Positions 1-64,000 of a stretch of 64,000 bases of DNA are shown in pieces (the stretch's first letter is position 1; every line of letters begins with the position of its first letter). The DNA is from Gottfriedia acidiceleris. GTDB lineage: Bacteria; Bacillota; Bacilli; Bacillales; Bacillaceae_G. The notes below the pieces were generated by a model. It was not told the DNA's origin. It ran no database searches and worked only from the letters and a program-made list of their open reading frames with translations. Both the position numbers and the translations under genes were made by a program. The DNA lies in contig NZ_NESS01000001.1 of NCBI RefSeq assembly GCF_002128425.1, positions 1-64,000 of the forward strand, written 5' to 3'.

Positions 1-33
1 AAAAAAAAAACACAAGGTATTAACCTTGCGTTT
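1..33 (-). terminator. Rho-independent terminator of the S33 hydrolase gene
   Basis: On the minus strand a CAAGG/CCTTG-centred hairpin with a short TTAATA loop is followed by a run of about ten T. It lies directly downstream of the hydrolase stop codon. Confidence 0.8.
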
Positions 34-54
34 CAGTTGTTCAATTTATTTTTG

Positions 55-924
55 TTACTCAACTTCCTTCAAAAAGCTTTCAACTACTCGTATATACTCT
101 TCCGGCTCTTCTATGTATGGCATATGTGCACTTTGCTCAAATACGTGGAATTTTCCATTAGGTGTTAGCTCACTGAAGTATTCTGTTGATTTAGGAGTTG
201 CTTCATCGTAACGCCCACAAGTATAAATTGTTGGCACTTGAATGTCTTTTAATTTTGAAGTACAGTCAAAATCCTTTAAGTTTCCAGTAACATGAAACTC
301 TGATGGGCCCCACATAATATTGTAAACTTCCGGATTTCTAAAGTGTGCTCCATCTTTCAGAAATTCAGGTTTCGGGTCTAGTCTGCAAACGAAATTTTTG
401 TTAAATACTGCAGTTGCTTTTTTGTACTCCTCTGAATTTGTTGTTCCATTTTCCTCGCACTTTATTAATGTTTCTTGTACATCAAGTGGGAGTAGTTTTC
501 GATTTCGATCCTGATCCTCTGCCCAAAGTGGAGCGCTTAAACAAGGGCTTGAAAAGATAATACTCTTCACTCCATCTGGTCTCGTTAAATAATAAGCTGC
601 AGCAAGGGTTGTCCCCCACGAATGACCGAGTATATGAAACTCATCAAGCGAAAGTACTTCACGGATTTGGGCTAATTCTTCCACAAATCTATCAATATTC
701 CATAAAGAAGTATCTGTTGGACGGTCAGACTTTCCACATCCTAACTGATCATAAAAAATAACTGGACGGTCCTCTGCTAATACTTGTAGACCTTGCATGG
801 AATAATGAGATGAACCAGGTCCCCCATGTAAAACAACAACAGGAGTTTTAGATGAATTCTTATTATGAACTTGATACCACACTTTCCCGCCTGTTACTTC
901 AATAAAACCCTCAATCACATTCAT
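55..924 (-). CDS. Proline iminopeptidase-family alpha/beta hydrolase (S33)
   Basis: A 289-residue cytosolic alpha/beta hydrolase. The oxyanion-hole motif HGGPG (about residues 34-38) and the nucleophile elbow GHSWG (about 100-104) are those of prolyl aminopeptidases of peptidase family S33, which release N-terminal proline from peptides. A late Asp in GRYDEATP and His in QSAHMPYIEEP complete the expected Ser-Asp-His triad. Length is normal for the family. The ATG is preceded by AAAAGGAG. The gene stands alone, convergent with nothing on the left and divergent from the next hydrolase. The family also contains esterases and amidases, so the exact substrate is inferred. Confidence 0.87.
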   Translation of the reverse strand: MNVIEGFIEVTGGKVWYQVHNKNSSKTPVVVLHGGPGSSHYSMQGLQVLAEDRPVIFYDQLGCGKSDRPTDTSLWNIDRFVEELAQIREVLSLDEFHILGHSWGTTLAAAYYLTRPDGVKSIIFSSPCLSAPLWAEDQDRNRKLLPLDVQETLIKCEENGTTNSEEYKKATAVFNKNFVCRLDPKPEFLKDGAHFRNPEVYNIMWGPSEFHVTGNLKDFDCTSKLKDIQVPTIYTCGRYDEATPKSTEYFSELTPNGKFHVFEQSAHMPYIEEPEEYIRVVESFLKEVE

Positions 925-1240
925 TTATTTCTCTCCTTTTCATTCAAAATAGTATATTTATAAAAAAGTTATTCTCTTTTAAATGCTTGGATAATTTGTA
1001 TATTTATCTGAATTTTACCACATTTTTATTTTAAATAGAAAAACATTAAAATTTATCAGTTAATTCTTTCTTATACAGCTTCATTCCTGATAGAAGTTAA
1101 ATAATCTACTACACTTTTAATAAGTCAGGAACTTTTACTTAAACAGCCTTTTTCAAAGAAATAGCGAATAGTCATGAATTATTCTTGGATGAAATAATAT
1201 AAGAAAGTAATACACTTAAAAGCCAATGGAGGCGATTAGA
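925..1240. other. Divergent intergenic region without a gene
   Basis: About 315 AT-rich bases between two divergent hydrolase genes. It must hold both promoters, but no clear -35/-10 pair, operator palindrome or small ORF stood out by eye. Confidence 0.4.
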
Positions 1241-2101
1241 TTGGCATATGTTGAACTAGATTCTCATACAAAGCTCTATTATGAAGATCATGGAGAAGGT
1301 CAAACAGTTATTTTTGTACATGGCGTTATGATGAGTAGTAAGTTTTTTCATAAACAAGTTCCGTATTTTAGTAAAAATTATCGAGTCATTACTTTAGACT
1401 TACGGGCACATGGGAAGTCCTCAAAAGTTCAATATGGGCATACAGTGGCACAGTACGCTCGAGATTTAAAATGCTTTATCGAAAAACTAGATTTGAAGGA
1501 TGTAATTTTAGTAGGCTGGTCAATGGGAGCTTTTGTATTGTGGGATTATGTTAATCAATTTGGGACTAAAAATATTAAAGGGCTTACAGTTGTTGATCAA
1601 TCTGCATCCGATTATATATGGCCAGATTGGGAGTTTGGCGCATTTGATTTTACGATATTAAAAAATGTCATGCAATCCATACAGGAAGACCAGAACAAAT
1701 TTAATAGCGATTTTATATATGGTATGTATATGGATCAACCTGATCCAAAAGAACATAAATGGATTTTAAAAGAAATGAATAAATTACCTGCAGCAATTGC
1801 AAGTACTATTGTATTTAATCAAACCGCAGTGGATTATCGGGATACTCTTTGTAATGTCGATATTCCAACTTTAATTTGTTTTGGTAGTCATGGATTTTTT
1901 CCTTTAGCAGCTGGTGAGTTTATTCAAAAAAATATAAAAGGTTCAAAATTTGTTCCATTTTATAAAAGTAGTCATCTTTTATTCTTGGAAGAAACAGATA
2001 AGTTCAACCAGGAGCTAGACGAATTTTTTAAAGAAGTTCAAAAACCTGGAAAAACAAAAACAAAATCTAGAAAAAAAGAAAAAAGAAAAGCAGGAAACTA
2101 A
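1241..2101 (+). CDS. Alpha/beta hydrolase
   Basis: A 286-residue alpha/beta hydrolase. VHGVMMSS supplies the oxyanion region, GWSMG the nucleophile elbow, and SSHLLFLEE the C-terminal His; an LRAHGKSS stretch after strand 4 is typical of haloperoxidase/esterase-type hydrolases. The start is placed at TTG 1241 because a perfect GGAGG (1228-1232) lies 8 bases upstream; the ATG at 1226 overlaps that site and would be unusable. The protein ends in a highly basic tail rich in Lys and Arg (last about 20 residues), uncommon in this family and possibly for nucleic-acid or membrane-surface contact. Substrate unknown. Confidence 0.8.
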   Translation: MAYVELDSHTKLYYEDHGEGQTVIFVHGVMMSSKFFHKQVPYFSKNYRVITLDLRAHGKSSKVQYGHTVAQYARDLKCFIEKLDLKDVILVGWSMGAFVLWDYVNQFGTKNIKGLTVVDQSASDYIWPDWEFGAFDFTILKNVMQSIQEDQNKFNSDFIYGMYMDQPDPKEHKWILKEMNKLPAAIASTIVFNQTAVDYRDTLCNVDIPTLICFGSHGFFPLAAGEFIQKNIKGSKFVPFYKSSHLLFLEETDKFNQELDEFFKEVQKPGKTKTKSRKKEKRKAGN

Positions 2102-2116
2102 ATAGAGAAAAGGAAT

Positions 2117-2170
2117 GCAGGTTTTAGGAGCTAAAGTATTGAAATACTTGCCCAACCTGCTTTTCTTGTT
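2117..2170 (+). terminator. Terminator after the alpha/beta hydrolase
   Basis: GCAGGTT (2117-2123) pairs with AACCTGC (2154-2160), followed by TTTTCTTGTTTT. The loop holds a second small hairpin (AAGTAT/ATACTT), giving a two-armed structure. Confidence 0.7.
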
Positions 2171-2192
2171 TTCATAATCCCTGCCATTATCT

Positions 2193-2792
2193 TCACTTAA
2201 ACCAACCTTTTTCTTTTGATTGTTTTATAGCTTCGATTCTATTTTTAACTTCTAATTTGTCCAAAATCATAGAAATATAATTTCTTACTGTTCCGGTTTT
2301 TAGACTCAATTCATCCGCAATTTCTTGAGTATTCTTACCATCAGCTACTAGCTCTAATACTTCTTTTTCTCGGTCAGTTAATGGATTCTCCTCGGCATAT
2401 ACATCGTCCATAAGTTCCGGGGCATAAATTCTCTTCCCTGCAATAATACTTCTGATGGAGCTTGCTAACTCTTCGCTTGGACTATCTTTTAATAAATAGG
2501 CTTTTACACCTGCTTTTAATGCTCGTTGAAAATAACCAGATCTTGCGAAAGTTGTTAATATAATAACTTTACAATCGAAAATTTTTAAGTCTTCTGCAGC
2601 TTCAAGTCCAGTTTTACCAGGCATTTCAATATCCATTATACAAATATCAGGTTGTAATTGCTTGACTAGTTTAACTGCTTCTTCTCCGTTTGAAGCTTGA
2701 CCAACAACTTCCATATCATCTTCTAAATTAAGTAAAGAACCAAGAGCACCTAATAGCATTCGTTGGTCTTCAGCAATTACGATCCTAATCAT
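2193..2792 (-). CDS. desR: NarL/LuxR-type response regulator DesR
   Basis: A 199-residue response regulator: receiver domain with phospho-acceptor Asp54 in IMDIEMPGK, then a LuxR-type helix-turn-helix from about residue 135 (LTDREKEVLELVADG...TGTVRNY). It lies after a DesK-like kinase and a fatty acid desaturase, the same order as B. subtilis des-desK-desR, where phosphorylated DesR activates des on cooling. The ATG overlaps the desK stop by four bases (ATGA) and uses a GGAGG inside desK, so the two are translationally coupled. Function is assigned from family plus synteny. Confidence 0.92.
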   Translation of the reverse strand: MIRIVIAEDQRMLLGALGSLLNLEDDMEVVGQASNGEEAVKLVKQLQPDICIMDIEMPGKTGLEAAEDLKIFDCKVIILTTFARSGYFQRALKAGVKAYLLKDSPSEELASSIRSIIAGKRIYAPELMDDVYAEENPLTDREKEVLELVADGKNTQEIADELSLKTGTVRNYISMILDKLEVKNRIEAIKQSKEKGWFK

Positions 2793-3925
2793 TCTAGTTC
2801 CTCCACTTCAATTTGTTTTACATCTATTGGAACTTTCATAATTAAAGTCATTCCGTTTTCACAGTTTACCTCTAACGTTCCATTCACAAATTCGAGACGT
2901 TCTTTCATTCCAATTAACCCATATCCGGTTGTAAACTTATCCAATTTACAACCAACTCCATTATCTATAACGGAAAAAATTATTTCATTCTTCATTTGTT
3001 TAATTGAAATTCTACATAAAGTAGCATTACTATGTTTTACAACATTTGTTACGGCTTCCTTTAAGCACATACTAACAATATTTTCTGTCAGTAAGGAGAC
3101 ATTTGTCAGTTGAAGATTATCGTTACATTCAACTGTAATTTCCGCCGCTTGTAGAATTTGCTTAATCCTAATTAGTTCATCCTTAATTCGGATCCCTCTC
3201 ATTTGAGAAACTATTTTTCGAACCTCATTTAAAGCTGTTCTGGCCGTTTGCTGAACATCTCTTAATTCATTTTGAGCTAATTCTGGATCCTTTATAATTA
3301 ATTTTCTAGCTAAGTCACTTTTTAAGCCAATCAGTGAAAGTTTTTGACCAAGCGTATCATGTAAATCACGAGCAATTCTTTGACGTTCTTCTAGTTTTAC
3401 AAGATCTGATATACGTTTATTTGCATCTACTAGCTTTTCTTCCAATTGCCCTCTTTCATTTCGACTGTAAAGACTAAATGGTAACAAAATGACACTAATC
3501 CAAGTAATGATAATAAATGGAAGTTGCCTAATTATTAATTCTTCTTGAAGTATAATCGTGATGTTGATTGATATTGTAGTGATTACTAAGTGAAGGATAT
3601 ATAAAGTTAAAAATGTAACTCGATTTTTTCTCTTTCCAATCATATATGCTATAAAAAAAGCAAAATATACATAACTAAAAAGTATATTCATTGAAGTGGA
3701 TATGATGATTAAAATTGATGACCAAAGATAAATTGACCAGCCTTTTGATATGTACGCCAATCGATAGATTATAAAAAATGATATTGTAAGTAAAATTCCT
3801 ATTATGATTCTTAAAGTCGAATGTGCAGAAAGAAAAATAAAATAAAATGGAGAAATTCCTAAAACTGTCCAAATATATGGTGAGATCCCAGTACTTTTTA
3901 GGAAAACTAAATATCTTTTAAACAT
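2789..3925 (-). CDS. desK: Membrane-thickness sensor histidine kinase DesK
   Basis: A 378-residue histidine kinase of the HPK7 type. Four to five membrane segments fill residues about 15-155; a cytoplasmic coiled coil leads to the DHp motif RQRIARDLHD with His189, then a HATPase_c domain (N-box near KEAVTNVVKHSNA, G-box DNGVG, TGYGLIGM). The DHp sequence and layout are those of B. subtilis DesK, which senses membrane thickening in the cold and switches between kinase and phosphatase on DesR. ATG with GAGGT upstream. Middle gene of the des-desK-desR operon. Confidence 0.92.
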   Translation of the reverse strand: MFKRYLVFLKSTGISPYIWTVLGISPFYFIFLSAHSTLRIIIGILLTISFFIIYRLAYISKGWSIYLWSSILIIISTSMNILFSYVYFAFFIAYMIGKRKNRVTFLTLYILHLVITTISINITIILQEELIIRQLPFIIITWISVILLPFSLYSRNERGQLEEKLVDANKRISDLVKLEERQRIARDLHDTLGQKLSLIGLKSDLARKLIIKDPELAQNELRDVQQTARTALNEVRKIVSQMRGIRIKDELIRIKQILQAAEITVECNDNLQLTNVSLLTENIVSMCLKEAVTNVVKHSNATLCRISIKQMKNEIIFSVIDNGVGCKLDKFTTGYGLIGMKERLEFVNGTLEVNCENGMTLIMKVPIDVKQIEVEELE

Positions 3926-4022
3926 AAATTTACCTCATTTTCAAACGTTTTGTGTCCTTTCTTTAACAATTTTATCATATTTAAGCAAAGGTAATCTTTA
4001 TAAAAATGTAAATAAAATACAT

Positions 4023-4051
4023 CGAAAGTTCAGACAGTGTCTGAACTTTCG
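4023..4051. repeat. Near-perfect 29-base palindrome over the des stop codon
   Basis: CGAAAGTTCAGACA (4023-4036) and TGTCTGAACTTTCG (4038-4051) are perfect 14-base arms around a single G. The des stop codon (complement of 4030-4032) is inside the stem. There is no clean T run after it on the minus strand, so it looks like an intercistronic stabiliser or partial attenuator between des and desKR. Confidence 0.75.
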
Positions 4052-5055
4052 CGATTTACTTTATAGATTGATTTTATATCTTTAAATCCTACAAATTGTT
4101 TTGTTTCTTCATCCCATAATCTAAATTTTAAAGAGGTTAAACTAGTTTTAAGTGTAATCGTCGGTACATTTTGTAATGGAAGCGTATTATTATGAACAGA
4201 TTCTAAATTATAATTCGGTACTCTTGGACTCAAATGATGAACATGGTGGTATCCAATATTACCAGTAATCCATTGCAATAATTTTGGAAGTTTATAAAAC
4301 GAGCTTCCTTCAACCGCTGCTTTTACATATTCCCAATTCGTATCTTCTTCAAAATAAGTGTCTTCAAATTGGTGTTGTACATAGAAAAGCCAAATTCCTA
4401 ATACTGCCGAAATGAAAAAGATCGGACCTTCTACTAATAAATAACTTTTCCAACCAATTATAAGGCAAAATAAAGCTGAAACCCCAACAATTAAAATATT
4501 CGTTAAATATGTGTTTAGTCTTTCTTTTAATTTTGCATTTTTCGTATTGAATCGATTTGTAATTAACACGATATAAATTGGTCCTAAACCAAACATGATT
4601 AATGGATTACGGTATAGACGATATTGTATTTTTGTCCAGAACGATGCTTCAACATATTCTTCAACTGTTAAAACCCACATATCTCCAATCCCGCGTTTAT
4701 CTAAGTTCCCACTTGTAGCGTGGTGGATTGAATGACTATGCTTCCACTGACTGAATGGAAATAAAGTAACAACACCCGTAATTGTGCCAAGAACTTTATT
4801 AGCTGTTTTATTCTTAAAAAATGATTGATGACAACAATCATGGAAGATGATAAATACCCTTATTAAGAATAGTGCAGCAACAATATCAATAAAGATTGTT
4901 AATACTACTGAAATCGAAATACTTTTATAAGCAAGATACCATAAAAATATAAATGGAATAAAAGTATTAATCATTTGCCAAATACTAGCTTTTAAATTTG
5001 ATTTTTCATAAGGAATTATTTGTTTTCGTAAACTCTTTTGATTTTCTTTTGACAT
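4030..5055 (-). CDS. des: Acyl-lipid fatty acid desaturase Des
   Basis: A 341-residue membrane desaturase. All three histidine boxes of the di-iron centre are present: HDCCHQ (72-77), HSHSIHH (106-112) and HHVHH (270-274), separated by membrane segments. It matches B. subtilis Des, the O2-dependent delta-5 desaturase that introduces double bases into membrane phospholipid acyl chains after cold shock, here followed by its sensor and regulator genes. ATG preceded by AGGAAGG. Candidate -10 (TATAAT on the minus strand, 5091-5096) has only a weak -35, fitting an activator-dependent promoter. Confidence 0.93.
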   Translation of the reverse strand: MSKENQKSLRKQIIPYEKSNLKASIWQMINTFIPFIFLWYLAYKSISISVVLTIFIDIVAALFLIRVFIIFHDCCHQSFFKNKTANKVLGTITGVVTLFPFSQWKHSHSIHHATSGNLDKRGIGDMWVLTVEEYVEASFWTKIQYRLYRNPLIMFGLGPIYIVLITNRFNTKNAKLKERLNTYLTNILIVGVSALFCLIIGWKSYLLVEGPIFFISAVLGIWLFYVQHQFEDTYFEEDTNWEYVKAAVEGSSFYKLPKLLQWITGNIGYHHVHHLSPRVPNYNLESVHNNTLPLQNVPTITLKTSLTSLKFRLWDEETKQFVGFKDIKSIYKVNRESSDTV

Positions 5056-5090
5056 TTAGAATTTCCTTCCTAATGTTGTAACTTATCAAT

Positions 5091-5169
5091 ATTATATTAT
5101 CCTAATTATATAAGTTAATTTGCCTAGTGGTAGTAGCAGGCGTCATATGAAAAAGATGACAAATGTCAT
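5091..5169 (-). promoter_or_regulatory. des promoter with candidate DesR operator
   Basis: Minus-strand TATAAT at 5091-5096 with poor -35 match. Upstream lie two adjoining palindromes: TCATATGA (5143-5150) and ATGACAAATGTCAT (5156-5169). Paired TCAT/ATGA half-sites about 50-75 bases ahead of the -10 are what a phosphorylated DesR tetramer would need. The DesR assignment is inference from position and symmetry. Confidence 0.6.
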
Positions 5170-5260
5170 ATTAAATAAAACGTTTACTTTCAATGTTGAT
5201 TTTATAAAGACACATTAATTAGAATGTTTAATTTTTTGGTAAAATATTATAGTTTTTTCA

Positions 5261-5292
5261 TAAAAAAAAGTAATACTCAAATAGTATTACTT
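5261..5292 (-). terminator. Minus-strand terminator-like hairpin (copy 1 of a duplicated hairpin)
   Basis: AAGTAATACT (5268-5277) and AGTATTACTT (5283-5292) form a perfect 10-bp stem with loop CAAAT; on the minus strand eight T follow. It sits upstream of des and would stop transcripts coming from the 5.8 kb gene. Confidence 0.7.
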
Positions 5293-5757
5293 CAGAGTGT
5301 TGAAATATATTGTAGTCAATATAAAAAATACGAACATTTAATGATATTCGATGCAATTTGCAATATTTTTAAATATGATCTTTTAATCGTCTCTTATTGA
5401 AAGACAATTGATTTAATATATTTTTTTAACTAACTTGCATAAATTCAACACAAATTAACGTTATTATTATGACAAATATCTTTGAGGCTCAATATTTATA
5501 ATGATTTGTAAGGTGTTGATTATCTATCACTTACAATTAGATTATTCTTTTTTATCTAGAAGTTGATTGGAACGAAAGGGTGCCAGGCTCCTATGGGATT
5601 AGCGGGAAGGCTAAAGACCACACAGGCTAATGTCGAGGAGGCTAAAGAATCTCGCCCCATGGAAAGCGAGCACACTGTAGTGGAAATCATGATCATACAA
5701 CTTATTTATCAGTGATATAATTCCATCTTAATTGACAAAGTTCTTTTTCAACAGCGT
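5293..5757. other. Gene-less segment between duplicated hairpins
   Basis: Apart from the dispersed repeat at 5562-5690, I see no ORF with a ribosome binding site and no recognisable RNA gene. The segment is bracketed by two near-identical hairpins (5268-5292 and 5758-5784), which suggests insertion or local duplication. Confidence 0.5.
5562..5690. repeat. Degenerate Bacillaceae dispersed palindromic repeat
   Basis: A GC-richer block of about 130 bases in AT-rich DNA. It opens with GTTGATTGG, runs through CTCCTATGGGATTAGCGGGA, GAGGAGGCTAAAGAATCTCG and CCCCATGGAAAGCGAG, and ends TAGTGGAAATCA. I recognise this order of short motifs from a non-coding repeat scattered through many Bacillaceae genomes (usually with CCTGCGGGA and CCGCGGAAAGCG). 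This copy has lost several paired bases, so it looks old. Family recognition is from memory. Confidence 0.6.
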
Positions 5758-5784
5758 GAAGTAATACTCAATTAGTATTACTTC
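5758..5784. repeat. Duplicated hairpin, copy 2
   Basis: GAAGTAATACT (5758-5768), loop CAATT, AGTATTACTTC (5774-5784): an 11-bp perfect stem nearly identical to the hairpin at 5268-5292. It lies just downstream of the following minus-strand gene but lacks a T run. Confidence 0.75.
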
Positions 5785-5816
5785 TTAATCAGTTGGAACT
5801 CCATAACAAGTGATTT

Positions 5817-6344
5817 TTATGTTGTTGATACTTTTTTATTCTTTTTGATTTTACCAAAAGGTTTAAAATACGTAATGAATGTCATGAGTGCTAAACAACT
5901 TAAGTTAAATGCTCCAGTTATCATAATTGAAATCCAAGTTGATTCAAATTTATGTTCATTAAGCGCACTGGCCCCTAATGCTTCTGCGGTATTTACTAAA
6001 TAGGAGAACCAATCATTAATTAAAAAGATTCCAATCAGGATAGTTAAGACAGTTAGAGCGAGTTTAATAACAACCCAATAATATTTTACTAATCCCCATT
6101 GAGTCCAAATTGAAAGTAAAATTCCAGTAATTAAAGTTGCAAGTGCAGGGTACTTTAGTAAATTTTCATCAATTATATGCATGCTCGATAATGTATAAAT
6201 AAGTTGCTCTGAGTTTTGCGCATTTTTCAAATATAATCCTAATATGATTAAACTTAATGTACCTCCAAACCAAGCACATACTGCTAACACATGTACACTA
6301 ACTAATATATTTTTTTTCGTTAAATTTATTTTCTTTTTAGCCAC
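5817..6344 (-). CDS. Four-helix membrane protein, DUF2269/CopD-like
   Basis: A 175-residue integral membrane protein with a basic N-terminus and four predicted helices (about 12-33, 63-83, 86-107 and 134-158). The first helix carries HVLAVCAWFGGTLSL, where the His and WxGG resemble DUF2269 or CopD-type membrane proteins; a heme or copper role is possible but not shown. GTG start with GGAGG 10 bases upstream. Its promoter carries the same 20-base direct repeat and the same repeat-to--10 spacing as the neighbouring two-component operon, so it is probably a target of that regulator. Confidence 0.6.
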   Translation of the reverse strand: MAKKKINLTKKNILVSVHVLAVCAWFGGTLSLIILGLYLKNAQNSEQLIYTLSSMHIIDENLLKYPALATLITGILLSIWTQWGLVKYYWVVIKLALTVLTILIGIFLINDWFSYLVNTAEALGASALNEHKFESTWISIMITGAFNLSCLALMTFITYFKPFGKIKKNKKVSTT

Positions 6345-6383
6345 TATTTTGTTACCTCCGTTTTCATTAATTTTATACTTTTA

Positions 6384-6439
6384 ATCATAGTGGCAAGATA
6401 TAAAACTACCATTATCAATTTCTTAAATAATTCTTAAAT
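6384..6439 (-). promoter_or_regulatory. Promoter with tandem response-regulator repeats (membrane protein gene)
   Basis: TTCTTAAAT occurs twice, 11 bases apart (6420-6428 and 6431-6439). A minus-strand -10 TATGAT is at 6384-6389, 31 bases downstream of the repeat edge. The identical repeat with identical spacing precedes the two-component operon at 8440-8495. Eleven-base direct repeats just upstream of -35 are typical OmpR/PhoB-family sites. Confidence 0.7.
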
Positions 6440-6585
6440 CATTTTTGAATTGAAATATTGCTTCTTTTTATGACGACCAAATAAAGTTTCTTTCCTTCAT
6501 TCATGAGCGGGTATAAAAAAAGAGCCATCCCATAAGCCCGTTTACAAACTGATGAGATCCCCCATTAATATACTAATTATTAATT

Positions 6586-7275
6586 TTAATCTTTGAACCG
6601 ATATCCCGCTCCCCAAACCGTCTCAATATAATTTGGGTTGGACGGGTCAACTTCTATTTTTTCACGGATTTTCCGGATATGAACAGTTACAGTAGAAATA
6701 TCACCAACAGTTTCAAATCCCCAAATACGATCAAATAATAATTCTTTACTAAATACTTTATTTGGATTGGAAGCAAGAAAAGTAAGTAAGTTAAACTCCT
6801 TCGTTGTGAATATTTTTTCGTCGCCATTAACAAGAACTTTTCTAGAATCCTTTTGAATCGTAAGTCCTCTAACTTGAATTTCTTCTTCATTAATTTGACC
6901 TTTACTTGCTAAACGTTGATACCTTGAAAGATGCGCTTTTACTCTGGCTATTAATTCACTTGGGCTAAATGGTTTCACGATAAAATCATCTGCCCCTAGT
7001 CCAAAACCTCTAATTTTATCTATATCTTCCGTTTTTGCTGAAACAATTAAGATTGGGATGTCTTTACTTTCCCGGATTTTTTTACATATTTCAAATCCAT
7101 TTAATTCTGGCAACATTAAGTCAAGTATGATTAAATCATATTCCTTAGATAAAGCTTTTTGAAGTCCGCTTTTTCCATTAGATTCTATTTCAACTGCAAA
7201 ATCATTTATTTCTAAATAATCTCTTTGTAATAATGCGATACTTTGATCATCTTCAATAATTAAAATCTTTTTCAT
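6586..7275 (-). CDS. OmpR/PhoB-family response regulator
   Basis: A 229-residue regulator: receiver domain with acidic pair at residues 8-10, Asp52 in LILDLMLPE, and the KPF lysine; then a winged-helix DNA-binding domain from about residue 130, ending in the usual TVHIRKIREKIE...VWGAGYRF. It follows its kinase gene by 17 bases on the same transcript, the reverse of the commoner regulator-first order. ATG with AAAGGTG upstream. The operon promoter and the neighbouring 5.8 kb gene share direct repeats that are its likely binding sites. Signal unknown. Confidence 0.9.
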   Translation of the reverse strand: MKKILIIEDDQSIALLQRDYLEINDFAVEIESNGKSGLQKALSKEYDLIILDLMLPELNGFEICKKIRESKDIPILIVSAKTEDIDKIRGFGLGADDFIVKPFSPSELIARVKAHLSRYQRLASKGQINEEEIQVRGLTIQKDSRKVLVNGDEKIFTTKEFNLLTFLASNPNKVFSKELLFDRIWGFETVGDISTVTVHIRKIREKIEVDPSNPNYIETVWGAGYRFKD

Positions 7276-7292
7276 TTTGTCACCTTTGATTT

Positions 7293-8378
7293 TTATTTCT
7301 TATTTAATGTAAGAAAAATAGTTGTACATCTACCAATTTCACTTTCTGCCCGTACTTCTCCACCGTGCTCTTCAACGATTCTTTTTGCAATAGCCAGTCC
7401 TAATCCAGTCCCACCTGTTGACACATTTCTTGATGGATCGGCCCGGTAAAAACGATCAAATATATACGGAAGTGCCTCTTTTGAAATTCCTTTACCGTTA
7501 TCATGAAATTTTATCGTTATTTTTTCTTTGTCGTCTATTAATGTTATGGAAATTCTTTTTTCATCTTTATCCATGTATTTCAAACTATTTTGAATGATAT
7601 TTGTCATTACACGTTTGAATTGTTCCCGGTCCATCAGAACAATACTATTCTTTCGATCCACATTATCACTATAAGTAATCCTTACATTTATCGGTTCTAA
7701 ATCAAATTTTAACTCCTCGATACTATCGACTAAATAATCATGAATATTTACTTCTTCAAAATGAAATGGTACACGTTTTAAATCTAGCTTCGAATAAAGA
7801 AAAAGTTCATTAATCAAATGATCCATATCCAAGGTTTTCATATAGATTGTTTCAATATACCGCTCCATTTTTTCTGGTGTATTCGCCACGCCATCTTTAA
7901 TCCCTTCAATATAGCCTTTTATTGACGTAATTGGTGTCTTAAGATCATGTGAAATATTTGCAATTAATTCTTTACGATTTTCTTCATATTTTTTCTGAAT
8001 TTCTGCTGACTCTTTTAGATTTCGTCTCATTAATTCAAAGCTAACTGCTAATTGACCTAGTTCATCTTTGTTTATTGGTTTAACTTCAAAGTTTAAATTT
8101 CCTTCACTAATTTGTTTAGCAGCATTTGTAAGATTTTTTACAGGTCTTAGTATGCTTCTTGAAACAAAAAACGAAAGCACCCCATTTGTAATTGCAAAAA
8201 TAGGGACAATAATTCCGAAACGGAAAAAATAAAAAGAATGTGGTGGATGACCATTAAATTTAGGTTCAAAAACTTTATAGTAAAATACACCGAGCATAAT
8301 CTCGATAAGGATAAAAGAAATGATCGGAATAACAATCATTGCAATATTAGATAAAATTAACCGTTTTCGAATCGACAA
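7293..8378 (-). CDS. Sensor histidine kinase with HAMP domain
   Basis: A 361-residue membrane kinase. Two membrane helices (about 8-34 and 53-74) flank a very short external loop of about 20 residues rich in Pro, His and Phe, so it probably senses within or near the membrane. A HAMP domain, HisKA with ISHDLKTP, and HATPase_c (N-box near IIQNSLKY, DNGKGIS, FDRFYR, TGLGLAI) follow. Start set at TTG 8378, 6 bases after GGAG; the in-frame TTG at 8390 overlaps that site. Cotranscribed with the OmpR-type regulator. Confidence 0.88.
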   Translation of the reverse strand: MSIRKRLILSNIAMIVIPIISFILIEIMLGVFYYKVFEPKFNGHPPHSFYFFRFGIIVPIFAITNGVLSFFVSRSILRPVKNLTNAAKQISEGNLNFEVKPINKDELGQLAVSFELMRRNLKESAEIQKKYEENRKELIANISHDLKTPITSIKGYIEGIKDGVANTPEKMERYIETIYMKTLDMDHLINELFLYSKLDLKRVPFHFEEVNIHDYLVDSIEELKFDLEPINVRITYSDNVDRKNSIVLMDREQFKRVMTNIIQNSLKYMDKDEKRISITLIDDKEKITIKFHDNGKGISKEALPYIFDRFYRADPSRNVSTGGTGLGLAIAKRIVEEHGGEVRAESEIGRCTTIFLTLNKK

Positions 8379-8439
8379 AATATACTCCAACTTTCAGGCG
8401 AATGATGAACACTTACTTTAAGATCTTTGTTTGTGACAT

Positions 8440-8495
8440 ATTATAATTCAGAAAAATTAATTGCCTATTATTAAATTCTTAAATAATTCTTAAAT
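8440..8495 (-). promoter_or_regulatory. Promoter with tandem response-regulator repeats (two-component operon)
   Basis: TTCTTAAAT at 8476-8484 and again at 8487-8495, 11-base period; minus-strand TATAAT at 8440-8445, 31 bases from the repeat edge. The 20-base repeat is identical to that at 6420-6439. Suggests autoregulation. Confidence 0.72.
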
Positions 8496-8537
8496 TTTAT
8501 ACTACAATCTTCCAGAAAACTATATTTAGGTAAAATA

Positions 8538-8571
8538 TAAAAAAGTGTGACACATAAACAAACGTCACACT
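8538..8571 (-). terminator. Terminator of the HTH/pseudo-F1-beta gene
   Basis: AGTGTGAC (8544-8551) pairs with GTCACACT (8564-8571); T run on the minus strand. Confidence 0.8.
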
Positions 8572-8600
8572 GGTAATTCAAATAATGTTGTTTTAATTTT

Positions 8601-9644
8601 CTACAAGCTACCAATAAAATTCATTTTATCTACTTCCATCGAATCGTAAGCACCATCAATTAGTTTTCGAACATCCTGTAAAGTATTTTGCAAATTAACA
8701 GATGCCCCTTTTGTACCTGTGAATTCTTCTGCTACGAAAAATGGTTGTGTTAAATATGCTTCTAATAATTCACCACGTTTATAGGTCAATTTTTCATTTT
8801 CAGGTAATGAATCAATTCCATGTACTGCTACTAATGACCTTAGCTCACGATATCTACGTAGTAATTTCTGAGCTGCCTTTTGTACTTGGTTGTGGGTTTG
8901 ATCTGATTGATTATCTTCTAAAACTGTAGATGTTGAATGAATAGGATTAATTGCAGGGTATTTATGTCTGAAAGCTAAATCTGCATCAAACTGCCATAAT
9001 GTTTCTAATGGTCCATATGGGAAATCTTCGTCCACCGCTTCTCCTTTTATATCAACTAAAAATGTAGTTACACCTTCAATACCTATATCTGATAATTTTT
9101 GTTGGAGACGGTTAATATCACCTGTAATGACGTTTGAACGATCCGCCGCGAAAGCAAACTCTACGTTTTTTCCCGCTTTTGCTATTGCTTCATACACTTC
9201 ATCAGTTGAATGACATACTAAATTTACATCAGCTAGAATAGCGTCTATATCTGGATGCTCACCTTCTGGTTTTAATAGAATTGTAAAATATGAATCATTC
9301 TTTAATTTATAAAACATTTCTGCTAATACGACTAATTGACCCATGCCAGGTCTTGCAACCAAACCGACTGTACCACCTTTTACTAATGGAGCAAATAAAT
9401 CAAGCGTTTTTATTCCCGTTTCAATCATCTCAATCTTCTCCCCTCTAATAATAAGTTCATCCAATGTACATTCTGCTAAAGCAGCTAATGCGACTAGTGT
9501 TTTTACTTCTGAGCGACCAATTGGAATTTTTCCAGTACATAAGTTTGAAACTGTAGCTGGTCGAAGTCCAACAGATTTTGCAGAAGTAGTCAAATTCGGT
9601 ACTCTGCGACGTAATAATGCGACATTCAAGCGTAAATTTTCCAT
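8601..9644 (-). CDS. XRE-type HTH protein fused to a degenerate F1-ATPase beta-like domain
   Basis: A 347-residue two-domain protein. Residues 1-66 resemble a Cro/C1-type helix-turn-helix (SAKSVGLRPATVSNLCTGK). From residue 76 it aligns with the F1-ATP synthase beta subunit: TGIKTLDLFAPLVKGG matches the entry to the nucleotide domain, but the P-loop GGAGVGKT is replaced by ARPGMGQL (97-104), losing the catalytic Lys. The middle is shortened; the C-terminus keeps the beta order: INPIHSTST (232-240), RRYRELRSLVAVHGIDSLPENEKL (DELSEED-loop equivalent, 263-286) and FFVAEEFTG (302-310). The beta-barrel domain is absent. Strong AAAGGAGG before the ATG. Likely a DNA-binding protein with a structural, non-hydrolytic beta fold; function unknown. 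Confidence 0.85.
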   Translation of the reverse strand: MENLRLNVALLRRRVPNLTTSAKSVGLRPATVSNLCTGKIPIGRSEVKTLVALAALAECTLDELIIRGEKIEMIETGIKTLDLFAPLVKGGTVGLVARPGMGQLVVLAEMFYKLKNDSYFTILLKPEGEHPDIDAILADVNLVCHSTDEVYEAIAKAGKNVEFAFAADRSNVITGDINRLQQKLSDIGIEGVTTFLVDIKGEAVDEDFPYGPLETLWQFDADLAFRHKYPAINPIHSTSTVLEDNQSDQTHNQVQKAAQKLLRRYRELRSLVAVHGIDSLPENEKLTYKRGELLEAYLTQPFFVAEEFTGTKGASVNLQNTLQDVRKLIDGAYDSMEVDKMNFIGSL

Positions 9645-9700
9645 TTTTCTCCTCCTTTAAGTTTAATTTATTCGAATTTAAAGAAAAACGCAAGTGTTTT

Positions 9701-9819
9701 TTACTTTAAGAAGTAATTTTTTTACCCTTAAAAGTAAAAATAGGTATTTTTTAGTAAAGTCTCATTCTTTTTTTGAAAATATTTGGTACTTTTGATGATT
9801 AGGATAAGTAAAATTTACT
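9701..9819. promoter_or_regulatory. Cluster of GTAAA/TTTAC palindromes upstream of the HTH/pseudo-F1-beta gene
   Basis: Three inverted repeats share the same half-site: TTACTTTAAGAAGTAA (9701-9716), TTTTTAC...GTAAAAA (9719-9740) and AGTAAAATTTACT (9807-9819); a single AGTAAAG lies between them near 9752. They begin about 57 bases upstream of the gene. Autoregulation by the encoded HTH protein is the simplest reading. Confidence 0.55.
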
Positions 9820-9832
9820 AACTTTGAACATT

Positions 9833-9861
9833 AAAAAAAGAGAAGTTGATCATCCTTCTCT
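9833..9861 (-). terminator. Orphan minus-strand terminator
   Basis: AGAGAAG (9839-9845) pairs with CTTCTCT (9855-9861) with seven T following on the minus strand. No minus-strand gene ends here, so it insulates the next gene or ends an unseen short RNA. Confidence 0.6.
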
Positions 9862-9944
9862 AAGATTCAACAATATTGTCAGGCTCAAATCTTTTATATA
9901 AGCAAACTTCCCTAGTTAAAATGGATATTTAACTATCAGCCCAA

Positions 9945-9971
9945 ACAAAAAACATTAATTTTCATACTTTA
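9945..9971 (+). promoter_or_regulatory. Candidate sigma-K promoter of the collagen-like gene
   Basis: CATACTTTA (9963-9971) fits the sigma-K -10 pattern CATANNNTA, with AC at 9945-9946 sixteen bases upstream as the -35. The pattern is short, so chance is possible; a sporulation-type product makes it plausible. Confidence 0.4.
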
Positions 9972-10002
9972 ATAAGGATAAAACTAAAAAGGAGTTGATA
10001 AT

Positions 10003-10383
10003 ATGAACTTTTTCCCTCAATATAGAACATTTCCAGGCTTTCCGGGACAACCGGGCGGATTCCCAGGGCAACCAGGTGGATTCCCAGGATTTCCGGGACA
10101 ACCGGGTGGGGGGGGGCATGGCGGGTCTCAAGGTCAACCGACTGCACCACCTCCTTCATTCACGCCAACAATGTCTCAAGCTACAACATTTGCGGTAGAT
10201 CCAGGTGCAATTTCTGGTTGTCGTTTTAGAAATACTTATGTATGGTTGAATAATGGTGAACAATTTTGGTTCTTTCCAACCTTCGTCGGCAGAACTTCAG
10301 TTGCAGGTTGGAGATGGATTGGCTGGAGATGGGTATTCTTTGGAATCGATACACATCGAATTAGATCGTTTACGTGCTTCTAA
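10003..10383 (+). CDS. Collagen-like GFPGQPG repeat protein with aromatic C-terminal domain
   Basis: A 126-residue protein. Residues about 10-46 are near-perfect Gly-Phe-Pro-Gly-Gln-Pro-Gly repeats, then a Pro/Ser linker. The C-terminal half from about residue 64 is a compact domain rich in Trp, Phe and Arg (FRNTYVWLNNGEQFWFFP, GRTSVAGWRWIGWRW) with two Cys. There is no signal peptide. Bacillus genomes carry relatives with the same FAVDPGAI and RNTYVWL core, usually unannotated; a spore surface role is inferred from composition and the possible sigma-K promoter. ATG preceded by AAAAGGAG. Confidence 0.72.
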   Translation: MNFFPQYRTFPGFPGQPGGFPGQPGGFPGFPGQPGGGGHGGSQGQPTAPPPSFTPTMSQATTFAVDPGAISGCRFRNTYVWLNNGEQFWFFPTFVGRTSVAGWRWIGWRWVFFGIDTHRIRSFTCF

Positions 10384-10402
10384 AAACTATAGCTACTTTA
10401 AC

Positions 10403-10437
10403 AAAAAGCCTTGTGATTAAATATCACAAGGCTTTTT
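10403..10437. terminator. Bidirectional terminator between collagen-like and GGDEF genes
   Basis: AGCCTTGTGAT (10407-10417) and ATCACAAGGCT (10423-10433) with A and T runs on both sides. The right arm encodes the last codons and stop of the convergent GGDEF gene. Confidence 0.88.
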
Positions 10438-11938
10438 TAACGAAAGACATTTCCAAATTAGAATATACATGTACTTGATTTCTACCATTCAATTTAGCCA
10501 AGTACAGAGCTTTGTCGGCAAAATTTATGGCATCTACTAAGTCAATTGAATCATTTGGCACTAAATTTACCAACCCAATACTAGCACTTACAAATGGGGA
10601 AACTAATGACTTTTCATTTGGAATCTTCAAATCTACTATTACATTTCGAATTTTTTCTGCAATATAAAATGCTTCCCCTTCACTTGTTTCTGATAAAATA
10701 CCAACAAACTCTTCGCCGCCATATCTTGCAGAGAAATCATTATCTCTTAATAAATTGATAGAAATGGCATTTGCTACAGTTTGTAGACATTTATCCCCTT
10801 CTAAATGACCATAAGTATCATTGAATAGTTTAAATGAATCAATATCAATTAACATTATTGCAATCGGAGTTTGATTCGTTCGAGCCTCATCCCATTTAAT
10901 TTGAAAAACTTCATCAAAATATCGTCTATTTGCTAATCCTGTTAAACCGTCTGTAATTGATAGTTTATGTAATAAATGATTTGCTTGTTGTAATTTTCGT
11001 TCTGATTCTTTTTGTTCAGTAATATCCCTAAAAACAACCATCGTTGCTAGTTGGCCCTCGTATATTACTTTTGAACCAGAAAATGATAAATCAATTTTCA
11101 AACCATCTAAACGGATATAGCTACTTTCTTTATGATCTTGTATAAGATCACTATTAAGAAATTGTTGATAGCGACTAAATGAATCATTTAACCCTGTAGG
11201 TTCTATCAAATCAAATACATAGATTCCTATTAATTCAGAAGGTGAGTTAGCGCCAAGTAGATTAGCAGCTTTTTGATTTGCCAACTTTATTACTCCGTCT
11301 ATTTGGACAAATATTCCATCTGGGGAAGTTTCTATTAATGTTCGATATCTTTCTTCACTTTCTTTAAGTGCAATCTTTAATTTGTCATTTTTATTTAAAA
11401 AGTGAATAAAAAAAGCCATGAACGTACCACATAATAAGATTGCTATTTCATAAACTGGCATCACAGGAACAATAGAGCTTGAAAATTTAATATGTTGATA
11501 GACAAAGAAAAAACTGCTTAGTAAGACTAAAAAAGAAATCATAGTAAACCATTTAGTCCAATATTGTTTAATCCATCTATTTAGAAGCCCGCTGACACCT
11601 GCATTAATTGTGATTGTTACACATGCATATATTGAACCATCGTTTACACCAAAATAAGAAAAGCGAAATGCAATAAGCATAATGCTAGTAATAAAGGCAG
11701 ATCTAATCCCTCCAAAATATGCAGCAGATAAAATAGCAAGATGTCTAAAATCTAGAATGTTATTATGATAGACGCTCACTCCAAAAATAATTAAAATAAT
11801 GCCAAATATTCCATGTAGTACACCTATAATAATTGGATACTCTTTTTTAAACTTTTGCTTTAAAATATTTTGAATTCGATTAAACCCAATTAAGAAAAAT
11901 ATTAACAATGAAAAATTAAGAAATAAATCTTTAATCAT
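10424..11938 (-). CDS. Membrane diguanylate cyclase (5TM-PAS-GGDEF)
   Basis: A 504-residue c-di-GMP synthase. The N-terminal about 190 residues hold five to six membrane helices like the 5TMR_LYT sensor domain; a PAS domain (about 193-310) follows, then GGDEF (about 325-490) with an intact GGEEF active site (407-411) and an RxxD product-inhibition site RDND (398-401). All features predict an active, feedback-controlled enzyme making c-di-GMP from GTP in response to a membrane or small-molecule signal. ATG with AAAGGTG upstream. The last codons and TGA lie in the terminator stem shared with the convergent gene. Confidence 0.92.
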   Translation of the reverse strand: MIKDLFLNFSLLIFFLIGFNRIQNILKQKFKKEYPIIIGVLHGIFGIILIIFGVSVYHNNILDFRHLAILSAAYFGGIRSAFITSIMLIAFRFSYFGVNDGSIYACVTITINAGVSGLLNRWIKQYWTKWFTMISFLVLLSSFFFVYQHIKFSSSIVPVMPVYEIAILLCGTFMAFFIHFLNKNDKLKIALKESEERYRTLIETSPDGIFVQIDGVIKLANQKAANLLGANSPSELIGIYVFDLIEPTGLNDSFSRYQQFLNSDLIQDHKESSYIRLDGLKIDLSFSGSKVIYEGQLATMVVFRDITEQKESERKLQQANHLLHKLSITDGLTGLANRRYFDEVFQIKWDEARTNQTPIAIMLIDIDSFKLFNDTYGHLEGDKCLQTVANAISINLLRDNDFSARYGGEEFVGILSETSEGEAFYIAEKIRNVIVDLKIPNEKSLVSPFVSASIGLVNLVPNDSIDLVDAINFADKALYLAKLNGRNQVHVYSNLEMSFVKKAL

Positions 11939-12064
11939 ATTTACACCTTTATAAAATCATTATCTTTCTATAATATATAAAGCTCTAATTGGATTGTAGT
12001 TCGTCTTTTTTTAGATTTAAATTTTATTAATTTTTGTGTCTATAATAGAACTTTATTTTCAGTA

Positions 12065-12601
12065 CTATTTAATAAATAAACCCATCATTAAAGTATTACA
12101 GTATTTTCCATTTATATAAGTATCTTCTTTCATTACACCTTCAATTTCAAATCCTAAATTTTTATATAATTGAATAGCTTTATGATTATCTTCGTTCGTA
12201 ACTAATTGAATTTTTCTAGTTAGATTATTTTGTTTAGCCCAATCAACTAATGATTGCATTAATAACTTCCCTAAACTTAATCCCCAATATTTTTTTTTAA
12301 TTACAATGCCTAGGGTACCAACATGCTTTGTACGTTCCTTTTGACTAGAATTGATTGAACCGATACTTATTATTTGATCATTGATCGTGCCTAATAATAT
12401 AATTGAATTTTTTTCATTGAAAGTATCTTCTAAAAATGTTTGATACTCTAGTTCATTTCTTTGAAACTCATTTCCTCCAAATGATAAAAAATTCGTTTCT
12501 CCACCTACAATGTTATAAAAATCTATAATTGATTTAGCATCAGTTCCTGTTGCTTGGCGAACATTTACTATTTGTCCATTTTTTAATTTAAATTCAAACA
12601 T
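12065..12601 (-). CDS. GNAT-family N-acetyltransferase
   Basis: A 178-residue GNAT protein: central strands and acetyl-CoA loop around KHVGTLGIVIKKKYWGLSLGKLLM (about 92-115), followed by KAIQLYKNLGFEIEGVMKED typical of RimI/RimJ- and polyamine-type acetyltransferases. AAGGAG precedes the ATG. It is about 100 bases from the DMT exporter gene, separated by that gene's terminator, so it has its own promoter. Acceptor substrate cannot be told. Confidence 0.82.
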   Translation of the reverse strand: MFEFKLKNGQIVNVRQATGTDAKSIIDFYNIVGGETNFLSFGGNEFQRNELEYQTFLEDTFNEKNSIILLGTINDQIISIGSINSSQKERTKHVGTLGIVIKKKYWGLSLGKLLMQSLVDWAKQNNLTRKIQLVTNEDNHKAIQLYKNLGFEIEGVMKEDTYINGKYCNTLMMGLFIK

Positions 12602-12621
12602 TATTGTACTCCTTTACAAAT

Positions 12622-12645
12622 TAAAAAATAGCTGCAAAAGCAGCC
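12622..12645 (-). terminator. Terminator of the DMT exporter gene
   Basis: GCTGC-AAAA-GCAGC (12631-12644) with T run on the minus strand. Confidence 0.75.
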
Positions 12646-12700
12646 ATATTAACTTTAAATTATTAAACTATTATTCTAAATACATTTTATCATATTACAT

Positions 12701-13591
12701 TTAAAAATCCATTTTATTCTCAACAATCTTTCTTTTCTCACTAGTAAGAACAACTAAAAGAGCGCCACCTAATACTATCGTTCCTCCTAGCATTTGAAGT
12801 AAACTCATATTTTCATGAAATAGCATAGTTGAAAATGTGATTGTAACGACTGGCTCAACCATACTTAAAACCGCCCCTTTTGTTGGTCCAATTCGTTTTA
12901 CCCCAGCAAAAAATGTCCCCATTGATAAGACACTCGATATAATTGAAATACCTAAAATTGAGATCCAACCAATAAAGTTAAAATGAATGTGAATGGTGCT
13001 TGTCGACACGCCAGTTAGTAAAAATGATATTGCTGCAAATAATGATATATAGGCACTTGTTACTAAAGGTGGTACATGCATCGAAACCCTCCCACCAACA
13101 ATTATGTAGATTGAGTAAACGATTGCTGCTGCTAATGCTAATATGATTCCAAATGGATTTATATTTTCTGCAGGAGCTCCCAATACTAGTACAATTCCGA
13201 CTAACGAGAGTAAAATTGAAATCGTTATACTTTTTGTTAATTGCTCTTTGTTTACTAAAAATGACAGAATTGCTACAAAAATGGGATATAAATAAAGAAT
13301 TAATGCTGCTAATGAAGCAGGAATATATTTTACTGAACTGAAATAAAAACTTGATTGAAGCATATACAATACTCCACCTAGTAAAACAAACAATAATAAT
13401 TGTTTTTTTGTAATTTTAACTAACTTTTTACTAACCACTAAGTAACTAAAGAACATAATTGTTGCAAATGTAAACCGTAAAAATAATAATGTATTTACAC
13501 TTACATGTTGATCATAGGCATAGAGTGCAAAAATAGGCATTAATCCAAAGGCTATTGCAGATATTAAAATTAATAGATAACCAAAGTACAA
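12701..13591 (-). CDS. EamA-family (DMT) transporter
   Basis: A 296-residue inner-membrane carrier with ten predicted helices in two EamA repeats (about 8-135 and 148-285); the second repeat has the usual GPTKGAVLSMVEPVVT. DMT carriers export amino acids or other small metabolites; the substrate here is unknown. TTG start with AAAGGGG eight bases upstream; the nearby ATG is out of frame. Confidence 0.83.
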   Translation of the reverse strand: MYFGYLLILISAIAFGLMPIFALYAYDQHVSVNTLLFLRFTFATIMFFSYLVVSKKLVKITKKQLLLFVLLGGVLYMLQSSFYFSSVKYIPASLAALILYLYPIFVAILSFLVNKEQLTKSITISILLSLVGIVLVLGAPAENINPFGIILALAAAIVYSIYIIVGGRVSMHVPPLVTSAYISLFAAISFLLTGVSTSTIHIHFNFIGWISILGISIISSVLSMGTFFAGVKRIGPTKGAVLSMVEPVVTITFSTMLFHENMSLLQMLGGTIVLGGALLVVLTSEKRKIVENKMDF

Positions 13592-13744
13592 AACATTTTC
13601 CCCTTTCTAGATTATTTGTCAGAATATTATAATTAATAGATAACAGTTTAACATAAAACTCTACCTCTATCTCTATGCAATAACAAATAAACATAAAAAT
13701 TATGAAAGTTATATTGTTATAAAAAATATAAAGGAGTGATGAAA

Positions 13745-14719
13745 GTGGAATTATTTGGGATTCATCATGTTTCACTACTTACTACAAAGGCTGAAAAAAA
13801 TTTCGAATTTTACACAAAGGTATTAGGGATGAGACTTGTTAAGAAAACTGTAAATCAAGATAACACTTCCAGTTATCACTTATTTTATGGTGATGCAAAA
13901 GCAAACCCAGGGACAGAAATAACATTTTTTGATATCCCTAATCTAGGAAATACATATCCGGGTCACTCGATCATATCTTCAACTTCTTTAAGAGTGGCCT
14001 CAACTGACTCACTACATTATTGGAAGAATCGCTTTAAAGAACTTAATATTTCACATGATGAAATCATTAAAAGAGCAAATCGAGATACACTCGCATTTCA
14101 AGATTATGAAGGTACAAATTTAATTTTAGTAGCTGATAATGGTGAAAAAGGTGTTTCTCCAGGTACTCCTTGGAATAAATCAGATATTCCAACCGAACAT
14201 GGAATTCTAGGCTTAGGTCCAGTGACACTAACTGTAAAAGATTCGATTGCTACTAGTAAAACTTTAACAGATGTTTTAGGATTTAGATTTGTTGGCACTT
14301 ACCCTTCAACAGAAGGAAATTTTGCAAATATAGAAGTTTATGAAACCGGATTAGGTGGTGCTGGTGCAGAAGTTCACTTAGAGGTAAGACCAGACTTACC
14401 GAGAGCTAGACCTGGACGAGGAAGTGTACATCATGTAGCTTTTAGGGTACCAAACGTAGAAGAGTATAATAAATGGGCTGACAAAATAAATTCACTTGGG
14501 ATTACAAATTCAGGAAAAGTAGAACGCTATTATTTTAAGGCGCTCTATTTTAGAGAACCAAATCATATTTTATTCGAATTATCAACTGATACCCCTGGAT
14601 TTGAAGTAGATGAAAATATTGATACATTAGGTGAACGTTTAGCATTGCCTCCATTTTTAGAGCCTAAACGGGCTGAAATCGAAGCAAGTTTACGTCCATT
14701 AGACTTTCATCAAAATTAA
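13745..14719 (+). CDS. Ring-cleaving dioxygenase of the VOC superfamily (MhqA/MhqO-like)
   Basis: About 324 residues with two VOC modules. The first opens GIHHVSLLTTKAEKNFEFYTKVLGMRLVKKTVNQD; the second contains HHVAFRVPN and a final REPNHILFELSTDTPGF. Paired His and the C-terminal Glu are the usual Fe(II) ligands of extradiol dioxygenases. B. subtilis relatives (MhqA, MhqE, MhqO) act in resistance to quinones and catechols under MhqR. No MhqR-type gene adjoins it here. Start set at GTG 13745, eight bases after AAAGGAG; the ATG at 13739 is too near that site. Confidence 0.87.
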   Translation: MELFGIHHVSLLTTKAEKNFEFYTKVLGMRLVKKTVNQDNTSSYHLFYGDAKANPGTEITFFDIPNLGNTYPGHSIISSTSLRVASTDSLHYWKNRFKELNISHDEIIKRANRDTLAFQDYEGTNLILVADNGEKGVSPGTPWNKSDIPTEHGILGLGPVTLTVKDSIATSKTLTDVLGFRFVGTYPSTEGNFANIEVYETGLGGAGAEVHLEVRPDLPRARPGRGSVHHVAFRVPNVEEYNKWADKINSLGITNSGKVERYYFKALYFREPNHILFELSTDTPGFEVDENIDTLGERLALPPFLEPKRAEIEASLRPLDFHQN

Positions 14720-14750
14720 TTTAGAAAAGACATTCGATAAAAATAAATAA

Positions 14751-14796
14751 AAAAAGGAAATCTTATAAGTATATTTACTTATAAGACTTCCTTTTT
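14751..14796. terminator. Bidirectional terminator, dioxygenase / GntP operon
   Basis: Twenty-base arms (14751-14770 and 14777-14796) with one internal mismatch, A run on the left and T run on the right; serves both convergent transcripts. Confidence 0.9.
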
Positions 14797-14798
14797 AC

Positions 14799-16124
14799 TT
14801 AAATAAATAGATCTAATATTAATGTCAGTCCAAACGCTACAAACGAAAGAAGCGTTTCCATTACTGTCCATGTTTTGAATGTTTCTTTGACTGTTAATCC
14901 TAAATATTCTTTTACTAACCAAAAACCTGCATCATTTACGTGTGAAAACATTAGTGAACCTGCGCCTGTTGCAATTACAAGTAATTCTAAATTTACACCA
15001 GTCATATGTGCCACTACTGGAGAAACAATTCCAGCAGCTGTTGTTAAAGCAACCGTAGCAGAACCAGTAGCTATTCTTATTAACCCTGCTACTAAAAATG
15101 CAAGGACGATTGGTGATAATGACATTTGCTCAGACATTGTTGCAATGGCAGTACCTACACCGCTTTCAATTAGAATTTGCTTAAATGCTCCACCTGCACC
15201 GATGATTAATATAATTGAAGCTAAAGGAGTTAAACATTCATCAGTTAATTTTTTTATTAAAGTTTTGTCCATTCCTTGTCGATAACCTAGTAAATAATAA
15301 GCTGCAAAACAAGAGATTAATAGAGCAATCACGGGGCTACCTATTAAAATTAAGAATTTAGCAATTGCACTAGGCAGTGATAAGTATGGTGTAATTACTG
15401 TTAACACCATTAGTAAAACTGGAAGAAGTATGATGAAAAATGATACACCTGTACTTGGTAAAGCATTTGACTTCGTTTCAACTCGGATTAACTCTGGTTC
15501 GCCAATAGGAGTTACACGTTTGTGAATCCATTTTGAAAAGATTGGACCTGCAATGATTGCAGTTGGAAAAGCAATAATTAATGAATAAAGTAGGACACGT
15601 CCTAAATCAGCATTATAAATACCAATCGCTGTCATTGCACCAGGATGTGGTGGCACTAAACCATGTACAATCGATAAACCGGCAAGTACTGGGATCCCAA
15701 TTAATAGAATATTTGAATTGGTAGATTTACGAATTGATATAACAAGAGGTAGCAAGATTACTAGACCAACCTCAAAAAATACTGGAATTCCAATAATAAA
15801 TCCTGATAACAACATTGCCCACGGTAGGTTTTTCACGCCGAATTTTTTAATAAAGAAATCTGCTACTTGCATACCTGCTCCAGAATCAGACATCATTTTC
15901 CCTAAAATCGTACCTAAAGCTAAAATCCCAACAAGATGACCAAGAACAGCGCCTACTCCTGTTTCATAAGCAGTTACAATTTTATCCATTGATACACCAG
16001 AAAAAACGGCTAAGAAAAGGCCAGCTACTGATAAACTAATAAATGCATGCCATTTCCACCACGATACTCCTAAAATAACGATAACGATGGCTACTAATGT
16101 AATTCCGATCAAATATAAATCCAT
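14799..16124 (-). CDS. GntP-family gluconate/sugar-acid permease
   Basis: A 441-residue GntP-type H+ symporter with about 12 helices. Family landmarks include GLVPPHPGAM (about 156-165) and ATGAGSLMFSHVNDAGFW near residue 400. GntP carriers import gluconate and related sugar acids. It is the last gene of a six-gene amino-sugar-acid operon and the only transporter in it, so it probably imports the substrate without phosphorylation. AAGGGAG before the ATG; a cre-like site sits in the short leader behind gntR. Confidence 0.9.
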   Translation of the reverse strand: MDLYLIGITLVAIVIVILGVSWWKWHAFISLSVAGLFLAVFSGVSMDKIVTAYETGVGAVLGHLVGILALGTILGKMMSDSGAGMQVADFFIKKFGVKNLPWAMLLSGFIIGIPVFFEVGLVILLPLVISIRKSTNSNILLIGIPVLAGLSIVHGLVPPHPGAMTAIGIYNADLGRVLLYSLIIAFPTAIIAGPIFSKWIHKRVTPIGEPELIRVETKSNALPSTGVSFFIILLPVLLMVLTVITPYLSLPSAIAKFLILIGSPVIALLISCFAAYYLLGYRQGMDKTLIKKLTDECLTPLASIILIIGAGGAFKQILIESGVGTAIATMSEQMSLSPIVLAFLVAGLIRIATGSATVALTTAAGIVSPVVAHMTGVNLELLVIATGAGSLMFSHVNDAGFWLVKEYLGLTVKETFKTWTVMETLLSFVAFGLTLILDLFI

Positions 16125-16142
16125 TTTTGCACACTCTCCCTT

Positions 16143-16156
16143 AGTAATCGCTTACA
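16143..16156. promoter_or_regulatory. cre-like site upstream of the GntP permease
   Basis: AGTAATCGCTTACA matches the CcpA cre consensus TGWAANCGNTNWCA except at position 1. It lies between the regulator stop and the permease ribosome binding site. Confidence 0.45.
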
Positions 16157-16176
16157 TTTTATAAAATGAAGATGAA

Positions 16177-16899
16177 TTACTGCGTTGAATCATTGTAGGT
16201 TACAACGTAATTTTGTTTTGCCGTATTATAGTAACCTTCGCTAATTTCTAAAACATTTCCATCTTCATCACTGGAACGACGAATTCTTTTTAATGTGGTT
16301 GTGCCTTTTTCTAAATTTAATATTTCACAAACATGATCCGGAGCAACTGCTACTGCAAATTCATCTCGGAAAGTTTCTAATCGAATATTGCTTTCTTCTA
16401 AGAAACGATATAAGGAACTAATCTGTATATCTTCTAATTCTTCATCAGTTATTTCAATTGAAATATAGTGCGTAAAGTGAATATATGGTTCATTATCCAG
16501 TAAATAAATTCGCTCAATTTGCACATATTTATTACCAAATAAAGAATAAGGTATAGAATCCTCTTTTATTTCTGGCTTTTTAATACTCAGCACTTTTTTA
16601 GTAATATGATGTCCTTCCTCAACTAAAATCTCTGTAAAACGTTTCCCTTTAGAAAGTTTCGCGCTCGTAACATTCGCAATAACCTTTGTTCCTTTCCCAC
16701 TTTTCTTTTCTAAGTATCCTTCTTGAACAAGTTCTTTTATGGCATTTCTAATCGTAATTTTACTAACACTAAACTCTTCTTCTAATTGAGGTTCTGAGGG
16801 AATATTTGTGTGAATTGGATAAACTCCATGTAAAATTCGATCCTTTATCATTTCTTTAATTTGTAAATACAACGGTCCTTTTTTACGATTCACACTCAT
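16177..16899 (-). CDS. GntR/HutC-family regulator with UTRA domain
   Basis: A 240-residue regulator: winged helix-turn-helix (about 8-75, IPSEPQLEEEFSVSKITIRNAIKELVQEGYLEKKSGKGT) followed by a UTRA ligand domain (about 90-232), the layout of HutC/DgaR-like sugar repressors. It lies inside the amino-sugar-acid operon between kinase and permease, so it most likely controls that operon in response to a sugar-acid phosphate. The 12-base palindrome next to the operon -35 is its probable operator. Confidence 0.88.
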   Translation of the reverse strand: MSVNRKKGPLYLQIKEMIKDRILHGVYPIHTNIPSEPQLEEEFSVSKITIRNAIKELVQEGYLEKKSGKGTKVIANVTSAKLSKGKRFTEILVEEGHHITKKVLSIKKPEIKEDSIPYSLFGNKYVQIERIYLLDNEPYIHFTHYISIEITDEELEDIQISSLYRFLEESNIRLETFRDEFAVAVAPDHVCEILNLEKGTTTLKRIRRSSDEDGNVLEISEGYYNTAKQNYVVTYNDSTQ

Positions 16900-16917
16900 T
16901 CCCTTACCTCTCCTTTT

Positions 16918-17931
16918 TTAGCGCTTAATATCATCAATTGTTCCAGCCATAGCTGATAAAATCTCTGCTTCTGTTGACATTGGGGTATCCCCAACAATCG
17001 TACAAGCTAACATTCCTGCTGTAGCAGCAAAGTCAACGGTTTTTTCTGGTGAAAACTCAGTTAACACACCATGGAGTATTCCGCTAGTATAAGCATCTCC
17101 AGCACCAATTCGATCGTATACGGAAAAAGAAATATTTTCCGAGAAGTGAAACTCTCCATTAGTGAATATAAATCCACGTAATGAATGTGTATTGTCACTG
17201 TTAATTGCCCTGTGCGTTCCAGCAACTGTTTGTATGTCATATCGTTTTGCAACTTTAGGAATAAGATCTTTCAGTTGTGTTTCCCTAGAAGATTCCTCTG
17301 TCTCCATTCCTAAAACATACATCGCATCTTTTTCATTCATCATGACGATATCAGCTAATGCTAGCATTTCTTCATAATGAGGTTTTGCTTTACTATATCC
17401 TCCCTCCCATAAAGAAGGTCGGTAATTACAATCAAAACAAACTAATCCGCCATTTTCTTTTACTTTTTTCGCAAGAATTTTCATTGTTTCTTTTGTATCA
17501 TCTGTCATCGCTAGTGTGATACCGCAAAAATGGATAACATCCGCTTGTTTTGCAATTAGATCAAGATCATAATCAATAAAAGATGCCGTATTAAAGCTAC
17601 TTTCTAAACGATTTGTATAGGTTACACGACTAGAGCGTTGTCCAAAACCATTTTCTAAAAAGTACAGTCCAAGATATTTACCGCCTCTAGTAATATAATT
17701 CCGATTAATTCCTAATCGTTGCAAGAAAGCAATCGCAGCATCTCCTAATGGATTGTTCGGCAATTTTGTTACTAGATAGCCATCATGCCCAAGCTTAGTC
17801 ATCGCGGATGCAACGTTTACACCAGTTCCTGAGAAAGAATATTGTAATGCGTTTGCCTGTGCCAGTAGTTCATACCCTGGCACTTGCAATCGCATCATTA
17901 CTTCTCCGAAAGCAACAATTTGTTTACGCAT
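16918..17931 (-). CDS. PfkB-family sugar-acid kinase (2-keto-3-deoxygluconate kinase-like)
   Basis: About 337 residues with the ribokinase fold. The N-terminal GTGVNVASAMTKLG substrate region and the C-terminal signature DRIGAGDAYTSG (catalytic Asp near residue 285) are intact. In this operon it would phosphorylate the imported sugar acid, or 2-keto-3-deoxygluconate, at O6. Start chosen at ATG 17931, which overlaps the stop of the aldolase gene; an in-frame TTG at 17940 is possible. The ribosome binding site is weak, implying translational coupling. Confidence 0.85.
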   Translation of the reverse strand: MRKQIVAFGEVMMRLQVPGYELLAQANALQYSFSGTGVNVASAMTKLGHDGYLVTKLPNNPLGDAAIAFLQRLGINRNYITRGGKYLGLYFLENGFGQRSSRVTYTNRLESSFNTASFIDYDLDLIAKQADVIHFCGITLAMTDDTKETMKILAKKVKENGGLVCFDCNYRPSLWEGGYSKAKPHYEEMLALADIVMMNEKDAMYVLGMETEESSRETQLKDLIPKVAKRYDIQTVAGTHRAINSDNTHSLRGFIFTNGEFHFSENISFSVYDRIGAGDAYTSGILHGVLTEFSPEKTVDFAATAGMLACTIVGDTPMSTEAEILSAMAGTIDDIKR

Positions 17932-18676
17932 ATTTTTCAACCAAACTTTTAGTGATTGCTAATAATTTTCTTACATCTTCAGGATTAGTTTTTCCAGTTT
18001 CTTCATTAATAATTGAAGAATATACGTGTGGGATAATTTTAGGTACTTTTTCTTCTAATGCAATTTCTAAAATCTCTTCAAAATTGTCTAAATCTATACC
18101 ACCAGTCGGCTCTAAAGCAAAACCTTCTTCACCACATGCCTTTGCTACTGCTCTGAACTCTTCTATGTGTTTTAATCCTTTCATTGGGAAGTATTTTAAT
18201 GCATTTCCACCCATGTCACGAACTAACGCAATCGCAGATTTAATTGGTACAATCGCTGTTTCACTAGCAGCACTTACAGGTCCAGTTGAGATATTTACAT
18301 AGCCTACTTTTCCTGTAGGAGATACTAGTGAATTTATCCAGCTATCTTTTTCACCTAAATTAGCACGTGTTGCACCTACTGCAGGAAATACTTGATTGAT
18401 ATGACTTCCTGGATAATGTTTTGCGATTTCTGCTACAACTGCTGCTTGTTTGTTATCACCAGCACCAAGACCAATCGATACAGCTTCATCAATTGCTACG
18501 CCGTATTCTTTCATTGCTGTAACAGCAGCATCTACAGTAGGGTAATCTTTTGAAAGAACACCTACTAAGACATGACCTTCTGCAGCTTCAAAAACTTCAA
18601 CTGCATTTTCAATACTATTAGCTAATACATTTAATGCTACACGATTGTTATAAAAACGTTTTTCTATATTTGTCAT
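17924..18676 (-). CDS. dgaF: KDGP aldolase DgaF
   Basis: A 250-residue TIM-barrel-type aldolase of the KDGP (DgaF) family, which splits 2-keto-3-deoxygluconate-6-phosphate into pyruvate and glyceraldehyde-3-phosphate. Motifs include NQVFPAVGATRANL, STGPVSAASE, ALKYFPMKGLKHIEEF (candidate Schiff-base Lys) and LEPTGGIDLDNF. It directly follows the ammonia-lyase gene with an ATGA overlap, the same pair as dgaE-dgaF in the Salmonella D-glucosaminate pathway. Confidence 0.9.
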   Translation of the reverse strand: MTNIEKRFYNNRVALNVLANSIENAVEVFEAAEGHVLVGVLSKDYPTVDAAVTAMKEYGVAIDEAVSIGLGAGDNKQAAVVAEIAKHYPGSHINQVFPAVGATRANLGEKDSWINSLVSPTGKVGYVNISTGPVSAASETAIVPIKSAIALVRDMGGNALKYFPMKGLKHIEEFRAVAKACGEEGFALEPTGGIDLDNFEEILEIALEEKVPKIIPHVYSSIINEETGKTNPEDVRKLLAITKSLVEKYA

Positions 18677-19782
18677 TGTTCAGTTCCCCCTAATATTGCT
18701 CTTAACACAGCTTCAATTACATAAATATCATCTGATTGTAGTGGTCTAGGATCTATATCGAAAAAGCCTTGACGAACTCCGTAATCACGAGTATAAATCG
18801 CTATATTACCATTCTTTAATTTATCATTTACGTCTTTCGCTGTAGTTTTCGTTACAATCGGATCAATGTTGATTCGAGCTCTAAAAATAGCTCGTCCCGC
18901 TTCATCTTGTACAATCGTTACTTTAATACCATTAATCGATTCTAATGATTTCAAAACTTGTAAACTAGCTTTTTCATTTTCACTATTATCTTTTTTGACA
19001 AAATACTCATCCAAAGCTTGCAGAAGACCGAAAGTAGTTTCTTTACCAACTTTCATACTTCTACCGATACAATGTAATTGAATTTTTAACCAATCGATAT
19101 ATTTTTGCTTACCTGCAACAATACCTGAAGTAGGTCCTTCAATCGCTTTCGAGCCGCTATATATTGCTAAATCAGAGAATTTGACATATTTTTGCAAATC
19201 TTCTTCAGCGGCAGCATCTATAATTAAAGGTACATTATTGGCTTGTGCTACTTCCCATGCTTCTTCAACTGATATCATATTTTTTTGTACAGCATGATGA
19301 GATTTCACATATAAAATTGCAGCTGTCTTTTCATTAATAGCGTCTGCAATATGCTCAGCTTTCCCTTCATTTGCATAGCCAACTTCTACTAATTTACCTC
19401 CGCCAAGGAAAATCATCGTTTCTACTGGGGCACCGTACTGAACGTTATGTCCCTTTAGCATAATGATTTCATTTTTTGGAATTGGTTCTTGGTGTAATCT
19501 TTCGCTTTTACGTCTGTTTCCTTCAGTCACAATTGCCGCTACTGAAAGGGCAATTCCACTTGAAGCTGAGTTAACAACAACAGCCGCCTCTGATTTAAGA
19601 TGATTCGCAATATGAATTCCAGCCTTATCAACTAAATCCGAAATTTCAACATAATTTTGACCACCAATTTTCATCGCTTCCATGACAGTGTCCGTTGGAG
19701 CGGAAACACCTAATATACTCATCCTACCACTTGCATTAATTACCCTTTTCAAACCATATTTAGCATTCAACGTGTTCTCCAT
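18673..19782 (-). CDS. dgaE: PLP-dependent ammonia-lyase DgaE
   Basis: A 369-residue PLP enzyme of the SelA-like fold. The PLP-binding Lys is probably Lys212 in IYSGSKAIEGPTSG, with the preceding IIDAAAEEDL as the pyridine-N Asp strand. In Salmonella, DgaE converts D-glucosaminate-6-phosphate to KDG-6-phosphate plus ammonia. It overlaps the deacetylase gene by 23 bases and the aldolase gene by 4. An older annotation as L-seryl-tRNA(Sec) selenium transferase would be wrong: length and context fit DgaE. Confidence 0.9.
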   Translation of the reverse strand: MENTLNAKYGLKRVINASGRMSILGVSAPTDTVMEAMKIGGQNYVEISDLVDKAGIHIANHLKSEAAVVVNSASSGIALSVAAIVTEGNRRKSERLHQEPIPKNEIIMLKGHNVQYGAPVETMIFLGGGKLVEVGYANEGKAEHIADAINEKTAAILYVKSHHAVQKNMISVEEAWEVAQANNVPLIIDAAAEEDLQKYVKFSDLAIYSGSKAIEGPTSGIVAGKQKYIDWLKIQLHCIGRSMKVGKETTFGLLQALDEYFVKKDNSENEKASLQVLKSLESINGIKVTIVQDEAGRAIFRARINIDPIVTKTTAKDVNDKLKNGNIAIYTRDYGVRQGFFDIDPRPLQSDDIYVIEAVLRAILGGTEQ

Positions 19783-20863
19783 TTATAACTACTCCTTTTA
19801 CTACGATTTTTTGTTCAGCTTTACGCTCGTCTCCTTCAGAATCTAGTAAAGATGTCACTTCATCTTCAACAGTAAATAAAGTGAGGTTTGCAATATCTCC
19901 TACTGAAATTCTTCCAAGTTCTGGTTTATTAAGCCACTCAGCCGCATTAACTGTAACAGCATCAATAATCTCTTCTAGTGAATAACCTAAATATAAAAAT
20001 TTTGATAAAACATGAGACATACTAAAAACTGGTCCATTCAATCGATTTTTTCGATAAATATCAGTACTAATCGTATCGAATTTAATTCCATGTTCTTTAG
20101 CTTGCAAAGCTGTTTTGAATGAAAAACTTGCATTTCCATGCCCAACATCTAAATGAACACCTCGGTTGATTGCCTCTAGAAATTTGGGAAGGGGTCTTCC
20201 GATCTCATCAAACAAATTATTTGCTTTACCATTTAAGTAGTGCGTAATAATATCTTTATTTTCAAGTAAGTCTAGAACATCATTAATATCTGGCGGTCCT
20301 GAACCAATATGAACCATAAGTGGTAAGTCAGTCTCATTAGAAAACTTACGGGCTATTTTTAATGGTTCTACACCATTCGAACCAACTACACTCTTGCTAA
20401 TCCTTGCCTTCAGTCCGATGATAAAATCTTTATGTTCTGCAATTGCATTTTTCAGTTGATCTACATCTAACCAAGACAAATCAGATAACTCATCAATTCG
20501 TTTTAAGCCAATTCGCGAAATATTTAAAAATGCAAATACATTTGTTTTTGACTTTTTACAGCTATTTACCAATTTAGACAAATTATCAGCACCAGTGCTA
20601 CCAGCATCAACAATTGTAGTAACACCTGTTTTATAGCCAATCTCGTCGACATCATCTCCATATGGCTCAAATTCTGCATATGCATGGACATGCAGATCAA
20701 TCCAACCGCTGGAAACAAATACATTGTGCTTGTAATCTACTATTTTCTCACCACTACCGCATCCAGCAGCTACAATGTCTATAATCTTTTTATTTTCTAC
20801 TATGATATCTACAGAATTTCCATCTAACATTTTTACATTCTGTAGTACGAAATGATCCTTCAT
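19760..20863 (-). CDS. Amidohydrolase/deacetylase-family metallohydrolase (cog3964, EF0837-like)
   Basis: A 367-residue amidohydrolase. The metal site is visible: HxH in IDLHVHAY (His58, His60), a candidate carboxylated Lys in GLKARISK (Lys152), His in LMVHIGSG and in THYLNGK, and Asp in ISTDIYRK. It matches the Enterococcus EF0837/cog3964 group, often mislabelled dihydroorotase, which sits next to the same DgaE- and DgaF-like genes. First gene of the operon; deacetylation of an N-acetylated amino-sugar acid is the logical role but is inferred. AGGATGAGGGG before the ATG. Confidence 0.87.
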   Translation of the reverse strand: MKDHFVLQNVKMLDGNSVDIIVENKKIIDIVAAGCGSGEKIVDYKHNVFVSSGWIDLHVHAYAEFEPYGDDVDEIGYKTGVTTIVDAGSTGADNLSKLVNSCKKSKTNVFAFLNISRIGLKRIDELSDLSWLDVDQLKNAIAEHKDFIIGLKARISKSVVGSNGVEPLKIARKFSNETDLPLMVHIGSGPPDINDVLDLLENKDIITHYLNGKANNLFDEIGRPLPKFLEAINRGVHLDVGHGNASFSFKTALQAKEHGIKFDTISTDIYRKNRLNGPVFSMSHVLSKFLYLGYSLEEIIDAVTVNAAEWLNKPELGRISVGDIANLTLFTVEDEVTSLLDSEGDERKAEQKIVVKGVVINGEHVEC

Positions 20864-20903
20864 TTCCCCTCATCCTTTTTAAGAAACCAACTAAATTGAT
20901 TAA

Positions 20904-20983
20904 TGTATTCGTTTTCATCTATCTTGTTTATTATTCAAATGTAGAATAACACCTAATTTTGCATTAGTCAATATAACGTTATA
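20904..20983 (-). promoter_or_regulatory. Amino-sugar-acid operon promoter, GntR operator and cre site
   Basis: Minus-strand -35 TTGACT (20966-20971) and -10 TATTCT (20943-20948) with a 17-base spacer. A perfect palindrome TATAACGTTATA (20972-20983) abuts the -35. Downstream of the start point, TGTATTCGTTTTCA (20904-20917) matches the cre consensus with one mismatch, a usual place for CcpA roadblock repression. Confidence 0.72.
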
Positions 20984-21121
20984 ATGTTTAAATTATTTTT
21001 TATAAGATTTCTTTAAACATTGCTCCAATTCTACTATCTAAATTCGAATAAAAAGCATCAAAGGGTTCTAGTCATGACTTAATTCCTACTTTATATTTAC
21101 CTTTTAAAATTTTTTTATTAT
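20984..21121. other. AT-rich spacer upstream of the amino-sugar-acid operon
   Basis: No ORF, RNA or clear motif seen between the operator and the terminator at 21122. The whole interval between genes here runs 20864-21288. Confidence 0.4.
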
Positions 21122-21169
21122 ATAAAAAAGCTTGTAGACATGGAAGACACTCCAAATTATCTACAAGCT
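21122..21169 (-). terminator. Terminator downstream of trmO (distal)
   Basis: AGCTTGTAGA (21129-21138) pairs with TCTACAAGCT (21160-21169); T run on the minus strand. Confidence 0.7.
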
Positions 21170-21225
21170 AAAGATTTTCTCTACATATTTACTTTAGTAA
21201 TGAAATAAACAAGATTCGATTTGTT

Positions 21226-21270
21226 AAAAAAGAGTTTCCAAAATATATTTATATTTGATACAACTCTTTT
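21226..21270 (-). terminator. Terminator downstream of trmO (proximal)
   Basis: AAAAGAGTT and AACTCTTTT (21228-21236, 21262-21270) with a 25-base loop and T run on the minus strand; weaker than the distal one. Confidence 0.5.
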
Positions 21271-21288
21271 ATCAATATTACATCTTTA

Positions 21289-21750
21289 TCACCAATATTT
21301 TTCCATCAAAGCCTTTGACCATTCTGATTGTTTGATCTCTCCTTTAGGAAGAAATTCTTTCATTATTGGTTTGATATCAATGATTGGCGTACCATCGATT
21401 GCATCTAAACCTTTAACTGTTAAAATCCGGCCATTATGTTCTAAAAGTTCTACAGATGTTAGCCCTAATTTATTTGGTCTGTTTTTACCTCTTTGAGCAA
21501 AGATTCCAACCTTTGGATAATGAATATTATTTCTAGGATGTCTAGCATTGTATTGAATCATATCATCGCTCACTTTATCGAAATAAAAAATAATTTCTAG
21601 ATGTGAAAAATCACTTATACCACTTAATGCTTCTTCATTAAACTCTTCAACTAACTCGATTTCAGAGATAATTGAACCCCAGTGGTCGTCTTCAATTTCT
21701 TTTCTAGAATTTTTAACAATAGCAATTGGATTAATTGTAAATGGCATCAT
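21289..21750 (-). CDS. trmO: tRNA (t6A37) N6-methyltransferase TrmO (UPF0066)
   Basis: A 153-residue TrmO/YaeB family protein. It shows the SAM-binding beta-barrel order INPIAIVKNSR, LEIIFYFDKV, RHPRNNIHYPKVGIFAQRGKNRPNKLGLTSVELLEHNGRILTVKGLDAIDGTPIIDIKPI. The NRPN-GLT core is the family signature. E. coli TrmO methylates t6A37 in some tRNAs. This form is shorter than E. coli TrmO and lacks its C-terminal extension, as in other Firmicutes; some short homologues act on other substrates, so tRNA specificity is likely but not certain. Confidence 0.85.
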   Translation of the reverse strand: MMPFTINPIAIVKNSRKEIEDDHWGSIISEIELVEEFNEEALSGISDFSHLEIIFYFDKVSDDMIQYNARHPRNNIHYPKVGIFAQRGKNRPNKLGLTSVELLEHNGRILTVKGLDAIDGTPIIDIKPIMKEFLPKGEIKQSEWSKALMEKYW

Positions 21751-21854
21751 TTAATCTCCTAACTTATTGTATTTTGTTTATATTATACTGAATTATTTAA
21801 AAATCCAGCTATAGAAATCTAAACACAAGGAAATATTATTCGTTCGGTAAGCAT

Positions 21855-21895
21855 TTAAAAAAGAAAAAGTATGCAATAAATACACATACTTTTTC
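21855..21895 (-). terminator. Terminator of the YtrA-type ABC operon
   Basis: GAAAAAGTATG (21863-21873) pairs with CATACTTTTTC (21885-21895); T-rich tail on the minus strand. Confidence 0.75.
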
Positions 21896-21906
21896 ATGAG
21901 CCGTTT

Positions 21907-22608
21907 TTAATTTCTACCTTTCATTTTTAATGGAGCATTCTTCATCAATGGGAATGTTAAGGATTGAAGTGCCATGCCTAACAATCCAATGAATGTAAAT
22001 AAATTGATCGGTTTAATTTTTATAATCCAAGTAAAAAAGTCTGAACTTATTCCATTTATAGATAGGAAAGTTAATAATATACTAAGTAAAACTAGTGCAA
22101 TTAAAAAATAGAGTATTCCTAATCTCCTAACTAATACAGCAATAAAAGAAGAAAGTCCTAATATAAGAAAGCCTACCATAAGGTCGATCCAATAATACGT
22201 AAAGAAGTGATATTCTGATGAAACTAATTCAGCAGGATGATAAAAATGAAAACTATTTATTCCTTTGTCTAATAGTACTTTCATGATGAAATAGAGTATA
22301 TTTAAGTAAGTTATACTTGTAATAACCATCACTACTGCCATCACATTATATGATTTTAAGAACTGGCTTCTTGTACTTCCTAATCCAATTGCAACTTGAA
22401 ATGGAATGACCAATCCTGCAACCGCGAATGTACTAATCCCCCCATAAATCGGTCCAAACAGAGCTGCACCACTTTGTAAAGGGATTTTAAAAATTATACT
22501 AACGAATAAATAAACAACTGATAACAACAATGTAATTAAAGAAAAGATTTTGAAATACCATTTAAATTCATCTAAAACTAGTTGATAAGTACCGCGTATA
22601 GAGTTCAT
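21907..22608 (-). CDS. ABC transporter permease, YtrC/D-like
   Basis: A 233-residue membrane protein with six predicted helices, no recognisable enzyme motif. Its stop-to-start overlap of 4 bases with the ATPase gene makes it the membrane partner of that ABC protein. Such GntR-ABC-permease operons (ytrA type) respond to cell-wall antibiotics or envelope stress in Bacillus. AGGGGTG before the ATG. Confidence 0.75.
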   Translation of the reverse strand: MNSIRGTYQLVLDEFKWYFKIFSLITLLLSVVYLFVSIIFKIPLQSGAALFGPIYGGISTFAVAGLVIPFQVAIGLGSTRSQFLKSYNVMAVVMVITSITYLNILYFIMKVLLDKGINSFHFYHPAELVSSEYHFFTYYWIDLMVGFLILGLSSFIAVLVRRLGILYFLIALVLLSILLTFLSINGISSDFFTWIIKIKPINLFTFIGLLGMALQSLTFPLMKNAPLKMKGRN

Positions 22609-23483
22609 TTTTTCACCCCTTTATTTTTATTGATTGTTTTATTTATTAAATAGTCTTGTAAAGATGCTTTTTCAATTGTAAGATGATGCTCATCAGCGAT
22701 TTTTTTCCAATCAGCTGTTAATAATTTATCAACCATTACTTTTTGAGTTGAACTAATTTTAGTTGATTCTAATATCGATACATTTTTAGTTACAAGGTTG
22801 ATAGATTCTATATCACCTGAAAGTATAAATCCTTTTTCACGCATTACTTCCATTTGTTCATGAAAAAGTACCTTTCCATCATTTACTACTACGATCGTTT
22901 CACATAATGGTTGAATTTCTTCGATATGATGTGTCGAAAGTAAAATGATTCTCGGATTTTCTTCATAACTTTCTAATAATGCATCATAAAACTGCTTTCT
23001 TTTTACTGCATCCAACCCATTCGTCGGTTCATCGAGAACCGTAATTTTTGCATTGCTAGCTAATCCTAAAATGATTTGAGCCGCAGTTTTCATACCTTTT
23101 GAAAATTTCGCGATTTTTTTCTTCTTCGGTAATTCAAAAAGCTGAACTAAATGCTCCGCAAATTGCTGATCCCAATTAGGATGAAAATACCTTCCATATT
23201 TTAATAAATCATCTATTTTCCAATTGTGGCCAAACGGGTGGTTTTCTTGAATATAACAAATATTCTCTAGCGCAATTAAATTATTATATGGCTCTTCACC
23301 TAATACTTTTATTGATCCTTCGTTTGGTTTATTGTGTCCAGCTAACAAACTCATCAAAGTTGTTTTCCCTGCACCGTTTCTTCCCCATAAAGCAATAATC
23401 CTCGGTTCTGTTTCGATTAAACTAAAATCTGTTAGAACTGGAGTATGCTTATAGCCATAAGTCAAATTTGTAATTTCAATCAC
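22605..23483 (-). CDS. ABC transporter ATP-binding protein, YtrB-like
   Basis: A 292-residue ATPase: Walker A GRNGAGKTT (about 34-42), Q-loop YIQEN, an atypical signature FSKGM in place of LSGGQ, Walker B ITVLDEPTNGLDA and switch His in STHHIEE. The C-terminal about 80 residues are an accessory domain common in YtrB/NatA-type exporters. GTG start after AGGGGGAG. Second gene of the GntR-ABC operon. Confidence 0.87.
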   Translation of the reverse strand: MIEITNLTYGYKHTPVLTDFSLIETEPRIIALWGRNGAGKTTLMSLLAGHNKPNEGSIKVLGEEPYNNLIALENICYIQENHPFGHNWKIDDLLKYGRYFHPNWDQQFAEHLVQLFELPKKKKIAKFSKGMKTAAQIILGLASNAKITVLDEPTNGLDAVKRKQFYDALLESYEENPRIILLSTHHIEEIQPLCETIVVVNDGKVLFHEQMEVMREKGFILSGDIESINLVTKNVSILESTKISSTQKVMVDKLLTADWKKIADEHHLTIEKASLQDYLINKTINKNKGVKK

Positions 23484-23495
23484 TTTTTACTCCCC

Positions 23496-23867
23496 CTAGT
23501 TAGTATCATTTTTTCTTTTTATTAACTCAATCACCATTTCTTCATTTAAATGAATTCTCTTTGCTTCTTTAAGTAAAGGTGCAACATAATCAACATAAAA
23601 CTGCTGTTTTCTCTCTAAAATTAACTTTTCTTTCGCACCCGCTGAAACAAACATACCTACACCTCTTTGTTTAAAAATGATTTCCTTATCAACTAATGCT
23701 TGAAGACCTTTCCTTGCAGTTGCAGGATTAATATTAAAAAAGCGAGATAATTCATTTGTTGAAGGTACTTGTTCACCTTCTTTAATTCTTCCATCTATAA
23801 TTTCATCCATAATCATAACCGCAATTTGTGAAAATATTGGCTGTGATTCATCTAATGTCGGTTTCAT
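23496..23867 (-). CDS. GntR-family regulator, YtrA subfamily
   Basis: A 123-residue short GntR protein: winged HTH (about 9-72; VPSTNELSRFFNINPATARKGLQALVDKEIIFKQRGVGMFV) and a short dimerising tail with no ligand domain, as in YtrA. It leads an ABC operon that it probably represses; a 22-base palindrome overlaps its own promoter. ATG 23867 is preferred (AAGGAAGG five bases upstream) over the in-frame GTG at 23873. Confidence 0.87.
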   Translation of the reverse strand: MKPTLDESQPIFSQIAVMIMDEIIDGRIKEGEQVPSTNELSRFFNINPATARKGLQALVDKEIIFKQRGVGMFVSAGAKEKLILERKQQFYVDYVAPLLKEAKRIHLNEEMVIELIKRKNDTN

Positions 23868-23901
23868 TAGCACCTTCCTTTCTAAGTTAGTTATTTAGTT
23901 A

Positions 23902-23950
23902 GTTAGTTACTCATGTAACTAACCATACTACTCTTTAAATCATATGTAAA
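23902..23950 (-). promoter_or_regulatory. Promoter and operator of the GntR/ABC operon
   Basis: Minus-strand -35 TTTACA (23945-23950), 17-base spacer, -10 TATGGT (23922-23927). GTTAGTTAC-TCAT-GTAACTAAC (23902-23923) has perfect 9-base arms and touches the -10 and start point, the position of an autorepressor site. Further TTAGTTA copies follow toward the gene. Confidence 0.78.
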
Positions 23951-23984
23951 GTGTTTTATTTAAGTACGCCTATTTTTTAACAAA

Positions 23985-24017
23985 ATAAAAAAGCTTAATG
24001 CGATTATGCAATAAGCT
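23985..24017 (-). terminator. Orphan minus-strand terminator between GntR and prfC
   Basis: AGCTTA (23992-23997) with TAAGCT (24012-24017) plus inner GC pairs, T run on the minus strand. No minus-strand gene lies upstream of it. Confidence 0.5.
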
Positions 24018-24244
24018 CATGTTTAAAGAATATGTGTTTATTATTTATCAATAATTTTACCTGTTATACAATATTTACCTTCCAAATAGGTTAGAGTTTG
24101 ATCTGATTGTAATATGGTCACACTTTGTGGGAGTTGGAGTTGGTGGAGTGAATGATTTATGTAAAATTACAAAATAAATGATAAAAAAGAAAATTCATAT
24201 TACACAACTTGGAAATACTTTGTATATAACTTTTTACTAAATGT
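24018..24244. other. Gene-less part of the GntR-prfC intergenic region
   Basis: No ORF or RNA recognised; a short G/T-rich stretch (about 24126-24150) stands out from AT-rich surroundings but has no clear role. Confidence 0.35.
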
Positions 24245-24272
24245 TTCATCAAACGATGAATTCTAGTATAAT
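24245..24272 (+). promoter_or_regulatory. prfC promoter
   Basis: -10 TATAAT at 24267-24272. The -35 TTCATC (24245-24250, 16-base spacer) is the left arm of a TTCATC-AAAC-GATGAA inverted repeat (24245-24260), a possible operator. Confidence 0.5.
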
Positions 24273-24328
24273 AGATAAGATGTAAAAATTTGTTTATGAT
24301 CTTTGATTTAGAAAGGACTTTATAATAG

Positions 24329-25924
24329 ATGGCAAATAAAGAATTAATTAATCAAGTTGCTAAACGCCGTATTTTCGGGATCATCTCTCACCCAGATGCT
24401 GGTAAAACAACTTTAACTGAAAAATTATTACTTCATGGTGGAGCAATTCGTGAAGCTGGAACTGTAAAAGCTCAAAAAAATTCAAAATATGCAAAATCTG
24501 ACTGGATGGAAATAGAGAAGCAACGTGGAATTTCTGTTACTTCTTCTGTTATGCAGTTTGAATACGATGAAAAAATGGTATCAATTATGGATACTCCTGG
24601 TCATAATGATTTTGGTGAAGATACATACCGTGTACTAACATCAGTTGACTCTGCAGTCATGGTAATTGATGCAGCAAAGGGTATTGAAGCACAAACTAAG
24701 AAACTTTTCCAAGTATGTCGTTTACGTGGTATCCCAATTTTTACCTTTATGAATAAATTAGACCGCCAAGCTAAAGATCCATTAGAATTAATGGAGGAAT
24801 TAGAAGAAGTTCTAGGTATGCCTTCTGTTGCAGTTACTTGGCCAATCGGTAGTGGAATGCAATTTGAAGGTGTTTATGATCGATTAGAAAATGAAGTTCA
24901 TCTTTTCCGTAAAGATGAAGTCATTAAACTTGGTCAAGATGGAGTACACGGTCCTGAATTAGAAGCGCATTTAGAGCCTTCAAATTTAGAAAATTTACGT
25001 GATGAAGTTGATCTTTTAGAAGGTGCAGGAAATGAATTCAATATAGACTTAGTTCAGGCTGGTGAACTTACTCCTGTTTTCTTTGGAACAGCATTAGTCG
25101 ATTTTGGTGTAACACCATTTTTAAATCATTTCTTAGATATGTCACCTGCACCAGGACCTCGTAAAACAATTAATGGTGAAGTTAATCCAACTGATGAAGT
25201 ATTTAGTGGTTTTATTTTTAAGATTCAAGCTAATATGAATCCTGCTCACCGTGACCGTATTGCATTCTTGCGAATTTGTTCTGGGGTATTTGAACGAGGA
25301 ATGAACGTAATGCTTTCTCGAACAGGAAAACAAATTAAATTAAGTCAATCGACTCAATTGATGGCTAATGACCGTGAAACGATTGACCGAGCATATGCTG
25401 GTGACGTTATTGGTATTTACGATTCAGGTACTTATCAAATCGGAGATACAATTACATCTAGCAAACAAAAATTATTCTTTGAACCATTACCAACTTTCCC
25501 ACCTGAGTTATTTTTACGAGTTAGCCCAGTTAACTCATTAAAATCAAAGCACTTTCATAAAGGTGTAGAACAATTAGCTCAAGAAGGTGCAATTCAAGTT
25601 TATAAAAATGAATTTAATGAGGTCATTTTAGGTGCTGTAGGTCAACTTCAATTTGAAGTATTTGAATACCGCTTAAAAAATGAATATGGATCTGATATTC
25701 GTAAAGACCATGTTGATTTCAATATTGCTCGATGGGTTAAAACAGATGACGTAAAAGGACTTAAGAAATATCAAGATATGCGAAACATGCTAGTATTTGA
25801 CCGTTTTGAACGTCCACTATTCTTATTTGCAAACGAATTTACTTTCAATCGCTTTAAGGAGCGTCATGAGGAATTAGAATTAGTTGAAGCTCTTGATGTT
25901 AATAATGAAATACAAGTTGATTAA
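24329..25924 (+). CDS. prfC: Peptide chain release factor 3
   Basis: A 531-residue translational GTPase. G1 HPDAGKTT (21-28), G3 DTPGH (88-92) and G4 NKLD (142-145) are intact, followed by EF-Tu-like domain II and a C-terminal RF3 domain. RF3 drives release of RF1/RF2 after termination. Length is normal. ATG with AGAAAGGA upstream. B. subtilis 168 lacks RF3, so its presence marks a different Bacillaceae branch. Single gene with its own terminator. Confidence 0.95.
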   Translation: MANKELINQVAKRRIFGIISHPDAGKTTLTEKLLLHGGAIREAGTVKAQKNSKYAKSDWMEIEKQRGISVTSSVMQFEYDEKMVSIMDTPGHNDFGEDTYRVLTSVDSAVMVIDAAKGIEAQTKKLFQVCRLRGIPIFTFMNKLDRQAKDPLELMEELEEVLGMPSVAVTWPIGSGMQFEGVYDRLENEVHLFRKDEVIKLGQDGVHGPELEAHLEPSNLENLRDEVDLLEGAGNEFNIDLVQAGELTPVFFGTALVDFGVTPFLNHFLDMSPAPGPRKTINGEVNPTDEVFSGFIFKIQANMNPAHRDRIAFLRICSGVFERGMNVMLSRTGKQIKLSQSTQLMANDRETIDRAYAGDVIGIYDSGTYQIGDTITSSKQKLFFEPLPTFPPELFLRVSPVNSLKSKHFHKGVEQLAQEGAIQVYKNEFNEVILGAVGQLQFEVFEYRLKNEYGSDIRKDHVDFNIARWVKTDDVKGLKKYQDMRNMLVFDRFERPLFLFANEFTFNRFKERHEELELVEALDVNNEIQVD

Positions 25925-25925
25925 T

Positions 25926-25958
25926 AAAAAAGTGGATGTTTTTACATCCACTTTTTTT
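25926..25958 (+). terminator. prfC terminator
   Basis: AAAAAGTGGATGT-TTTT-ACATCCACTTTTT, perfect arms. Confidence 0.9.
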
Positions 25959-26004
25959 ACGCAATAAATCATTCCCGTTCTTATCTAGCACTATAAAATC
26001 TTAA

Positions 26005-26047
26005 TAAAAAAGCCGACTCTACTATTATTTCAATAGTTAGTAGGCAT
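26005..26047 (-). terminator. Terminator of the MarR-MMPL operon
   Basis: Outer GCCgACT/AGTaGGC pairs and an inner ATAATAG/CTATT stem, followed by T run on the minus strand. Confidence 0.7.
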
Positions 26048-26070
26048 TTTCAATTAAATCTATTAATCTA

Positions 26071-29000
26071 TTAAATTACATGTTTTTCTGTATCAAGATT
26101 AGCTTGCTTGTTTCTTGAAAATAAATTAGCCAAAGCTTCTGGCAGTGCGATCATTGCTGGTAAAAAGATCGGTAATAATATAAAGCAAAGTACTACTAGG
26201 CCAGTTATTACTGCTATTGCTAATTCAAACAATAAAAGGATTCCAGACGGCATTAGTGTAGCAAATGTCCCCCCAAGTATGATTACCGCTGAAATAATTA
26301 CCCCACCTGTATGCTTAGAAGCTAATACGATTGCTTCTTTCGGTGACAAAAGAGTATATTTCTTAAATCTCATCATTAGGAAAATACTATAATCTACTCC
26401 TAAAGCTACTATAATGATGAAAGAGAAGAACGGAACAAATGAAGATATTCCTTCATATCCTAGCAAATCTATGAAAATATAGTTGATCATAAACATTGCA
26501 CTGTAGTAAGCTCCTAAAAGTGATGCAGTGATAAATACAGGTGTCCAGAATGATTTTATCACTAGGAATAATACTAGTAATACCCCAATTATTACGATTG
26601 TTGTTGTTTTATTAAGGTCACTACTCAAAATATTGTTCATATCATTTGTTGTAGCACTTGGACCTGAAACACCCGACTTTGCATTTGAAAGCACTGTGCC
26701 TTTAAGTGCATTTTTAACAGCTGAATTGATTTTATTGATCGTACTTAAAGATTCTTTTGAATATGGATCATTCGTCAAAACAATTGTTAGTTTTGTAATC
26801 TTTTTATCTTTTGACATAAACATGTCTATTGATTTTTTAAAGTTTTCATCAGCTAATGCTTCTTTTGGAATAAAGAAAGTTTTATTTGAATTATATTGAG
26901 TTAAGAAATCATTTGTCTTTCCTAATCCGTCAGAAATTTTCTTTAATCCACCGTTTACATCAGAAAGCTTTTGCCCAAATGTACTAAATCCATTGATACC
27001 GGATACAAGCTGTTGTTGACCTGTTTTCATTTGGCCAAGTCCATCTGATACTTTATTCATATTTGTAACAATTTTTCCGATCCCAGATGAAGCATCGCTT
27101 AAGCCACTTTCAAGTTTATTCAAACCATCAGCCATTTGAGTTAAGCCATTACTCATACTAGAAAGATTACTGTTTGCAGTAGCAAAACCTGCAGTTACAG
27201 CATTATAATTATTATTTAAAGACTTTATTCCTTCAGGTGTAATTTGATTTAAAGAGGCAACTGTTTGATCGATTGTTTGCTTTAATGATTGGTAATTAAC
27301 ATCATCTTTTGAATTCGAATAGCTACTTCCTAGCGCTGTCACCATTGATTGCATTTGAGAAATTGCGCCTTTTAGACTAAGCAGTGCTTGTGCCGATTCT
27401 TGGTAATGAGTTCCTAATTCTTTATAACCCGATTGCATTTTCTCATAATTTTTTGCTAATAATGTTACGCCACTACTCATTTTTCTTAGATTCATTTCGA
27501 TTGTTGCTATACCACTTGAGATCGTTTGAGATTTACTAGAACTATCACCGATCCCTGCTTGAATTTGTTTTAAACCACCACTTAAGGCTGTCACACCATT
27601 TTGTAGTTCTGTTGTTCCGTCTACCATTTGGTTAACCTTTGAAAAATCCGCTGATCCAAGCTTATCTTGCGCTAAACTTAATCCGTCGTGAATTTCGTTA
27701 ACACCATCTTGAGTTTTTGAAATACCATCAGTCACTGTACCCATTTGGCTATCAACGTAAAAAATGTCAATTTGTTTGCTTTCAGGTTGTGTTACTGAAG
27801 ATACTTGCTTAACACCTTTTATTTTCTTCAATCTTTGGGTAACATTATCAATTACCGCAAGTGATTGATTATTATCAAGCGCTTTGTTATTTTCAATAAT
27901 GACTGTTGCAGGCATTGCCTGACCTTTACCAAAATGATCTGAAACGATATTAAATCCTTTTGATGAAGGATATTTATTTCCCAGTTCTCCAATTGTATCA
28001 AAATTTAGCTTTTCTTGATGAAAATACACCATTGGAGATAAAATCAATAGTATTACGACAATTGTTATAATCGGTTTCTTTATTGCAAATGCCGACGAAT
28101 TACCAAAAAACTTGTTTTCTTTATGTCCACCAGCATTTTTTGATGGCCAGAAAAGTTTTTTTCCTAGTACCTTCATAATAAATGGTGTTAACGTCAAAAT
28201 TTCTAGTAATAATATGCATACACCAATTACAACTACAACCCCTGATTTATAAATTGGAGATTCTGCAAATACAAGGGCAAGGAAGGCAATAAACACAGTT
28301 AGAATACTATAGGCAATTGTTTTACCAGCCGTTTTATATGTGTTTACAATTGATTCGTCAACTGAATGTCCAAGTGAAAGTTCCTCTTTGAAACGATTAA
28401 AAAGGAGTATGTTATAATCAGTCCCAATACCAAAAAGAATAAGTACTAGGAGCATTTGAGTAAGACTAGTAATTGGAAAACCAGCTTTATCGATTAATTG
28501 AGCAGCTATTCCCATTGAACAGAGATAAGAAAATGCAACCGCAATTAATGATACAAATGGTGTTACAATCGATCTAAATGCAAGAATAAGTACGACTAAA
28601 ATAAAAATAACTGTCAACGCAGCACTTTTTTCGACTCCTGCCTGTGAAGCTTTTAAATAATCATTATTGATAAAATCTTCACCACTTAGATAATATTCTA
28701 CTGGTACTTTACTTAACTTATTATCTATTTGTTTTTTAATATCATCTATTTCTCTTCCGTTCTTATCTAGCTTATAACTCACCATTAGTGTTGTACCATC
28801 TTTTGATACTAATGAACTTTTTACATTTGGTATACTAAAAGGATCAATAATTTCCGAAATTCTAAGTTCTTTACTGCTATCACGTATCCCTTTAACAGCA
28901 TCACTAATTTTATCCATTTCATTATTCGAAATTTTATTTTTATCATAAAAAACAATCAGATTATTCGTTCCTTTTGCAGTATCCATTTTTTTGAGGATAT

Positions 29001-29154
29001 CATCTGCCATTACTGAAGGTGAATCACTATTCGCTCCTTCCTGCCCTTTATTCCGCAGAATTGCATTTATATCTGGCTGAAGAACTGTTAACAATACTGT
29101 TGCAATTAGCCAAATTGAAAAAATGATCCAACTACCTTTTATGATTTTGTTCAC
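26071..29154 (-). CDS. MMPL/RND-family transporter
   Basis: A 1027-residue RND-type exporter of two halves, each with one helix, an extracytoplasmic domain and five to six helices. TM4-like motifs GIGTDYNILLFNRF (near 245) and VALGVDYSIFLMMRF (near 925) carry the proton-relay Asp. The second external domain (about 430-800) is long and built of repeated short heptad-like units with G-L-x-x-(I/M)-x-x-G, resembling YhgE/Pip coiled-coil domains. GTG start after GGAGGG. Paired with a MarR repressor 20 bases upstream, like B. subtilis ydgG-ydgH. Likely exports lipophilic compounds. Confidence 0.88.
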   Translation of the reverse strand: MNKIIKGSWIIFSIWLIATVLLTVLQPDINAILRNKGQEGANSDSPSVMADDILKKMDTAKGTNNLIVFYDKNKISNNEMDKISDAVKGIRDSSKELRISEIIDPFSIPNVKSSLVSKDGTTLMVSYKLDKNGREIDDIKKQIDNKLSKVPVEYYLSGEDFINNDYLKASQAGVEKSAALTVIFILVVLILAFRSIVTPFVSLIAVAFSYLCSMGIAAQLIDKAGFPITSLTQMLLVLILFGIGTDYNILLFNRFKEELSLGHSVDESIVNTYKTAGKTIAYSILTVFIAFLALVFAESPIYKSGVVVVIGVCILLLEILTLTPFIMKVLGKKLFWPSKNAGGHKENKFFGNSSAFAIKKPIITIVVILLILSPMVYFHQEKLNFDTIGELGNKYPSSKGFNIVSDHFGKGQAMPATVIIENNKALDNNQSLAVIDNVTQRLKKIKGVKQVSSVTQPESKQIDIFYVDSQMGTVTDGISKTQDGVNEIHDGLSLAQDKLGSADFSKVNQMVDGTTELQNGVTALSGGLKQIQAGIGDSSSKSQTISSGIATIEMNLRKMSSGVTLLAKNYEKMQSGYKELGTHYQESAQALLSLKGAISQMQSMVTALGSSYSNSKDDVNYQSLKQTIDQTVASLNQITPEGIKSLNNNYNAVTAGFATANSNLSSMSNGLTQMADGLNKLESGLSDASSGIGKIVTNMNKVSDGLGQMKTGQQQLVSGINGFSTFGQKLSDVNGGLKKISDGLGKTNDFLTQYNSNKTFFIPKEALADENFKKSIDMFMSKDKKITKLTIVLTNDPYSKESLSTINKINSAVKNALKGTVLSNAKSGVSGPSATTNDMNNILSSDLNKTTTIVIIGVLLVLFLVIKSFWTPVFITASLLGAYYSAMFMINYIFIDLLGYEGISSFVPFFSFIIIVALGVDYSIFLMMRFKKYTLLSPKEAIVLASKHTGGVIISAVIILGGTFATLMPSGILLLFELAIAVITGLVVLCFILLPIFLPAMIALPEALANLFSRNKQANLDTEKHVI

Positions 29155-29174
29155 ACGATCCCTCCTACGTTAAT

Positions 29175-29687
29175 TTATTTCTCTTTTTTTCCTTTTTCTT
29201 CATCAAGAAAGTACAGTACATCAAAGAATTCATAATTATCCATTCCATCTGTCTCCATCTTTTTCTTAACAGCTGTCACTAATAATTTCATTCCTTGCTG
29301 TACAATCTCTTGCTCATTAGAATCTAGAAGACCTAATGCACTATTTATTGACTTATTTGCAATTTCAGTAATGCTACCATTTATTTCATCCGCTATATTT
29401 TCAGGTAAAGAAATCTCGACGAAACGTTTATCTTTTGGATTAGGTGTTTTCAATAAAAGGCCTTTTGTAGTCAGACGCTCAACGATATCTGATACAGTAC
29501 TTTGTGTCATTTTAAGATTTTTAGAAAGTTGTTTAATGCTCATTGTTTTATGAGCATACACTTCACCAATAACTCTTGCTTGTGGAATTGTAACGCCATG
29601 TTCCTCCGAATGCTTTTGAAGGCTTTTCATTAAAAATCGTTGTAAAAAATCGATTGATTCGCGGATAAATTCTGCTCGTTCTACCAT
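29175..29687 (-). CDS. MarR-family regulator
   Basis: A 170-residue winged-helix protein: HTH MSIKQLSKNLKMTQSTVSDIVERL followed by the wing LLLKTPNPKDKRFVEISL, with helices for dimerisation at both ends. It leads the MMPL exporter gene and probably represses both genes, released by an exporter substrate. GGAGGG before the ATG. Confidence 0.88.
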   Translation of the reverse strand: MVERAEFIRESIDFLQRFLMKSLQKHSEEHGVTIPQARVIGEVYAHKTMSIKQLSKNLKMTQSTVSDIVERLTTKGLLLKTPNPKDKRFVEISLPENIADEINGSITEIANKSINSALGLLDSNEQEIVQQGMKLLVTAVKKKMETDGMDNYEFFDVLYFLDEEKGKKEK

Positions 29688-29720
29688 TTAATCCCTCCAA
29701 CATAATACTTCTAAAGCACA

Positions 29721-29740
29721 ATACATCTTATACGATGTAT
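29721..29740. promoter_or_regulatory. Candidate MarR operator
   Basis: ATACATC-TTATAC-GATGTAT, perfect 7-base arms, 34 bases upstream of the MarR start codon. Confidence 0.6.
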
Positions 29741-29850
29741 CGCACAAGATTTATATTATTTGTCTTAACTGCATTTGTCAATTTAAATACATATAAAAGA
29801 ATTGATTACATCTAATCTTAAGATTTGTATATTTTTGTAAAATAGCCAAT

Positions 29851-29879
29851 AAAAAAAAGCAGTTGAATAGTTCAACTAC
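29851..29879 (-). terminator. Terminator of the DMT/GNAT pair
   Basis: AGTTGAA-TAG-TTCAACT (29861-29877) with eight T on the minus strand. Confidence 0.8.
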
Positions 29880-29890
29880 TTTTATATGAT

Positions 29891-30802
29891 TCATGCTTTT
29901 TTAGAGTTATATTGATAAGTCGTTTGCTGCTTAGGTTCTTTAATCGATAAATACACAGCTACAACAATTAGAATACTTCCTATGAAAAAAGAAGGACTAA
30001 TTTCTTCATTTAATAAAAAATAACCAAATATCGTACCAATCAATGGTTGTAAAAAGAAAAATAATGATCCTGTTGAAGTATCAATATATTCAAATCCTTT
30101 GTTCCAAAGATAAAAGGCACCTGCTGTTGAAATTGTTCCTAAAAAAATGACACCCATCCAAATCCAAGTATTTGATGGTAAGTGAGTTATATGCTTACTT
30201 TGTTCAACAATCGTAAATGGTAATGTAAAAATGACGCCAAATACCGTCGCCCAAGTTGTTACAGTTAATGATGAATATTTACTAGTCTGAACTTTACTTA
30301 GAACTGTATATAATGCCCATGTAATTGCTGCACCTACTAATATGAGATTTCCAAAATATGCTCCTAAATTTGATCCACCTTTTGGTAGTCCAATTACGAC
30401 GACCACTCCTATTGTAGCTAAAATTAACGATACAATCTTACGGCTATTAATCTTTTCTTTTAAAATAAAAAATGCAAATAATGAAATTAATGCAGGTGAA
30501 GCTGAAGTTATTAAAGAACCCATTGCTGCGCCTGAAAGCTTCGTACCAACAAATTGGAATCCAATTGAGCCCGTATAGCCTACTAAAGCTATAATTGCGA
30601 GAGGAAACAAATCTTCCTTACTAATTTTCCAGCTTTTTTGGAAAAGACTGATTACCCCTAATGTTAGTAAAGCTAAAAGAAATCTCATTTCCAACAATAA
30701 CCATGGAGAAATACGATCTAATACTACTTTACTAACAACATAAGTCATACCCCAAATACTTGTAGCCAATGATAAATACAATGCTCCTTTAAAGAAGTTC
30801 AT
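29891..30802 (-). CDS. EamA-family (DMT) transporter
   Basis: A 303-residue carrier with ten helices in two EamA repeats; the first opens SIWGMTYVVSKVVLDRISPWLLLEMRF, the second has FFFLQPLIGTIFGYFLLNEEIS. Probable exporter of an amino acid or related metabolite. Only 14 bases from the upstream acetyltransferase gene, so the two form an operon, and the acetylated or free product might be the exported one (inference). Confidence 0.84.
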   Translation of the reverse strand: MNFFKGALYLSLATSIWGMTYVVSKVVLDRISPWLLLEMRFLLALLTLGVISLFQKSWKISKEDLFPLAIIALVGYTGSIGFQFVGTKLSGAAMGSLITSASPALISLFAFFILKEKINSRKIVSLILATIGVVVVIGLPKGGSNLGAYFGNLILVGAAITWALYTVLSKVQTSKYSSLTVTTWATVFGVIFTLPFTIVEQSKHITHLPSNTWIWMGVIFLGTISTAGAFYLWNKGFEYIDTSTGSLFFFLQPLIGTIFGYFLLNEEISPSFFIGSILIVVAVYLSIKEPKQQTTYQYNSKKA

Positions 30803-30816
30803 TTAAATCCCATCTC

Positions 30817-31371
30817 CTACTTTTTATTCCAATCATTTTTCGAAAGTTCAAACATAAATTCCGTTACATATTGGCCTTTAAAATAAGAATTTTCTATTAT
30901 TTTTATTACATTAAATCCTAATTTTTTTAGTAATTTAATTGAGGATGAATTTTGTTCTACAGCTATTGCGTTTATTTTTTCTTTATTTAATTCATTAAAT
31001 AAATAGTCAAGAATCCCTTGTAATGCTTCAAATGCAAATCCCTTATTCTGATACAATGGCTCCAATGTAAAACCGACTTCGACTTGATTTACAGGATTTG
31101 ATAAAGTGTGTACCCCAATATCCCCTATAAGTTGACCATCCATTTTATTTTCAATTGCTACTTGAACCCATGAATCAGGTATATTCATTTCAGCTGATTT
31201 CTGTTTTTTTATAAAATTAGTTGCTTGTTCATATGTATAATTTTCCCAACCTTGATAAATCGCCACATCCGGATTTGAACGATATTTATAAAAATTGCTA
31301 ACATCTTCATCTTTAAACCTTCTAAGCTTTAATCGACTAGTCTCTATTTCAAAAAATTTTAGTTTGCTCAT
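30817..31371 (-). CDS. GNAT acetyltransferase, RimJ/RimL type
   Basis: A 184-residue GNAT protein: ETSRLKLRRFKDEDVSNFYKYRSNPDVA at the N-terminus and VEVGFTLEPLYQNKGFAFEALQGILDYLF as the acetyl-CoA region, both typical of RimJ/RimL-type N-acetyltransferases. GAGGTG before the ATG. First gene of a two-gene unit with the DMT exporter. Confidence 0.83.
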   Translation of the reverse strand: MSKLKFFEIETSRLKLRRFKDEDVSNFYKYRSNPDVAIYQGWENYTYEQATNFIKKQKSAEMNIPDSWVQVAIENKMDGQLIGDIGVHTLSNPVNQVEVGFTLEPLYQNKGFAFEALQGILDYLFNELNKEKINAIAVEQNSSSIKLLKKLGFNVIKIIENSYFKGQYVTEFMFELSKNDWNKK

Positions 31372-31478
31372 ATTTCACCTCTAATTTTTCACTTTTACAT
31401 AATTGTAAATTCTATTATACTTAGAAAATTCAAAATAAACATAACTTTTTGCACTTTACTTTTTGATAAAGTTGAAAC

Positions 31479-31506
31479 AAAAAAACTGATCAAATTGACC
31501 AGTTTT
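31479..31506 (-). terminator. Terminator of the L,D-transpeptidase gene
   Basis: AAAACTGaTCA/TGAcCAGTTTT stem (one mismatch), T run on the minus strand. Confidence 0.75.
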
Positions 31507-31515
31507 CAAATACTA

Positions 31516-32424
31516 TTAATATTGAGTTAATTTATTCAATGGTGTTTGAATAATTAATGGTTTTTTTGCAGGATCTAACCATTTTAAAATGGAAACTACA
31601 TTTGTTTTAGATGTAGCTGTGCATCCTGCAGTATATCCTGAAGTTCCAGCTATATGGAAAAATATTGCACTACCTTTGCCTGGGGTTCTCGCTGTATTAT
31701 AGTTAATAACAAATCCATAATCATATTGAGAAATATTCATCTTTTCTGCAGTTTTCCATCTACCGTTATTTTCTGATGCTAATTGCCAACTATTATATAA
31801 TTTACTATTTGAATCATCTACCCAAACATCATTTGAAGTAATTTTACGGTATGTCATTTTCGTACCTGGATTTGTATATCTACCGAATGCAGTTGTAATA
31901 GTATACTTCCCCTCAGGTGTTTCATAATCACCCTCATGCTTACTACTAATCATGCCGTTTTTACCGATCACACCTGAATATGTATGTAATTTTTTCCAAC
32001 TTGTACCGCTTTTTTCAAATGTTTCAATTAGAGCATTTCTTGTACTTTCATTTTGTGCTGACACAATGATTAATTGCTTTGAAGTGCCTAAAGTTTTCAT
32101 TTTATTGACAGTCGTGGTAGAAACTGTAGTTGGGGCTTTTTTAATATATTTACTTGAAACCCATCCAGTTTTTGTCCCACTTGTTATTTTATACCAAGAT
32201 CCACTTGTGCTTGATATCGTAACTTTAGCACCTTTTTTAAGTGTCCCAATTACTTTATAACTAGTACTTGGTCCACTTCTTACATTCAAAACTGATGCTG
32301 TTACTGTGCCACTTATCGTCGCAGCTTCCACAGTTTTAATTGAATTCGGAGTAGTATTTCCATAGAATAATCCACTAGTTAATATTGATAATGCCAAAGT
32401 TGTTTTACAAATACTTTTAATCAT
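31516..32424 (-). CDS. Secreted SH3b / YkuD-type L,D-transpeptidase
   Basis: A 302-residue exported protein. Signal peptide to about residue 35 (cleavage near VEAA), one bacterial SH3 domain (about 37-94; VTASVLNVRSGPSTSYKVIG, WVSSKYI), then a YkuD/YafK-like catalytic domain with His257 in FFHIAG and catalytic Cys268 in GYTAGCTAT. EGDYETPEGKYTI is also family-typical. It would cross-link or trim peptidoglycan stem peptides outside the cell. GGAG before the ATG. Confidence 0.88.
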   Translation of the reverse strand: MIKSICKTTLALSILTSGLFYGNTTPNSIKTVEAATISGTVTASVLNVRSGPSTSYKVIGTLKKGAKVTISSTSGSWYKITSGTKTGWVSSKYIKKAPTTVSTTTVNKMKTLGTSKQLIIVSAQNESTRNALIETFEKSGTSWKKLHTYSGVIGKNGMISSKHEGDYETPEGKYTITTAFGRYTNPGTKMTYRKITSNDVWVDDSNSKLYNSWQLASENNGRWKTAEKMNISQYDYGFVINYNTARTPGKGSAIFFHIAGTSGYTAGCTATSKTNVVSILKWLDPAKKPLIIQTPLNKLTQY

Positions 32425-32593
32425 TAAATCAGCTCCATTGTAAAGTAAATCTATATTCGAGCCTTAATTATACATAACTAATCTTTACATAATAAGGATA
32501 TTTTTATTACAATTCAACTAGTTTTATAACATTTCTTTTAAAATTGTAGAAAATATTAAAATTTTTTCGATATTAAATTATAGTTAATATAGC

Positions 32594-32626
32594 AAAAAAA
32601 GAAGCCAAATTTCGGCTTCTTTTTTT
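32594..32626. terminator. Bidirectional-type terminator after the DHA2 exporter
   Basis: GAAGCC-AAATTTC-GGCTTC flanked by A and T runs. Confidence 0.85.
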
Positions 32627-32631
32627 ATTTA

Positions 32632-34107
32632 TTAATGTCCTACCATCATTGAAGACTTAGACTCATCTAGATCTGCTTTTGATGCATCTGCATCTTGCAC
32701 TTTTGGTTTACGTAAAATAATTGCTAACAACGCTCCTACTAATGCAATACCTGATGCTAGTAAGAAAGTATCACCAAATGCTGAAATCATAGCATTTAAT
32801 GGATTTGTTGTTTTTGCCATATAATCTTTTGTACTTGAAGTTAAAAATCCAGCCATACCTGCTACAGCAAATGATACCATTACTTGCTGGGCAGCTGCAG
32901 TTAAAGGAGTTACACGACTTACTAAATGTCTTGGTGCAGATTGTAATACGTGTGTATTAATCGGCATCATTGATAGTCCCATACCAGCACCCATCATAGC
33001 AAGTGTTAACATAATAAATGTATCTGATGAGTCTACTGAGATTTTAGAGAAAATGTAAAGTGCAGATGTGATAATTGTTAAACCAACTAACGCCATCGGT
33101 CTAGCACCGACTTTATCATACATCTTTCCACCAATTGGCATCATTAAAGCCGATGCTACTGCTTGAGGTAACATAATTATGCCCGTTTCAAATGCACCAT
33201 ATTGTTTAACTGTTTGTAAAAATAATGGAACAATTAGGAATGAACCAAATAATGCGATTTGCATAATCCATGTAATTAAAATACTTCTAACAAAATCAGA
33301 CGATTTAAATACACGCAACTCAAGTAAAGGTTGTTTTAGGCGGAGCTCAACAAAGATGAAAAGTAATAATGCTACCCCACCAACAATTAAACCTGTTAAT
33401 GTTTCTTTTGAAGTCCAACTTGTTGAACTTTGACTAACTCCGTAAGCTAACATTGAAAAAGCGATTGGTGCAATAATAATTCCTAATCCGTCTAATGCAG
33501 GTACTGATTTTGATTCAAAATTAGGTAAAAATTTAGCTCCAATTATTAAAGCAATAATACCGATTGGTAAATTAATTAAGAAAATCCAATGCCAAGTAGA
33601 ATACTCTACAAACCATCCTGAGATTACCGGACCTAATGCAGGTGCAAGTAACATTGGAATTCCAAGCATCCCCATAATTGATCCGATTTTTTCTGGAGGA
33701 GCTAATCTAAAGATAATAGCCATACCGATTGGAGCAACCATTCCTCCACCTATTCCTTGGATTACACGATATAAAATTAACTGTTCAGGTGTTTGTGCCA
33801 CCGAACAAAGCACTGAGCCGATCGTAAAAAATAAAATCGTTAATAAGAAAATTTTCTTAGCTCCAAATCGATCAGACATCCAGCCTGCAAGTGGAATTAC
33901 AGCTGATAATGCTAATGTATATCCAGTAATCGTCCACTGCATTTTTGTTAAATCCGACTTAAAATATTCGGTAATTCCAGGTAAAGCTACGTTTACTACC
34001 GTACTATCTAAAATAACCATAATCATACCTACGATTACTGCCATCATTGGACCAATAATCGTTTTTACGTTAAACGGCGTGTCAGCCGAGTTTTGCTGAT
34101 TATTCAT
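32632..34107 (-). CDS. DHA2-family (14-helix) multidrug MFS transporter
   Basis: A 491-residue EmrB/QacA-type drug:H+ antiporter with 14 predicted helices. Motif LDSTVVNVALPGI in helix 1, GWMSDRFGAKKIF as motif A, RVIQGIGGGMVAPIGMAI as motif B and GIPMLLAPALGPVISGW as motif C are all present. Relatives in Bacillus include LmrB and YhcA. No regulator gene adjoins it; the 360-base upstream region contains an imperfect GTAC-centred repeat (34292-34309). Confidence 0.9.
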   Translation of the reverse strand: MNNQQNSADTPFNVKTIIGPMMAVIVGMIMVILDSTVVNVALPGITEYFKSDLTKMQWTITGYTLALSAVIPLAGWMSDRFGAKKIFLLTILFFTIGSVLCSVAQTPEQLILYRVIQGIGGGMVAPIGMAIIFRLAPPEKIGSIMGMLGIPMLLAPALGPVISGWFVEYSTWHWIFLINLPIGIIALIIGAKFLPNFESKSVPALDGLGIIIAPIAFSMLAYGVSQSSTSWTSKETLTGLIVGGVALLLFIFVELRLKQPLLELRVFKSSDFVRSILITWIMQIALFGSFLIVPLFLQTVKQYGAFETGIIMLPQAVASALMMPIGGKMYDKVGARPMALVGLTIITSALYIFSKISVDSSDTFIMLTLAMMGAGMGLSMMPINTHVLQSAPRHLVSRVTPLTAAAQQVMVSFAVAGMAGFLTSSTKDYMAKTTNPLNAMISAFGDTFLLASGIALVGALLAIILRKPKVQDADASKADLDESKSSMMVGH

Positions 34108-34412
34108 AAATTATCCCCATTTCTACTATATATTGAAAAGCTGTATTGAAATTCGTTCAAATTTTCTATTGTATTCTATTTATTAGTGCAAAAATCCATT
34201 TTATGATAAAAGTGAAATTGAACAGAAAGTCTATCATACAAAAAAATAAATAAAATGTAAATAGTAATTGTCCTTAATACAAAAACAGTACTTGCAATAG
34301 GTACAGTATATGTGAATAATGTGTCCATTTCAAGTTTATTTTTTTATTATTTTTTTGATTTTTTGTAATCTTACATTGTGGCATCAAACTTAAATACAAA
34401 AATAAAGCAAAT
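34108..34412. other. Intergenic region upstream of the DHA2 exporter
   Basis: Very AT-rich. Besides the exporter promoter, which I cannot place, only a GTAC...GTAC imperfect inverted repeat near 34292-34309 stands out. No ORF. Confidence 0.35.
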
Positions 34413-34455
34413 AAAAAATAGCCCTTATGATTCTATTCACTAAGGCTATTTTTTA
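34413..34455. terminator. Terminator of the DUF3243 gene
   Basis: AATAGCCcTTA and TAAGGCTATT arms with A and T runs on both sides. Confidence 0.8.
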
Positions 34456-34470
34456 ATCACATTATTTTAA

Positions 34471-34719
34471 TTATTTATTTTTAACATACTTCATCATTAG
34501 ATGAGCGATTGTATGTTGCTCTTGCTCATCTGCAACATTCCAAAGGTCTTTTAAAATTTGTTCTTCTGCATTTTTTGGTTCAACTTCATTTGCTAAATAA
34601 TTACCTAAGCGATATGCCATTTCAGAAATAGCACCTTCACCAACACCTTTGTCACCTGTTGCATCTAAACGATCACCTAAAAAATCTTTCCATTGATCCC
34701 AGTTATCTAAAATTGACAT
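34471..34719 (-). CDS. DUF3243 family protein (YmfJ-like)
   Basis: An 82-residue soluble helical protein. The opening MSILDNWDQWKDFLGDRL and the later VADEQEQHTIAHLMMKYVK are diagnostic of the Bacillus DUF3243/YmfJ family, whose function is unknown. Start set at ATG 34719, six bases after GAGGTG; the in-frame GTG at 34728 overlaps that site. Single gene with its own terminator. Confidence 0.88.
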   Translation of the reverse strand: MSILDNWDQWKDFLGDRLDATGDKGVGEGAISEMAYRLGNYLANEVEPKNAEEQILKDLWNVADEQEQHTIAHLMMKYVKNK

Positions 34720-34830
34720 CGTTTTCACCTCATAAAATTAGTTGTTGAAGATTACATAAATACTATTTACTTTTTATGAAGAAATTATGTATGAATTATT
34801 ATCCGGGCAATATTGTCAGAAAATTAAAAT

Positions 34831-34875
34831 AAAAAAGAGCTAATTTCATTTAGTAAATAAAATTAGCTCTCTTTT
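34831..34875. terminator. DegV gene terminator
   Basis: GAGCTAATTT (34837-34846) and AAATTAGCTC (34860-34869) with flanking A and T runs. Confidence 0.8.
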
Positions 34876-34880
34876 ATCAT

Positions 34881-35744
34881 TTATTTTTTATTTTCGTTCA
34901 TAAAAAATATCGCTAAAGTTCCAGGACCTGCATGGGCACCTATAGCAGACCCTATTGAATTAATGACAAATTCCTTACATCCAAAAGTTTCTGCCATGGC
35001 ATTTTTTATTTCAATTGCTTTATCTAGATCGTCACCGTGAGAAATACCAATTAATTGAGTTGATAAATTTGTCCCTCGAGATTCCATAATTTCAAGAATT
35101 CTTTTTATTAACTTTTTAGAACCTCTAATTTTTTCAAGTGGTATTAATTTTCCATCTTCAACGTGTAAAATTGGTTTAATGTTTAATAAATTGCCTACAA
35201 AACCAGCCACTTTACTCAAGCGACCTCCACGAACCAAATATTGAAGGTCATCAACTGTGAAGATATGTTCTATATGCCCGATGCTTAGCTTTATATCATT
35301 AACAACCTCTTCTTTTGTAGCTCCGTTTAATGCAAGCTTTGCAGAATTAACAGCAATTAATCCTTGTCCGATTGATGCACTTTTGGTGTCAAATATCTCT
35401 AATTCAAAATTAGGAAATTCCTCGTCCAACTCATTTTTTACCATTACTGCTGATTGATATGTACCTGAAAGTTCAGAAGAAAACGCAATATAAATACATG
35501 GTGTATTTTCTTTTGCATATTTAACGAAAGTATTATAAATGTACTCATACGATGGAAGAGACGTTTTAAATACTTTTCCAGTACGCATTTCATTAAATAA
35601 AGTCTTTGAATTCAATGTAACTCCATCAAAATATTCTTTTTCATCTTCTGAATAAACTCGAAGCGGAATGACATCAATATTATATTGTTCTATGATCTCT
35701 TTTGGTAAATCAGCCGCACTATCCGTTATTATTTTTAAATTCAT
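34881..35744 (-). CDS. DegV family fatty-acid-binding protein
   Basis: A 287-residue DegV/EDD-fold protein: KIITDSAADLPKEIIEQYNIDVIPLRV at the N-terminus, FKTSLPSYEYI, AFSSELSGTYQSA and VDDLQYLVRGGRLSKVAGFVGNLLNIKPIL as family motifs, ending in GSAIGAHAGPGTLAIFF. DegV (FakB) proteins bind fatty acids and hand them to the kinase FakA for phosphorylation and use in phospholipid synthesis. Which FakB class it belongs to cannot be told. Single gene. Confidence 0.9.
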   Translation of the reverse strand: MNLKIITDSAADLPKEIIEQYNIDVIPLRVYSEDEKEYFDGVTLNSKTLFNEMRTGKVFKTSLPSYEYIYNTFVKYAKENTPCIYIAFSSELSGTYQSAVMVKNELDEEFPNFELEIFDTKSASIGQGLIAVNSAKLALNGATKEEVVNDIKLSIGHIEHIFTVDDLQYLVRGGRLSKVAGFVGNLLNIKPILHVEDGKLIPLEKIRGSKKLIKRILEIMESRGTNLSTQLIGISHGDDLDKAIEIKNAMAETFGCKEFVINSIGSAIGAHAGPGTLAIFFMNENKK

Positions 35745-35932
35745 CTAATCATACCTCTGTTTCAAAAAATTGTTTTATCCTATTTAAATTGGTAAATTCT
35801 ATTTTCTCACAAAATGTTTTTACAAAAAAATAAAATGTTTTAATATAATTTTAATAATAATATTAGCTATTTAAAACAATATACCTTCTTTTTTTATCTT
35901 GTTCACAAAAAAATATCAATTTATTATTAAAA

Positions 35933-36568
35933 TTATTTATCTGGACAATAGCCATATCTAAATTCCGAATGATTTTTTACTTCTTCTTCTCTTCTTATAT
36001 TGATTAATGCATACACAATTAATATCGCTCCGAAAACTTGAACCCATGTACCAACAAGTAGTAGCTGTTCTCCTAAAATAATATTATCATTTAATAACGA
36101 TGCATTTCCAATTCCATCAATTAAGGCCCCTAAAGCGATTAATTCACTTCCATATGCTTCAATTTTGGTTAGATTTGTCCCTACTTCTAATATTCCAATT
36201 GCCTCGATATGAGCACCAATTGATTGAATAACACTTCCAACTGCATTTAATTTATGTCCCTCTTCCTCAAACCCTTGAAGTTCTAAAGTTGTACCGATTG
36301 TATTTGTAACGTTACCCGATGCTTGAATCCAAGCACCTACCATAATTGTTAATTCATGATCTATTTTTTCCTTGTTATACAGTTTTTCTCTACCGATTGC
36401 TTGAATGGAGTTTCCAAATGCTTCAATTGCATTACCTTTAGCAAATAAATCCCTGCTAAATTCTTCACTAATAATTTTTTTACTTGAAACACCAACTGCT
36501 GAGGTTAATGTACCAAATAATAAAAAATATGCTCCTATCAAAAGAAAATCCTCACCTGAATCGTTCAT
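35933..36568 (-). CDS. Gly-periodic repeat protein, DUF6944-like
   Basis: A 211-residue protein made of imperfect repeats of about 22 residues with Gly every 7-11 positions: GNAIEAFGNSIQAIG, GAWIQASGNVTNTIG, LNAVGSVIQSIGAHIEAIG, YGSELIALGALIDGIG and GEQLLLVGTWVQVFG. N- and C-terminal segments (about 8-28, 174-193) are hydrophobic enough to enter a membrane. It resembles the uncharacterised repetitive DUF6944 proteins of Bacillus. The pattern suggests amphipathic helices packed through Gly/Ala faces. Function unknown. ATG after AGGTGGTG. Confidence 0.75.
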   Translation of the reverse strand: MNDSGEDFLLIGAYFLLFGTLTSAVGVSSKKIISEEFSRDLFAKGNAIEAFGNSIQAIGREKLYNKEKIDHELTIMVGAWIQASGNVTNTIGTTLELQGFEEEGHKLNAVGSVIQSIGAHIEAIGILEVGTNLTKIEAYGSELIALGALIDGIGNASLLNDNIILGEQLLLVGTWVQVFGAILIVYALINIRREEEVKNHSEFRYGYCPDK

Positions 36569-36620
36569 TTTGACACCACCTATAAAAGCATTTAAATCAT
36601 ATTATTCAGATTTAATTTAA

Positions 36621-36652
36621 TTGACAATTAATATTGTTTTGATTAATATAAT
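36621..36652 (+). promoter_or_regulatory. Promoter of the T-box/LysRS1 transcript
   Basis: TTGACA (36621-36626) and TATAAT (36647-36652); the 20-base gap is long, and TAATAT at 36644-36649 (17-base gap) is an alternative -10. Confidence 0.5.
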
Positions 36653-36675
36653 AACAATTAATATTTCGAAATTTA

Positions 36676-36966
36676 AAAGCTATGAAGAGAAAAGTAGTAA
36701 AGCTAAAGTTATTTACAGAGAGCTCCGTTTGCTGAAAAAGGAGTAATAATCAACTTTATGAAAAAAGACTTGGAGCTTCGTATGGAACTAAAGTTAACTT
36801 TAGGGATGGTACGCCGGGTTCTCCCGTTATAGAGATAGGGTATAAGCATTCGTGCCGTACCTGATAAGGTTGGTATGGTAACATATCAATAAACTGGGGT
36901 GGTACCACGAAGTTAACAAACTCTCGTCCTCAAGATGATCAAATCTTGGGGGTGGGAGTTTTTTTA
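36676..36966 (+). promoter_or_regulatory. T-box leader controlling class I LysRS
   Basis: A tRNA-sensing leader of about 290 bases. Seen in order: AAAGTAGTAA, AGAGAGCTCCG with its GCTGAAAAAGGAG partner (Stem I), a GGAACTAAAG specifier region holding AAA/AAG (36790-36793) for lysine, the T-box core GGGTGGTACCACG (36897-36909), and a terminator stem (36921-36957) followed by seven T. Uncharged tRNA-Lys should pair with the specifier and T-box and allow readthrough. B. cereus lysK has the same arrangement. Confidence 0.9.
36921..36966 (+). terminator. T-box regulated terminator
   Basis: CTCTCGTCCTCAAGAT pairs with ATCTTGGGGGTGGGAG across loop GATCAA, followed by TTTTTTT. Its 5' side can instead pair in the antiterminator with the T-box core. 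Confidence 0.85.
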
Positions 36967-37013
36967 TTTGCAAATAGAAGGTTGTTAAAAACAAATAATT
37001 TCGAGGTGAAAAC

Positions 37014-38582
37014 ATGCATTGGGCATATAAAATCGCAAATGAATTAATTGAAAAATATCCAAATAAAAAAACTTATGTATGTGCATCTGGCATAAGCCCA
37101 TCCGGGTCGGTTCATATTGGAAATTTTCGTGAGATCATTACAACTTATTTCGTTGTGAAAGCGTTAAATAAATTAGGAAAAAAAACAAGATTTATCTTTT
37201 CTTGGGATGATTTTGATCGTTTTAGAAAGGTCCCGAACAATATTGATCCAACTTATAATCATTTTATAGGTAAAGCTTATTCGAATATCCCCGACCCATT
37301 TGGCTGTCACTCAACATTTGCTGAACACTTTGAAAAGGAATTTGAAAGTTCTTTATCTGAACTAGGAATTGAGGTTGAGTTTATTTATCAAAGTAAAGAA
37401 TACAAATCAGGAAGATACAACGTTGATATTATACATGCTATTGAAAAAAGAAAAGAAATTTATGATATTTTAATGAAGTTCAAAACAAGTATTCCAAATG
37501 AACACGAACGGAATGATTTTTACCCTATAACTCTTTACTGTGAAAATTGCGAGAAAGATGAAACTTCAATTACTCAATATAATAAAGAAAGAAAAATTTT
37601 AGATTATACATGTCAGTGCGGATTTTCAAATCAATTATCTGTAGAAGTTGCAAACAATATTAAATTAAACTGGAAAATTGATTGGGCTATGAGATGGATG
37701 AAAGAAGACGTAGTATTTGAACCTGGTGGAAGAGATCATTCATCTGAAACAGGTAGTTACACTGTTTCAAAAGAAATTGCTAAAGCCATATTTAACTATG
37801 ATGCACCTCACTATTCTCCATACGAATTTATTGGAATAAAAGGTCAAAATCAAAAAATGTCTAGCTCCTCTGGTAATTTAATAACCCCTGCTGAGTTATT
37901 GAAAATCTACTTACCAGAAATCATTCTTTTTATGTTTGCTAAATATAAACCATTAGCTGCATTTAATATTGGACTTGATGAAGATGTGATTAAAAACTAT
38001 TCGGAATTTGAAAGGTATCAATCAAATTATATTAATCAAACTTTACACGATTTAGATATTTGTCAATCAATCGAATTTGCACATCTTGCCAACATTAATA
38101 AAAAATATCCAAAGTTTAATCATGTTGCTAGCATTCTACCTCTCGTTAATTATAATGTAGAACTATTACAAGACATTTTCGTTAATAATGGAGAAACCTA
38201 CCCAGCCAAAGAAATAGAGAAAATTAGTAATATGGCTGAATATTGGATAAAAAAATACTATCCACAAAAAAATATAATTATTAACGAAGAGCAAGCTATT
38301 GAGTTTTATCATTCTTTAACTAAAGAACAGCAGTATTGGTTGAAAAATTTATGTGACTATTTAATAAATAACGAACATCAAGATCAAACTGAATTAATAA
38401 AAGAATTATATTCAATTTGTTATCATGACGATAAAAAAGTAATGAAAGCAAACCAAAAATTTTTTTTCACGATGATCTATCAGCTAGTTTTAAATAGACC
38501 AAGTGGACCACCTATTCCATTACTGTTTCAAGCAGTGAGTAAAAATCACCTAATAAATTTATTAAACTTCAACAAGAGTTGA
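37014..38582 (+). CDS. lysS: Class I lysyl-tRNA synthetase (LysRS1)
   Basis: A 522-residue class I aminoacyl-tRNA synthetase. The HIGH motif is in SGSVHIGN (31-38) and KMSKS appears as KMSSS (about 281-285); two Cys pairs near 177-203 (CENC, CQCG) suggest a zinc site. Class I LysRS is mainly archaeal and patchy in bacteria; B. cereus has one (LysRS1, gene also called lysK) beside the normal class II enzyme, used with tRNA-Other. Preceded by its T-box leader; ATG after GAGGTG. Whether a class II lysS exists elsewhere is not visible. Confidence 0.95.
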   Translation: MHWAYKIANELIEKYPNKKTYVCASGISPSGSVHIGNFREIITTYFVVKALNKLGKKTRFIFSWDDFDRFRKVPNNIDPTYNHFIGKAYSNIPDPFGCHSTFAEHFEKEFESSLSELGIEVEFIYQSKEYKSGRYNVDIIHAIEKRKEIYDILMKFKTSIPNEHERNDFYPITLYCENCEKDETSITQYNKERKILDYTCQCGFSNQLSVEVANNIKLNWKIDWAMRWMKEDVVFEPGGRDHSSETGSYTVSKEIAKAIFNYDAPHYSPYEFIGIKGQNQKMSSSSGNLITPAELLKIYLPEIILFMFAKYKPLAAFNIGLDEDVIKNYSEFERYQSNYINQTLHDLDICQSIEFAHLANINKKYPKFNHVASILPLVNYNVELLQDIFVNNGETYPAKEIEKISNMAEYWIKKYYPQKNIIINEEQAIEFYHSLTKEQQYWLKNLCDYLINNEHQDQTELIKELYSICYHDDKKVMKANQKFFFTMIYQLVLNRPSGPPIPLLFQAVSKNHLINLLNFNKS

Positions 38583-38602
38583 TAAATAAGGTAGTTAAAC
38601 TA

Positions 38603-38643
38603 AAATAGGACTCAGTTATATACAACCTGAGTCCTATTTTTTA
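38603..38643 (+). terminator. LysRS1 terminator
   Basis: ATAGGACTCAG (38605-38615) and CTGAGTCCTAT (38627-38637), then six T. Confidence 0.9.
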
Positions 38644-38648
38644 ATTTT

Positions 38649-38801
38649 TTATTGAATGCGATTTTTAAATGCTTCTTCAGTTACGATGTAATCTTCTTCT
38701 CGATCTTCATGTTTACGGTCTTCAGGAGCGACTAGTGTTCCTTTTGGATGAGTTGGTTCATGACCTTTTTTCTTGTGATTAAAAGCTTTACCTCTTGCCA
38801 T
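38649..38801 (-). CDS. Small charged Bacillus protein, 50 residues
   Basis: A short gene: ATG 38801 preceded by a perfect AAGGAGGA. The product starts MARGKAFNHKKKGHEP and ends ITEEAFKN-like (VTEEAFKNRIQ); its first half is basic with several His and Lys, its second half acidic, rich in Glu, Asp and Arg. No Cys, no membrane segment. The strong ribosome binding site and the even codon use mark it as real. I recall similar small proteins in Bacillus, but no function. Confidence 0.75.
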   Translation of the reverse strand: MARGKAFNHKKKGHEPTHPKGTLVAPEDRKHEDREEDYIVTEEAFKNRIQ

Positions 38802-38951
38802 TATAAATCCTCCTTAGATAAATCATCATTAATAATATGAGTATTTGAACTTTAACTTATTGATGGTAGATTATTACAAATGAAGAATTTTATTAAACTG
38901 ATATTGATGATATGATAATGAAAAAGACTTAATTTATAGTTGAGGTAAATG

Positions 38952-39461
38952 ATGAAAAAAGAATTTGCAATAAGTATTTCAAACCAAATAAAAAGTTGGA
39001 TGACATCTAATAACTCTTTATATGATGTTGAAGAAATTCCAACAACTTTAAATACGTTACATAATTTTCAACAATGGACAAATGGTAAACCAATTGTTTC
39101 AGCCTTTCATTTAAGTAAAGTCGAGGAAGAAAGCTATTATTTACTATTAATCGACTGGCATCGAAATGAAAATTTCTATTTAGTCATTTATGTTGAAAAT
39201 AAATCTACAACCGCTGCAGAAATAAGAGAAATTCGCGAGCAGGATGGACAATTTTCATTAGTTTGGAAATATAATCCATTGAAACGGGACGGTAAAAATG
39301 CTGAACGAAAAGCTTACTTCAAGCAAGTATTTGGTTCACTTCAGGTAGAAATACCACTTCCAAGTACAACTAATGATGTTGAACGATTTTTTAATGATGT
39401 CTACAAATTATGCAGAAATCGTCAAACAGCCGACCGGATTATAGATGTGTTTGATGTTTAA
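38952..39461 (+). CDS. Hypothetical protein, 169 residues
   Basis: A soluble alpha/beta protein without recognised domain. It has KPIVSAFHLSKVEEESYYLLLIDWHRNENFYLVIYVENKSTTAAEIREI, which looks like a four-strand sheet, then a helical end with two Cys-free acidic segments (TTNDVERFFNDVYKLCRNRQTADRIIDVFDV holds a single Cys). Start at ATG 38952 gives better spacing to TGAGGT than the adjacent ATG 38949. Single gene with a terminator downstream. Confidence 0.65.
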   Translation: MKKEFAISISNQIKSWMTSNNSLYDVEEIPTTLNTLHNFQQWTNGKPIVSAFHLSKVEEESYYLLLIDWHRNENFYLVIYVENKSTTAAEIREIREQDGQFSLVWKYNPLKRDGKNAERKAYFKQVFGSLQVEIPLPSTTNDVERFFNDVYKLCRNRQTADRIIDVFDV

Positions 39462-39602
39462 GGTAGAGATTCGAAAAAATTTGGAAAGAACTTTACCAAT
39501 TTCATTTATGATCTTCTAAAACAACTTTAAATCTATGTTTAATCATCAATATTTACTTTAAACTGAGCAATATTTTTAAATTCGATTTTTACTTTTAACC
39601 AA

Positions 39603-39646
39603 AAACAAAACAAACCTAAGCCAATCTGAACTAGGTTTGTTTTTTA
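39603..39646. terminator. Bidirectional terminator, hypothetical gene / rhomboid
   Basis: AAACAAACCTA (39608-39618) and TAGGTTTGTTT (39632-39642) with A and T runs. Confidence 0.82.
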
Positions 39647-39696
39647 TTTTTTATTAAAAAATCTAAATTGCTTTTACTAACTTATGAATTTAAATC

Positions 39697-40314
39697 TTAA
39701 ACATTAACAGAGTTTTGAAACCTTGAACCCTTTTTTAATAAAAGAGGAGTCATTATAAAACCGATAATCATACCTGCCAAGTGACCAGTTAAACTTGTCG
39801 AAGGGATTATTAATGAGGAAAGTAATCCAATTCCTAAAAATGTTATGACAAACTTACGATCATCTGAAAATAGCATCTTTTTTCTAAATAAAGTAATAAA
39901 TAAATACATTCCTAAAAAAGCATAGCCAACACCGGATGCCCCTGTCTCGACTGTATTAGGCGAATAGTTTAAGTTTATAATAAGTCCTGTAAGAATTACC
40001 GATAATAAATAAAAGACTAAAAATTTTACTGAACCTAACGCTCTTTCTAATGGTCTACCTAATATAATCATGAAGGTCATATTCATAAAAAAATGAGCGT
40101 AGCTTCCGTGCATAAATGCATACGTAAAAAGTCTCCATATTTCACCTTGTTTTACTAATTCGTGCTCATATCCACCTAAATTGATGATATTTTCAATCGT
40201 ATATCCACCTGAAAATGTCGTAATGATTGCTAATATAGAACATAAACCAACCATAAAAGTTGTGATTGGATATTTCCTAATAAACGTTTTGAAGTCTTCT
40301 GTTACCAAAAACAT
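39697..40314 (-). CDS. Rhomboid-family intramembrane serine protease
   Basis: A 205-residue protein with six to seven helices. The catalytic Ser is in GASGVGYAF (about residue 127) and the catalytic His in TGHLAGMIIG (about 178); HGSYAHFFMNM supplies the oxyanion His and Asn. WRLFTYAFMH (WR motif) is present. It cleaves transmembrane substrates within the bilayer. ATG 40314 preferred over in-frame TTG 40317. Confidence 0.92.
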   Translation of the reverse strand: MFLVTEDFKTFIRKYPITTFMVGLCSILAIITTFSGGYTIENIINLGGYEHELVKQGEIWRLFTYAFMHGSYAHFFMNMTFMIILGRPLERALGSVKFLVFYLLSVILTGLIINLNYSPNTVETGASGVGYAFLGMYLFITLFRKKMLFSDDRKFVITFLGIGLLSSLIIPSTSLTGHLAGMIIGFIMTPLLLKKGSRFQNSVNV

Positions 40315-40484
40315 CAATCTTCATCCCTTCTGAGAGCTAATATCAAGTTGTTTTTTTATTTCTTATTAGTTATTTCGACATTTTTCTATAAATTCCTATA
40401 CTCAAATAAAAAAATCATACAAAATTTAGAAGAAGAAATGGATTGAAAGAGTGACTATGTATCCTACCCGTAATCTTTTACGCT

Positions 40485-41420
40485 CTATTCATTTGTTAAA
40501 ATTATAGGAAAGTATTTTTCAATGATTTTTAATGGGATAAAAGTATTAATATATTTTGCACTTGTAAAAACAGCTACTAATTGATTTTTTGGTGAAATAA
40601 TAATAAATTGGCCTCCATAACCCATTGCAAAATAAATCGTTGAATCAAGATCCTTTAACTCATTATTTTCAAGCACCCACCAGTGATATGCATATGAACC
40701 AACATGAGGATATGTATGGTACTTGGCTTTTGTTGATTTTTCAATCCACTCACTTGAAATAATCTGTCTATTATTCCATTTTCCTTTTTGCAACATTAAA
40801 ATCCCAAGTTTTAGAAGATCATCTGTCGTTAAACTTAAGCCAAAACCACCAATATTAATTCCTTTAGAATCTTCGTGCCAAATATACTCTTTTATTCCTA
40901 ACGGATCAAATAACATTCGATTTGCGAAAGTAGATAGTTTTTCATTCGTTACCTTTTGTATAATCGCACTTAGTACTTGGGATGCTCCAGAGTCATAAAT
41001 CATTTTTTCACCTGGATTATTAACCATATCTTTCTCTAGTACATATCGAATCCAGTCTTTACTATTAATCATTGGGAATGGACGCCCACCCCATTCTCCC
41101 CACTCTTGCCAATCATATCCAGGTGTCATTGTGAGCAAATGTTCGATCGTAATTTCTCTTTTTTTCGTTTCGATATTTGGAAAATATTTAGAAATTGGTA
41201 CCTCAACACTATCTATAAAACCTTTATCAATTGCAATTCCTATTAACATTGATAAAACACTTTTAGTTACGGAATTAATTTTAAATAATTTCGTTTCGCT
41301 TTTTGAATTTTTATAAAAGCTATATTTAATTTCTCCATTTTGATAAATCAGGCAAGTTGAAATGCGTTCTTTTTTTAACTCATTTTCGAAATTAATATCG
41401 TTCATCGAATTTGTTTTCAA
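40485..41420 (-). CDS. Serine hydrolase, class C beta-lactamase/esterase family
   Basis: A 311-residue cytosolic-looking protein without signal peptide. SVTKSVLSM contains the SxxK nucleophile; YDSGASQ is the YxN-like motif with Ser replacing Asn, as in many EstB-like esterases; EHLLTMTPGYDW and YHWWVLEN are common in the family. Unlikely a true antibiotic-hydrolysing enzyme; esterase or D-aminopeptidase activity is more likely. TTG start seven bases after AAAGGAG. Confidence 0.82.
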   Translation of the reverse strand: MKTNSMNDINFENELKKERISTCLIYQNGEIKYSFYKNSKSETKLFKINSVTKSVLSMLIGIAIDKGFIDSVEVPISKYFPNIETKKREITIEHLLTMTPGYDWQEWGEWGGRPFPMINSKDWIRYVLEKDMVNNPGEKMIYDSGASQVLSAIIQKVTNEKLSTFANRMLFDPLGIKEYIWHEDSKGINIGGFGLSLTTDDLLKLGILMLQKGKWNNRQIISSEWIEKSTKAKYHTYPHVGSYAYHWWVLENNELKDLDSTIYFAMGYGGQFIIISPKNQLVAVFTSAKYINTFIPLKIIEKYFPIILTNE

Positions 41421-41531
41421 ATCATTTCTCCTTTAAAGTTGATTTACTATGATCCTTCTATTTTAATCATAATTCTAAATAGGTATATTTTCATTCTTTA
41501 AAGCCATTTTAAAGTTTTGTACGCCTTAAAA

Positions 41532-41556
41532 CAAAAACGAGCTGCGACAGCAACTC
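41532..41556 (-). terminator. NUDIX gene terminator
   Basis: GAGCTGC-GACA-GCAACTC with one wobble, then GTTTTTG on the minus strand. Confidence 0.6.
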
Positions 41557-41591
41557 TACTATAATTTATTTAACATCTTTATATTTACTAT

Positions 41592-42209
41592 TTAATCAAA
41601 ACAAGTTTCTTTTATAGGATTTTGATAATACTCAAACATTAATTCAATTTGAGAATCAGTATTTCGATTGAGGGAAAGGTCTGGTAAATGGTCTTTATCA
41701 AAGAAACCAATATCACTTGTTTCTGTTCCAGTTGAGGGATTACCTCCAACAATTTCGCATTGTATAAATAATTTGTAGTAGTGATATGAATGAGGTGGAT
41801 GTTCGTGCTTTGTCATGTCTAAAACTGCAAGTAGTTTCTTTACTTTAACTTTATAGCCAGATTCTTCAAAAATTTCTTTTACTACATTTTCTGATGCTGA
41901 TAGTCCAACGTCACAAAAGCCACCAGGTAAAGCCCATTTATTTTCTAGCTTTTCTTTTACTAATAATATTTTTCCATTTTTAAAAACGACACCTCTAACA
42001 TCTAGCTTTGGTGTAGGATACCCCTGTTCATTGCGAAACAATCCCTCGATTTCTTCAATTTGTAATTCTGAATAATGATTTAAAATGTCAGCACTTATAT
42101 GTCTTAGTTCTTCATACCTTTCTTTATCAAAAACATCTTTCGTAAAGGTCAATCCTGCTTGAGAAATTGCTTGGATTCTCTGCGCCCACTCTAGCCATTT
42201 TTTACTCAT
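41592..42209 (-). CDS. NUDIX hydrolase with N-terminal NUDIX_N domain
   Basis: About 205 residues. Residues 1-60 are the helical domain seen in YjhB-type NUDIX proteins (KKWLEWAQRIQAISQAGLTFTKDVFDKERYEEL). The NUDIX box reads GFCDVGLSASENVVKEIFEESG, fitting GX5EX7REUXEEXGU except Lys for Arg. Hydrolyses a nucleoside diphosphate linked to another group; substrate unknown. ATG 42209 is chosen since GGGATGTGG gives better spacing than for the ATG at 42221. Confidence 0.85.
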   Translation of the reverse strand: MSKKWLEWAQRIQAISQAGLTFTKDVFDKERYEELRHISADILNHYSELQIEEIEGLFRNEQGYPTPKLDVRGVVFKNGKILLVKEKLENKWALPGGFCDVGLSASENVVKEIFEESGYKVKVKKLLAVLDMTKHEHPPHSYHYYKLFIQCEIVGGNPSTGTETSDIGFFDKDHLPDLSLNRNTDSQIELMFEYYQNPIKETCFD

Positions 42210-42322
42210 AGGAATCCACATCCCTTTTCTACTATTGGGTAGTCTAACTAATAATTTTATCTACTTTGTCCTACCGTTAGTTTACGCAAAATTCTCTGTG
42301 TTGACTTACTAAATGCCTATAT

Positions 42323-42360
42323 AAAAAAAGAAAGCTCTAACACCTTAGGGCTTTCTTCTT
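42323..42360. terminator. Terminator of the exonuclease pair
   Basis: AAGAAAGCtCTAA and TTAGgGCTTTCTT arms with A and T runs at both sides. Confidence 0.8.
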
Positions 42361-42363
42361 AAA

Positions 42364-43128
42364 TTAAATGATCGAATCTTTCATCGTTAAGACAACAGGA
42401 CAATGGTCACTTCCCATAATATGGGAGTGAATTTCTGAATTTATTAGCTCATTTTGTAGTCTATTTGAAATAATAAAATAATCAATACGCCATCCAATAT
42501 TCCGTTCACGGACTTTTGCCATATAAGACCACCAACTATATGACCCTTCTTTAGTTGGATTTAAAAATCGAAAGCTATCAATAAAGCCACTTTCTAATAA
42601 TGCTGTCATTTTACCTCGTTCTTCTTCAGTAAAGCCCGAATTAGTACGATTTGATTTTGGGTTTGCCAAATCGATTTCATTATGTGCAACATTTAAATCA
42701 CCGCATAGGATGACAGGTTTTTGTTCATCGAGCTTATTTAAGTAACGTTTAAAATCATTTTCCCATTTTAATCTTATTGGTAATCTAGCTAAATCCCGCT
42801 GAGAATTAGGCGTATAAACATTTACCATATAAAATTTCTCGAATTCTAAGGTTAATACCCTTCCTTCTAGATCTTCTTCTTTACCGTTAAATCCATAACT
42901 TACATTTAATGGTTTATGTTTAGTAAAAATTGCAGTACCTGAATAACCCTTTCTGACTGCAGAATGCCAAAATTGATAATAACCGTCTAATTCCAACGTT
43001 ATTTGATCCTCTTGGCATTTCGTTTCTTGTATACAAAATAGATCCGCTTTTTGTTCATTAAAATAATCTAAAAATCCTTTTTGTACACATGCTCTTATTC
43101 CATTTACATTCCAAGATATTAGTTTCAT
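42364..43128 (-). CDS. exoA: Exodeoxyribonuclease III / AP endonuclease
   Basis: A 254-residue EEP-family nuclease. LISWNVNGIRA, CIQETKCQ (metal Glu), YTPNSQRDLARLPIRLKWE, CGDLNVAH, and the C-terminal WRIDYFI and GSDHCPV carry all known catalytic residues of ExoIII/APE1. It cuts abasic sites in base excision repair and degrades 3' ends. It overlaps the upstream exonuclease gene by 4 bases; the two form a DNA-repair operon. Confidence 0.94.
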   Translation of the reverse strand: MKLISWNVNGIRACVQKGFLDYFNEQKADLFCIQETKCQEDQITLELDGYYQFWHSAVRKGYSGTAIFTKHKPLNVSYGFNGKEEDLEGRVLTLEFEKFYMVNVYTPNSQRDLARLPIRLKWENDFKRYLNKLDEQKPVILCGDLNVAHNEIDLANPKSNRTNSGFTEEERGKMTALLESGFIDSFRFLNPTKEGSYSWWSYMAKVRERNIGWRIDYFIISNRLQNELINSEIHSHIMGSDHCPVVLTMKDSII

Positions 43129-43745
43129 ACTTTTTTCTCCAATTTACGTTTAGGTTTCGGTTTTACTAAAGATGAACGATAATCAAACTGATGAATTTGC
43201 CCATGGTAAATTGAAGTTTTCTCATATAACTCTTCAAATGATGAGATTTCATATTCCTTCGTTAAATGAAGAAATATTTTCGCGCAAGCCTCAGCATCGG
43301 CTAATGCATGGTGGTGATGATCTAATACAATACCGAATTGATTTGATAAAGTATCTAATGTATATCGGGATTGTTTTGGCAATACCTTCTTAGCAAGCTG
43401 CAGCGAACATAGTAAATTATTTAAAGCTGAAGGTACACCATATCTTGATAAATTATCTTTTAATGCATAACCATCAAAAGGTAGATTATGTGCTACTAAT
43501 GTTTTCCCCTCAATTTTATCTTTAATTGTTTTATAAAATTCTGGGAAAAGAGGTGCATCTTGTACATCTCTTGGTTTAATTCCGTGCACAGAAATATTCA
43601 TCGAATAAAATTCTTCTTCAGGATTAATTAAGGAGTAAACTTGGTCAACAATTACTCCTTCTTCAACAAATACAAAACCGGCAGCACAAATGCTATGTCG
43701 ATTATAATTTGCCGTTTCAAAATCGAACGCTACAAATGATTTCAT
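43125..43745 (-). CDS. DEDDh 3'-5' exonuclease (DnaQ-like)
   Basis: A 206-residue exonuclease: FVAFDFETAN (first DE pair), LVAHNLPFDGYALKDNL (second Asp), and HHHHALADAEACAKIF (His and last Asp of DEDDh). It resembles DNA polymerase III epsilon-type exonucleases. The C-terminus is a basic KPKPKRKLEKK tail. Coupled to exoA by an ATGA overlap, so proofreading or end-trimming during repair is likely. Confidence 0.88.
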   Translation of the reverse strand: MKSFVAFDFETANYNRHSICAAGFVFVEEGVIVDQVYSLINPEEEFYSMNISVHGIKPRDVQDAPLFPEFYKTIKDKIEGKTLVAHNLPFDGYALKDNLSRYGVPSALNNLLCSLQLAKKVLPKQSRYTLDTLSNQFGIVLDHHHHALADAEACAKIFLHLTKEYEISSFEELYEKTSIYHGQIHQFDYRSSLVKPKPKRKLEKKV

Positions 43746-43907
43746 ATTATATTACTTCCTCTATTTATATTATTAATCTATTATAAACTTTTTTATAAAA
43801 AGATGCATTTTTAAAATAACGAAAAAAGTTCACATTTTCGTCATAATTTATTGTACAATATTTAGATTAATAGTTTACTAGTTAGTAAGAATCAAAGGAT
43901 GTTGAAA

Positions 43908-44315
43908 ATGAAATTTGTACAATTGATTGTTCAAATAAGCTTTCTTTACTTATTATTTTTTATTGGAAATTTAATTCAGCAACAATTACATCTTATTATT
44001 CCGGGAAGTATTATCGGTATGTTGTTATTATTTTGTTTACTATTTATACCTTTTTTTAAGGAAAAATGGATTCGAAATGGGAGTAATTTTTTAAGTAAGC
44101 ACTTAACGCTGTTATTCATTCCAGCAACTGTAGGAATAATGAATTATTCTTCAATATTAAATTTTCACGGTTTAATTTCTATTATAATTGTTTTAATTAG
44201 TACAGCTGTTGTATTTACTATTACAGCAAGTATTAGTTCGTATCTTACTTCAAGAGCCCCCAAAAAACAAACAAACGATTTATTAATTGGGAGGGATACG
44301 AATGAAGGACATTAA
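43908..44315 (+). CDS. CidA/LrgA family membrane protein
   Basis: A 135-residue holin-like protein with four predicted helices. IPGSIIGMLLLFCLLFIPFFKEKWIRNGSNFLSKHLTLLFIPATVGIMNY is the CidA/LrgA core. These proteins act with LrgB partners in control of murein hydrolase activity, cell death and pyruvate transport. Start set at ATG 43908, nine bases after AAAGG; ATG 43899 touches that site. No LytSR or CidR gene adjoins it. Confidence 0.88.
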   Translation: MKFVQLIVQISFLYLLFFIGNLIQQQLHLIIPGSIIGMLLLFCLLFIPFFKEKWIRNGSNFLSKHLTLLFIPATVGIMNYSSILNFHGLISIIIVLISTAVVFTITASISSYLTSRAPKKQTNDLLIGRDTNEGH

Positions 44316-44991
44316 GTGTTTGCTATTTATCCTCTTAACCATTTTGTGTTATATTCTAGCAAAAAAAATGTACGCTAAATTCACTTACCCGTTAATGATT
44401 CCGATTGTAACCTCTACTACAGTTATTATCTTAATTCTTGTAAATCTTCATATTTCATACGAATCGTATATGCTTGGAGGAAAATGGATTAATTTACTTT
44501 TAGGTCCCGCTGTAGTTTCCTTTGCCTATCCATTATACGAACATCGGGCAACATTAAAGAAACATTGTATTTCGATATTAGTTAGTGTAATTGCTGGAAC
44601 AGTTGTCGGTCTACTTTCAGGCGTGTACTTATCATTATGGCTAGGATTAAAAAAAATCATTCTGCTTTCTTTGGCAGCAAAATCAGTTACAACCCCTTTA
44701 GCAATGGGGATTACTTCAATGATAGGTGGTATTCCGTCTTTAACTGTTGTATATGTAATGATTGCCGGTATTTCAGGATCAATGTTTGGTCCTGCTATTC
44801 TATCAAAGCTTAACATAGACCACCCTGTTGCGATTGGAGCTTCGTATGGAATCTCATCACATGGAGTAGGTACAGCGAAAGCAGCAGAATATGGTAAAAT
44901 TGAACAAGCAATTAGTTCAATTGCAATGACGCTTAGTGCAATATTGGCCTCTATTCTTATTCCATTTTTAATAAAATTAATTCTAAAATAA
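44302..44991 (+). CDS. lrgB: LrgB family membrane protein
   Basis: A 229-residue protein with seven to eight helices. KSVTTPLAMGITSMIGGIPSLTVVYVMIAGISGSMFGPAIL and ASYGISSHGVGTAKAAEYG are hallmark LrgB/CidB segments. It overlaps the CidA/LrgA gene by 14 bases. ATG 44302 six bases after GGGAGGG is preferred over the in-frame TTG at 44287. Together the pair forms a pyruvate-uptake or holin-like complex. Confidence 0.9.
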   Translation: MKDIKCLLFILLTILCYILAKKMYAKFTYPLMIPIVTSTTVIILILVNLHISYESYMLGGKWINLLLGPAVVSFAYPLYEHRATLKKHCISILVSVIAGTVVGLLSGVYLSLWLGLKKIILLSLAAKSVTTPLAMGITSMIGGIPSLTVVYVMIAGISGSMFGPAILSKLNIDHPVAIGASYGISSHGVGTAKAAEYGKIEQAISSIAMTLSAILASILIPFLIKLILK

Positions 44992-44996
44992 AACTT

Positions 44997-45033
44997 CCCA
45001 CAAGGTACTTATTTTCCTTGTGGGATATTTTTT
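44997..45033 (+). terminator. lrgAB terminator
   Basis: CCCACAAGG (44997-45005) and CCTTGTGGG (45016-45024), then ATATTTTTT. Confidence 0.85.
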
Positions 45034-45063
45034 ATTTTCATCGATCAGAATTTTTCAAAACAT

Positions 45064-45103
45064 AAAAAAAAGTGTCTCAAAAGTATGATAACTTATGAGA
45101 CAC
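45064..45103 (-). terminator. Terminator of the Gly-Trp-Arg-Pro protein gene
   Basis: GTGTCTCA (45072-45079) and TGAGACAC (45096-45103), with a T run of eight on the minus strand. Confidence 0.85.
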
Positions 45104-45124
45104 CTAATTCAATATTTTTTTAAT

Positions 45125-45361
45125 TTACCAAGGTCTTCCACAACATCCGCCATGCCAGCCCCATGGTCGATAATAACCCCACGGTCTTCCCCAGCCCCAT
45201 GGACGGCCCCACCCCCACGGTCTTCCCCAGCCCCATGGGCCAAATGCCGCTGCACCAAATAAAAACGGAAAGAAGAACGGGAAAAATCTTTCGTCCTCTT
45301 GTTGCGGTACTCCGGAATATGGATAATATGGTTGCTCAATTTGTTGACGATAATCATACAT
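45125..45361 (-). CDS. Gly/Trp/Arg/Pro-rich small repeat protein
   Basis: A 78-residue protein. The N-terminal third is polar and Tyr/Gln-rich (YDYRQQIEQPYYPYSG), then a Phe-rich stretch (RFFPFFFPFLFGAAAFG), then GWGRPW repeated three times with variants to the C-terminus, which ends in HGGCCGRPW. A very GC-rich island in AT-rich DNA caused by Gly/Trp/Pro codons. Perfect GGAGGTGATT before the ATG and a terminator show it is a real gene. It resembles Bacillus spore-surface low-complexity proteins; function unknown. Confidence 0.75.
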   Translation of the reverse strand: MYDYRQQIEQPYYPYSGVPQQEDERFFPFFFPFLFGAAAFGPWGWGRPWGWGRPWGWGRPWGYYRPWGWHGGCCGRPW

Positions 45362-45469
45362 TATAAATCACCTCCATACTATCTAATGTACGGAGATTTG
45401 GTCATTTAGGAGCAAGGCCATGTATCTAGGCAAAAGTACAAAATTGCCACTCTTTCCTTTCTCATATCA

Positions 45470-46357
45470 CTAGATCATTTTGTACATTTCAAATTGAGCT
45501 ATTTTTTCTTTCTTAAATTCTAGTTTCTGAAAGAAACTTTCTAGGCTATTGTTATTTGGTATTGATGTTGAGAAGGATTTTAAATTTAGATCAATGGCCG
45601 CAGTTTGTAATAAGTTAGTTGCTATTTTTTTATGACGGTAAACTTTATCAATTATTAGGAGGCTTATTCTACCATTTTCATTAACTGCTAATGCGCCAAC
45701 TTTTTCATTGTTATCTCTAGCTATATAGTAACTAAAATTAGTTAGTTTTTCTAAATAATCAATGTCATTTTGCCAGTTTATATGATAGTCCCATTTCGTA
45801 ATTGTTTCTTTGAAAATATTTAATTCAACTTTATTTATTTCTGTACTAGATTCGAATTGCATTTGTTGTAAACTAATTAAATCTGTTTTCGAAAAATAGG
45901 AAAGATCATAAATCTTTTCATATCCAAGTTTCTTATAAAAATTAATTGCTCGATCATTTCCAACAATTACTTCAAGGAATAGTTGTTTACATCCGTTTTT
46001 CTTGGCTTCTTCTTTGTGTAGTTCAAATAATTTTTGGCTAACACCTACACCTCTATAATCTGGACTAATAGCCAACGTTCCACATCGCATTGTTTTAATA
46101 TTTTCATAGACTTTAATACCGCCTAGAATTACACCAACCGCTTCATTTTCATGAATTGCTACGAATGAGTGCTCAGGTTTATTACCTTCTGGACCAAAAA
46201 ACAAATTTACAAATTGCTCCTTAGTATAATTGAATTTAACGATATAATCTGAAAAACCAATTGAAAATGCTTGATAAGCTAAATCAATATCTACTTCGCT
46301 ACATCTAAAATAATTTATTTTTTCCAGCTCTATACTTTTTTTCAAATTCGTTTCCAT
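45470..46357 (-). CDS. Double-GNAT acetyltransferase
   Basis: About 295 residues with two GNAT modules. The first (about 15-150) has GTLAISPDYRGVGVSQKLFELH and NFYKKLGYEKI; the second (about 165-295) has LLIIDKVYRHKKIATNLLQ and is shorter. Start set at ATG 46357, nine bases after AAAAGGA; the in-frame TTG 46378 lies before that site. It follows the MFS gene closely, so both may be one resistance-type unit. Confidence 0.8.
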   Translation of the reverse strand: METNLKKSIELEKINYFRCSEVDIDLAYQAFSIGFSDYIVKFNYTKEQFVNLFFGPEGNKPEHSFVAIHENEAVGVILGGIKVYENIKTMRCGTLAISPDYRGVGVSQKLFELHKEEAKKNGCKQLFLEVIVGNDRAINFYKKLGYEKIYDLSYFSKTDLISLQQMQFESSTEINKVELNIFKETITKWDYHINWQNDIDYLEKLTNFSYYIARDNNEKVGALAVNENGRISLLIIDKVYRHKKIATNLLQTAAIDLNLKSFSTSIPNNNSLESFFQKLEFKKEKIAQFEMYKMI

Positions 46358-46380
46358 AAATACACGTCCTTTTAGCAATA

Positions 46381-47610
46381 TTATTTAGAAACTATTAGTT
46401 CATTTTCAGTTTGCTGAATTTGATCATCGTTAAAGGCAATTTTTTTCTTAAATAGTAAGTAACTAGTTACACATAAGATCATTATAATTAGGCTACCATG
46501 GAACAACCAAACAAGATGTGGCATTGATAAGACTGATAATAATGGTGAAACAGCTACAAAGCCAATCGTAAAACCAACCCTATTTAACAAATTTGCGACC
46601 CCGAAGATTCGACCTCTTATGGAATTTTCGGTTTTTTGAATCATTGTTGAAAAATAAGTACCTGCTGCATTATCAAAAAAGCCTGTAAAAAATGCAAATA
46701 AGAATACTACCCATAATATTTTATTCGATAAAAATAAAATGAAGCCTATTGAAGTTAATACTGATGTTCCATAATACATAAATAGATACTGTTGCTTTAA
46801 CCAAGAGACTTTTGGAATTAACCAAGTCGAAAGGATTCCCCCAATACCCCAAGCTCCCCAAATTAGTCCTTGATAAAATGTTGCATGTTCAGAACTAATT
46901 TTTTCGGCTAATATTGGTACTCCAACATTATGAGAGCTAGCTGAGAATGTTTGAAATAGAAATACAATGAATACAAATACTAGTAGAGGTTTTATTAGCA
47001 CATAAGTTTTTACTTCTTTCAAATCATAAAAAAATTGTTTCCATTGATTGTTAACATTTTTTTTAATCGTATTTTCCCATTTATAAAAGATTAGAACAAA
47101 TGCGGATAAAAAATAAGAAAGGGCATCTATTCCAATGATTACACGATAATCTACAACAGTTGATAAGAATGCTGATCCTAAAAATCCAATAACCATACTA
47201 ATTGCAGCAAGGCGCGAAATAAAAGCATTTATTTTTAAAATATTTTCTTCACCAAATATTTGTGGCAAATCCGCACTAAAGCTTACTGAAAAAAAGCTTC
47301 CTAATGCTCCAATGATAAATGCTACAATCGCAAACATGAAAGGTGAAGGGAAAATGCATAATAGTAAAATACTCATTCCTCTAGTAATATCGCTGAATAT
47401 CATTAGCTTTCTTCGATTATATCGATCCGCAATTACACCAGAAAATAAACTTGTTAAAATCCCTCCACAAACACGAAGTGCCAAAACTGCAGCTAGCCAT
47501 GATGTACTTTTAGTCATCGAGTAGATAACTGCATTCATTACTACCAATTCCATCATACTACCTATATCCGAGAACGCCTTTGTATATAAAAAATAGACTT
47601 TCTTTCCCAT
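46381..47610 (-). CDS. MFS transporter, MFS_3 type
   Basis: A 409-residue 12-helix exporter. SGVIADRYNRRKLMIFSDI is the motif A loop, and SWLAAVLALRVCGGILTSLFSG and RGRIFGVANLLNRVGF are typical of macrolide-efflux-like MFS_3 proteins. Probably an exporter. It lies 230 bases after a TetR gene and directly before a GNAT gene on the same strand. GAAGGG before the ATG. Confidence 0.85.
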   Translation of the reverse strand: MGKKVYFLYTKAFSDIGSMMELVVMNAVIYSMTKSTSWLAAVLALRVCGGILTSLFSGVIADRYNRRKLMIFSDITRGMSILLLCIFPSPFMFAIVAFIIGALGSFFSVSFSADLPQIFGEENILKINAFISRLAAISMVIGFLGSAFLSTVVDYRVIIGIDALSYFLSAFVLIFYKWENTIKKNVNNQWKQFFYDLKEVKTYVLIKPLLVFVFIVFLFQTFSASSHNVGVPILAEKISSEHATFYQGLIWGAWGIGGILSTWLIPKVSWLKQQYLFMYYGTSVLTSIGFILFLSNKILWVVFLFAFFTGFFDNAAGTYFSTMIQKTENSIRGRIFGVANLLNRVGFTIGFVAVSPLLSVLSMPHLVWLFHGSLIIMILCVTSYLLFKKKIAFNDDQIQQTENELIVSK

Positions 47611-47806
47611 TTTATCCCTTCATTCAACAAAACTAAAATCAACACGCCTATTAATACATTGATAAACAAATAATTCTAATTTGGACAGAATTCATTGTTA
47701 TTCCTCCTTTCAGTACAAAACTGACTATTAAGTTTATTTTATTGTATGAATAGTGTATGTTGTTTGCTTTATTTTTAACATAAAAAATTTTCTGAATTTA
47801 AACTTT

Positions 47807-47837
47807 AGGTAGGAAAGTATTCACCTTCACTACCTAG
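47807..47837. repeat. Inverted repeat between TetR and MFS genes
   Basis: TAGGTAG (47807-47813) and CTACCTA (47831-47837) close behind the TetR stop; no T run on the minus strand, so possible attenuator or operator. Confidence 0.4.
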
Positions 47838-47840
47838 AAT

Positions 47841-48458
47841 TTATTTTTTTATGACTATATAAGACATAATCATTTCTTCTGCGGCTTTAAATTGTGCCTT
47901 GTAAATTTCGTCTTCCTCTACAACTGAATAATGTAAACAAATGCCATCGATATTTGCCCAAAACAAACTAGAAATAATATCAGGGTCAATTGTATTCTTA
48001 AATTCACCAGATTTTATACCTTGTTTAATAATTTCACTTAAAAATAAACGGTATTGATCTTTGTACCTTTCAATCATAATGGCTTGTAGATTTTCATGCC
48101 TAGCTGAATTAATCCAAAACTCCATATGCACTCTAATCATATTTCGCCATTTTTCTGTTAAAGAAATTTCACTATACATTTGAAATAACTCTTTTAACTT
48201 ATCTTTTGATGAACTAATATTTTGAAATCGTTGATTAATTTTTTCAAAAGTTTGAACTGTTCTTTCTTGCATTAAAGTTAAATATAACTCTTCTTTACTT
48301 TTAAAATAATTATAAATTAGCCCTTTACTCGTTTTAGAATAGGCAACAATATCATCCATTGTTGTCGAATGATATCCTTTTTCTCCAAAACATTTTAAAG
48401 CACTTTCAAGAAGGCTCTCTCTTTTGCGTTCTTTGTAATCATCTGAGACTTTTGGCAC
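47841..48458 (-). CDS. TetR/AcrR-family regulator
   Basis: A 205-residue regulator: N-terminal HTH (about 10-55; FGEKGYHSTTMDDIVAYSKTSKGLIYNYFKSKEELY) and a helical ligand domain with the TetR_C pattern (LFWANIDGICLHYSVVEED). GTG start after AAAGGAATG. Probably controls its own gene and the downstream MFS exporter. A palindrome TTTAGTT-TATC-AACTAAA lies 49 bases upstream. Confidence 0.87.
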   Translation of the reverse strand: MPKVSDDYKERKRESLLESALKCFGEKGYHSTTMDDIVAYSKTSKGLIYNYFKSKEELYLTLMQERTVQTFEKINQRFQNISSSKDKLKELFQMYSEISLTEKWRNMIRVHMEFWINSARHENLQAIMIERYKDQYRLFLSEIIKQGIKSGEFKNTIDPDIISSLFWANIDGICLHYSVVEEDEIYKAQFKAAEEMIMSYIVIKK

Positions 48459-48506
48459 GTGAACACATTCCTTTACTCATTAAATATATTTAAACTGACT
48501 GTTTAG

Positions 48507-48524
48507 TTTAGTTTATCAACTAAA
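48507..48524. promoter_or_regulatory. Candidate TetR operator
   Basis: TTTAGTT-TATC-AACTAAA, perfect 7-base arms, upstream of the TetR gene; a further GTTTAGTTTA half-site copy precedes it. Confidence 0.6.
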
Positions 48525-48580
48525 TAATGGAATTTCAATTAAAATATTCAAAATAATCACGCGATTATTTTCTTATTCAT

Positions 48581-48622
48581 AAAAAAAGTGACTAAAAGTA
48601 CTTAAACTTATCTAGTCACTTT
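48581..48622 (-). terminator. Terminator of the thiamine-binding protein gene
   Basis: AAAGTGACTA (48585-48594) and TAGTCACTTT (48613-48622); T run on the minus strand. Confidence 0.8.
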
Positions 48623-48634
48623 ATAAAGAAAAAA

Positions 48635-48946
48635 TTAGTTTTGTTCCAGTTTTGCTTGAACAGAAGCTAACTTACCTTCCATTGTACTTTTCTTGTCTCG
48701 ACGATCATCAATTCGAATAGTCGTTGCAACTCTTGAAATTCCATTTTCAAATGGTACCTCATGCATTTCCTGTACAACTTTTAATAATAAAGGTAATTCG
48801 CCTTCAATAATTGTATTCATAGGTGTTAGTTGGTATTTTACTTCACCATTATACTTTTCTAAAACTTTATGTATATTTGCTACATATGCACTTACACTAG
48901 GTGTTTCGGTGCCGATTGGTACGATTGAAACGTCAATAATTGCCAT
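48635..48946 (-). CDS. MTH1187 family thiamine-binding protein (UPF0045)
   Basis: A 103-residue ferredoxin-fold protein: MAIIDVSIVPIGTETPSVSAYVANIHKVLEKY, YQLTPMNTIIEGEL and SRVATTIRIDDRRDK are the family core. Relatives such as YqgV and MTH1187 bind thiamine or HMP. AAAGGAG before the ATG. Single gene with its own terminator; a role in thiamine metabolism is inferred from the family. Confidence 0.87.
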   Translation of the reverse strand: MAIIDVSIVPIGTETPSVSAYVANIHKVLEKYNGEVKYQLTPMNTIIEGELPLLLKVVQEMHEVPFENGISRVATTIRIDDRRDKKSTMEGKLASVQAKLEQN

Positions 48947-49076
48947 TTTTTGTATGCTCCTTTTTTATCAAATTGTTACTTGTATATCCTAACATGTTTG
49001 TGATAAAAATGAAAAATTTAATGATCATTCGTCTCCTGGCAAAACTTTCACGGCAATGCCATAATAAATCATAAAA

Positions 49077-50006
49077 TTAATATCCCTTTTCAATCTTCAC
49101 TATATTCCTTAGTTTCTCGTTTTTTTCTAATGTTGAGAGTGTATCGACAAAACATCTTACTCCATCATTTGGTAAAGTAACAGCCGAAATATGTGGTGTT
49201 ATTTTTACATTAGGCATTTGCCATAATTCAGAATCGGATGGAAGTGGTTCAACAGCAAAAACATCTAAAATAGCTTTTCGTATATTACCATTATTCAAAG
49301 CTTCCTTTAAAGAGTCCTCACACACAGTTGCTCCTCTACCAACATTTATGAAACCTACATTATTTAACTGTTTAAATGTATTCATATTTAATATATTTTT
49401 AGTTTCATTCGTTGACGGAAGAACACTAATAATCCAATCTGCATGATCTAAAATTTTAGATTCTTCTTGGAACGGAACTATTTTTTCAAAATATGGTTTT
49501 TGACTACCACTCATAGAAACGCCATATACTTTCATCCCTAAGCTTGATAAAACTTTTCCGATATAACCTCCAATTTCACCTGTACCATAAATGACTACTT
49601 TTTGATCTTCTAGAGATTTAGGGATATGAAACTCCCACTTATTTTCAGACTGTAAATTTGAAAATTGTTCATGTAATTGTGAATCTTGGAGAATGTAACT
49701 TAAACAATATTGACTCATTTTTGGTCCAAACACATCAATCGTTCGCGTTAAAAGTACGTCACTCTTCCATTTAATTTTCATGAAACTATCTACACCAGCT
49801 GCCAATGAATGGACCCATTTTATGTTTCCAAATTCAAAATTTGGTGTTGGACGAAAACCAACATATGTATCAGCCCATTCATAATCCTCTTTTGTTACTT
49901 CATCTTCAGGTAAAAAACGAAATTCTTTTGATAGATTATGTGATTCAATAATATCTTTAAGCCTATGATGAATTCGGCTAGTTACTAAAACTCTTTGAAT
50001 TTCCAT
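49077..50006 (-). CDS. D-2-hydroxyacid dehydrogenase
   Basis: A 309-residue NAD(P)-dependent dehydrogenase. Rossmann motif GTGEIGGYIGKVL (about 139-151), INVGRGATV with the substrate Arg pattern, FAVEPLPSDSELW with Glu, and TPHISAVT with catalytic His. The N-terminal catalytic half is short, like GhrB/YkxC-type relatives rather than SerA. Substrate is a 2-ketoacid, not identifiable. AGGAG before the ATG. Confidence 0.88.
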   Translation of the reverse strand: MEIQRVLVTSRIHHRLKDIIESHNLSKEFRFLPEDEVTKEDYEWADTYVGFRPTPNFEFGNIKWVHSLAAGVDSFMKIKWKSDVLLTRTIDVFGPKMSQYCLSYILQDSQLHEQFSNLQSENKWEFHIPKSLEDQKVVIYGTGEIGGYIGKVLSSLGMKVYGVSMSGSQKPYFEKIVPFQEESKILDHADWIISVLPSTNETKNILNMNTFKQLNNVGFINVGRGATVCEDSLKEALNNGNIRKAILDVFAVEPLPSDSELWQMPNVKITPHISAVTLPNDGVRCFVDTLSTLEKNEKLRNIVKIEKGY

Positions 50007-50089
50007 TGTCCTACACTCCTTTTTTTGTCCTAAATAAATTTTAGCATAATATTTTGAAAAGAATGAAAAGAAAACACTTCTAACATGAC

Positions 50090-50130
50090 AAATAAAAAGA
50101 TAGTAGGACTCTTTCTTCCTACTATCTTTC
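50090..50130. terminator. Terminator of the amino-acid ABC operon
   Basis: AAAGATAGTAGGA (50096-50108) and TCCTACTATCTTT (50117-50129); A run on the left. Confidence 0.88.
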
Positions 50131-50140
50131 TATAAACTTC

Positions 50141-50863
50141 TTATAATACTTTACTTAAGAAACTTTTCGTACGCTCTTGTTTCGGAAAATCAAATATTTG
50201 CACTGGACTGTTTTCTTCTACTATGTAGCCTTGGTCCATGAAAATTACGCGATCACCCACTTCACGAGCAAAGCCCATTTCGTGTGTAACAATAACCATT
50301 GTCATTCCTTCTTTAGCTAGTTGTTTCATAACTTCTAAAACTTCTCCGACCATTTCAGGATCTAGGGCGGAAGTAGGTTCGTCGAACAACATAATTTTTG
50401 GTTCCATTGCAAGTGCTCTTGCGATCGCAACACGTTGCTTTTGTCCACCAGATAGTGAATCAGGATATACATTCGCTTTATCAGAAAGTCCGACTTTATT
50501 TAATAGTTCAAGTGCTTTCGTTTTAGCAAAATCATTCGGTCGATTTCTTACTTTTTTTGGTGCTAGAGTAATATTTTCTAAAACTGTTAAATGTGGAAAT
50601 AGATTAAAATGTTGGAATACCATACCTACTTCGGTACGAATTTTATTTATATTTGTTTTTTTATCGGTAAGATCGACGTCTTCAATATAAACTTTACCTG
50701 CTGTTATAGATTCTAACATATTTAAACATCGAAGAAAGGTTGATTTACCAGAACCAGAAGGACCGATCACAACGCATACTTCTCGTGGTTGAATTGTAAT
50801 GTTGATATCTTTTAATACTTCTAGTGAACCAAATGATTTTTTTAGTTTTTCTACTTTAATCAT
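50141..50863 (-). CDS. Polar amino-acid ABC transporter ATP-binding protein
   Basis: A 240-residue ATPase: Walker [10 protein letters not shown] (about 33-41), Q-loop [16 protein letters not shown], signature LSGGQKQR, Walker [14 protein letters not shown], His-loop VTHEMGFA. GlnQ/ArtP-type member. Overlaps the permease gene by 4 bases. Last gene of the binding-protein/permease/ATPase operon. Confidence 0.93.
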
Positions 50864-51516
50864 CCCGTAGTCAACCTTCTTTCAATGCGATTTAGTACAA
50901 AGCTTAAAGTTAATGTGAGGACTAAATAAATTACTGCAGCAGATATATATGGCTCCCACACTTTATAATATTGCCCTTGCATTGCTCTACCCCAATACAT
51001 AAGTTCTGGTGCTGCAATAATAGCTGCAATGGAAGATTCCTTAATTAAGACAATAAATTCATTTCCAAGTGGAGGAATCATTCTTTTTACAGCTTGAGGT
51101 AAAATAACATGTTTCATAGCTTGTACATGCGTCATACCAAGGGAGCGAGAAGCCTCCATTTGCCCCTTATCGATTGATTGAATTCCAGCACGAAAGATTT
51201 CAGCTATATATGCTGCGGCATTTAATGATAGTGCAATGATTGCGGCCGCTATTGCGTTTGTCTCTCCTATAAATTGCGGAACGACCCCAAAGTGTATTAA
51301 TAATATTTGTACAAATAACGGTGTACCTCTAAAGAAATTGATATACCAAACAAAAGGTAGTGCTAACCATTTATTTGATTGCATTTTACCTAATCCAATA
51401 AATAAGCCGATTATTGTACCTAAGAATATTCCTGCTAAAGATAAGCCAATTGTTAATCCAGTTCCTTTAAGGAAAAACGGTATGTATTCTTTTACAATTG
51501 CAAAATCAAATCCCAT
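50860..51516 (-). CDS. Polar amino-acid ABC transporter permease
   Basis: A 218-residue permease with five helices; [16 protein letters not shown] and EAAR-like loop [35 protein letters not shown] are the HisMQ-family signature. It forms a homodimer in the membrane with the ATPase. GGGGGA before the ATG. Separated from the binding-protein gene by a hairpin that may lower permease expression. Confidence 0.93.
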
Positions 51517-51536
51517 TTCTTTTCCCCCATTTAGAT

Positions 51537-51572
51537 AAAATTGCGTAACACAAGTGCCTGTTACGCAATTTT
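51537..51572 (-). terminator. Intercistronic hairpin/attenuator between binding protein and permease
   Basis: TTGCGTAACA (51541-51550) and TGTTACGCAA (51559-51568), perfect 10-base arms, followed by only TTTT on the minus strand. Expected to stop part of the transcripts and protect the lipoprotein mRNA. Confidence 0.7.
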
Positions 51573-51579
51573 TAAATTC

Positions 51580-52389
51580 CTATTTATTTTCTTCTGCTTT
51601 TAATGTTTCAAGATCTGGCTCTGATCCAAAATGATCTTTGTAAATTTTTTCATAAGTACCATTGTTTACTACTTCTTTAATTGCTTTATCAAGTTTACCT
51701 TTTAATTTACTTCCATCTTGAAGTAATAAACCGTAATATTCTGGTTCAAAGCTATTTTTATCATCAATAACAACTAGCTTTTTATCTGGATTATTTTTTG
51801 CGTACGCTTCAAGAACACCATTGTCCGCAACTACTGCATCAGCCCCACCATTTAGAAGCTCTAAAATTGCTAAATTGTTATTTTCGAATTTTTTTAGATT
51901 TTCATTGTTTTTACCATACATTTTTTCAACTGCTTCTTGTCCTGTTGTACCATTTTGAACTGCTACTACTTTGCCCTTCAAATCTGCGGCTGATTTAATA
52001 CTACTCCCTTCAGGAACTAGAATTTTGTTAATTGAAAGAAAATAAGGTGTCGTAAAATCATATGTTTTCTCACGCTCCGCATTAATTGAAATTGAAGACA
52101 TACCGATATCAGCAGTCTTGCCGCCAATTTCAGCAAATAATGGGTCCCATCCCGTATTTACAATTTTGATTTTCAGCCCAGCTTCTTTTGCAACTGCATT
52201 CGTAAAATCAACATCGAATCCTACTATTTTACCGTTATCAAGATATTCAAATGGTGCATAGGCAGCATCAGTAACAACTCTTAATGGTTTATCCTCTGTT
52301 CCGCTTGTTTTTGCATCCTTACCACAACCGGATAAAATTAAAGCTGTCGTCACTGCAAATGCAAACGATAGTTTTTTAACCTTTTTCAT
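51580..52389 (-). CDS. Amino-acid-binding lipoprotein of the ABC transporter
   Basis: A 269-residue substrate-binding lipoprotein. Lipobox LSGC with Cys22 after a basic, hydrophobic signal; SBP_bac_3 domain (RVVTDAAYAPFEYLDNGKIVGFDVDFTNAVAKEAG; DIGMSSISINAEREKTYDFTTPYF). Closest in pattern to ArtP-type (arginine/basic) and GlnH-type proteins; the ligand is not certain. An AT-rich palindrome (52439-52464, 9-base arms) lies upstream and may be an operator. Confidence 0.9.
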   Translation of the reverse strand: MKKVKKLSFAFAVTTALILSGCGKDAKTSGTEDKPLRVVTDAAYAPFEYLDNGKIVGFDVDFTNAVAKEAGLKIKIVNTGWDPLFAEIGGKTADIGMSSISINAEREKTYDFTTPYFLSINKILVPEGSSIKSAADLKGKVVAVQNGTTGQEAVEKMYGKNNENLKKFENNNLAILELLNGGADAVVADNGVLEAYAKNNPDKKLVVIDDKNSFEPEYYGLLLQDGSKLKGKLDKAIKEVVNNGTYEKIYKDHFGSEPDLETLKAEENK

Positions 52390-52438
52390 TTAAATACCCC
52401 CAATTATTTTTTTATGTAGTTAAATTTCTGATTAGATA

Positions 52439-52464
52439 AAATATATTGAAAATTTAATATATTT
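52439..52464. promoter_or_regulatory. AT-rich palindrome upstream of the amino-acid ABC operon
   Basis: AAATATATT-GAAAATTT-AATATATTT, perfect 9-base arms, 50 bases before the lipoprotein start codon. Confidence 0.4.
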
Positions 52465-52658
52465 AGATTTTTAATTATTATATCTATTCTTGTTTAAATA
52501 TGCAATACTATGTCAAATATTGCTAAATCCCTCCATTTTTAAAGAAAGTAAATTAAGATTCACATATTTATATAACGAGTTTACTAGTATCTAAATATAT
52601 TTCATTCTAAAAAATTCTAGTCGAAAATTTTTCATTAATTGCTCTGAATTTTATATAT
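52465..52658. other. AT-rich spacer without gene
   Basis: Nothing recognisable other than probable promoter sequence for the ABC operon. Confidence 0.35.
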
Positions 52659-52688
52659 AAAAAAAGGGCTGTCTATTTAGACACCCCT
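52659..52688 (-). terminator. Terminator downstream of the OppA-like gene
   Basis: GGGcTGTCTA and TAGACACCC arms (52666-52687) with one bulge, T run on the minus strand. Confidence 0.7.
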
Positions 52689-52802
52689 TCAGACTTCCTG
52701 CCAAGCGCTCTCTTTCTTCATTGCTTCACCTATTGAGCGGTGCTCATTTCCGTCTAAGGTAACTTCGCGCCTCGAAAGACAAGCGCTTGCAATCAGTCTG
52801 AA
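52688..52802. repeat. MITE-like imperfect palindrome, about 115 bases
   Basis: Ends match as inverted repeats: TTCAGACT (52688-52695) with AGTCTGAA (52795-52802), and AAGCGCT (52703-52709) with AGCGCTT (52782-52788); the arms continue with CTTTC/GAAAG pairs, and GAGC-GGT-GCTC forms an inner loop. It is GC-richer than its surroundings and has no ORF. Its size and shape fit a small non-autonomous dispersed element or a structured RNA. Confidence 0.6.
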
Positions 52803-52887
52803 AAACAAATTTTTGGACTTTTCTACACACTATCTTTTTCATCTAACTTAATCCAATATTCTCCAAAAAGAAGTACCTTTGTACCTC

Positions 52888-54522
52888 TTATTTTTTTATG
52901 TACGCCCATTTATAGGAATTTTTCACTCCATATGGGTGATTGTAAACATTTTTCACAAATGATTTTTCCAAATATGCCACACCATTTTGATAGATAGGTG
53001 AAATGGCTGCGTCCTTTTCTAGCAATAGCTTTTCAGCCTCTGCTAAAGTCTTCCAGCGTGTTGGCGGGTCTTGTAGGAGAGTTGTTTTAGCTTCTGTGAT
53101 CAATTCATCATACTTCGGATTCGAGTATCCTATATTATTGTTCGATACCCATTTATCTAAGAATGTCATCGGATCTGGATAATCCGCTCCCCATCCTGCT
53201 AGAGAGATATCGTACTCAAGCTTATCTTCCAGCGCAAATTTATTCTGTGCAGGTTGCATCTTAATGTTCACAGTTAAGCCAGGTAGATTTTTTTCAAGTT
53301 CATACTTCAAATATTGAGAAATTTTCTTATTATTATCATCTTCTGCAATCAGAAGATCTAAAGTAGCGCTTTGTTTTCCAAGCTCCTGCTTAGCTCTTTC
53401 CCAATATTCCTTTGCTTTCGTAATATTCGTTTTATTAAAATCCCCTGTTGTATCATGGAAATCTTTCCCATCTGGACCATATGCCAAATTTCTAGCGACA
53501 AAGTCGTAAGCTGGTGTTGACCCGTTATTTAATAGTACGTCTGTAATCCCTTTTTTGTTGTAGCCCATATCAATTGCTTTACGCGCATTCACGTTTTTTA
53601 AAATAGGATTTTGGTTATTTAGCTTTAAATAAATAAGCCTTCCTTCTTGTGCTGTTTTAAAATCTTTATCGTCTTTATACTTGTCCACAAATTCGGCTGT
53701 TAAACTTACCCTGTCTATTGCTCCCGTCTCATATAGATTGACAGCTGTTGAATTATCCTTCGCAATATTAAAATCAATTTCATCCAACTTTACTGTATCT
53801 TTATCCCAATATTCAGGGTTTTTCTTAAGTTTAAAGCTTTGTTCATGTTTCCATTCACTCATTTTAAACGGGCCGTCATAAACAACGGAATTCGCTTCCA
53901 GTCCGTATTTCTTGCCCTCTTCTTGTATAACCTTTTCATTTTGCGGCATGAACGGGGCAAGTGTGGTCAAACTTAGAAAATATGGCACTGGATTATCGAG
54001 TTGTACTTCTAACGTATGATTATCAATAGCCTTTACTCCCAATTGATCTACAGAGAGTTGCTTTTCATTTATCTTCTTTGCGTTTTTAACATCATACATA
54101 ATGTAGGCATATCCAGAAGCTGTGGCCGGATCCAATGTGCGTTTCCAAGCAAACTCAAAATCATGAGCCGTCACCGGATCGCCATTAGACCATTTTGCAT
54201 CACGCAGTTTAAATAGATAAGTCTTTTTATCTTTACTCACTGTATAAGATTTTGCAATTCCTGATATTGGCTGGCTATCTTTTCCTTGTCTATATAGCCC
54301 CTCCATAACATTGTTTAACACACTGAGAGTTGTAGAATCTTCCACTAGAGAGGAATCCATTGATGAAAGTTCAGATGTTTCCACTAAATGCAGCACTTGT
54401 TTTGCATGTGGCTTAATCGAGCCCTCGACTGTTGTTGCTTTGTCTTTTTGGGTTGCACATCCAGGAAGTGCAATACCTAAAGTAAGCAGTAAAGCTGTTA
54501 AACGTTTGGTTTGTTGATTCAA
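52888..54522 (-). CDS. OppA-family peptide-binding lipoprotein
   Basis: About 544 residues. Lipoprotein signal with LPGC, Cys about 22 from the chosen TTG start (54522), which lies 9 bases after AGGAGG; the upstream in-frame GTG (54540) overlaps that site. SBP_bac_5 domain: EDSTTLSVLNNVMEGLYRQG, DPVTAHDFEFAWKRTLDP, LAGWGADYPDPMTFLDKW. Binds oligopeptides for an Opp-type importer not present here. Next to an M20 and an S66 peptidase, so a murein-peptide receptor (MppA/DppE-like) is likely. Confidence 0.9.
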   Translation of the reverse strand: MNQQTKRLTALLLTLGIALPGCATQKDKATTVEGSIKPHAKQVLHLVETSELSSMDSSLVEDSTTLSVLNNVMEGLYRQGKDSQPISGIAKSYTVSKDKKTYLFKLRDAKWSNGDPVTAHDFEFAWKRTLDPATASGYAYIMYDVKNAKKINEKQLSVDQLGVKAIDNHTLEVQLDNPVPYFLSLTTLAPFMPQNEKVIQEEGKKYGLEANSVVYDGPFKMSEWKHEQSFKLKKNPEYWDKDTVKLDEIDFNIAKDNSTAVNLYETGAIDRVSLTAEFVDKYKDDKDFKTAQEGRLIYLKLNNQNPILKNVNARKAIDMGYNKKGITDVLLNNGSTPAYDFVARNLAYGPDGKDFHDTTGDFNKTNITKAKEYWERAKQELGKQSATLDLLIAEDDNNKKISQYLKYELEKNLPGLTVNIKMQPAQNKFALEDKLEYDISLAGWGADYPDPMTFLDKWVSNNNIGYSNPKYDELITEAKTTLLQDPPTRWKTLAEAEKLLLEKDAAISPIYQNGVAYLEKSFVKNVYNHPYGVKNSYKWAYIKK

Positions 54523-54628
54523 TAAAATCTTCCTCCTCACATTCCTGTGTAACAGTTTAAATATTCTGTATATTTAACACATCACCTCTTTTAAATTCAA
54601 TCTATCGAACAAAAAATGATGGTTTTTT

Positions 54629-55837
54629 TTATATTTGAAGGTCGTTACCCCTCTCTTCCTTACCCAAAAGATTACATGCTGCATGCAGGAACATGTTAAC
54701 GCCAATAACAAGAGAATCTTCATCGATTGTAAACCTTGGATGATGATGTGGATACGTACTTTCACTTTCTTCTGCTCCTGAACCAATTTTAAAGAAGCAG
54801 CCATCCGCTTTTTGTAAAAATGCAGAAAAGTCTTCCCCACCCATAGATGGTTTGATATACGCAACAGATGCATTTCCATATAACTCGATAGCCGTTTGTT
54901 CTAGTACTTTTGTGACTGCATCATGATTGATAACTGGTCTGTACCCATATCGGTAGTGATAAGAATAGCTTGCTCCATTTGCCTCGCAAATACCTTTTAC
55001 GATTTGTTCAATTCGCACCTCAGCATCGTTTCGCAATTTTTCATCAAAGCAACGCACCGTACCGACAATTTCAGCAGTATCAGGAATGATATTATCAGCG
55101 GTTCCTGAGTGAAATTGGGTAACAGATAAAACTCTTTGCGCAAATGCATCAGTTGCCCTCGAAACAATATGCTGCAAATTTGATATTATTTGTGCTCCGA
55201 TTGCGATGCTGTCTACAGTTTCTTCCGGATGCGCGGCATGTCCGCCTTTGCCTCGGATTGTGATATGAAACGTATCAGGTGCTGCCATCATTGCTCCGTA
55301 AACGATACCGATTTTGCCAACTTCTAAACCGGACATGAGGTGCAAACCGATTACGTAATCAACCCCTTCCATTACGCCCGCCTGCACCATTTCCTCTCCT
55401 CCACCAGGAAATTGTTCCTCGGCATGCTGGAACAAGAAACGGATTTCTCCACTGATTTCACTTTTATGCTTTGCCAATATTTCAGCCGCTCCGAGTAAAA
55501 TGGCTGTATGCCCGTCGTGGCCGCAGGCATGCATGACTCCAGGGACTGTTGAGGCAAACTCAAAGCTGTTTTCTTCAACAATTGGAAGGGCATCCATATC
55601 GGCACGGATTGCCAGCGTTTTACCGGGTTTTCCACCGACTAATCTAGCCATCACGCTATATGCGGTCGGGCGTGATAGCTCCAGATTTCCGAATGACCGC
55701 AATGTATCAAATACAAATTGAGAGGTTTTTTCCTCTTGAAAAGAAAGCTCTGGATATTTGTGCAGATGTCTTCTCCACTGTACTAGCTTTTCTTTTGAAA
55801 TTTCTGCTTTAAATTCTACATTTTCTAAGGATTTCAC
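54629..55837 (-). CDS. M20D-family metallopeptidase / N-acyl-amino-acid amidohydrolase
   Basis: A 402-residue M20D enzyme. Metal and catalytic residues: HACGHDGH (Cys105, His107, Asp108), FQHAEEQ (Glu140-Glu141), GLHL (His), and MGGEDFSAF with HHPRFTIDE at the end. The dimerisation domain (GKGGHAAHPEETVD) is intact. Members include hippurate hydrolase, aminoacylases and N-acetyl-diaminopimelate deacylases. GTG start after AAAGGAG. Same strand and just upstream of the OppA-like gene. Confidence 0.9.
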   Translation of the reverse strand: MKSLENVEFKAEISKEKLVQWRRHLHKYPELSFQEEKTSQFVFDTLRSFGNLELSRPTAYSVMARLVGGKPGKTLAIRADMDALPIVEENSFEFASTVPGVMHACGHDGHTAILLGAAEILAKHKSEISGEIRFLFQHAEEQFPGGGEEMVQAGVMEGVDYVIGLHLMSGLEVGKIGIVYGAMMAAPDTFHITIRGKGGHAAHPEETVDSIAIGAQIISNLQHIVSRATDAFAQRVLSVTQFHSGTADNIIPDTAEIVGTVRCFDEKLRNDAEVRIEQIVKGICEANGASYSYHYRYGYRPVINHDAVTKVLEQTAIELYGNASVAYIKPSMGGEDFSAFLQKADGCFFKIGSGAEESESTYPHHHPRFTIDEDSLVIGVNMFLHAACNLLGKEERGNDLQI

Positions 55838-55994
55838 TTAAACATCTCCTTTGCAATTATTTTACTGTTAAATTCTCTTTTATATAGATAATCCCCTTCT
55901 AATGTAGAAATCACATAAAAAAACTGCATGAGATGGGGAAATTAATGCTAGATATAGAATATATATTAGGTGGCACATAAATAGGAGGAAAAAT

Positions 55995-56915
55995 ATGCGA
56001 AGACCAAATGCATTGAAAATAGGGGATACAGTAATGATGATTGCGCCATCGAGTCCACCGAATATTGAAAATGTGATGAAGATGAAGTTAACATTAGAAC
56101 AAGCAGGACTGAATGTTCTTATCGGTAATGGCGTAACAGAAAAGCGGGGATATCTTGCAGGAAGTGATGAAAACAGAGTGTCAGACTTACATAAAGCCTT
56201 CTCTGACCCTGAAGTAAAGGCTGTATTGTGCGCAACCGGAGGATATGGAAGCGGAAGATTGCTTCAAGATATTGACTTTGAGCAAATCAAAAACAATCCG
56301 AAAATCTTTTGGGGATATAGTGACATTACAGCTTTGCATATTGCTTTCCAACAAAAAGCAGACCTGGTGACGTTCCATGGACCTATGATGCAAGAATGCG
56401 GAGCAGATGATGTTCCAGCAGAGACAATAGGTTCTTTCAACCAATTATTAGAACCACTAAGTTTCACTTTTACCGCTTCGGAAGCAAATACATACCCAGC
56501 ATTTTCATATTCTGTTACTGCCCCAATCACCGGTGGGAATCTAACAGTTTTAACAAGTACGATTGGTACACCTTATGAGGTGGATACAAAAGGTAAGATT
56601 TTATTTATTGAAGACATTCAAGAAGAACCGTACCGTATCGATCGCATGATTAATCAATTGCGATTGGCAAATAAGCTTGAGGGTTGTAAAGGGATTATCT
56701 TAGGAGATTTTAACGAATGCGGACCTCAAAAACGAAAAGCCTCCCTTTCTATTCCTCAAATAGTGCATGATCATATCATCCCACTAGGATTGCCCGTTCT
56801 AAGTGGATTTCCAATTGGCCATTGTTCACCGAATTACGGAGTCCCCTTTGGAGTACATGTCACAATGAATGGAAAAGACCAAACGATTTCATTTGAACCT
56901 GGAATACACATATAG
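55995..56915 (+). CDS. S66-family L,D-carboxypeptidase (LdcA/MccF-like)
   Basis: A 306-residue S66 peptidase. Triad Ser109 in WGYSDIT, Glu206 in LFIEDI and His276 in IGHCSPNYGVP are intact. LdcA enzymes remove the terminal D-Ala from murein tetrapeptides; MccF relatives cleave microcin C-type acyl-adenylates. Divergent from the M20 and OppA genes; perfect AGGAGG before the ATG. Context favours cell-wall peptide recycling. Confidence 0.9.
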   Translation: MRRPNALKIGDTVMMIAPSSPPNIENVMKMKLTLEQAGLNVLIGNGVTEKRGYLAGSDENRVSDLHKAFSDPEVKAVLCATGGYGSGRLLQDIDFEQIKNNPKIFWGYSDITALHIAFQQKADLVTFHGPMMQECGADDVPAETIGSFNQLLEPLSFTFTASEANTYPAFSYSVTAPITGGNLTVLTSTIGTPYEVDTKGKILFIEDIQEEPYRIDRMINQLRLANKLEGCKGIILGDFNECGPQKRKASLSIPQIVHDHIIPLGLPVLSGFPIGHCSPNYGVPFGVHVTMNGKDQTISFEPGIHI

Positions 56916-56954
56916 TGGTAGTGATAATCTCAAATATGAATGTAAGTATAAATA

Positions 56955-56986
56955 TAAAAAACCGGAAACACTAATTTGTTTCCGGT
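56955..56986 (-). terminator. sbcDC terminator
   Basis: ACCGGAAACA (56961-56970) and TGTTTCCGGT (56977-56986), T run on the minus strand; also faces the convergent S66 gene. Confidence 0.87.
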
Positions 56987-57004
56987 CCGGCAATAATTTT
57001 GACT

Positions 57005-60000
57005 TTATTTTATTAAAATAGAAATCTCAGAATATCCTTTGTTCGTTTTATGAACTTCAATTACTGCAGGCATTGCATCCTTTACATCTTGCACATGAGA
57101 AATTACGCCAATTAAACGGCCTGATTTTTGAAGCTGAATAAGTGTATCAATTGCTTTTGATAGTAATTCTTCATCTAGAGATCCAAATCCTTCATCTATA
57201 AACAACGTATCAATTGATACGCCACCTTTATGAGCTTGAATAATATCTGCCATACCTAGTGCTAAACAAAGTGAAGCATTAAACTGCTCCCCACCAGATA
57301 ATGTTTTTACATCCCTAGCAAGTCCGGTATAGGAATCATAAACTTCTAATCCTAACCCACTTTGTTTTCTACCTTTTTCAACTGCATCTTTTCTTTGCAA
57401 TTGAAATTGACCGTTTGATAAATGATCAAGTCGAATATTTGCCGAATCAATAATTTGTTCAAAATAATCTAATAAGACATACCGCTCAAACGAAATCATT
57501 TTATCATTATCGCCTTTTGTAACTTTATATAAATCAGTTAAACCTGCTAATTTTTTTTCAGTTTTTACAAAATCCTCTTGATAAATTTTTAAGTCAATTT
57601 TCAATTGACTCAATCGCTTATTTAATTCTTGAATACGTATCATCTCATTAACAATCGAGTCTAAATGCTGAGTAATTTCTTTTACCTTCATTTTAAGTTC
57701 ACTTACATCTACTTTTTCCATCGATTGAACTTGTTTTTCAAGCAATTCTTTTTCTGTACTCAATCTTTGAAGATTCTCTTCGAACATTAATAAATCATTT
57801 CGATATTGATCGATCAATTGTATATATTCAATAGCACTCGTAAACTCAGATTCTCCATTAAACTCGTACTCAGATAATTTTTCATGATAAAGAACCGTTG
57901 TCGTTCGAATTTCGTCATTTAATTTTAAAATTTCATTCTCAAGATGAGTACGAGTCGTCTCTTTAACCGTCTTTTGCTTAGTTAGGATTTTATGTTCTTC
58001 TTCAATTTTAGAAATTTTAGCTTTTAATAATGCGATATTTTTTTCAATTTCATTTTTTTCCAATTGCCATTTCTCAACAGTTCTTAAAGATTCAGGTAAT
58101 TTTGATTCAATTTGTACGATGTGAATCTTTAATTCATTTAGTTCATTCGTAAACTTATTCATTGACTCAGTCTTCTCTGAAACTTTTAAAGTTAGGTCCC
58201 TAATGAATTGTTCTTTTGTTTTTATTAAATTATTAATCTTTTCGAAAGCAGCCTTTTTCTCAGTCAGATTAGTTAATTTTACTTGATTATCGTTAAACTC
58301 ATTAGCAAGAGCTTTAAGACCTTCATTTGTAAAATCAAATTGCCCATGCTCCTCAAAAAATGATTGTTCATCGATTTTTAATGAATTTTCTTTACTTTTA
58401 ATTTCCCCTTGAATTGTAGCTAATTCAGTCTGAAATTGATTTACTTGCATTTTCAACTTTTCTACTTCATCTTCATTTACAGTTCCATTAAATTTAGCAA
58501 GAGATGGGTGATGGGTACTCCCACAAACTGGACATTGCTCTTGATCCTTTAAATCTTTCGCTAAAAAAGCGGCTTTTTGCTGATGCATTTCACTTTCAAT
58601 TTTGTCCAATTCATTTTTCAATTTAATATGCTCTAAATTTTTTATACGACATTCATTTAGTTTTTGCTCTAATTCTTTTTTTGCAAAAAAGATTCGTTTA
58701 GCAAACCCACCTTTTAATGAAATTTCCTTATTTAATAAGGTGAGCTTAGCCCATTGATCATGAATACCTTCTAAGTCAATTAGTTGCTCTTTTAATTGAA
58801 TTAATTCTTCATTCTCTTTCTTTAAACCATCTTGTAATGTCTTTTCTTCATTTTCTAATAATAGAAGCTGTTTGGACTTATTATGAAACGCTAATTTATG
58901 ATTTTGAAACTGATCAACATCTTCTTTTAAATCTAATAAATTACTCAATTGGTTTTCTAAGCTACCTAATTTTTTTTGCTCTTCAGGTAATGTAGCTACT
59001 TCCGCAGAGATTTTTTCAATTTTAATGAGAGTTTCTTTTAAACTCTCTATTTCGAATAATAATGTATCGTTCGTAACTTGGAGAGAATTATTTAGTTTCT
59101 CAAGTTCAGTTTTTATAGGCAATACTTTTTCAGCATTTGTGGCTAATTTAATTTTTACTTTTTTATTTTCTATTTCTACCTCTTGGCCTTTTAACATTGT
59201 TAATAATTCAATGACCTCGTGTAAACGATCAATATTTTTATTATGTGTTTCTGCTGAAAATAGTTTTTGCTGACTAACTTCTAATTGTGATTTTTGTATT
59301 TTCTCATTTTCTTCAAGTCTTTTTAAATCATCAATTAAACTTAAAATATGTTCAGTTAAAATTTCATTCACAATATGAAGATTAATTTGAGATTCGTCGG
59401 AAATTTGAATCCCTTTTTCGCTTAATAAATTTTCAATTACTTCTAATTTAATAACGATTTTCTGCTTTAAATTAGTAAATTGACTTTCTATGCTTTTTCT
59501 AGCTAAATTCAATCTTTCAGTTACTTTTTCGAAAAGTTCGGTTCTGAAAATCTTACGTAAAATTTCTTCCTTTTCTTTTGTATCTGAAACTAATAATTTT
59601 CTAAATTCCCCTTGAGGAAGTAATACGATTTGTTTAAATTGATCTGCATTGATCCCTAATAATTCTTCTACTTTTTTATTAACGATTGAAGTTTTGTTAA
59701 ATTCCTGACAATAAGGTACTTTTTCATCATTCTCAATTTTATAAAACTCGATTTTGTCGCCTGTAATACCTTTATTTTGTTTCTTTTGATGACCTTTTTG
59801 TCTAAAAATATGATAATGATTTCCTTTTAATTCAAATGTCAATTCAACACTAGTATATAGATCATCATCTGCAAAATGACTTCGAAGTAATGTTTGGTCA
59901 TTCCTATTTTCACCACTTGCTTCTCCAAATAGTGCAAAACAAATTCCATCAAATATTGTTGTTTTCCCTGCACCTGTTGGACCAGTAATTGCAAATAATC

Positions 60001-60085
60001 CTTTTTCATTTAGTCGACTAAAGTCAACATGTACCTTATCCTTGTAAGGTCCAAATGCATGAAGTACTACTTTTAATGGCTTCAA
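57005..60085 (-). CDS. sbcC: SbcC nuclease-complex ATPase
   Basis: A 1026-residue Rad50/SMC-like ATPase. Walker A GPTGAGKT (35-42), long coiled coils, a zinc-hook CPVCG near residue 517, and C-terminal signature LSGGEQF, Walker B LFIDEGFGSLD. With SbcD it forms the Mre11-Rad50-type nuclease that opens DNA hairpins and processes ends. TTG start, seven bases after GGAGG and two bases after the sbcD stop, so translation is coupled. Confidence 0.95.
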   Translation of the reverse strand: MKPLKVVLHAFGPYKDKVHVDFSRLNEKGLFAITGPTGAGKTTIFDGICFALFGEASGENRNDQTLLRSHFADDDLYTSVELTFELKGNHYHIFRQKGHQKKQNKGITGDKIEFYKIENDEKVPYCQEFNKTSIVNKKVEELLGINADQFKQIVLLPQGEFRKLLVSDTKEKEEILRKIFRTELFEKVTERLNLARKSIESQFTNLKQKIVIKLEVIENLLSEKGIQISDESQINLHIVNEILTEHILSLIDDLKRLEENEKIQKSQLEVSQQKLFSAETHNKNIDRLHEVIELLTMLKGQEVEIENKKVKIKLATNAEKVLPIKTELEKLNNSLQVTNDTLLFEIESLKETLIKIEKISAEVATLPEEQKKLGSLENQLSNLLDLKEDVDQFQNHKLAFHNKSKQLLLLENEEKTLQDGLKKENEELIQLKEQLIDLEGIHDQWAKLTLLNKEISLKGGFAKRIFFAKKELEQKLNECRIKNLEHIKLKNELDKIESEMHQQKAAFLAKDLKDQEQCPVCGSTHHPSLAKFNGTVNEDEVEKLKMQVNQFQTELATIQGEIKSKENSLKIDEQSFFEEHGQFDFTNEGLKALANEFNDNQVKLTNLTEKKAAFEKINNLIKTKEQFIRDLTLKVSEKTESMNKFTNELNELKIHIVQIESKLPESLRTVEKWQLEKNEIEKNIALLKAKISKIEEEHKILTKQKTVKETTRTHLENEILKLNDEIRTTTVLYHEKLSEYEFNGESEFTSAIEYIQLIDQYRNDLLMFEENLQRLSTEKELLEKQVQSMEKVDVSELKMKVKEITQHLDSIVNEMIRIQELNKRLSQLKIDLKIYQEDFVKTEKKLAGLTDLYKVTKGDNDKMISFERYVLLDYFEQIIDSANIRLDHLSNGQFQLQRKDAVEKGRKQSGLGLEVYDSYTGLARDVKTLSGGEQFNASLCLALGMADIIQAHKGGVSIDTLFIDEGFGSLDEELLSKAIDTLIQLQKSGRLIGVISHVQDVKDAMPAVIEVHKTNKGYSEISILIK

Positions 60086-60087
60086 AT

Positions 60088-61242
60088 CTATTCCTCCCTT
60101 ACAAAGATTTCGTGAATAATCTCTTTCATATATTCTTCATCTTCAATTTTCAAATCATCATTTTTCATTTCTTTATAAAAAGATTGGAATAACTCAAGTT
60201 GATTTTTTGATTGTTTTTCGACTACACTCAGTTGATTTGTTTTATCTGATTGTAGTGTTGTCCGCTTTCGACTTACATGCATTGCATTTGGATAAACGGT
60301 TCTGATTTGCTCCATCGGATGCACTACCATATGATCATCAGTTAATTTAACAAATACATAATCATGATTCACAGTATGCTGTCTGATTTCCTCGATCGTT
60401 CCTTCGATTGATCTTAAATCTCTTTTTGGATGAAAATCTTTCTTAACTACTGATAACTCACCGTCAGCTTTTAATTCAACAATTAAGCAACCTTTTTTAT
60501 GGTTTTCTTCTGAAAGTGAGTACTTTAATGGTGATCCAGAATATCGAATTGATTGATTTCCTACAAAATGTGCACGATGTAAATGTCCTAGAGCTGTATA
60601 GTTAAAATGTTTGAAATTATGGTGTGATACATACTCAGCGCCACCTATAGAGAGCGTTCGTTCTCCCTCTGTCTCTTCATCTGAAGGCTCACCATTTTTT
60701 GTGACGAATGCATGTCCAACAAATACATTTCGTACTGAAGGGTCTAATTCTTCATCTCGAATTTTATTTATGATTGCTTTCATCGCATCATCATGTGAAT
60801 GAATATCGTCGTTTTGTAAGTTATATCGTACAATACTTGGTTCGGCATATGGGATTAAATAAAAATGAACTTCACCATCATCATCATTCAATATAACTTT
60901 CTTAAATGGTGTTTGAAATTTTCCTACTAAATATAAACCTTCTTTTTCCATAAAACGGCTACCAAATTCAATTCGTTCAGCGCTATCATGATTTCCAGCA
61001 ATTGCAAGAATGGGCGTATTACATTCAATTACAATCTTATGGAAAACGTCATTTAATAGTTCAATCGCCTCAGTTGGAGATATACTTTTATCATATAAAT
61101 CGCCGGCTATTACAACTGCATCTGGCTTTTCTTCTTTAATGATTGAAATGAATTCATCTAAAATAAATCGTTGGTCTTCTGTCATATGTACACCATGTAC
61201 AATTTTACCAAGATGCCAATCTGCTGTATGAATAAACTTCAT
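60088..61242 (-). CDS. sbcD: SbcD exonuclease
   Basis: About 384 residues; calcineurin-like Mre11-family nuclease. TADWHLGK, AGDLYDK, GNHDSAE, GHAFVTK and LGHLHRAH are the five metal-binding motifs. C-terminal capping domain follows. Start set at ATG 61242, six bases after GAGGTG; the GTG at 61251 overlaps that site. Upstream gene of sbcDC. Confidence 0.95.
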   Translation of the reverse strand: MKFIHTADWHLGKIVHGVHMTEDQRFILDEFISIIKEEKPDAVVIAGDLYDKSISPTEAIELLNDVFHKIVIECNTPILAIAGNHDSAERIEFGSRFMEKEGLYLVGKFQTPFKKVILNDDDGEVHFYLIPYAEPSIVRYNLQNDDIHSHDDAMKAIINKIRDEELDPSVRNVFVGHAFVTKNGEPSDEETEGERTLSIGGAEYVSHHNFKHFNYTALGHLHRAHFVGNQSIRYSGSPLKYSLSEENHKKGCLIVELKADGELSVVKKDFHPKRDLRSIEGTIEEIRQHTVNHDYVFVKLTDDHMVVHPMEQIRTVYPNAMHVSRKRTTLQSDKTNQLSVVEKQSKNQLELFQSFYKEMKNDDLKIEDEEYMKEIIHEIFVREE

Positions 61243-61438
61243 TAAATACACCTCATTTATTTACTTTCATTGTTAGTAATTATTAGTACAGCTTTTCTAT
61301 CTAATATTTTACATCAACATACGAACGCTTGTATGCATTTTAATCACATTAATTCAAAAAATGCATTATTAAGTTAAAATAATTGAAATACTAATAAATA
61401 TGATTCAAAATAAACCTATCAAAGCTTAGGAGGCAATT

Positions 61439-61756
61439 ATGGAAAAAATAGAAGATGTTAAAAAATATGAAGAAGTAATTAAAAGTGAAAAGCCTATCGT
61501 AGTGAAATTTTACGCAACTTGGTGCCCTGACTGTACACGTTTAGATGCTTTTATCGGTGACGTTATTGAAGAGCATCCATCTTTTACTTGGTACACAATG
61601 GATCGCGATGAATTTCCAGAAATCGCTAGTGAACAACAAGTAATGGGAATTCCAAGTTTACTTGTCTATAAAGATGGCGAAAAAATCGGACACTTACATA
61701 GTGCAAATGCAAAAACACCAGAGTCAGTTGAAGAATTTTTATCAACATTTGAATAA
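61439..61756 (+). CDS. Thioredoxin family protein (YtpP-like)
   Basis: A 105-residue thioredoxin fold: VVKFYATWCPDCTRLD contains the active-site WCPDC (about 28-32) and the cis-Pro is in VMGIPSLLVY. No signal peptide, so it acts in the cytosol as a disulfide reductase or bacillithiol-linked protein. The WCPDC motif is that of YtpP-like proteins. AGGAGG before the ATG. Confidence 0.9.
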   Translation: MEKIEDVKKYEEVIKSEKPIVVKFYATWCPDCTRLDAFIGDVIEEHPSFTWYTMDRDEFPEIASEQQVMGIPSLLVYKDGEKIGHLHSANAKTPESVEEFLSTFE

Positions 61757-61819
61757 TATAAACTTAGTTAAATCTTTATTATGAGACTGGGATTAACTTA
61801 AAATCTATATAAAAAATTT

Positions 61820-61851
61820 AACCACAAGGTAATGGATCCTTGTGGTTTTTC
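61820..61851 (+). terminator. Terminator of the thioredoxin-like gene
   Basis: AACCACAAGG (61820-61829) and CCTTGTGGTT (61838-61847), then TTT. Confidence 0.85.
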
Positions 61852-61970
61852 GTATGCTCTTTATCAAGTTTTTTTATGATTCTTTTGTGCATATCCTTTT
61901 TTCCTAGTTTACCATTTATAGTCAATTTGGACTTGATTTAGATCATATACATCTAATGAGGTGATTTATT

Positions 61971-62282
61971 GTGCTTAATTTCATTGAAGATGTTGTTCGC
62001 TTTCCAGAAGCACTAACCGGAGGAAGAACGATTTCTCGATTATTTAGAACATATCCGTTTAGAGTTTTACATGCAAGTAGTGTTTTAAACGGAATCGATT
62101 ATGGTTTTTCTGATCAAGAAGGAATGTTTTTTAGAACAACGATTGATACAAGTGCTAAAATCATTTCCCCTTATGAAGTAGTTGTCAATATAACATATGG
62201 CTTTCGCTCTCGAGAATTCGATAAACGTACTGATGCTACAATTAAATATACTTTATTTTTAAACCAAGTTTATTGGCTTTAA
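61971..62282 (+). CDS. Hypothetical protein, 103 residues
   Basis: A small beta-rich protein: VVRFPEALTGGRTISRLFRTYPFRVLHASSVLNGID and VVNITYGFRSREFDKRTDATIKYTLFLNQVYWL. No domain recognised. GTG start seven bases after GAGGTG. Followed by a yodM-like gene, the place where B. subtilis has yodL; no homology is claimed. Confidence 0.6.
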   Translation: MLNFIEDVVRFPEALTGGRTISRLFRTYPFRVLHASSVLNGIDYGFSDQEGMFFRTTIDTSAKIISPYEVVVNITYGFRSREFDKRTDATIKYTLFLNQVYWL

Positions 62283-62291
62283 ATTTTATTC

Positions 62292-62335
62292 AAAAAGAAA
62301 CACCTATAACATCTCGATTATAGGTGTACTTTTTG
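62292..62335. terminator. Bidirectional terminator before the PAP2 gene
   Basis: CACCTATAA (62301-62309) and TTATAGGTG (62318-62326), with AAAAAG and CTTTTT on the outsides. Confidence 0.82.
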
Positions 62336-62344
62336 AATATTTAA

Positions 62345-62968
62345 TTACAGCTGTTTTCTTTCATGTAAATTAATAAATACATTTTTACAAATACTGTACC
62401 ATGCATATCCTACTAACCATCCAGCAATAATATCTGAAAAATGATGTACATGTAAGTAAATTCTACTCATTGATATTAAAAATATCATTAAAAGAACGAT
62501 CAATTGAATCATTTTTTTGTGTTTCATCAACGCAGGTTGAATGACAATTAGAATAAACCCTAATGTTAGAAAGAAGGTCGTTGCCATAACTGCATGACCA
62601 CTTGGGAAACTAAATCCACTTTCCACATAATACATCGAACTTGGTCGTGGTCTTTCATATAGATCTTTTAAAAAGGAAACAACCACTCTAGCTGTCAATA
62701 ATGTAATAAGAAGCGATAAACCAGTCCAAATACGCTTACGTATAATTGAATAAACTAAAATGATGGCAGCAAATGTTAAATACATTTTTGAAGAACCAAA
62801 ATCTCTTAAAAAATAACAAAATGAATCTAGTGCATCTGTTCGAATGAATTCAAAGAATTTAAACGCTGAATTATCCAAACTCCGAATCATTTTCGAATCA
62901 TAAATAAGTCCTAAAATAACAAATAGAAAAATAGAAGTAAAAATTAGTATCCAATTATTTTTTTTCAT
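62345..62968 (-). CDS. yodM: PAP2-family lipid phosphatase (YodM-like)
   Basis: A 207-residue membrane protein with five to six helices. The acid-phosphatase motifs are intact: KDLYERPRP, FPSGHAVM and SRIYLHVHHFSD. B. subtilis YodM is a PAP2 phosphatase; family members dephosphorylate undecaprenyl or phosphatidylglycerol phosphates. Start at ATG 62968 after TGGAGG; the TTG at 62992 overlaps that site. Followed by yozD- and yodN-like genes, as in B. subtilis. Confidence 0.86.
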   Translation of the reverse strand: MKKNNWILIFTSIFLFVILGLIYDSKMIRSLDNSAFKFFEFIRTDALDSFCYFLRDFGSSKMYLTFAAIILVYSIIRKRIWTGLSLLITLLTARVVVSFLKDLYERPRPSSMYYVESGFSFPSGHAVMATTFFLTLGFILIVIQPALMKHKKMIQLIVLLMIFLISMSRIYLHVHHFSDIIAGWLVGYAWYSICKNVFINLHERKQL

Positions 62969-63031
62969 ACAAACCTCCAATATAATTTCCAATTAATGAG
63001 ATTTAATTGCTTGTACTTTGGATAAACAAAA

Positions 63032-63056
63032 GAAAAACGACGAGAGCTCCCGTCGC
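63032..63056 (-). terminator. yozD terminator
   Basis: CGACG-aGAGCTCc-CGTCG with TTTTTCTTTT on the minus strand. Confidence 0.72.
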
Positions 63057-63067
63057 CACTTTCATGA

Positions 63068-63244
63068 CTATTCATCTTCCTCATCAATTTCATCAATCAT
63101 ACATTTTTCCAATAAGTACTCAAACGTAATATCCGCTAGTTCTTCAATTTCCTCTTCCTCAGGAACATACCCTCGCTGAATGAGCTGTTGATAGAAAAAT
63201 TCTGCTATTTCTTCCGTATCAATAACTACCTCAATTTCTTTCAC
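63068..63244 (-). CDS. yozD: YozD family protein
   Basis: A 58-residue acidic protein: IDTEEIAEFFYQQLIQRGYVPEEEEIEELADITFEYLLEKCMIDE is the YozD core. Function unknown. GTG 63244 is preferred (nine bases after AAGGGG); ATG 63250 and GTG 63253 are also in frame but too close. Lies between yodM-like and yodN-like genes as in B. subtilis. Confidence 0.82.
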   Translation of the reverse strand: MKEIEVVIDTEEIAEFFYQQLIQRGYVPEEEEIEELADITFEYLLEKCMIDEIDEEDE

Positions 63245-63397
63245 TAGCATCACCCCTTACTAGTTAATATGTGAAAAATGAGAAAATATGAAAAAAACCT
63301 TACCAAGCACAAAAAAATATTAATATGTAACCTTTAGCATAATACAACAATGACAAGCATATATTCAATTAAAACATGTTGAAGGAGCGATTTTAAT

Positions 63398-63553
63398 ATG
63401 ATGAAAATGGACAAGCTAGCTAATTTAAAAGAAATTATGGTTAATGAAGAAATGTTTGAAGAAGCTGTTGAAAAACTGACGACAATTGCATTTTTTATTT
63501 TAATAGGGATAGGCATACCTTTTATGATTCATATAATTCTACAATTATTGTAG
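63398..63553 (+). CDS. Small single-helix membrane protein, 51 residues
   Basis: ATG 63398 (a second ATG follows at once) with GAAGGAG 12 bases upstream. The N-terminal half is acidic and helical (KEIMVNEEMFEEAVEKLTT); the C-terminal half IAFFILIGIGIPFMIHIILQLL is one membrane helix ending at the C-terminus. Encoded between divergent yozD and convergent yodN-like genes. No homologue known to me. Confidence 0.6.
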   Translation: MMKMDKLANLKEIMVNEEMFEEAVEKLTTIAFFILIGIGIPFMIHIILQLL

Positions 63554-63566
63554 AATATCCTCTCTC

Positions 63567-64000
63567 TCAATTTGTTTTCTTCTCTGAGAATTTATTTAAA
63601 TTTTTAAGCACTAAATCCATTACAATTTTGTATTCTTCGTCTTGGAAGATTGAATATAAAACAGCGTAATCATTATATATATCTAATAATCCATCAATAA
63701 TTTCTTGTTTTGTTGTTTTATTTCTGTTTTTATTAAAATCATTCATTGAGCGAAGTTTTTCTAAGTCTAATTTTGTAATGCCATTTTTATCATTTCTTAG
63801 TTTCTTTAAAATTGCATTTGCAGTTTGTGCTGATGCAATTAAGGTTAAATCTGTTTCATCGGCTTCTAACCATTCTCCATCAGTAATACGCGCTAATTCA
63901 TAGATTGTATCTTCCCACGCGTCATTTTTATATCGCCAAACTTCTGTACGATATCCAACAATTCGAAAGATTTCTTTTTCATATCCATTTACTTGAACGA
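63567..64000 (-). CDS. YodN-like hypothetical protein (5' end beyond window)
   Basis: The last 143 codons of a minus-strand gene that runs past the right edge. The visible part starts VQVNGYEKEIFRIVGYRTEVW and goes on through ARITDGEWLEADETDLTLIAS to a helical, charged end NLNKFSEKKTN. Position after yodM and yozD suggests YodN; identity is by synteny only. Confidence 0.6.
   Translation of the reverse strand, partial: VQVNGYEKEIFRIVGYRTEVWRYKNDAWEDTIYELARITDGEWLEADETDLTLIASAQTANAILKKLRNDKNGITKLDLEKLRSMNDFNKNRNKTTKQEIIDGLLDIYNDYAVLYSIFQDEEYKIVMDLVLKNLNKFSEKKTN

Follow-up and report, generated by a model that had tools for sequence, protein, structure and literature searches.

The N-ATPase, mycoplasma G1/MMOB1670 and MSC_0618 paralogues are ring-ATPase subunits without a helix-turn-helix (HTH) domain, and we know of no F1-beta-like C-terminal domain in the Cro/C1 class of HTH proteins. 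A tested regulator of comparable build is BzdR of Azoarcus, which joins an XRE-type HTH to a shikimate-kinase-like domain (PMC3602430). No description of an HTH/F1-beta protein was found in the portion of the PMC literature that was searched, and print elsewhere may hold one. In the window analyzed here, which is a 64,000-nucleotide stretch of DNA from Gottfriedia acidiceleris, we found a gene for such a protein at 8601..9644 on the minus strand (347 aa, ATG start, TAG stop). The first-pass annotation had read its product as an HTH fused to a pseudo-F1-beta domain, and domain matches and alignment confirmed this observation. The genome carries one copy of the gene, and a normal atpD is present in the atp operon on another contig. 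One family member is labeled 'hypothetical protein' in RefSeq, and NCBIfam has no model whose cut-off the window protein passes.

Residues 1-68 (9441..9644, minus strand) form a Cro/XRE-type HTH domain, as indicated by HTH_26, by conservation and by the helices of the structure model, and they are highly conserved across the family in the alignment. Of the 56 members in alignment A2 (drawn from 67 sequences, the window protein and its 66 relatives), 45 matched HTH_26, the best at 3.9e-6, and the window protein alone reached 0.018, which is under the Pfam cut-off and was counted against the regulator reading. Residues 69-347 (8604..9440, minus strand) make up a degenerate F1-beta nucleotide-binding and C-terminal domain, with homology in sequence and fold covering both parts. 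The AtpD model TIGR01039 gave 133.8 bits against a cut-off of 462.85, and the N-ATPase (TIGR03305), mycoplasma G1/MMOB1670 and MSC_0618 models scored lower than AtpD. The alignment begins at AtpD residue 136, so that the N-terminal beta-barrel crown is absent and the HTH stands in its place. No model of Rho was present among the 22 NCBIfam and 5 Pfam matches, though a distant fold relation could escape such models.

The P-loop GLVARPGMGQLV (residues 94-105, 9330..9365, minus strand) has Gln in place of Lys and Leu in place of Thr, as the earlier reading had held, and Arg98 and Gln103 are invariant in all 67 aligned proteins; Gln103 was also present in 18/18 further copies, one of which has Lys instead of Arg98. 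Where we place the catalytic Glu the residue varies among members, and a deletion has removed the stretch with the presumed catalytic Arg. The Walker-B-like strand (residues 163-169, 9138..9158, minus strand) retains D168 in 66/67 proteins. The places that presumably line the adenine pocket with aromatic residues are also kept (Y/F229 in 67/67, F302 in 64/67, A305 in 64/67, F/Y308 in 65/67); the segment QPFFVAEEFTG (residues 300-310, 8715..8747, minus strand) is the equivalent of the adenine-pocket segment, together with Y229. The structure model is weak (pLDDT <50) at 203-231, 237-247 and 303-313, which covers part of this supposed pocket. In the C-terminal domain the agreement with F1-beta is close and takes in RYxEL as well as the terminal VAExFTG; the acidic DELSEED motif shows no conservation across the family alignment. 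Judged from its sequence, the active site of the pseudo-F1-beta domain is dead. Both halves of the gene are under purifying selection, with a whole-gene dN/dS of 0.06-0.11 in 4/4 pairs tested.

The gene has a clear ribosome-binding site (GGAGGAG, 9649..9655, minus strand) and an intrinsic-terminator-like hairpin 3' of it (8544..8571, minus strand, 10-bp stem and T-tail), so that it is probably transcribed as a unit of one gene. Ahead of it on the same strand we predicted two operators, operator 1 TTACTTTTAAGGGTAA (9722..9737, PWM 18.1 bits) and operator 2 TTACTTCTTAAAGTAA (9701..9716, PWM 18.5 bits), 21 bp from each other. The likely promoter, TTGCGT-N17-TAAATT (9665..9693, minus strand), lies just downstream of the operators and was assigned by position relative to relatives; a consensus promoter scan did not pick up this box pair. 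Family counts were made on 67 upstream regions, one from the window gene and the rest from 66 relatives (L077, a partial match, was left out of all counts), and they do not represent independent events because several loci belong to the same or sister species. The palindrome TTAC-N8-GTAA was found in 66/67 regions (PWM, 6 bits), with two to four copies in 64/67, and the gap between TTAC and GTAA was 8 in 103 exact cases, whereas every other gap length between 3 and 11 turned up once at most. The symmetric PWM, which was trained on the same 67 regions, gave 188 sites of at least 7 bits versus a mean of 2.1 (max 5) in 20 mononucleotide shuffles. The exception was L068, with two sites about 590-640 bp upstream. 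Divergent relatives taken from a different collection (L135-L144, 49-58% identity) had a site scoring 13 bits or more in 10/10 cases, and a Paenibacillus plasmid copy of 50% identity had two sites 22 bp apart ahead of the gene.

The spacing of neighboring sites was 22 bp in 62 of the 126 gaps, 21 or 23 bp in 42 and 43-46 bp in 14; since 21-23 bp corresponds to about two turns of DNA, the operators would lie on one DNA face. A site lay at most 60 nt from the start codon in 57/67 regions; of these, 52 had TTGnnn 22 bp upstream and 54 had TAnnnT placed 1 nt inside the last site, leaving a spacer of 17 nt between the boxes, which suggests that the likely -35 and -10 boxes are inside the last two operators. 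Gottfriedia differs in that its two clear operators are just upstream of the probable promoter and not on it, so the protein might be an activator there. The G325 copy, in which the pseudo-F1-beta frame is open and the HTH is gone (L175:4838-5593, G325:C4), has lost its operators as well, and the congener G289, with similar neighbors, has both. Two HTH-less reads were found (L145 and L146), of which L145/G325 is a real loss and L146 ends at a contig end; thus, the joint absence of HTH and operator reflects one event. Besides its full copy on C20, G292 has a second partial copy (L173:1686-2055, G292:C23) that encodes 95 aa of the HTH end and has its own 16-bit operator. In Sutcliffiella-type genomes, an extra operator of 17.6-20.9 bits was seen in four loci (L028:6448, L039:6616, L044:6635, L045:6614) and also at G365:C1:855413, inside a membrane-transporter-like upstream neighbor gene and some 1.4-1.6 kb away from the start codon; this extra operator might serve as an auxiliary site for DNA looping.

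To look beyond the own promoter we used a two-site model (R1) built from site pairs with a 22-bp spacing, 41 out of 51 of which went into it. Its best match fell ahead of the own gene, its operon or a partial copy in 19/20 gene-bearing genomes (own gene in 17, operon in G350, partial second copy in G292 with E 0.008), with E down to 3.5e-10, and in G002 the own array ranked second (E 6.0e-4 versus 5.6e-4). Within the genus, the own promoter was the best two-site match in 6/8 gene-bearing genomes. Gene-less genus genomes (G003, G008, G010, G011) also gave matches at E 0.006-0.05, which was therefore taken as background, and the E of 0.003 for the window array is weak by itself because these genomes reach down to 0.006. 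The strict consensus TTACKYTNNARMGTAA occurred at 20 places in 18 gene-bearing genomes; 8 of these belong to the own promoter or operon, which leaves 12 in other positions, versus 16 for the reversed control; a wider regulon of strict sites is thus not indicated, and weaker single sites could escape so strict a consensus. In about 1.09 Mb of locus sequence, only 7 sites of at least 16 bits were located beyond the 250-bp stretch that precedes the gene, 2 of them being the displaced L068 array and 4 the one place in the neighbor gene of the Sutcliffiella-type genomes. The atp operon was considered as a direct strong target and rejected, there being no site above 9.5 bits in the 20 kb around it (L078). 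A near-perfect operator, TTACTCTATAGAGTAA, is present in the intergenic region before an alpha/beta hydrolase gene of the window's genome at G000:C12:191034-191049 (L079, L093) and was the strongest single candidate there; it is not a conserved target, because in each of the 12 remaining genus genomes the surrounding 551 bp found no match longer than 119 bp. In most genomes the regulator seems to control only itself, with no visible output, and we counted this against the regulator reading.

Over the 67 loci we found no conserved neighborhood, the largest neighbor cluster being a response-regulator family in 19 loci at scattered positions, and neither an F1 gene nor a mobile element was among the conserved neighbors. 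With a simple ORF caller, which missed L074, same-strand genes closer than 100 bp were seen upstream in 1/66 loci, and closer than 60 bp downstream in 3/67; most copies are solitary. Near the 5' side of the window gene there is an ORF at 10003-10383 (plus strand) with FPGQPGGFPG repeats and a Trp-rich end, which has the look of a spore-coat or surface-type protein and has relatives at similar distance in six loci. The 67 loci came from one-genome-per-species contigs, one of them partial, and the full ones were 60-96% identical. The gene was present in 8/13 genomes of the genus (own included), in 19/398 genomes of the Bacilli sample (own and two truncated reads included; 16/146 genera) and in 3/398 of the phylum sample (own, G108 and G563, of which G563 represents a family that is not in the class). 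The occurrence in Bacillaceae that the first-pass annotation had proposed to check was borne out, in a patchy form, and the range proved broader, extending to Caryophanaceae, Paenibacillaceae and a single family not belonging to the class. In the gene tree, for which bootstrapping was not fully settled and the root was placed for drawing only, genera of Bacillaceae and of Caryophanaceae stand intermingled in a supported clade of 14 rows, and Mesobacillus and Cytobacillus are split; this mixing of families and splitting of genera points to horizontal transfer. The best 12 of 108 plasmid matches included one family member (Paenibacillus cellulositrophicus, 50%), and the other 11, as well as the best 12 of 19 phage matches, were AtpD-like proteins of 23-27%.

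The predicted operators line the own promoter in many Bacillus-like bacteria, so the gene probably encodes a self-regulating switch. The reading that we favor, and consider probable though well short of assured, is an autorepressing transcription factor whose pseudo-F1-beta domain senses a ligand or a partner. Dimers would bind the 16-bp TTAC-N8-GTAA palindromes through the N-terminal HTH, and, with mostly two to four operators about 22 bp apart on one face, and on the promoter in most relatives, several dimers would probably occupy neighboring sites and shut off transcription of their own gene. Neighboring dimers would touch, possibly through F1-type surfaces, and the bound array would cover the promoter. 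The pseudo-F1-beta body, having lost catalysis, would serve as sensor and oligomerization domain: its aromatic pocket, with Arg98 and Gln103 at the old phosphate loop, would most likely take an adenine-containing or similar small molecule, or else a protein partner, and the ligand or partner would loosen or tighten the array. Where an acetamidase/formamidase or alpha/beta hydrolase gene is in the operon, it would be controlled together with the regulator.

Such operons suggest another explanation, unlikely in our view, in which the family is a pathway-specific regulator of amide or ester breakdown; the ancestral unit would have been regulator, acetamidase/formamidase and alpha/beta hydrolase, and the solitary copies would be leftovers or would act at weaker single sites. 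The partner amidase (PF03069, 3.4e-27) is directly downstream in L064 (28 bp gap), L065 (11), L074 (22) and G098 (8-bp overlap), the G350 operon has the order operator, amidase, alpha/beta hydrolase, regulator, a hydrolase alone is downstream in L076, and amidase remnants are downstream in L059 and L063. Furthermore, G098 is in the smaller supported clade (6 rows) and the other linked copies are in the larger one, so that the link, present in both main parts of a tree rooted for drawing only, would be old or re-formed. Amidases of at least 70% identity were found in 2/398 class genomes, both beside the HTH/pseudo-F1-beta gene, and two of 59-61% in the class sample were in genomes without it; in Gottfriedia, a 47-50% identical amidase occurs in 13/13 genomes, whether the regulator is present or not. 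However, only 5 intact links were counted among about 85 copies, some of them from the same species, both domains remain under purifying selection in 4 pairs although most copies are solitary, and strict sites are not enriched elsewhere. A further idea is that gene and operators move as a 1.15-kb self-propagating autoregulated module (addiction-like or selfish) with an HTH protein that mainly regulates itself. When 14 loci were compared as DNA, most cross-genus homology ran from about 60-140 bp before the gene, where the operators are, to a point not more than about 40 bp from the stop codon, and the patchy presence and the family-mixing tree agree with movement of such a unit; but in four of the 14 loci the homology continues into the amidase region, and divergence between genera alone also leaves short homologous blocks. 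As no PADLOC family was matched at E up to 1, no relative was found on viral contigs and no mobile element is a conserved neighbor, we regard this module as very improbable.

Two other explanations start from the origin of the domain itself. The protein might be an F1 mimic, with the pseudo-beta domain acting as decoy subunit, inhibitor or assembly sensor by docking on the ATP synthase or on free F1-alpha, and the HTH only steadying its level by autorepression. The close agreement of the C-terminal domain with F1-beta speaks for this, and, since strict operators are not enriched off the own promoter, a missing regulon would fit an output through protein contact. On the other hand, the beta-barrel crown is missing, the DELSEED motif is not conserved and the amidase links have nothing to do with F1; the proposal of the first-pass annotation that the protein senses the ATP synthase itself likewise gained no support, as the atp operon has no operator and no F1 gene is a conserved neighbor. 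We therefore judge an F1 mimic to be improbable. Unlikely as well, though slightly less so, is an energy sensor, in which the dead F1-beta DNA-binder would respond either to the adenylate pool or to F1 subunits that are not assembled, with ring-derived surfaces making the array cooperative at its two-turn spacing.

We return to the autorepressing transcription factor and its place among known proteins. That a DNA-binding protein had been built on a dead F1-beta fold, as initially suggested, is supported by our analysis, and the conserved predicted operator array, which the first-pass annotation had not noticed, speaks strongly at the sequence level for DNA binding. Sensing of nucleotides, also suggested there, is possible: the phosphate-binding lysine, the catalytic Glu and the stretch with the Arg have gone, but the adenine-pocket aromatics have stayed. 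On sequence grounds, this is a real and conserved regulator family of enzyme-derived type with its operator predicted to the base, and for that reason DNA binding, autoregulation and ligand are directly testable. The protein resembles F1-ATPase beta (AtpD, TIGR01039) in how its nucleotide-binding core and its C-terminal helical domain are folded and arranged, and shares with it the adenine-pocket aromatics and the VAExFTG end; it differs in having no beta-barrel, P-loop Lys/Thr, catalytic Glu or Arg-bearing segment, and its gene is mostly solitary with its own operator. With Cro/C1-type HTH repressors (HTH_26, HTH_31) it has in common the HTH, palindromic operators and repeated sites at the own promoter, whereas its sensor and oligomerization domain is F1-beta-like. 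BzdR (PMC3602430) also has an N-terminal XRE HTH and a body from a P-loop enzyme, which in BzdR is the effector-binding domain; this likeness is one of working principle, and BzdR keeps Walker A and derives from shikimate kinase, whereas our protein derives from F1-beta and has lost the Walker-A Lys/Thr. If our reading is true, the beta subunit of the rotary ATPase, among the most conserved enzymes, has been turned into a regulatory domain, in the way seen for shikimate kinase in BzdR.
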